This document shows, one piece after another, positions 1-13,795 of a stretch of DNA of 13,795 bases; position 1 is the stretch's first letter, and the number at the start of each line of letters is the position of its first letter. The notes beneath the pieces are model-generated. The model was not told the DNA's origin, ran no database searches, and saw nothing but the letters and a program-made list of their open reading frames with translations. The stretch comes from an uncultured Elusimicrobiales bacterium. GTDB taxonomy: Bacteria > Elusimicrobiota > Elusimicrobia > Elusimicrobiales > Elusimicrobiaceae. The stretch lies in contig CAKUDJ010000004.1 in assembly GCA_934644855.1 (NCBI GenBank), positions 1 through 13,795 on the forward strand. Reading direction: 5' to 3'. Both the position numbers and the translations under genes were made by a program.

Positions 1-2
1 GG

Positions 3-182
3 TATGAGGACGGCTTTTCCGGCGTGAAAGAGTTTATTTTGCGTTGCAGCCAGGCCGGGTTTGATAAAGTGGTGGCCAGTTGTGTGGATAAAACCGGCGC
101 AGATGCCCCGGCCGTAAAGGCATTGGCGGAAAGTTTGGGTGCGGAGTTTTATTTAAGGAGCTTTTTAGATGAAGAAAATTGA
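3..182 (+). CDS. C-terminal end of an unidentified protein (partial, cut by the window edge)
   Basis: An open frame enters from the left edge and reads about 59 codons to a TGA at 180-182. It encodes a globular-looking stretch that starts YEDGFSGVKEFILRC, has FDKVVASCVDKTGAD in the middle and ends LRSFLDEEN. The alternation of helix-like and strand-like segments (VVASCVD, then AVKALAESLGAEFY) suggests the last beta-alpha units of an alpha/beta enzyme, but I do not recognise the family. Its last 14 bases overlap the start of the next gene out of frame, and that gene's ribosome binding site lies inside it. This overlap and the codon use like its neighbours support a real gene translated together with the next one. 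No function is claimed. Confidence 0.6.
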   Translation, partial: YEDGFSGVKEFILRCSQAGFDKVVASCVDKTGADAPAVKALAESLGAEFYLRSFLDEEN

Positions 183-633
183 AATCAAAAAACCCGGTGT
201 TTTATTTGCCGTTTTTTTGATTTTAATGGCGCTGGCGCTATTCTGGTTTTTTGTGGAAGCGGAAGATTTTTATACCTATACCCGCAACACGTTGGAAAGC
301 GCCGCGCAGGTGGCTCCCGTTAAAAAAGAGGACGTGCTGGCGCAAACCCGCCCGCCCAAAAATAATTTTAATACGGAAGTAAAATACCGCCGTTTTTTTA
401 TTACGGCTCCCCAAGCGCAAAAAGTGGAGCTGTTGGCGGATTTTAACCGTTGGGGCAAAGACCCCATCACTTTAACCAAATACCGCAAAGGGTATTTTGA
501 AACGTCCGTAGCGCTTACGGGCGGAGATTATAAATATGTGTTTGCCGTGGACGGAAAAGAAACGCCGGACCCCGGCAACCAAGACCGCGTGGAAATAAAC
601 GGCCGCGTGGTGTGTATCAAAACGGTGCGTTAA
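169..633 (+). CDS. Membrane-anchored protein with a CBM48/AMPK-like glycogen-binding (E-set) domain
   Basis: The protein is 154 residues. Residues 1-9 are basic and 11-28 form one hydrophobic membrane segment, so the protein is probably an N-terminally anchored envelope protein with the rest outside the cytoplasm. Residues 29-68 form a linker. Residues 70-150 resemble the early-set fold of CBM48 and the AMPK beta-subunit glycogen-binding domain: strand VELLADFNRW with the ligand-type Trp at 95, then KGYFETSVAL, then GGDYKYVFAVDGK followed by DP at 134-135. In the family these residues contact alpha-glucan chains or pack against a catalytic domain; here there is no catalytic domain. AAGGAG at 154-159 sets the ATG start. 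The stop shares one base with the tsaE start (TAATG), so the two are probably coupled. Sugar binding is inferred from fold similarity only. Confidence 0.8.
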   Translation: MKKIEIKKPGVLFAVFLILMALALFWFFVEAEDFYTYTRNTLESAAQVAPVKKEDVLAQTRPPKNNFNTEVKYRRFFITAPQAQKVELLADFNRWGKDPITLTKYRKGYFETSVALTGGDYKYVFAVDGKETPDPGNQDRVEINGRVVCIKTVR

Positions 634-1109
634 TGAAAACAGCAACTCTACTAACCTGCTCCCGCGCGCAAACCACGGCTCTGGCCGGGCGGTTCGCCCA
701 AGTATTAAAAGGGGGGGAAATTATTTTTTTGCGCGGGCCGATTGGCGCGGGCAAAACGGTGTTTGTAAAAGGCGTGGCGGCGGCGTTGGGGCTTAAAAGC
801 TCCCCGGTCAGCGCCAGTTTCAGCCTGATGAAAGAATACAAAAACAAACACGTTAAATTGTTTCATATAGATTTGTTCCGCTTGAGCGAGGGCGAAGTTT
901 TTAATTTGGGTTTTGAAGAAATGCTGGAAGACGAACGCGCCATTATTTTGGCCGAATGGCCGGACCCCATTGCCCAAATGCTGCCGGCCGACAGGCTGGA
1001 AATGGATTTTATACTGCGCGGCGGGGATGAGCGGGAAATAAAACTATCCGCCTTTGGCCGCGTCAGCGAACATTTACTGGAGGAATTATGCCGGGTATCA
1101 AAGATGTAA
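633..1109 (+). CDS. tsaE: tRNA t6A biosynthesis ATPase TsaE
   Basis: TsaE is the P-loop ATPase that drives the TsaB-TsaD complex during N6-threonylcarbamoyladenosine synthesis at A37 of ANN-decoding tRNAs. The product from the ATG at 633 is 158 residues, the usual size for the family. It has Walker A GPIGAGKT near residues 35-42, a switch-like segment VSASFSLMKEY where most TsaE proteins have SPTF-x-L-x-x-EY, HIDLFRL, LGFEEML and ILAEWPD. The SPTF to SASF change keeps a hydroxyl but is uncommon. A GTG at 612 would give seven extra residues, but the TAATG junction with the gene before it makes 633 the likelier start. The end overlaps tsaB by 22 bases. Confidence 0.93.
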   Translation: MKTATLLTCSRAQTTALAGRFAQVLKGGEIIFLRGPIGAGKTVFVKGVAAALGLKSSPVSASFSLMKEYKNKHVKLFHIDLFRLSEGEVFNLGFEEMLEDERAIILAEWPDPIAQMLPADRLEMDFILRGGDEREIKLSAFGRVSEHLLEELCRVSKM

Positions 1110-1780
1110 TCATTGGGTTGGATACGTCGTCTTCCCCGTTGGTAGCCGTGGTGGAACGGGGCGGCAAAAAGTATGCGTCCCGCCGCAAAGGGGTCAAGCA
1201 GGAGCGGTTGTTATTCCCGGTATTGCAACGGCTTTTAACCAAGGCGGGGGCGGATTTAACCCACACCGCCAAAGTGGCCATTATCCGCGGCCCGGGCCGT
1301 TTTACCGGCATACGCATTTCGCTTACGTTTGCTTCTATGCTTAAATATTTAAGCGGGGCCAAGGTGTACGGAATAACGGTGTTTGAAGCCGTGCGCCTGC
1401 AAGTGGCCGCCAGTAAACGCTTTTTAACGTGGAAAGCCCAAAACCCGGCGGGCTCTTTGGCGGTGGTGTGGCACGCGTTTAGGGAAGAATACTTCCTGCA
1501 AATTTTTAATGCGCAAAGCGAGGCCCCCCAATGGCTCTCGCGAGAAGAATTACTGGCGCGTTTGGCCGCCCGCAAGGAGCCGCTTTTTGTGGCCGGGGCC
1601 GATAAAGAGCATACGCCTTTGGAAACTTTACTGGAAGGGCGCTACCCCTTGGCGGATTTTAAGGATTGTATCGTGCGGCCGGAAACTTTGGTGGCGGTGG
1701 CGCAAAATGACGCGTACCAAAAAGATGCGTTGGAGCCGCTCTATTTGAAACCGGCCCGCTTTGAACTATTAGGTAAATAA
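1088..1780 (+). CDS. tsaB: tRNA t6A biosynthesis scaffold protein TsaB
   Basis: TsaB is the catalytically inactive ASKHA-fold partner of TsaD in the threonylcarbamoyl transfer complex. The protein is 230 residues, typical for the family. The N-terminus has the phosphate-1-like motif (GLDTSSSPLVAVV), then the QERLLFPVLQRLL helix, then the signature GPGRFTGIRISL that corresponds to GPGSFTGLRIG in other TsaB proteins. The C-terminal half is divergent, as is usual, and ends with EPLYLKPA. GGAGG at 1079-1083 sits five bases before the ATG, inside the end of tsaE, so this start is firm. The neighbours tsaE and rimI are the common companions of tsaB in bacteria. TsaD is not in this window. Confidence 0.94.
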   Translation: MPGIKDVIIGLDTSSSPLVAVVERGGKKYASRRKGVKQERLLFPVLQRLLTKAGADLTHTAKVAIIRGPGRFTGIRISLTFASMLKYLSGAKVYGITVFEAVRLQVAASKRFLTWKAQNPAGSLAVVWHAFREEYFLQIFNAQSEAPQWLSREELLARLAARKEPLFVAGADKEHTPLETLLEGRYPLADFKDCIVRPETLVAVAQNDAYQKDALEPLYLKPARFELLGK

Positions 1781-1781
1781 T

Positions 1782-2213
1782 ATGGAATTTTTACCGGCGG
1801 TTTTTGCCCAAGCGGAGGAGTTGGCCCGCATAGAGGCCCGGCAGCCGTTTGCCGCCGGGTGGGGAGAAGACGGCTTTGCGGGGGAATTAAAACAACCGTG
1901 CGCCGTAATATGGGCGGCGCGTGACGGACAAAAAACCGTCGGTTTTATTTGCGCCCGCTACGCCGCGGATGAGGCCGAAATTCTAAACGCCGCCGTAGAC
2001 CCGGCTTTTACCCGCCGCGGGATTGCCACGGCATTAATGGCGCAACTCCTGGCCGTTTTGGCCGCGCGCGGCGTAAAGCGTATTACGCTGGAGGTTCACG
2101 CGCAAAATTCCCCGGCACAAGCCTGGTACCGGCGCGCCGGGTTTACCGTGCTGGGGCGGCGGAAACAATTTTACGGCTCGGCAGATGCGCTTTTAATGGG
2201 GAAAATGCTATGA
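1782..2213 (+). CDS. rimI: Ribosomal protein S18 N-terminal acetyltransferase RimI (GNAT family)
   Basis: RimI-type GNAT enzymes transfer acetyl from acetyl-CoA to the alpha-amino group of ribosomal protein S18; some members have wider specificity. The 143-residue product is a single GNAT domain of normal length. It has the acetyl-CoA pyrophosphate-binding loop (R/Q-x-x-G-x-A type) as RRGIATALM, the strand ITLEVHAQNSPAQAWYRRAGF and the C-terminal GRRKQFY segment found in RimI proteins. The start is one base after the tsaB stop and the end overlaps the next ATG by four bases (ATGA), so it belongs to the operon. Only a weak ribosome binding site precedes it, which fits translation by coupling from tsaB. 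The substrate is inferred from family and from tsaB linkage. Confidence 0.88.
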   Translation: MEFLPAVFAQAEELARIEARQPFAAGWGEDGFAGELKQPCAVIWAARDGQKTVGFICARYAADEAEILNAAVDPAFTRRGIATALMAQLLAVLAARGVKRITLEVHAQNSPAQAWYRRAGFTVLGRRKQFYGSADALLMGKML

Positions 2214-3748
2214 AACATTGGTGGATATGCTTATTATTGGTTGCCCTGCCTGCGGGGGCGTTTAAGTTAGGGCCGCAAAGCGCGCGCGAAGCCGACCTGT
2301 ATAAAACATTTGTGGACGGTTTATATGCCCAACGGGATGATTCCCCCGAGGCCCTTGTCTTGTTTGAAAAAGCCCTGGCTTTAGCGCCGGATTCGGCGTA
2401 TCTCAAACGCAATATCGTAGCCACCGCCATTATGCAAAACCGCCTGCCGGAATTTGAACAATATGCCGATTTTATCACACCGGAAGCGGATGCGGACGAT
2501 TGGACCGTGCGGGCCGCTTATCTGTTAAAAAAACAACAACTGCCCGCCGCCAAAGAAGCTTACCAAAAGGCGCTTGAATTGTCGCCGGAAGACACGCGCA
2601 TAGCATACCAGTATTTGCTGTTGTTGGCGTACGAGGGCACCCCGCAAGCCGTGGAAGAAATGCAAGGTTTGGCGGAAAAAGTGCCTGCGCTTGCACCTGC
2701 GGTGTATGTGGAAATGGCCAAAATTTACTGGCGGATGAAAGACCCGCAAAAAGCCTTAACCTTTTACAATAAAGCAACCGATTTAGACCCCGAGTACGAA
2801 GATGCTTACTTGGGGCGCGCGGAACTGTTTGAGCGGACTTCCAACTTCTTTTTTATGTTGCGGGAATACGAACAACTGGAAAAAATAGGTTATAAAAGTG
2901 CGGATATGTATACGCGCATGGGCTCCGTCTATTTGGTGGGGAAAGATTTGGAAAACGCCCAAAAATATTACCAAAAAGCCGCACAAACAGACCCCCGGGA
3001 TGTAAACGCCAACTATTTTTTAGCTATGCTGGCCGAACAACGGCAGGATTGGCCGCAGGCGCTCGCGCATTTGCAAGCCGCGGCGGATTATAACGAAAAT
3101 TCCGGCAAGTGGTTGCAGGCCAGTTTTTACCAACAAAAAATGGGGGATTCCCAAGCCGCCTTGGGCACCTTAAAACAAGCCTATAAACAGTTTGACGGCA
3201 GCGTGGAAATAGGCTATTTTTATGCGTTGGCCTTGCAAGATGCCGGCCAACACCGTGCGGCGGCGCGTGTGCTTAAAAAAATACTGGCGGCCCGCCCGGA
3301 ATATGCGGATGCCCGCCTGGCGTATGCGTTTACGTTGGATAGCTTAAAAAAATATAAAGAAATGGAAACCCAACTGCAATCCCTTCTGGCGCAGGAAGAA
3401 GATAACGCCCCGGCTTATAATTTATGGGCGTACAGTTTGGCCCAACAAAATATTCAGTTGGAAAAAGCCCAAAAAATGGCGGAAAAAGCGGTAGCCTTGC
3501 AACCGCAGGACGGCTCTTTCCAGGATACGCTCGGGTGGGTTTATTACCGGCGCGGGGAATATGCGCGCGCATTGGATATTTTACAGGGGATTGACCACGC
3601 CATTGTGAACGAAAACCCGGAAATTGCCTATCATTTGGGGCTTGTTTATTGGGCGTTGGGCCAAACGGAAAAAGCCCGCGTGTATGTGGTGCAGGCGGCA
3701 GACGGCGGATGGAAACCGGCCCAACAATTCCGCAAGAAACACTTTTAA
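2210..3748 (+). CDS. Exported tetratricopeptide-repeat (TPR) protein
   Basis: The 512-residue protein begins with a short signal peptide: a hydrophobic core (ICLLLVALPAG) and a likely cleavage after AGA at residues 15-17. It should therefore be periplasmic, or held at the envelope. The rest is almost entirely TPR units, about eleven by eye, with the usual pattern of A/G at position 8, Y/F at 11, A at 20 and P at 32. Clear units include ALVLFEKALALAPDS, AYQKALELSPED, ALTFYNKATDLDPEY and YYQKAAQTDPRD. The last units (LGWVYYRRGEYARALDIL and LGLVYWALGQTEKA) are typical of exported bacterial TPR scaffolds. TPR arrays mediate protein contacts; no enzyme domain is visible and the partner is unknown. 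It overlaps rimI by four bases and is the last gene before a terminator. Confidence 0.88.
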   Translation: MKHWWICLLLVALPAGAFKLGPQSAREADLYKTFVDGLYAQRDDSPEALVLFEKALALAPDSAYLKRNIVATAIMQNRLPEFEQYADFITPEADADDWTVRAAYLLKKQQLPAAKEAYQKALELSPEDTRIAYQYLLLLAYEGTPQAVEEMQGLAEKVPALAPAVYVEMAKIYWRMKDPQKALTFYNKATDLDPEYEDAYLGRAELFERTSNFFFMLREYEQLEKIGYKSADMYTRMGSVYLVGKDLENAQKYYQKAAQTDPRDVNANYFLAMLAEQRQDWPQALAHLQAAADYNENSGKWLQASFYQQKMGDSQAALGTLKQAYKQFDGSVEIGYFYALALQDAGQHRAAARVLKKILAARPEYADARLAYAFTLDSLKKYKEMETQLQSLLAQEEDNAPAYNLWAYSLAQQNIQLEKAQKMAEKAVALQPQDGSFQDTLGWVYYRRGEYARALDILQGIDHAIVNENPEIAYHLGLVYWALGQTEKARVYVVQAADGGWKPAQQFRKKHF

Positions 3749-3772
3749 GTTTTGGTTTCGTCCGCACAACGC

Positions 3773-3802
3773 AAAAAAGCCTCCCCGACGGGAGGCTTTT
3801 TC
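3773..3802. terminator. Bidirectional rho-independent terminator between convergent genes
   Basis: Seven G/C-rich pairs (GCCTCCC 3779-3785 with GGGAGGC 3790-3796) enclose the loop CGAC. The stem is flanked by six A on the left and five T on the right, so it ends transcripts from both strands. It lies between the convergent TPR gene (stop at 3748) and the thiN gene (stop at 3816). Confidence 0.93.
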
Positions 3803-3815
3803 GGTAATACGCCTG

Positions 3816-4430
3816 TTAATCTTCTATATACAAAAGCATAAAGCCGCTTTCAAATTGCACGGTTATTTGCGCCTGTTGCGCGCAGTTGCTTAAGGTGCGC
3901 CCAGTGTGCCCCAGGGCCAGTTGTGCATTGGTTAAGGGGTATTGCGTGCCGCTCAAGTTTACCCGGGTGCAGGCGGTAAACGGAATTAAACTCACCCGCG
4001 CCCCCGGCCGCACGGCCTTTTGTGTGCCCTGCACAAGCGGATAAATTTTCCAGCCGTCCCCGGCAAAATAAATATCCAGTGCAGGCAAATAAGAATAAAC
4101 GGATAAAAAATTCCCAATAGAAAAATCCCACCGTCCGCCCACGCTGCCCACAATGCACACGTGCCCGGCACGGTGTTCTTGCAGCCAATCCAGGGCTTTT
4201 TCCAAATCGGTATTATCTTGGCGGGGCACCCGCAATACTTGCTCCGGCGCAGAGGACAGGGAATCCAAATCCCCAATCACCAGGTCCGGCCGTATTCCCG
4301 CCGCGCGGGCTTTATCCGCCCCGCCGTCCGCGGCTAAAATAAAGGTGGCTTCCCGGGCCAGGCGCTCTAACAACGCGGCCCCGGGTAAAGTGCCATTACC
4401 GATAAGTAATACGTTTGACAGGTTGTGCAT
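3816..4430 (-). CDS. thiN: Thiamine pyrophosphokinase (ThiN/TPK family)
   Basis: The enzyme transfers pyrophosphate from ATP to thiamine to make thiamine pyrophosphate, the cofactor of pyruvate and 2-oxoacid enzymes. The 204-residue protein has the full family motif set: ADGGA at 34-38, GIRPDLVIGDLDS ending at 57, DNTDLEKAL at 72-80 and GGRWDFSIGN at 98-107, followed by a beta-rich thiamine-binding domain beginning around SLIPFT. The aspartates that bind metal-ATP are present; the usual His of GGRxDH is Phe103 here. An AGGGA site lies five bases before the ATG. The first 35 bases overlap the end of the symporter gene, which points to translational coupling. No thiamine biosynthesis gene is present, so its role is probably salvage of imported thiamine. 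Confidence 0.92.
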   Translation of the reverse strand: MHNLSNVLLIGNGTLPGAALLERLAREATFILAADGGADKARAAGIRPDLVIGDLDSLSSAPEQVLRVPRQDNTDLEKALDWLQEHRAGHVCIVGSVGGRWDFSIGNFLSVYSYLPALDIYFAGDGWKIYPLVQGTQKAVRPGARVSLIPFTACTRVNLSGTQYPLTNAQLALGHTGRTLSNCAQQAQITVQFESGFMLLYIED

Positions 4431-5853
4431 AGTTCCCTAAACAGTATATAAAAATAACGGCCAGGCCGATAAGAAGCCCGATATAAAAAGGGTCCAACGT
4501 CTGTGCGGCGCCGGATAATCCCCGGCAAAAATCACTCTGGGCGCGGCGCAGAAACTCCGGCAAAAAGCGCCAGGCGGTCATTCCTACCGCGCTAGAGAGG
4601 GAGGCCGTCACAAAGGCGTTATCCGTAATGCGCCCCGGAAAGACGTATCCCATTAAAATAGGCACCAATAAACAAGCCGAAAAGTACGAGCCGAGCGTGA
4701 GCCAAATTTCCTTAAAACTCCCGTTAAAAGCCGTGGCTAGCACAACGGCCAACGCCCCCACGGCAAACAGGGAAATACGGTTGGATAATACCACGTTTTT
4801 GAAGCGGCTTCTTAATAAGTCAAAACTTAATGTATTGGACGCAATAAACAAAAAAGAGTTTAAGGTAGATAAAATAATGGCTAAAATGCCGGCCACAAAA
4901 AAGCCTTTCAGGCCGGTGGGCAAAAGTTGTATGGCGTAAAAGAAGTAGGCTTCCCCGGGGTGGGCATCCGGCAGTAAGGCCCGCGCATACAGGGAGCCCG
5001 CCGTGGTGCACAAATCAAAACAAAACCAAATAAAGGTGGAAATTAAAACACCTTTTTTTACAACGGCCGGGGACTGTGCCGCAAAACACCGTTGGTAGAA
5101 ACTGGGGTCTATCAGTGCGGATAAAGCAATAAAGCCCCAAATCAGCGTGTTCATAATGCCGTTTCCGCCGGTTAAGGTAAAATGCCCGGGCGGCAAATTT
5201 GCTTTTAAGAATCCCCACCCGCCGAAGGCGTGTACGGAAAATATCACCACCAACAGCACCGCCAGGCACATAACGGCAAATTGTACCACGTCGGAAAATA
5301 CCACGCTCTTAAAGCCGCCCCATACCGAGTATAAGCACGAAAACAGCGTGCCGAGTATCATACCTTGCAAAATGCTGATACCGAACACCATATTTAAGAA
5401 CATCCCCAAACTTAACGCATAGGCAATGGGGGTAATGTAAAAAAATGTAAAAACCGCGGCGGTTTTGGCAGCTTTGGGGCCGAACATCCGCCCGGCTAAA
5501 TCCGGCAGGGTAATGGATTGGTAGGCCGCCACTTTGTTGGCAATAAACAAGGCAAAAATAATATATGCCGCATACCAAAAAACACCTTGTGTCACAAAGT
5601 TGTAAATGCCGTAGTTGAACGTAATTTCATTCACGCCGAAAATGCCGCCGTACCAGGTGGCTACCAGGGTGGCTACAAACAGGGGCAGCGTCAGGCGGCG
5701 GCCCATCAGCAGGTAATCCAGGGCTTTGTTGCCGCCTTTTTTCAAGCGGATATTGCCGTAAACGGCCACGCCGGCCGTAAGCGCCAGAATTAAAAAAAAT
5801 ACGGTCCAGTCTTGCCAGGCCAAATAAGTTAAGGTAGTCAGTTTGGGTAGCAT
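4396..5853 (-). CDS. Sodium:solute symporter (SSS family), candidate thiamine or thiamine-precursor transporter
   Basis: The 485-residue, highly hydrophobic protein has about 13 membrane segments and SSS family features: KALDYLLMGRRL after the first helix, the signature YSVWGGFKSVVFSDVVQF near residues 180-197, FYQRCFAA, and the segment ILSTLNSFLFIASN, where the Ser-Thr pair corresponds to the sodium (Na2) site of PutP and vSGLT. The family couples sodium entry to uptake of sugars, amino acids, vitamins and carboxylates; sequence alone does not give the substrate here. The 35-base overlap with thiN suggests thiamine. A predicted SSS-family thiamine-pathway transporter (ThiV) has been proposed by comparative genomics in other organisms. 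GGAAG lies about five bases before the ATG. Only 43 bases separate it from the gene upstream, and they hold a terminator. Confidence 0.88.
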   Translation of the reverse strand: MLPKLTTLTYLAWQDWTVFFLILALTAGVAVYGNIRLKKGGNKALDYLLMGRRLTLPLFVATLVATWYGGIFGVNEITFNYGIYNFVTQGVFWYAAYIIFALFIANKVAAYQSITLPDLAGRMFGPKAAKTAAVFTFFYITPIAYALSLGMFLNMVFGISILQGMILGTLFSCLYSVWGGFKSVVFSDVVQFAVMCLAVLLVVIFSVHAFGGWGFLKANLPPGHFTLTGGNGIMNTLIWGFIALSALIDPSFYQRCFAAQSPAVVKKGVLISTFIWFCFDLCTTAGSLYARALLPDAHPGEAYFFYAIQLLPTGLKGFFVAGILAIILSTLNSFLFIASNTLSFDLLRSRFKNVVLSNRISLFAVGALAVVLATAFNGSFKEIWLTLGSYFSACLLVPILMGYVFPGRITDNAFVTASLSSAVGMTAWRFLPEFLRRAQSDFCRGLSGAAQTLDPFYIGLLIGLAVIFIYCLGNYAQPVKRITYR

Positions 5854-5865
5854 AGTGCTTCCTTC

Positions 5866-5891
5866 AAAAACAGGGGCCCCGAAGGACCCCT
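5866..5891 (-). terminator. Rho-independent terminator with TTCG loop between the YfcC-type gene and the symporter gene
   Basis: Read on the minus strand, AGGGGTCC pairs with GGGCCCCT (eight pairs, one G-T wobble) around a TTCG tetraloop, followed by G and five T. It starts only a few bases after the stop of the upstream transporter gene, and its T-run ends about 12 bases before the symporter ATG. It should end much of the transcription coming from the two YfcC genes. Confidence 0.88.
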
Positions 5892-5896
5892 TTATT

Positions 5897-7288
5897 TTAC
5901 CAAATATAATACGCCGGGATAAGTACCGCCATGGATAAAGCGATTAAAATAAGTTCCAACTTCATAAACCATTTTACCCATTGGGGGTAAGAAATCCCCG
6001 CCAAGGCCAAAGCGCCCATGGTGACGGGAGCCGTGGGGATAACCGGGTTGCCCCAACCTTCCCCAAACTGATAGGCCAAAATAACCACCTGGCGCGATAC
6101 GCCCACCAAATCCCCCAGCGGAACCATAATCGGCATAGTTAAAACCGCTTGGCCGGAGCCGGAGGCAATAAAAACATTGAGTAGCGTTTGGATGATAAAC
6201 ATAGCTTGCGGAGCCAAAACGGACGGCAACAGCCCGATACTTTTGGTCATGGAGTGCAGGAACGTATCCAAAATATAACCGTTGGCGGCCACAATTACAA
6301 TGGAGCGCGCGAGCGCCATTAAAATACATACGCTTATCATGGATTGCGCCCCGGCAATAATGGCATCCGTGCTTTGGTTTATATTCAGCTTGCCAAAATA
6401 CGCGGCGGCAATCGTCACGCCCAAAAACACAGCGGCAATTTCCGTCATATACCATTGGTATTTGATGATGCCGAAAAACAGGATGCCCATGCCCGCCGCA
6501 AACGAGGCCAACACCAGTTTATGCGCCCGCGTCAGGCGGAAGGATTCGTCCGCCACTACGTCATTAATCACTTGCAGTTCGGCGCGTTTTTCCAAATCCA
6601 TTTTATAGGTTAAGCTTTTGGTCGGGTTTTTGCGGACGCGTTCCCCGTAAATGCTGAAAAAGGCAGCCACTACCGCGGTAAACAAAAACCAAACACCCAG
6701 GCGCAGTTCCCAGCCGGAATACATGGGCAGCTCGGCAATGGTTTGGGCAATACCCACCGTAAACGGGTTGACGAATGCGGAGGAAAACCCCGTAAACGCC
6801 CCGATAAACGGAATGGACATTCCCACCACGGTATCATACCCCAGGGAAATAGCCAACGGGATAAAAATGGGAATAAAAATGAGCGTTTCTTCTTCCATGC
6901 CGAACATCGCCCCGCATAGCGAGAACATAAACATACACGCGGGAATAAAAAACTTACGGTATTGGGGGTGGGTGGAAAATAAACGGCTTATTTTTTTGAT
7001 GACCGTATTAATAGCCCCGGTGCGCTCCAGAACGGTAAATGACGCGCCGACTACTAAAATAAACGCGATAATTTCCGCGCATTGGGTAAAGCCCTCTATG
7101 GGGCTTTTTAATACGCCGATGCCTTGCGGATTGGCGGGTACCTGGTGGTAGGAGCCGGCTTGCACATAGGTTTTGCCGTCTTTTTCCACGCGGTTGTATT
7201 GGCCGGGGGGCACAATCCAGGTCAGCGCCGCCACAAACAACATAATGGCAAAGACCAGGAAATAAGTATTGCACAGCAGTTTTTTCAT
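5897..7288 (-). CDS. yfcC: YfcC/DcuC-family membrane transporter (downstream copy)
   Basis: The 463-residue protein has about 11-12 membrane segments and belongs to the YfcC group of the C4-dicarboxylate anaerobic carrier (DcuC) family. It opens with a membrane helix ending TWIVPPGQY, then a short extracytoplasmic insert with QVPANPQG. Two inverted halves follow, each with a re-entrant motif: AMFGMEEETLIFIPIFIPL and FVNPFTVGIAQ in the first; ASGSGQAVLTMPIMVPLGDL and GNPVIPTAPVTMG in the second. Family members move dicarboxylates or amino acids; some are annotated as arginine/ornithine exchangers. The substrate here is not known. It is a paralogue of the gene just upstream. A possible ribosome binding site, AGAGGA, sits 13 bases from the ATG, an unusually long gap. 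A terminator follows. Confidence 0.87.
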   Translation of the reverse strand: MKKLLCNTYFLVFAIMLFVAALTWIVPPGQYNRVEKDGKTYVQAGSYHQVPANPQGIGVLKSPIEGFTQCAEIIAFILVVGASFTVLERTGAINTVIKKISRLFSTHPQYRKFFIPACMFMFSLCGAMFGMEEETLIFIPIFIPLAISLGYDTVVGMSIPFIGAFTGFSSAFVNPFTVGIAQTIAELPMYSGWELRLGVWFLFTAVVAAFFSIYGERVRKNPTKSLTYKMDLEKRAELQVINDVVADESFRLTRAHKLVLASFAAGMGILFFGIIKYQWYMTEIAAVFLGVTIAAAYFGKLNINQSTDAIIAGAQSMISVCILMALARSIVIVAANGYILDTFLHSMTKSIGLLPSVLAPQAMFIIQTLLNVFIASGSGQAVLTMPIMVPLGDLVGVSRQVVILAYQFGEGWGNPVIPTAPVTMGALALAGISYPQWVKWFMKLELILIALSMAVLIPAYYIW

Positions 7289-7333
7289 TTTTTCTTTGTT
7301 TTCCTCTTTAAGTACGGCTTGTTTTACATAAAA

Positions 7334-7386
7334 TTATCCCGCCGGCTCAAACAAGGGGTGTAGCCCCAAAAATTGCGGCGGGATAA
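7334..7386 (-). terminator. Large two-tier hairpin between the two YfcC-family genes (terminator or structured leader)
   Basis: TTATCCCGCCG and CGGCGGGATAA (7334-7344 and 7376-7386) form 11 perfect pairs. Inside, GGGG and CCCC (7355-7358, 7364-7367) form a second stem with a five-base loop, joined by A/T-rich internal loops. On the minus strand the structure begins nine bases after the stop codon of the first transporter gene and is followed by AATTTT, a weak T-run, about 27 bases before the AGAGGA of the second. It may be a partial terminator or a regulatory leader. Confidence 0.6.
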
Positions 7387-7394
7387 AAAAGTGC

Positions 7395-8861
7395 TTATTG
7401 CCACTTCATTAAATACGGCGGCACCAATAAAGCAAAAGATAATAAATACATCAACACCAGCAGCGGCAACATCCATTTAAGCCACTTGCCGTAGGCAATG
7501 CGGGCAAAACCGATGGCGGCAATCGTCACGGGGTCCGTGGGAATCACCATATTCAGCCAACTGCCCCCCAGTTGGAATGCCAACACCATGGTTTGGCGGG
7601 TAATGCCGATTAAGTCCGCCAGCGGTGCCAAAATGGGCATGGTCAAAACCGCTTTGCCGGAGCCGGACGGGATAAAAAAGTCTATCACCGTTTGCAGCAT
7701 CATGGCCGCCCAAGAAGCGCACACCGGGTGCAAATGTTTAATCAGGCCGGACATATACTCCAGTAGCGTATCCAAAATATGCCCGTTGTTGGCAATCAGC
7801 ACAATGGCCTGCGCAAAGCACAGCAGCATGGCAATTTCCGCCATGCCGCGCACCCCTTCAAAGAATGCGTCGTTAAATTGGCCCATTTTCATACGGCCGA
7901 GGATGGCGCACAAAAAGCCGATACCTAAAAATAAGGCGGCAATTTCCGTAATGTACCAGCCGGTGGCTTCCAAGTGGAGCATTTCCATTAAGTCCACACC
8001 CCACAGGCCTTTAATCATACTGCAAATTTGCGGTTTTAATACACCCACTACTAACCCAACCATACCTAACCCAAAAGCCAAAAGCACCAGTTTTTGGCGG
8101 CGGGTCATGCGGGTTTCTTCTTTGTTGAGTTTCAGCTCTTTGCGTTTTTCAATATCAAAATCATACGTTAAACTGGCTTGCGGATTTTTGCGGATTTTGC
8201 GCGCATAGAAACTTAACCAGGTAATTACAACGCTGGTGCAGATAATCCAAATAATAAAGCGGTAGCCGATGCCGGAATACAACGGCACTTGCGCAATACC
8301 TTGTGCAATACCCACCGTAAACGGGTTGGTAAACGCGGCCGCAAACCCCACACCCGCGCCAATGAACGGAATGGCGGTACCCAGGGCAGAGTCATACCCC
8401 AGGGAAAGCGCCAACGGGATAAAAATAGGGATAAAGATTAGCGCTTCTTCGCACATACCAAAGGTGGCCCCGCAGAGCGAAAAAGTGATAATACCCAAAG
8501 GAATAAACAAAAAGCGCAGTTTGGGGCGGCGTTGGAAAAACGCACTGGCGGCGTGAATCCCGGCGGCGATTGCCCCGGTTTTTTCCACCACGCTTAACAC
8601 CCCGCCGATGACGAGCAGAAACACCACCACTTCCGCCGTGTTGGAAAAACCTTGAATGGGGGCTTTTAATACATCAAACAACCCTTGCGGGTTGGCGGGC
8701 ACCGGGTGATACGTTCCGGCAATTACCACTTGGCGGCCGTCTACATCCATTTTTTCATACGCGCCGCTGGGCACAATCCACGTCATAACGGCTACTACGC
8801 CGATAATGGCCAAAATAATGGCGAATGTGTTTAACTTAATTTTGGATAAAATCCTAGACAT
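7395..8861 (-). CDS. yfcC: YfcC/DcuC-family membrane transporter (promoter-proximal copy)
   Basis: The 488-residue protein is a paralogue of its downstream neighbour, with the same plan and many identical blocks: TWIVPSGAY, PVPANPQG, FSLCGATFGM, IFIPIFIPLALSLGYD, NPFTVGIAQGIAQVPLYSG, KNPQASLTYDFDIEKR and SGSGKAVLTMP. Differences fall in the re-entrant motifs: GMCEEAL for GMEEETL, PSGSGKA for ASGSGQA, and NMVIPTDPVTI for NPVIPTAPVTM. It also has about 20 extra residues around position 280 (MIKGLWGVDLMEML). Such changes could mean a different substrate, or the two halves of an uptake and export pair. The ATG follows AGGAAG by a few bases, and a good promoter lies just upstream at 8889-8917. Confidence 0.87.
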   Translation of the reverse strand: MSRILSKIKLNTFAIILAIIGVVAVMTWIVPSGAYEKMDVDGRQVVIAGTYHPVPANPQGLFDVLKAPIQGFSNTAEVVVFLLVIGGVLSVVEKTGAIAAGIHAASAFFQRRPKLRFLFIPLGIITFSLCGATFGMCEEALIFIPIFIPLALSLGYDSALGTAIPFIGAGVGFAAAFTNPFTVGIAQGIAQVPLYSGIGYRFIIWIICTSVVITWLSFYARKIRKNPQASLTYDFDIEKRKELKLNKEETRMTRRQKLVLLAFGLGMVGLVVGVLKPQICSMIKGLWGVDLMEMLHLEATGWYITEIAALFLGIGFLCAILGRMKMGQFNDAFFEGVRGMAEIAMLLCFAQAIVLIANNGHILDTLLEYMSGLIKHLHPVCASWAAMMLQTVIDFFIPSGSGKAVLTMPILAPLADLIGITRQTMVLAFQLGGSWLNMVIPTDPVTIAAIGFARIAYGKWLKWMLPLLVLMYLLSFALLVPPYLMKWQ

Positions 8862-8888
8862 TGCTTCCTGTTTTTCCTCTTTCTTTGT

Positions 8889-8917
8889 AATATAAATAAC
8901 AAACTATTATTTTACAA
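8889..8917 (-). promoter_or_regulatory. Sigma70-type promoter for the tandem YfcC-family genes
   Basis: On the minus strand, TTGTAA (8912-8917) and TATATT (8889-8894) are separated by exactly 17 bases. The predicted transcript start is near 8882, giving a leader of about 20 bases with AGGAAG before the ATG at 8861. The divergent rsmI gene shares this A/T-rich interval. Confidence 0.6.
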
Positions 8918-8976
8918 AATAACGCTATATATAAGCGGATTTTTTTTGTATTTGTTTTTGGCGGCGCGTTTTTTTA

Positions 8977-8982
8977 TATACT
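8977..8982 (+). promoter_or_regulatory. Minus-10 element of the rsmI promoter, suggesting a leaderless mRNA
   Basis: TATACT lies six bases before the rsmI ATG (8989), so a start about seven bases downstream would begin the RNA at or next to the A of the ATG. No Shine-Dalgarno sequence is present in the T-rich stretch before it. TTGTTT at 8952-8957 is a possible minus-35 element with a long 19-base spacer. Confidence 0.45.
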
Positions 8983-8988
8983 TTATAT

Positions 8989-9687
8989 ATGCTTTATATT
9001 GTGCCTACCCCTATCGGGAATTTGCAAGATATTACCCTGCGCGCGTTAGAGGTATTAAAAACGTGTGATGCCGTACTGTGCGAAGACACCCGCCGCACCC
9101 AAATTTTACTTTCCCATTTTGCTATTTCTAAACCGACGTACCGTTATAACGAAAATGACGATTTTTCTATCCGCCGCTGCACGGAAGTATTGGAAAGCGG
9201 CAAAACGTGTGCGTTGGTGTCCGATTGCGGCACCCCCTGCATTTCCGACCCGGGTTGGCGGCTCGTGAAAGCGGCGGTGGAAAAGGGGGTTAAAGTTTCT
9301 TCGCTGCCCGGCCCCAGCGCGGTGGCGTGTGCGCTAGCCGGGGCGGGGATTACCGGCGGAGCGTTTACCTTTTTGGGGTTTTTGCCCCGCAAGCCCGGGC
9401 GCGCGGCCAAATTGCTGGCTGCTGCGTATGGCGTGGGCAACCCGGTGGTGGTGTATGAATCACCCTACCGCGTGATTAAAATGTTGGGGCTGATTGCCAA
9501 AACCTTGGGGGAAGACACCCCGGTTATTTTAGCGCGGGAACTCAGCAAAGTGTACGAAGAATGGCTCCGCGGTACGGCGGCCGGATTGTCGGCGGATTTG
9601 GGCAAAAAGCATAAAGTGCAGGGGGAATTTGTAATGATTATAGACCGCCCCCGCAAGGAAGAAAAAAATGAAGACACAGATTTTTAA
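8989..9687 (+). CDS. rsmI: 16S rRNA (cytidine-1402 2'-O) methyltransferase RsmI
   Basis: RsmI uses S-adenosylmethionine to methylate the ribose of C1402 in the decoding centre of 16S rRNA. The 232-residue protein has the tetrapyrrole-methylase fold and the family motifs: PTPIGNLQDIT at 6-16, EDTR at 32-35, VSDCGTPCISDPG at 77-89 (most relatives have SDAGTP), LPGPSAV and the FLGFLPRK segment. The family is usually about 270-290 residues; the C-terminal helical domain seems to be absent here. The N-terminus matches the family start directly, so ATG 8989 is firm although it has no ribosome binding site. It overlaps tsaC by 20 bases and heads a three-gene operon with tsaC and a histidine kinase. 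Confidence 0.94.
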   Translation: MLYIVPTPIGNLQDITLRALEVLKTCDAVLCEDTRRTQILLSHFAISKPTYRYNENDDFSIRRCTEVLESGKTCALVSDCGTPCISDPGWRLVKAAVEKGVKVSSLPGPSAVACALAGAGITGGAFTFLGFLPRKPGRAAKLLAAAYGVGNPVVVYESPYRVIKMLGLIAKTLGEDTPVILARELSKVYEEWLRGTAAGLSADLGKKHKVQGEFVMIIDRPRKEEKNEDTDF

Positions 9688-10300
9688 CGCCGCCGATTTG
9701 ACGGGCGCGCAACTGGCGCGCGCCGCGCAGGATATAGCCCGCGGCGCAGTGGCGGTTTTTCCGACGGATACGGTATACGGTATAGGCACTTATGCGTTTA
9801 ACGGGGACTCCATTTCCCGCATTTACGCCCTTAAAAACCGCCCGGCCGGCCAAGCGTTGCAGATTTTGACGGGCACGGTGGAACAGGCAAAGGCCATCAC
9901 CGCGTGGAGCCCGCAAGCGCAAAAACTGGCGCAAGCGTTTTGGCCCGGCGCCTTAACCGTTATTTTGCAGGCCAATGCGGCGGGGCAACCGCTCCTGCGC
10001 GGGTTTGAAGCGTTGGGAATTCGGGTGCCCGGGAACCGTTTTTTGGTAGAATTATTAACTCAAATGGGTGGGGCGATGGCCTCCACCAGCGCCAATTTAC
10101 ACGGGCAGCCTACGCTCACGCAGGAAAAGGACATTCTGCAAACGTTTGACGGCAAAGCGGACTATATTTTTTTAGGCGGCACGCTTTCCCCGGTGGCATC
10201 CAGCGTAATTAATTTGGCGCAGAATCCCGCACATTTAATCCGGGAGGGGGCCGTTTCCCGCGCCCGCCTGGAAGCTGTGTTAGGCGAAAAAATAGATTGA
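9668..10300 (+). CDS. tsaC: L-threonylcarbamoyladenylate synthase (TsaC/YwlC/Sua5 family)
   Basis: The enzyme makes threonylcarbamoyl-AMP from threonine, bicarbonate and ATP, the first step of t6A37 tRNA modification; TsaB, TsaD and TsaE then use it. The 210-residue protein is a single YrdC domain, without the extra C-terminal Sua5 domain. Motifs: PTDTVYGIG at 32-40, LKNRP at 55-59, FWPGALTVIL at 91-100, GIRVPG at 117-122 and STSANLHGQPT starting at 139. AAGGAAG before the ATG lies within the end of rsmI, and the two genes overlap by 20 bases. Its partners tsaE and tsaB are in the first operon of the window. Confidence 0.94.
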   Translation: MKTQIFNAADLTGAQLARAAQDIARGAVAVFPTDTVYGIGTYAFNGDSISRIYALKNRPAGQALQILTGTVEQAKAITAWSPQAQKLAQAFWPGALTVILQANAAGQPLLRGFEALGIRVPGNRFLVELLTQMGGAMASTSANLHGQPTLTQEKDILQTFDGKADYIFLGGTLSPVASSVINLAQNPAHLIREGAVSRARLEAVLGEKID

Positions 10301-10313
10301 GAGGTATACGCGT

Positions 10314-11297
10314 ATGTTTGAAATATTTGTTTCTTACTCTTTGTTGGTGGCGGCGTCACTTTCTTTGCTGACGTATTGGATAACACGCAAATTTGTGCTT
10401 AAAAAAATGAACCGTACCATTATGAAAGCGGAACATAATTACCAACAGCAAATTGCCTCTTTGCAGCAGCAGCTTTCCGGCAAGGTGAATATTTTGGAAG
10501 GTATGGTGGAAAAACTGCGCTTATCCAACCAGGAACTCAGCCGCTTAAACGACATCCGCAGTAAATTTATGTCTATCGTCGCGCACGATTTGCGCCAACC
10601 GCTTTCTTCTATTCAGGGTTTTACGTCCGTGCTGATGATGGATAACCCCCAAGGCGGCATGGGCAATAACGACCAAGTTGCCCTTAATAACATTATCAAA
10701 GCTACGGACAATATGAACCTGCTGATGGCGGATCTAATGGATATTTCCATGATAGAATCCGGCAAATTCAAAATGGATTTTAAGAGTTTTGTATTTAACG
10801 CGCTGATGACGGATGTAGTCACCCTGCAAACGGTCAACGCGCAGAAAAAAGGCATCTTTTTGCAAACGTATGAATTCCCGGAAGAAATTACCGTATATGC
10901 AGACCGTTTCCGCATTTCGCAAGTGTTAAATAATTTGTTAGGGAACTCTATTAAATTTGCCCCGTCCGGCGGGCGGGTGGACGTGCGCTATTACACGCAG
11001 GATAAAAATTTATTTTTTTCCGTGTCCGATAACGGCCCCGGTATTTGCCATGGGGAAAAGGAAAAAATCTTCCAAAAATTCCACCAGGCCGGCAATGACC
11101 GCAATATGAAAAAGCAAGGTTGGGGCTTGGGCCTTTCCATTGCACAGGAAATTGTAAACGCGCACAACGGCGCGATTGGCGTGGAAAGCGCCGGCTTGGG
11201 CCAAGGGGCTACTTTTTGGTTCAGTATTCCGCTTTCCGCCCCGGCGGTGGACACGCTGCCCCCCAAACCGCTGCCCCCCGTGCCACCGAAAAATTAA
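10314..11297 (+). CDS. Membrane-bound orphan sensor histidine kinase
   Basis: The 327-residue protein has one membrane helix (about residues 4-24), a coiled-coil linker rich in Gln and Glu (33-80), a dimerisation/phospho-acceptor domain with the H-box SIVAHDLRQPLSSI (His91), and a complete HATPase domain: N-box NNLLGNSIKF, G1 DNGPGI, F-box KIFQKFHQ and G2 GWGLGLSIA. All key catalytic residues are present. There is no sensor domain outside the membrane and no PAS or HAMP domain; the signal may come through the membrane helix or coiled coil. A short Pro-rich tail (residues 306-327) follows the catalytic domain. No response regulator is nearby. GAGAGG precedes the ATG, 13 bases after tsaC, and a terminator follows. 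Confidence 0.92.
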   Translation: MFEIFVSYSLLVAASLSLLTYWITRKFVLKKMNRTIMKAEHNYQQQIASLQQQLSGKVNILEGMVEKLRLSNQELSRLNDIRSKFMSIVAHDLRQPLSSIQGFTSVLMMDNPQGGMGNNDQVALNNIIKATDNMNLLMADLMDISMIESGKFKMDFKSFVFNALMTDVVTLQTVNAQKKGIFLQTYEFPEEITVYADRFRISQVLNNLLGNSIKFAPSGGRVDVRYYTQDKNLFFSVSDNGPGICHGEKEKIFQKFHQAGNDRNMKKQGWGLGLSIAQEIVNAHNGAIGVESAGLGQGATFWFSIPLSAPAVDTLPPKPLPPVPPKN

Positions 11298-11309
11298 GTT
11301 TTACAAATT

Positions 11310-11343
11310 CCCCGGCCTGTAAAAAGTGCGCCGGGGTATTTTT
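11310..11343 (+). terminator. Rho-independent terminator after the rsmI-tsaC-kinase operon
   Basis: CCCCGGC (11310-11316) pairs with GCCGGGG (11330-11336) around a 13-base loop and is followed by TATTTTT. It begins 13 bases after the kinase stop codon. Confidence 0.85.
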
Positions 11344-11355
11344 GGGGATATTTGC

Positions 11356-11361
11356 TAAAAT
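11356..11361 (+). promoter_or_regulatory. Minus-10 element of the rnhA promoter, suggesting a leaderless mRNA
   Basis: TAAAAT lies seven bases before the rnhA ATG (11369), right after the preceding terminator. A start at the normal distance would fall at or next to the ATG. There is no purine-rich ribosome binding site in the bases before it. A clear minus-35 element is not visible. Confidence 0.42.
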
Positions 11362-11368
11362 ATAACGT

Positions 11369-11941
11369 ATGAAAATAAAGATAAATATAGACGGCGGCAG
11401 CCGCGGCAATCCGGGCCCGGGCGCAGCGGCGTATGTCATTTGCAGCCCGGAGGGGAAAATTTTGGCGCAAGAAGGGCATTTTATGCCGCATTGCACCAAC
11501 AACCAGGCCGAATACACCGCCTTAAAATTGGCCCTGATTAAAGCGGGGGAGTTGGGCGCCACGGAATTATTTATCCAATCCGATTCTTTATTACTGGTTA
11601 AGCAGTATTTGGGCGAATATAAAATAAAACACCCGGATTTGGCGGCCCGCATGGCGGTTATACGCAAATTGGCGGCGCGGTTTACTATCCATATCCAACA
11701 CGTTTTGCGCCACTTAAACAAAGCGCCGGACGCCCTGGCAAACAAAGCTATGGATGCCAAGCAATCGTTGGGGTTCAACCCGATTGTCCGCCTGCCGCAA
11801 GACGAAGAAATTTTAACCCCGTCCGCCCCGGATAATAGCGTAAACGGGGTGGAAGTAAAGCCGGTGGTGCGGCAGGAACCGCGCACGCCCGCCAAAAAAA
11901 CCAAAGGGCCCGAGCAGCCGGACTTATTCGGCGGCTTTTAA
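11369..11941 (+). CDS. rnhA: Ribonuclease HI with a C-terminal extension ending in a clamp-binding-like motif
   Basis: RNase HI cuts the RNA strand of RNA-DNA hybrids, for example primers and R-loops. Residues 1-130 form the catalytic domain, with the metal-binding carboxylates Asp8 (in NIDGGSRGNPG), Glu48 (in NNQAEYTAL), Asp72 (in IQSDSLLLVKQ) and Asp121 (in NKAPDALANKA). The pattern resembles the compact single-domain type without the N-terminal hybrid-binding domain. Residues 131-190 form a low-complexity tail rich in Pro, Lys and Val that ends in EQPDLFGGF. QPDLF (183-187) matches the bacterial sliding-clamp-binding consensus QL(S/D)LF at four of five positions. Clamp binding is inference. 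The gene has its own probable promoter and no visible ribosome binding site. Confidence 0.92.
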   Translation: MKIKINIDGGSRGNPGPGAAAYVICSPEGKILAQEGHFMPHCTNNQAEYTALKLALIKAGELGATELFIQSDSLLLVKQYLGEYKIKHPDLAARMAVIRKLAARFTIHIQHVLRHLNKAPDALANKAMDAKQSLGFNPIVRLPQDEEILTPSAPDNSVNGVEVKPVVRQEPRTPAKKTKGPEQPDLFGGF

Positions 11942-11958
11942 TTGGGCGCGGCATTTGG

Positions 11959-11964
11959 TAGAAT
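11959..11964 (+). promoter_or_regulatory. Minus-10 element of the rnpB promoter
   Basis: TAGAAT lies 12 bases before the first base of RNase P helix P1 (11976), so the RNA would start near 11971. The minus-35 position, overlapping the rnhA stop codon, holds only a weak TTTTAA. Confidence 0.5.
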
Positions 11965-11970
11965 TTTTAA

Positions 11971-12316
11971 GATTTACAAACAACCCAGATAACCGCCCCC
12001 GGCCGGTTCCGGCTCCGGGGGAGGAACTTCCGGACTCCACAAGGCAGTGCGCCGCTTGAAAAGGCGGGACGGCGGGGCCATATCCCCGTTGGACGGAAAG
12101 TGCAACAGAAAGTATACCGCCCGCAAGGGTAAGGGTGAAATGGCGGGGTAAGAGCCCGCCGCATAGCCGGCAACGGCTATGGCACGGTAAACCCCGCATG
12201 GAGCAAGGCCAAGCCGGTCCACACGCTGCCCGCGTTCGTGACCAAGTAGGCCGCTTAGAGTAATGGTTATCACAGCCCGCAAGGGTTGACAGAATCTGGG
12301 GTATCGGTTGTTTGTG
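11971..12316 (+). ncRNA. rnpB: RNase P RNA (catalytic RNA of ribonuclease P)
   Basis: This ribozyme removes the 5' leader of precursor tRNAs. Helices found by pairing: P1 (11976-11985 with 12306-12315, ten perfect pairs), P2 (11988-11994 with 12265-12271), a G/C-rich P3, P4 (12026-12034 with 12295-12302), P8 with a GAAA loop, P13 (12142-12147 with 12155-12160), P14 with a GCAA loop (12162-12181) and P19 (12274-12287). Conserved segments AGTGCAACAGAAAG, TAAGGGTGAAA, GGTAAGAG, GGCACGGTAAAC, GGAGCAAGGCCAA and GACAGAA are intact, and the CCA-binding GGT of loop L15 is present near 12215-12217. Odd points: changed P4 pairs, a P12 stub and no P18. Compensated pairing and intact core segments argue for a working gene. 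Confidence 0.96.
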
Positions 12317-12350
12317 GCCCGTGTTCCCTTTGGGGGCGCGGGTCTTTTTT
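12317..12350 (+). terminator. Rho-independent terminator of rnpB
   Basis: A 12-pair stem with some G-T wobbles (12317-12328 with 12332-12343) and a TTT loop is followed by C and six T. It begins one base after the end of P1. Confidence 0.9.
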
Positions 12351-12360
12351 ATTTGCGCCT

Positions 12361-12378
12361 AAAATCCGGCGGATTTTT
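12361..12378 (+). terminator. Second small terminator-like hairpin after rnpB
   Basis: AAAATCC (12361-12367) pairs with GGATTTT (12371-12377) around GGC, followed by one more T. It is short, and may be a backup stop for transcripts that pass the first rnpB terminator. The rest of the gap between rnpB and gdhA holds only terminators. Confidence 0.4.
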
Positions 12379-12399
12379 AAGGGAATTTTTCCGCACCGC

Positions 12400-12434
12400 A
12401 AAAAGCCCCGCACGCCTAACGGAGTGCGGGGTTT
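12400..12434 (-). terminator. Rho-independent terminator of gdhA
   Basis: CCCCGCAC (12406-12413) pairs with GTGCGGGG (12424-12431), eight perfect pairs with a ten-base loop. On the minus strand it is followed by CTTTTTGC, and it lies about 25 bases after the gdhA stop. The TTT on the plus-strand side makes it weakly bidirectional. Confidence 0.88.
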
Positions 12435-12456
12435 CAAAACATGGGGGCAAACGGCT

Positions 12457-13795
12457 TTACACAAGCCCTTGGTCAATCATGGCATCCGCCACTTTTTTGA
12501 ATCCGAAGATGTTGGCCCCGGCCATATAATCCCCGGGCATCCCGTACATGGCGGCGGCTTCCAAACAGTTTTGGTGAATACTGTTCATAATGCGTTGGAG
12601 GTATTTTTCCACTTCTTCGCGGGTCCAATATACGCGCATACTGTTTTGGGTCATTTCCAGGCCGGATACCGCCACCCCGCCCGCGTTGGACGCTTTACCG
12701 GGGGAATACAACAGTTTGGCCGCTTTAATGCGCTCTATCGCTTCCGGCGTGCAGGGCATATTGGAGCCTTCGCAAACGCCTTTACAACCGTTATCAATCA
12801 GCAGTTGGGCGTCCTGCCCGTCCAGTTCGTTTTCGCACGCGGTGGGAAAAGCGTAATCGCACGGAATATCCCACGTTTTTTTGCCGGGCCTAAAGTGGGC
12901 CCCGGGGAATTTTTTGTCGTAATCTTTCAAACTGCCCCGGCGCACAAATACTAAATCTTTCAGGTACGCCAGGCTATCTTCGTCTATGCCGTGTTCGTCG
13001 TAAATACTGCCGTCATAGTCCATGAGCCCCACCACTTTGGCCCCCAGTTGGGTCAGCTTTTCCATGGCGTAAATGCCCACGTTGCCCGCGCCGGAAATAA
13101 TGCACGTTTTGCCCTCTAAACTATCGCCTTTGTGGCGCAGCATTTCTTGCGCGAAATACGCCACCCCGTAGCCGGTGGCTTCCGGGCGCAAAAGGCTGCC
13201 GCCCCAGTTGGGTTTTTTACCCGTAAACGCGCCGGTAAAATCGTTCGTCAGTTTTTTGTACTGGCCGAACATATAGCCGATTTCCCGCGCCCCGCAGCCT
13301 AAATCTCCGGCGGGGATGTCGGTATGATAGCCGATATGGTGGTAAAGTTCGTTAATAAAAGAATGGCAAAAACGCATGACTTCGCTGTCCGTTTTGCCGC
13401 GGGTGTCAAAATCGCTGCCGCCCTTTCCGCCGCCCAGCGGGAGCGTGGTTAAACTGTTTTTGAACACTTGTTCAAACCCTAAAAATTTCAGCACGTCCTG
13501 GTTGACGGTGGCGTGGAAACGCATACCGCCTTTATACGGCCCCAAGGCGCTGTTGTATTGCACGCGGAAACCGCGGTTGACGTGAATTTCACCCTTGTCA
13601 TCTTGCCACGGCACACGGAAAATAATGGTGCGTTCCGGCTCTACAATGCGCTCCAAAATACGTTCTTTCATATATTTGGGGTTTTGTTGTAAAACGGGCG
13701 TGAGGGTAGAAACTACTTCCTGCACGGCTTGATGAAATACTCTTTGGGCGGGGTCTTTTTGAATTAAATTTTCCAAAAACTGCGCGGTATAAGCG
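12457..13795 (-). CDS. gdhA: Glutamate dehydrogenase (GdhA type, hexameric; 5' end outside the window)
   Basis: The enzyme interconverts glutamate and 2-oxoglutarate plus ammonia with NAD(P)H. About 445 residues are visible, nearly the whole of a roughly 445-450 residue family I enzyme. Motifs: RGFRVQYNSALGPYKGGMRF with the substrate-binding Lys, LPLGGGKGGSDFD with the catalytic-site Lys, DIPAGDLGCGAREIGYMFGQYKKL with the catalytic Asp, RPEATGYGVAYF, and the nucleotide-binding GAGNVGIYAMEKL. Coenzyme choice is not clear, although similarity is closest to NADP-type GdhA. An in-frame TTG at 13776 could look like a start, but the frame stays open to the edge (AYTAQFLENLIQ) and matches the family N-terminus, so the true start lies beyond the window. 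The gene faces rnpB and ends in a terminator. Confidence 0.95.
   Translation of the reverse strand, partial: AYTAQFLENLIQKDPAQRVFHQAVQEVVSTLTPVLQQNPKYMKERILERIVEPERTIIFRVPWQDDKGEIHVNRGFRVQYNSALGPYKGGMRFHATVNQDVLKFLGFEQVFKNSLTTLPLGGGKGGSDFDTRGKTDSEVMRFCHSFINELYHHIGYHTDIPAGDLGCGAREIGYMFGQYKKLTNDFTGAFTGKKPNWGGSLLRPEATGYGVAYFAQEMLRHKGDSLEGKTCIISGAGNVGIYAMEKLTQLGAKVVGLMDYDGSIYDEHGIDEDSLAYLKDLVFVRRGSLKDYDKKFPGAHFRPGKKTWDIPCDYAFPTACENELDGQDAQLLIDNGCKGVCEGSNMPCTPEAIERIKAAKLLYSPGKASNAGGVAVSGLEMTQNSMRVYWTREEVEKYLQRIMNSIHQNCLEAAAMYGMPGDYMAGANIFGFKKVADAMIDQGLV

Follow-up and report, generated by a model that had tools for sequence, protein, structure and literature searches.

Exchanged base pairs beside the bulged uridine in helix P4 of RNase P RNA from Elusimicrobiota

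Introduction

In a bacterium of the phylum Elusimicrobiota, the RNase P RNA carries exchanged base pairs at two positions of helix P4, 67/359 and 68/358, next to the bulged uridine of the catalytic core. This core is very probably that of a working variant and not the product of an error, and it is shared with near relatives and with unrelated bifidobacteria. From sequence comparison, we regard this RNase P as the usual two-metal enzyme, whose active site the exchange in P4 would leave intact, with a probability of about 0.85.

In one account, 11 of the 21 universally conserved nucleotides of RNase P RNA lie in P4 (PMC4919922). From structural work and rescue experiments, the ligands of the catalytic metals are described as the phosphates of A67 and G68 and O4 of U69 (PMC9433436), the corresponding nucleotides being A50, G51 and U52 in Thermotoga maritima (T. 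maritima) numbering (PMC4919922). With Mg2+ coordinated by the two phosphates at 67 and 68 and the O4 atom of the bulged uridine, these ligands would be independent of the base letters at pairs 67 and 68, and for this reason the active site could, helix shape aside, stay intact after an exchange. Both pairs would then be exchangeable as long as the helix and the bulged U persist, and would have drifted from the form usual in bacteria, with no change in A66-U360, U69 or C70-G357. In the large clade that includes the bacterium studied here, the exchange would have become fixed as C67-G359/U68·G358, and in several sub-lineages as C67-G359/C68-G358. The literature that we searched, which did not extend to older key papers and so does not establish absence from print, describes no variation at 67/359 or 68/358 for Elusimicrobiota or bifidobacteria.

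The RNase P RNA gene and its helix P4

The window, which is the whole stretch of 13,795 nucleotides analysed here, contains what is by its RF00010 match a complete class A RNase P RNA gene (rnpB), presumably the housekeeping gene of this member of the Elusimicrobiota (Table 1). Its score of 202.9 bits was reached across the whole model, for which the gathering score is 100. Like Escherichia coli (E. coli) M1 RNA and the RF00010 class A model, the RNA has conserved core segments and a bulged U in P4 as well as the full-length match; the protein subunit RnpA is present in 227 of 244 genomes of the phylum. It differs from M1 RNA at C67-G359 and U68·G358, at G72·U355, and in L15, where AGU stands in place of GGU. 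Elsewhere in the window, a large membrane transporter gene (5897-7288, minus strand) has its best match in the YfcC family, under the cut-off of that family, and the neighbouring gene (7395-8861, minus strand) resembles it by eye, perhaps as a result of tandem duplication.

Position numbers for P4 follow E. coli and were counted along what we take to be the E. coli sequence. The core 5′ strand, GAGGAACTTCCGGACTC, begins at 12021 by direct reading, with A66 at 12026, C67 at 12027, U68 at 12028, U69 at 12029, C70 at 12030 and A74 at 12034; on the 3′ strand, U353 lies at 12295, C354 at 12296, U355 at 12297, G356-G359 at 12298-12301 and U360 at 12302. The RF00010 alignment assigns identical bases of the window to the P4 positions of the model, and the letters and coordinates of an earlier, sequence-only reading of this DNA are correct.

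The two strands pair as A66-U360, C67-G359, U68·G358, C70-G357, C71-G356, G72·U355, G73-C354 and A74-U353, with U69 drawn as the bulge. Each of the eight pairs is of the standard or wobble kind; one U is left over, and its register (U68 or U69) is ambiguous. Compared with the usual P4, A67-U359 is replaced by C67-G359, G68-C358 by U68·G358, G74-C353 by A74-U353 and G72-C355 by G72·U355. The sequence-only reading had listed the changes at A67, G68 and G74 as matched on the opposite strand, which the eight pairs confirm, and the change of G72-C355 is to be added to its list. The letters A67 G68 / C358 U359, which are a consensus feature of P4 and not a definition of it, are absent, and C67 U68 / G358 G359 are found instead.

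Table 1. Features of the window, and candidate protein-only RNase P genes in two other genomes of the phylum. Positions are those of the window unless a locus is named.
Feature	Position	Strand	Basis
Ribonuclease H-like ORF, adjoining rnpB	11369-11941	+	Matches under curated cut-offs
rnpB, RNase P RNA, bacterial class A	11976-12319	+	RF00010, 202.9 bits, E 6.1e-65, model 1-367
P4 5′ strand ACUUCCGGA (E. coli 66-74)	12026-12034	+	Sequence; RF00010 alignment; MAFFT alignment
Exchanged bases C67, U68; partners G359 (12301), G358 (12300)	12027-12028	+	Sequence; relatives
U68-U69 run, either U a possible single P4 bulge	12028-12029	+	ViennaRNA, P4 model hairpin
L15 segment AAGU (RF00010 consensus GGGU)	12244-12247	+	RF00010 alignment; relatives
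J18/2, AGAGUAAUG (RF00010 consensus AGAUGAAUG)	12255-12266	+	RF00010 alignment
P4 3′ strand UCUGGGGU (E. coli 353-360)	12295-12302	+	Sequence; RF00010 alignment; MAFFT alignment
Intrinsic-terminator-like hairpin and T-rich tail at rnpB end	12316-12354	+	Consensus scan
NADP-specific glutamate dehydrogenase gene, adjoining rnpB	12457-13776	-	Match above cut-off
HARP candidate, genome G174	L366:589-1215	+	TIGR03875, about 183 bits
HARP candidate, genome G075	L367:601-1188	-	TIGR03875, about 183 bits

Variation of P4 within the phylum

RF00010 matches are present in 222 of 247 Elusimicrobiota genomes, and a renewed search of eight of the 25 match-less genomes with laxer filters returned no RF00010 match. 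One stretch was taken for each of the 222 genomes, plus L127 (from G005). P4 states were counted over 217 genomes in which both strands could be read, a sample that excludes the 25 match-less genomes, the window and six outgroup rows. Left out were L252 and L364 (incomplete, with no 3′ strand), L337, L341 and L342 (not reliably placed) and also L231, whose 3′ strand could not be placed; L343, a second match in the genome of L329, and L365, a duplicate of L128, were not counted. In the MAFFT alignment, P4 occupies the same columns in 224 of 225 rows.

Within the phylum, forms of P4 range from the standard to the fully swapped helix. Written as positions 66-69/358-360, the states in the 217 genomes are ACUU/GGU, the core of the window (110), AAGU/UGU (66), the standard AAGU/CUU (24) and ACCU/GGU (9), with AAUU/GGU (3), AAAU/AGU (2), AAAU/GGU (1), AAGU/GGU (1) and ACUU/AGU (1) as minor forms. 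The paired changes looked for in related rnpB genes are therefore found in about half of them, and the 12 nearest rnpB of this set (alignment identity 80-85%), where a standard P4 would have spoken for read errors, all have the same core. A pattern search of the G001 class matched 196 of 235 genomes, and AAGU, AAUU, ACUU and ACCU occur side by side among the matches listed.

Pair 67/359 is C-G in 120 genomes, A-U in 24 and an A·G mismatch in 73, which shows, as far as these sequences go, a tolerance for loss of Watson-Crick pairing at this position. The changes are therefore uncompensated in a third of the phylum, which speaks against strict compensation everywhere. At 68/358, 213 of the 217 have a standard or wobble pair, of five types (GC 24, GU 66, UG 113, CG 9, UA 1). 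When the 3′ column was shuffled 500 times, a procedure that ignores sequence relatedness, the mean was 110 and the maximum 128; on the tree described below, each of the two bases of this pair has changed no fewer than 11 times. A66-U360, U69 and C70-G357 are identical in 217 of 217, figures that are partly selected because the search template favoured U69, C70, C71 and G72. Pairs 72 to 74, at the far end of P4, are variable as well, in an ordinary paired manner. From these counts, the drift appears concentrated in pairs 67/359 and 68/358, just 5′ of the bulge.

Many of the AAGU/UGU rnpB score weakly in RF00010, at about 67-132 bits (for example L240, L268 and L303), and have a changed specificity domain. 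At least 39 of the 66 AAGU/UGU rows have AGGTGCGA as their CR-III segment, and the CR-II segment is unaligned; the AAGU/UGU rows L148, L157, L158, L181 and L213 score 182-217 bits. The weakly scoring forms are perhaps an undescribed structural subtype.

Occurrence in other bacteria and evolutionary origin

Species-representative genomes were scanned for the 5′ strand only, with a pattern that fixed C67 U68, which yielded at least 120 loci: at least 73 bifidobacterial, at least 41 of Elusimicrobiota type (L042, L063, L083, L104, L117 and L120 being grouped here on their 5′ strand) and at least six others. The matching 3′ strand is present in every readable listed locus, 69 of 69 bifidobacterial and 39 of 39 of Elusimicrobiota type, four and two incomplete loci respectively being excluded; it ends in the CCGGGGTA, TCGGGGTA or CTGGGGTA form in 108 of the 108 readable among 114 listed loci. 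The six other loci have no RF00010 match, and five of them have no such 3′ strand; the sixth, L092, ends too early, and rnpB is found at another position in that genome, with a 5′ strand of the standard form. Taxon names (phylum, class, order) of the genome groups were each inferred from one locus.

The bifidobacterial rnpB come from Bifidobacteriaceae (Bifidobacterium, Gardnerella, Scardovia, Alloscardovia, Aeriscardovia and Bombiscardovia), and their letters at 66-73 and 356-360 are the same as in the window in 69 of the 69 testable among the loci listed. They differ from the window in having G74-C353 and C355, and in that C67-G359/G68-C358 is common in their order. The P4 pattern was found in 146 of 149 genomes of this order (that of genome G007), where the matches listed have mainly C67 G68 or A67 G68, with at least 11 C67 U68 rows (counted by eye); C358 G359 accompanied C67 G68 at all ten of the C67 G68 loci inspected. 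The core of the Bifidobacteriaceae thus most likely arose, on sequence, from C67-G359/G68-C358. Apparently it was reached independently of the Elusimicrobiota, by convergence, because the rnpB of the two groups are not specially alike: identity to the window rnpB is 72.1% for the bifidobacterial L121, compared with 73.6% for a standard-P4 rnpB of the Myxococcota. The genome of a Myxococcota locus (L106, in G399) has two full-length RF00010 matches of 305.6 and 303 bits (L296 and L301), both with standard P4, which are either two rnpB genes or a sign of a mixed assembly.

In three other phyla, A67 G68 was found in 227 of 228 matches (Planctomycetota side, 64 of 64; Bacillota side, 104 of 105; Verrucomicrobiota/Lentisphaeria side, 59 of 59), the matches being those genomes (64 of 144, 105 of 144 and 59 of 140) that fit a fixed pattern with U69. 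The change at G74, which had been put forward as notable, is ordinary, as A74 occurs in 58 of the 59 Verrucomicrobiota/Lentisphaeria-side matches (counted by eye). Of the changes at positions described as near-invariant, it is the exchange of G68-C358 that is rare in this sample, since C67 is often seen in the bifidobacterial order.

A maximum-likelihood tree of 224 rows, computed with the P4 columns removed, needs at least 17 changes of P4 state. The 120 rows with the ACUU/GGU or ACCU/GGU states, the window among them, make up one group (support 66/52), and the same group plus one AAGU/UGU sister row, 121 rows in all, has support 96/81. Standard forms are found towards the base of each of the two main arms, and the ACUU/GGU group contains no fewer than five separate origins of the C68 form (ACCU/GGU). 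A route from AAGU/CUU through AAGU/UGU to ACUU/GGU would be among the most parsimonious, with others equal and the ancestor sets ambiguous. In reading this tree, it is to be noted that L299 (Lentisphaeria), taken as an outgroup, falls inside the Elusimicrobiota, that L132, counted as standard, groups with the outgroups and is possibly a mis-binned contig, and that the standard rows L267, L310 and L321 lie inside an AAGU/UGU group and may be reversals.

The L15 loop and J18/2

The L15 loop of the window (12240-12252) contains CAAGU, compared with CGGGU in the consensus; the GGU for tRNA 3′-RCCA is absent, and AGU is found at 12245-12247. The L15 GGU is missing in other bacteria too. Three tRNA genes lie near the 41 listed rnpB loci of Elusimicrobiota type (one at L008, two at L055), and none of them encodes CCA. 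J18/2 is variable in sequence across the Elusimicrobiota; when P4 state was compared with L15 or J18/2 sequence in the phylum, both were seen to vary with no clean association, as judged without statistics. A role of G292-U294 in L15 is given in a figure legend (PMC9433436).

Register of the bulge

The sequence-only reading had stated that the bulged U69 is kept. A single bulged U does remain, but the window alone does not decide between U68 and U69: in ViennaRNA folding of a P4 model hairpin (25 nucleotides), the probabilities of U68 and U69 being unpaired are 0.50/0.50 for the window and for the bifidobacterial form. The two are equivalent because either U can pair with G358 where C67-U68-U69-C70 lies opposite G357-G358-G359. 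U69 is predicted to be unpaired with a probability of 0.97-0.98 in the standard, ACCU and actinobacterial ACGU forms. Among the mismatched intermediates, the isolated hairpins have U69 predicted as paired in AAUU/GGU (probability unpaired 0.01) and AAAU/GGU (0.04), and the AAGU/UGU hairpin opens at 67-69; these odd folds may be due to shortcomings of the model or may be genuine.

An E. coli laboratory mutant, C70U, resembles the window in having two adjacent Us of which either can bulge, with predicted values of 0.49/0.50 for U69/U70. It differs in that its run is U69-U70 and its cleavage slow in Mg2+, whereas the run in the window is U68-U69 and natural. C70U was selected for cleavage in Ca2+, where its kc is like that of the wild type (PMC11221534). 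In Mg2+, its kc is strongly reduced, from 0.017 to 0.0005 per second (34-fold) in the table of that source, the text of which speaks of 'ca. 250-fold' (PMC11221534). A degenerate bulge therefore need not be harmless.

Alternative readings of the P4 core

Errors in sequencing or assembly, or decay of a second gene copy, have next to no probability as the source of the unusual letters. A second RF00010 match is listed in six of the 222 Elusimicrobiota genomes (G009, G165, G176, G213, G220 and G242), of which that in G165 has a P4 state equal to its first and that in G009 is weak, at 18.7 bits. The error reading has to contend with the same core in many independent assemblies and bifidobacterial isolate genomes, and with the joint change of both strands; moreover, the genomes of eight relatives (six Elusimicrobiota, two bifidobacteria) each have one RF00010 match, and not the second, standard rnpB that the sequence-only reading had set against a working variant. 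Its proposal of a functional variant is thus preferred over decay or error, because of the 110 of 217 genomes in the phylum and the bifidobacterial isolates that share the core. It is also very unlikely that selection on P4 was relaxed and the helix drifted since a protein-only RNase P (HARP) took over tRNA 5′ processing. HARP does occur in the phylum, above the cut-off in two of 244 genomes; the other 242 are all under it, seven of them with weak partial matches far under it. The remaining P4 is nearly invariant, and the two HARP genomes, G174 and G075, both fragmented, have no RF00010, P4-pattern or RnpA match. HARP takeover is accordingly rejected as a general cause, and these two genomes possibly form a HARP-only lineage in the G001 class. 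Named HARP-only groups include Aquificae, Nitrospirae and unclassified groups (PMC6380272), and Elusimicrobia do not appear in a published list of HARP phyla (PMC10941002). Movement of the core by gene transfer between bifidobacteria and Elusimicrobiota, some members of both living in animal guts, would account for the identical letters at 66-73 and 356-360; it is just as improbable, since the window rnpB is no closer to its bifidobacterial counterpart than to that of the Myxococcota, groundwater Elusimicrobia also have the core (L017, L046), and the two groups differ at pair 74/353 and in neighbouring states. Transfer from bifidobacteria was rejected on rnpB identity alone.

A doubtful but more serious possibility is that the bulged U migrates by one nucleotide between U68 and U69, so that the window would have a dynamic metal site, with an altered metal preference or a stronger dependence on RnpA, and its core would be a natural counterpart of C70U. 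The evenly divided folding probabilities of the window, the bifidobacteria and C70U, as against those of the fixed forms, are consistent with such migration, as are the selection of C70U in Ca2+ and its lowered rate in Mg2+ (PMC11221534), and the degenerate core is retained by half of the sampled phylum and by bifidobacteria. However, nearest-neighbour energies of a short hairpin ignore tertiary contacts, protein and metals, and nine C68 relatives, from at least five places in the tree, are predicted to bulge U69 alone. These relatives suggest that the ordinary register, U69, is the one in use, and favour tertiary contacts that would fix U69, with no cost of the C70U kind. The two-metal enzyme with an intact active site is our preferred reading; that the RNA is active, that U69 is its bulge and that its metal preference is unchanged are all things that we infer.

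Conclusions

For the two pairs adjacent to the bulge, the Elusimicrobiota offer a series of natural mutants, running from the standard through A·G/G·U, A·G/U·G and C-G/U·G to C-G/C-G. This series separates the apparent needs of the active site (U69, pairs 66 and 70, and the helix) from letters that are merely usual (pairs 67 and 68). Probes based on GAGGAAAGTCC miss whole groups. Since our scan fixed C67 U68 and its counts are lower bounds, further lineages or variants with altered P4 may exist.

With these natural RNAs, the necessity of a fixed bulge register becomes directly testable. An unfixed register is otherwise known to us only from the slow laboratory mutant of E. coli. In a bolder version, which we hold to be somewhat less probable again than migration of the bulge in the window, two unrelated groups would have settled on an RNase P without a fixed register, a metal-site switch with a changed Mg2+/Ca2+ preference or more reliance on protein, and the phylum would preserve the intermediates of this rewiring, A67·G359 included.
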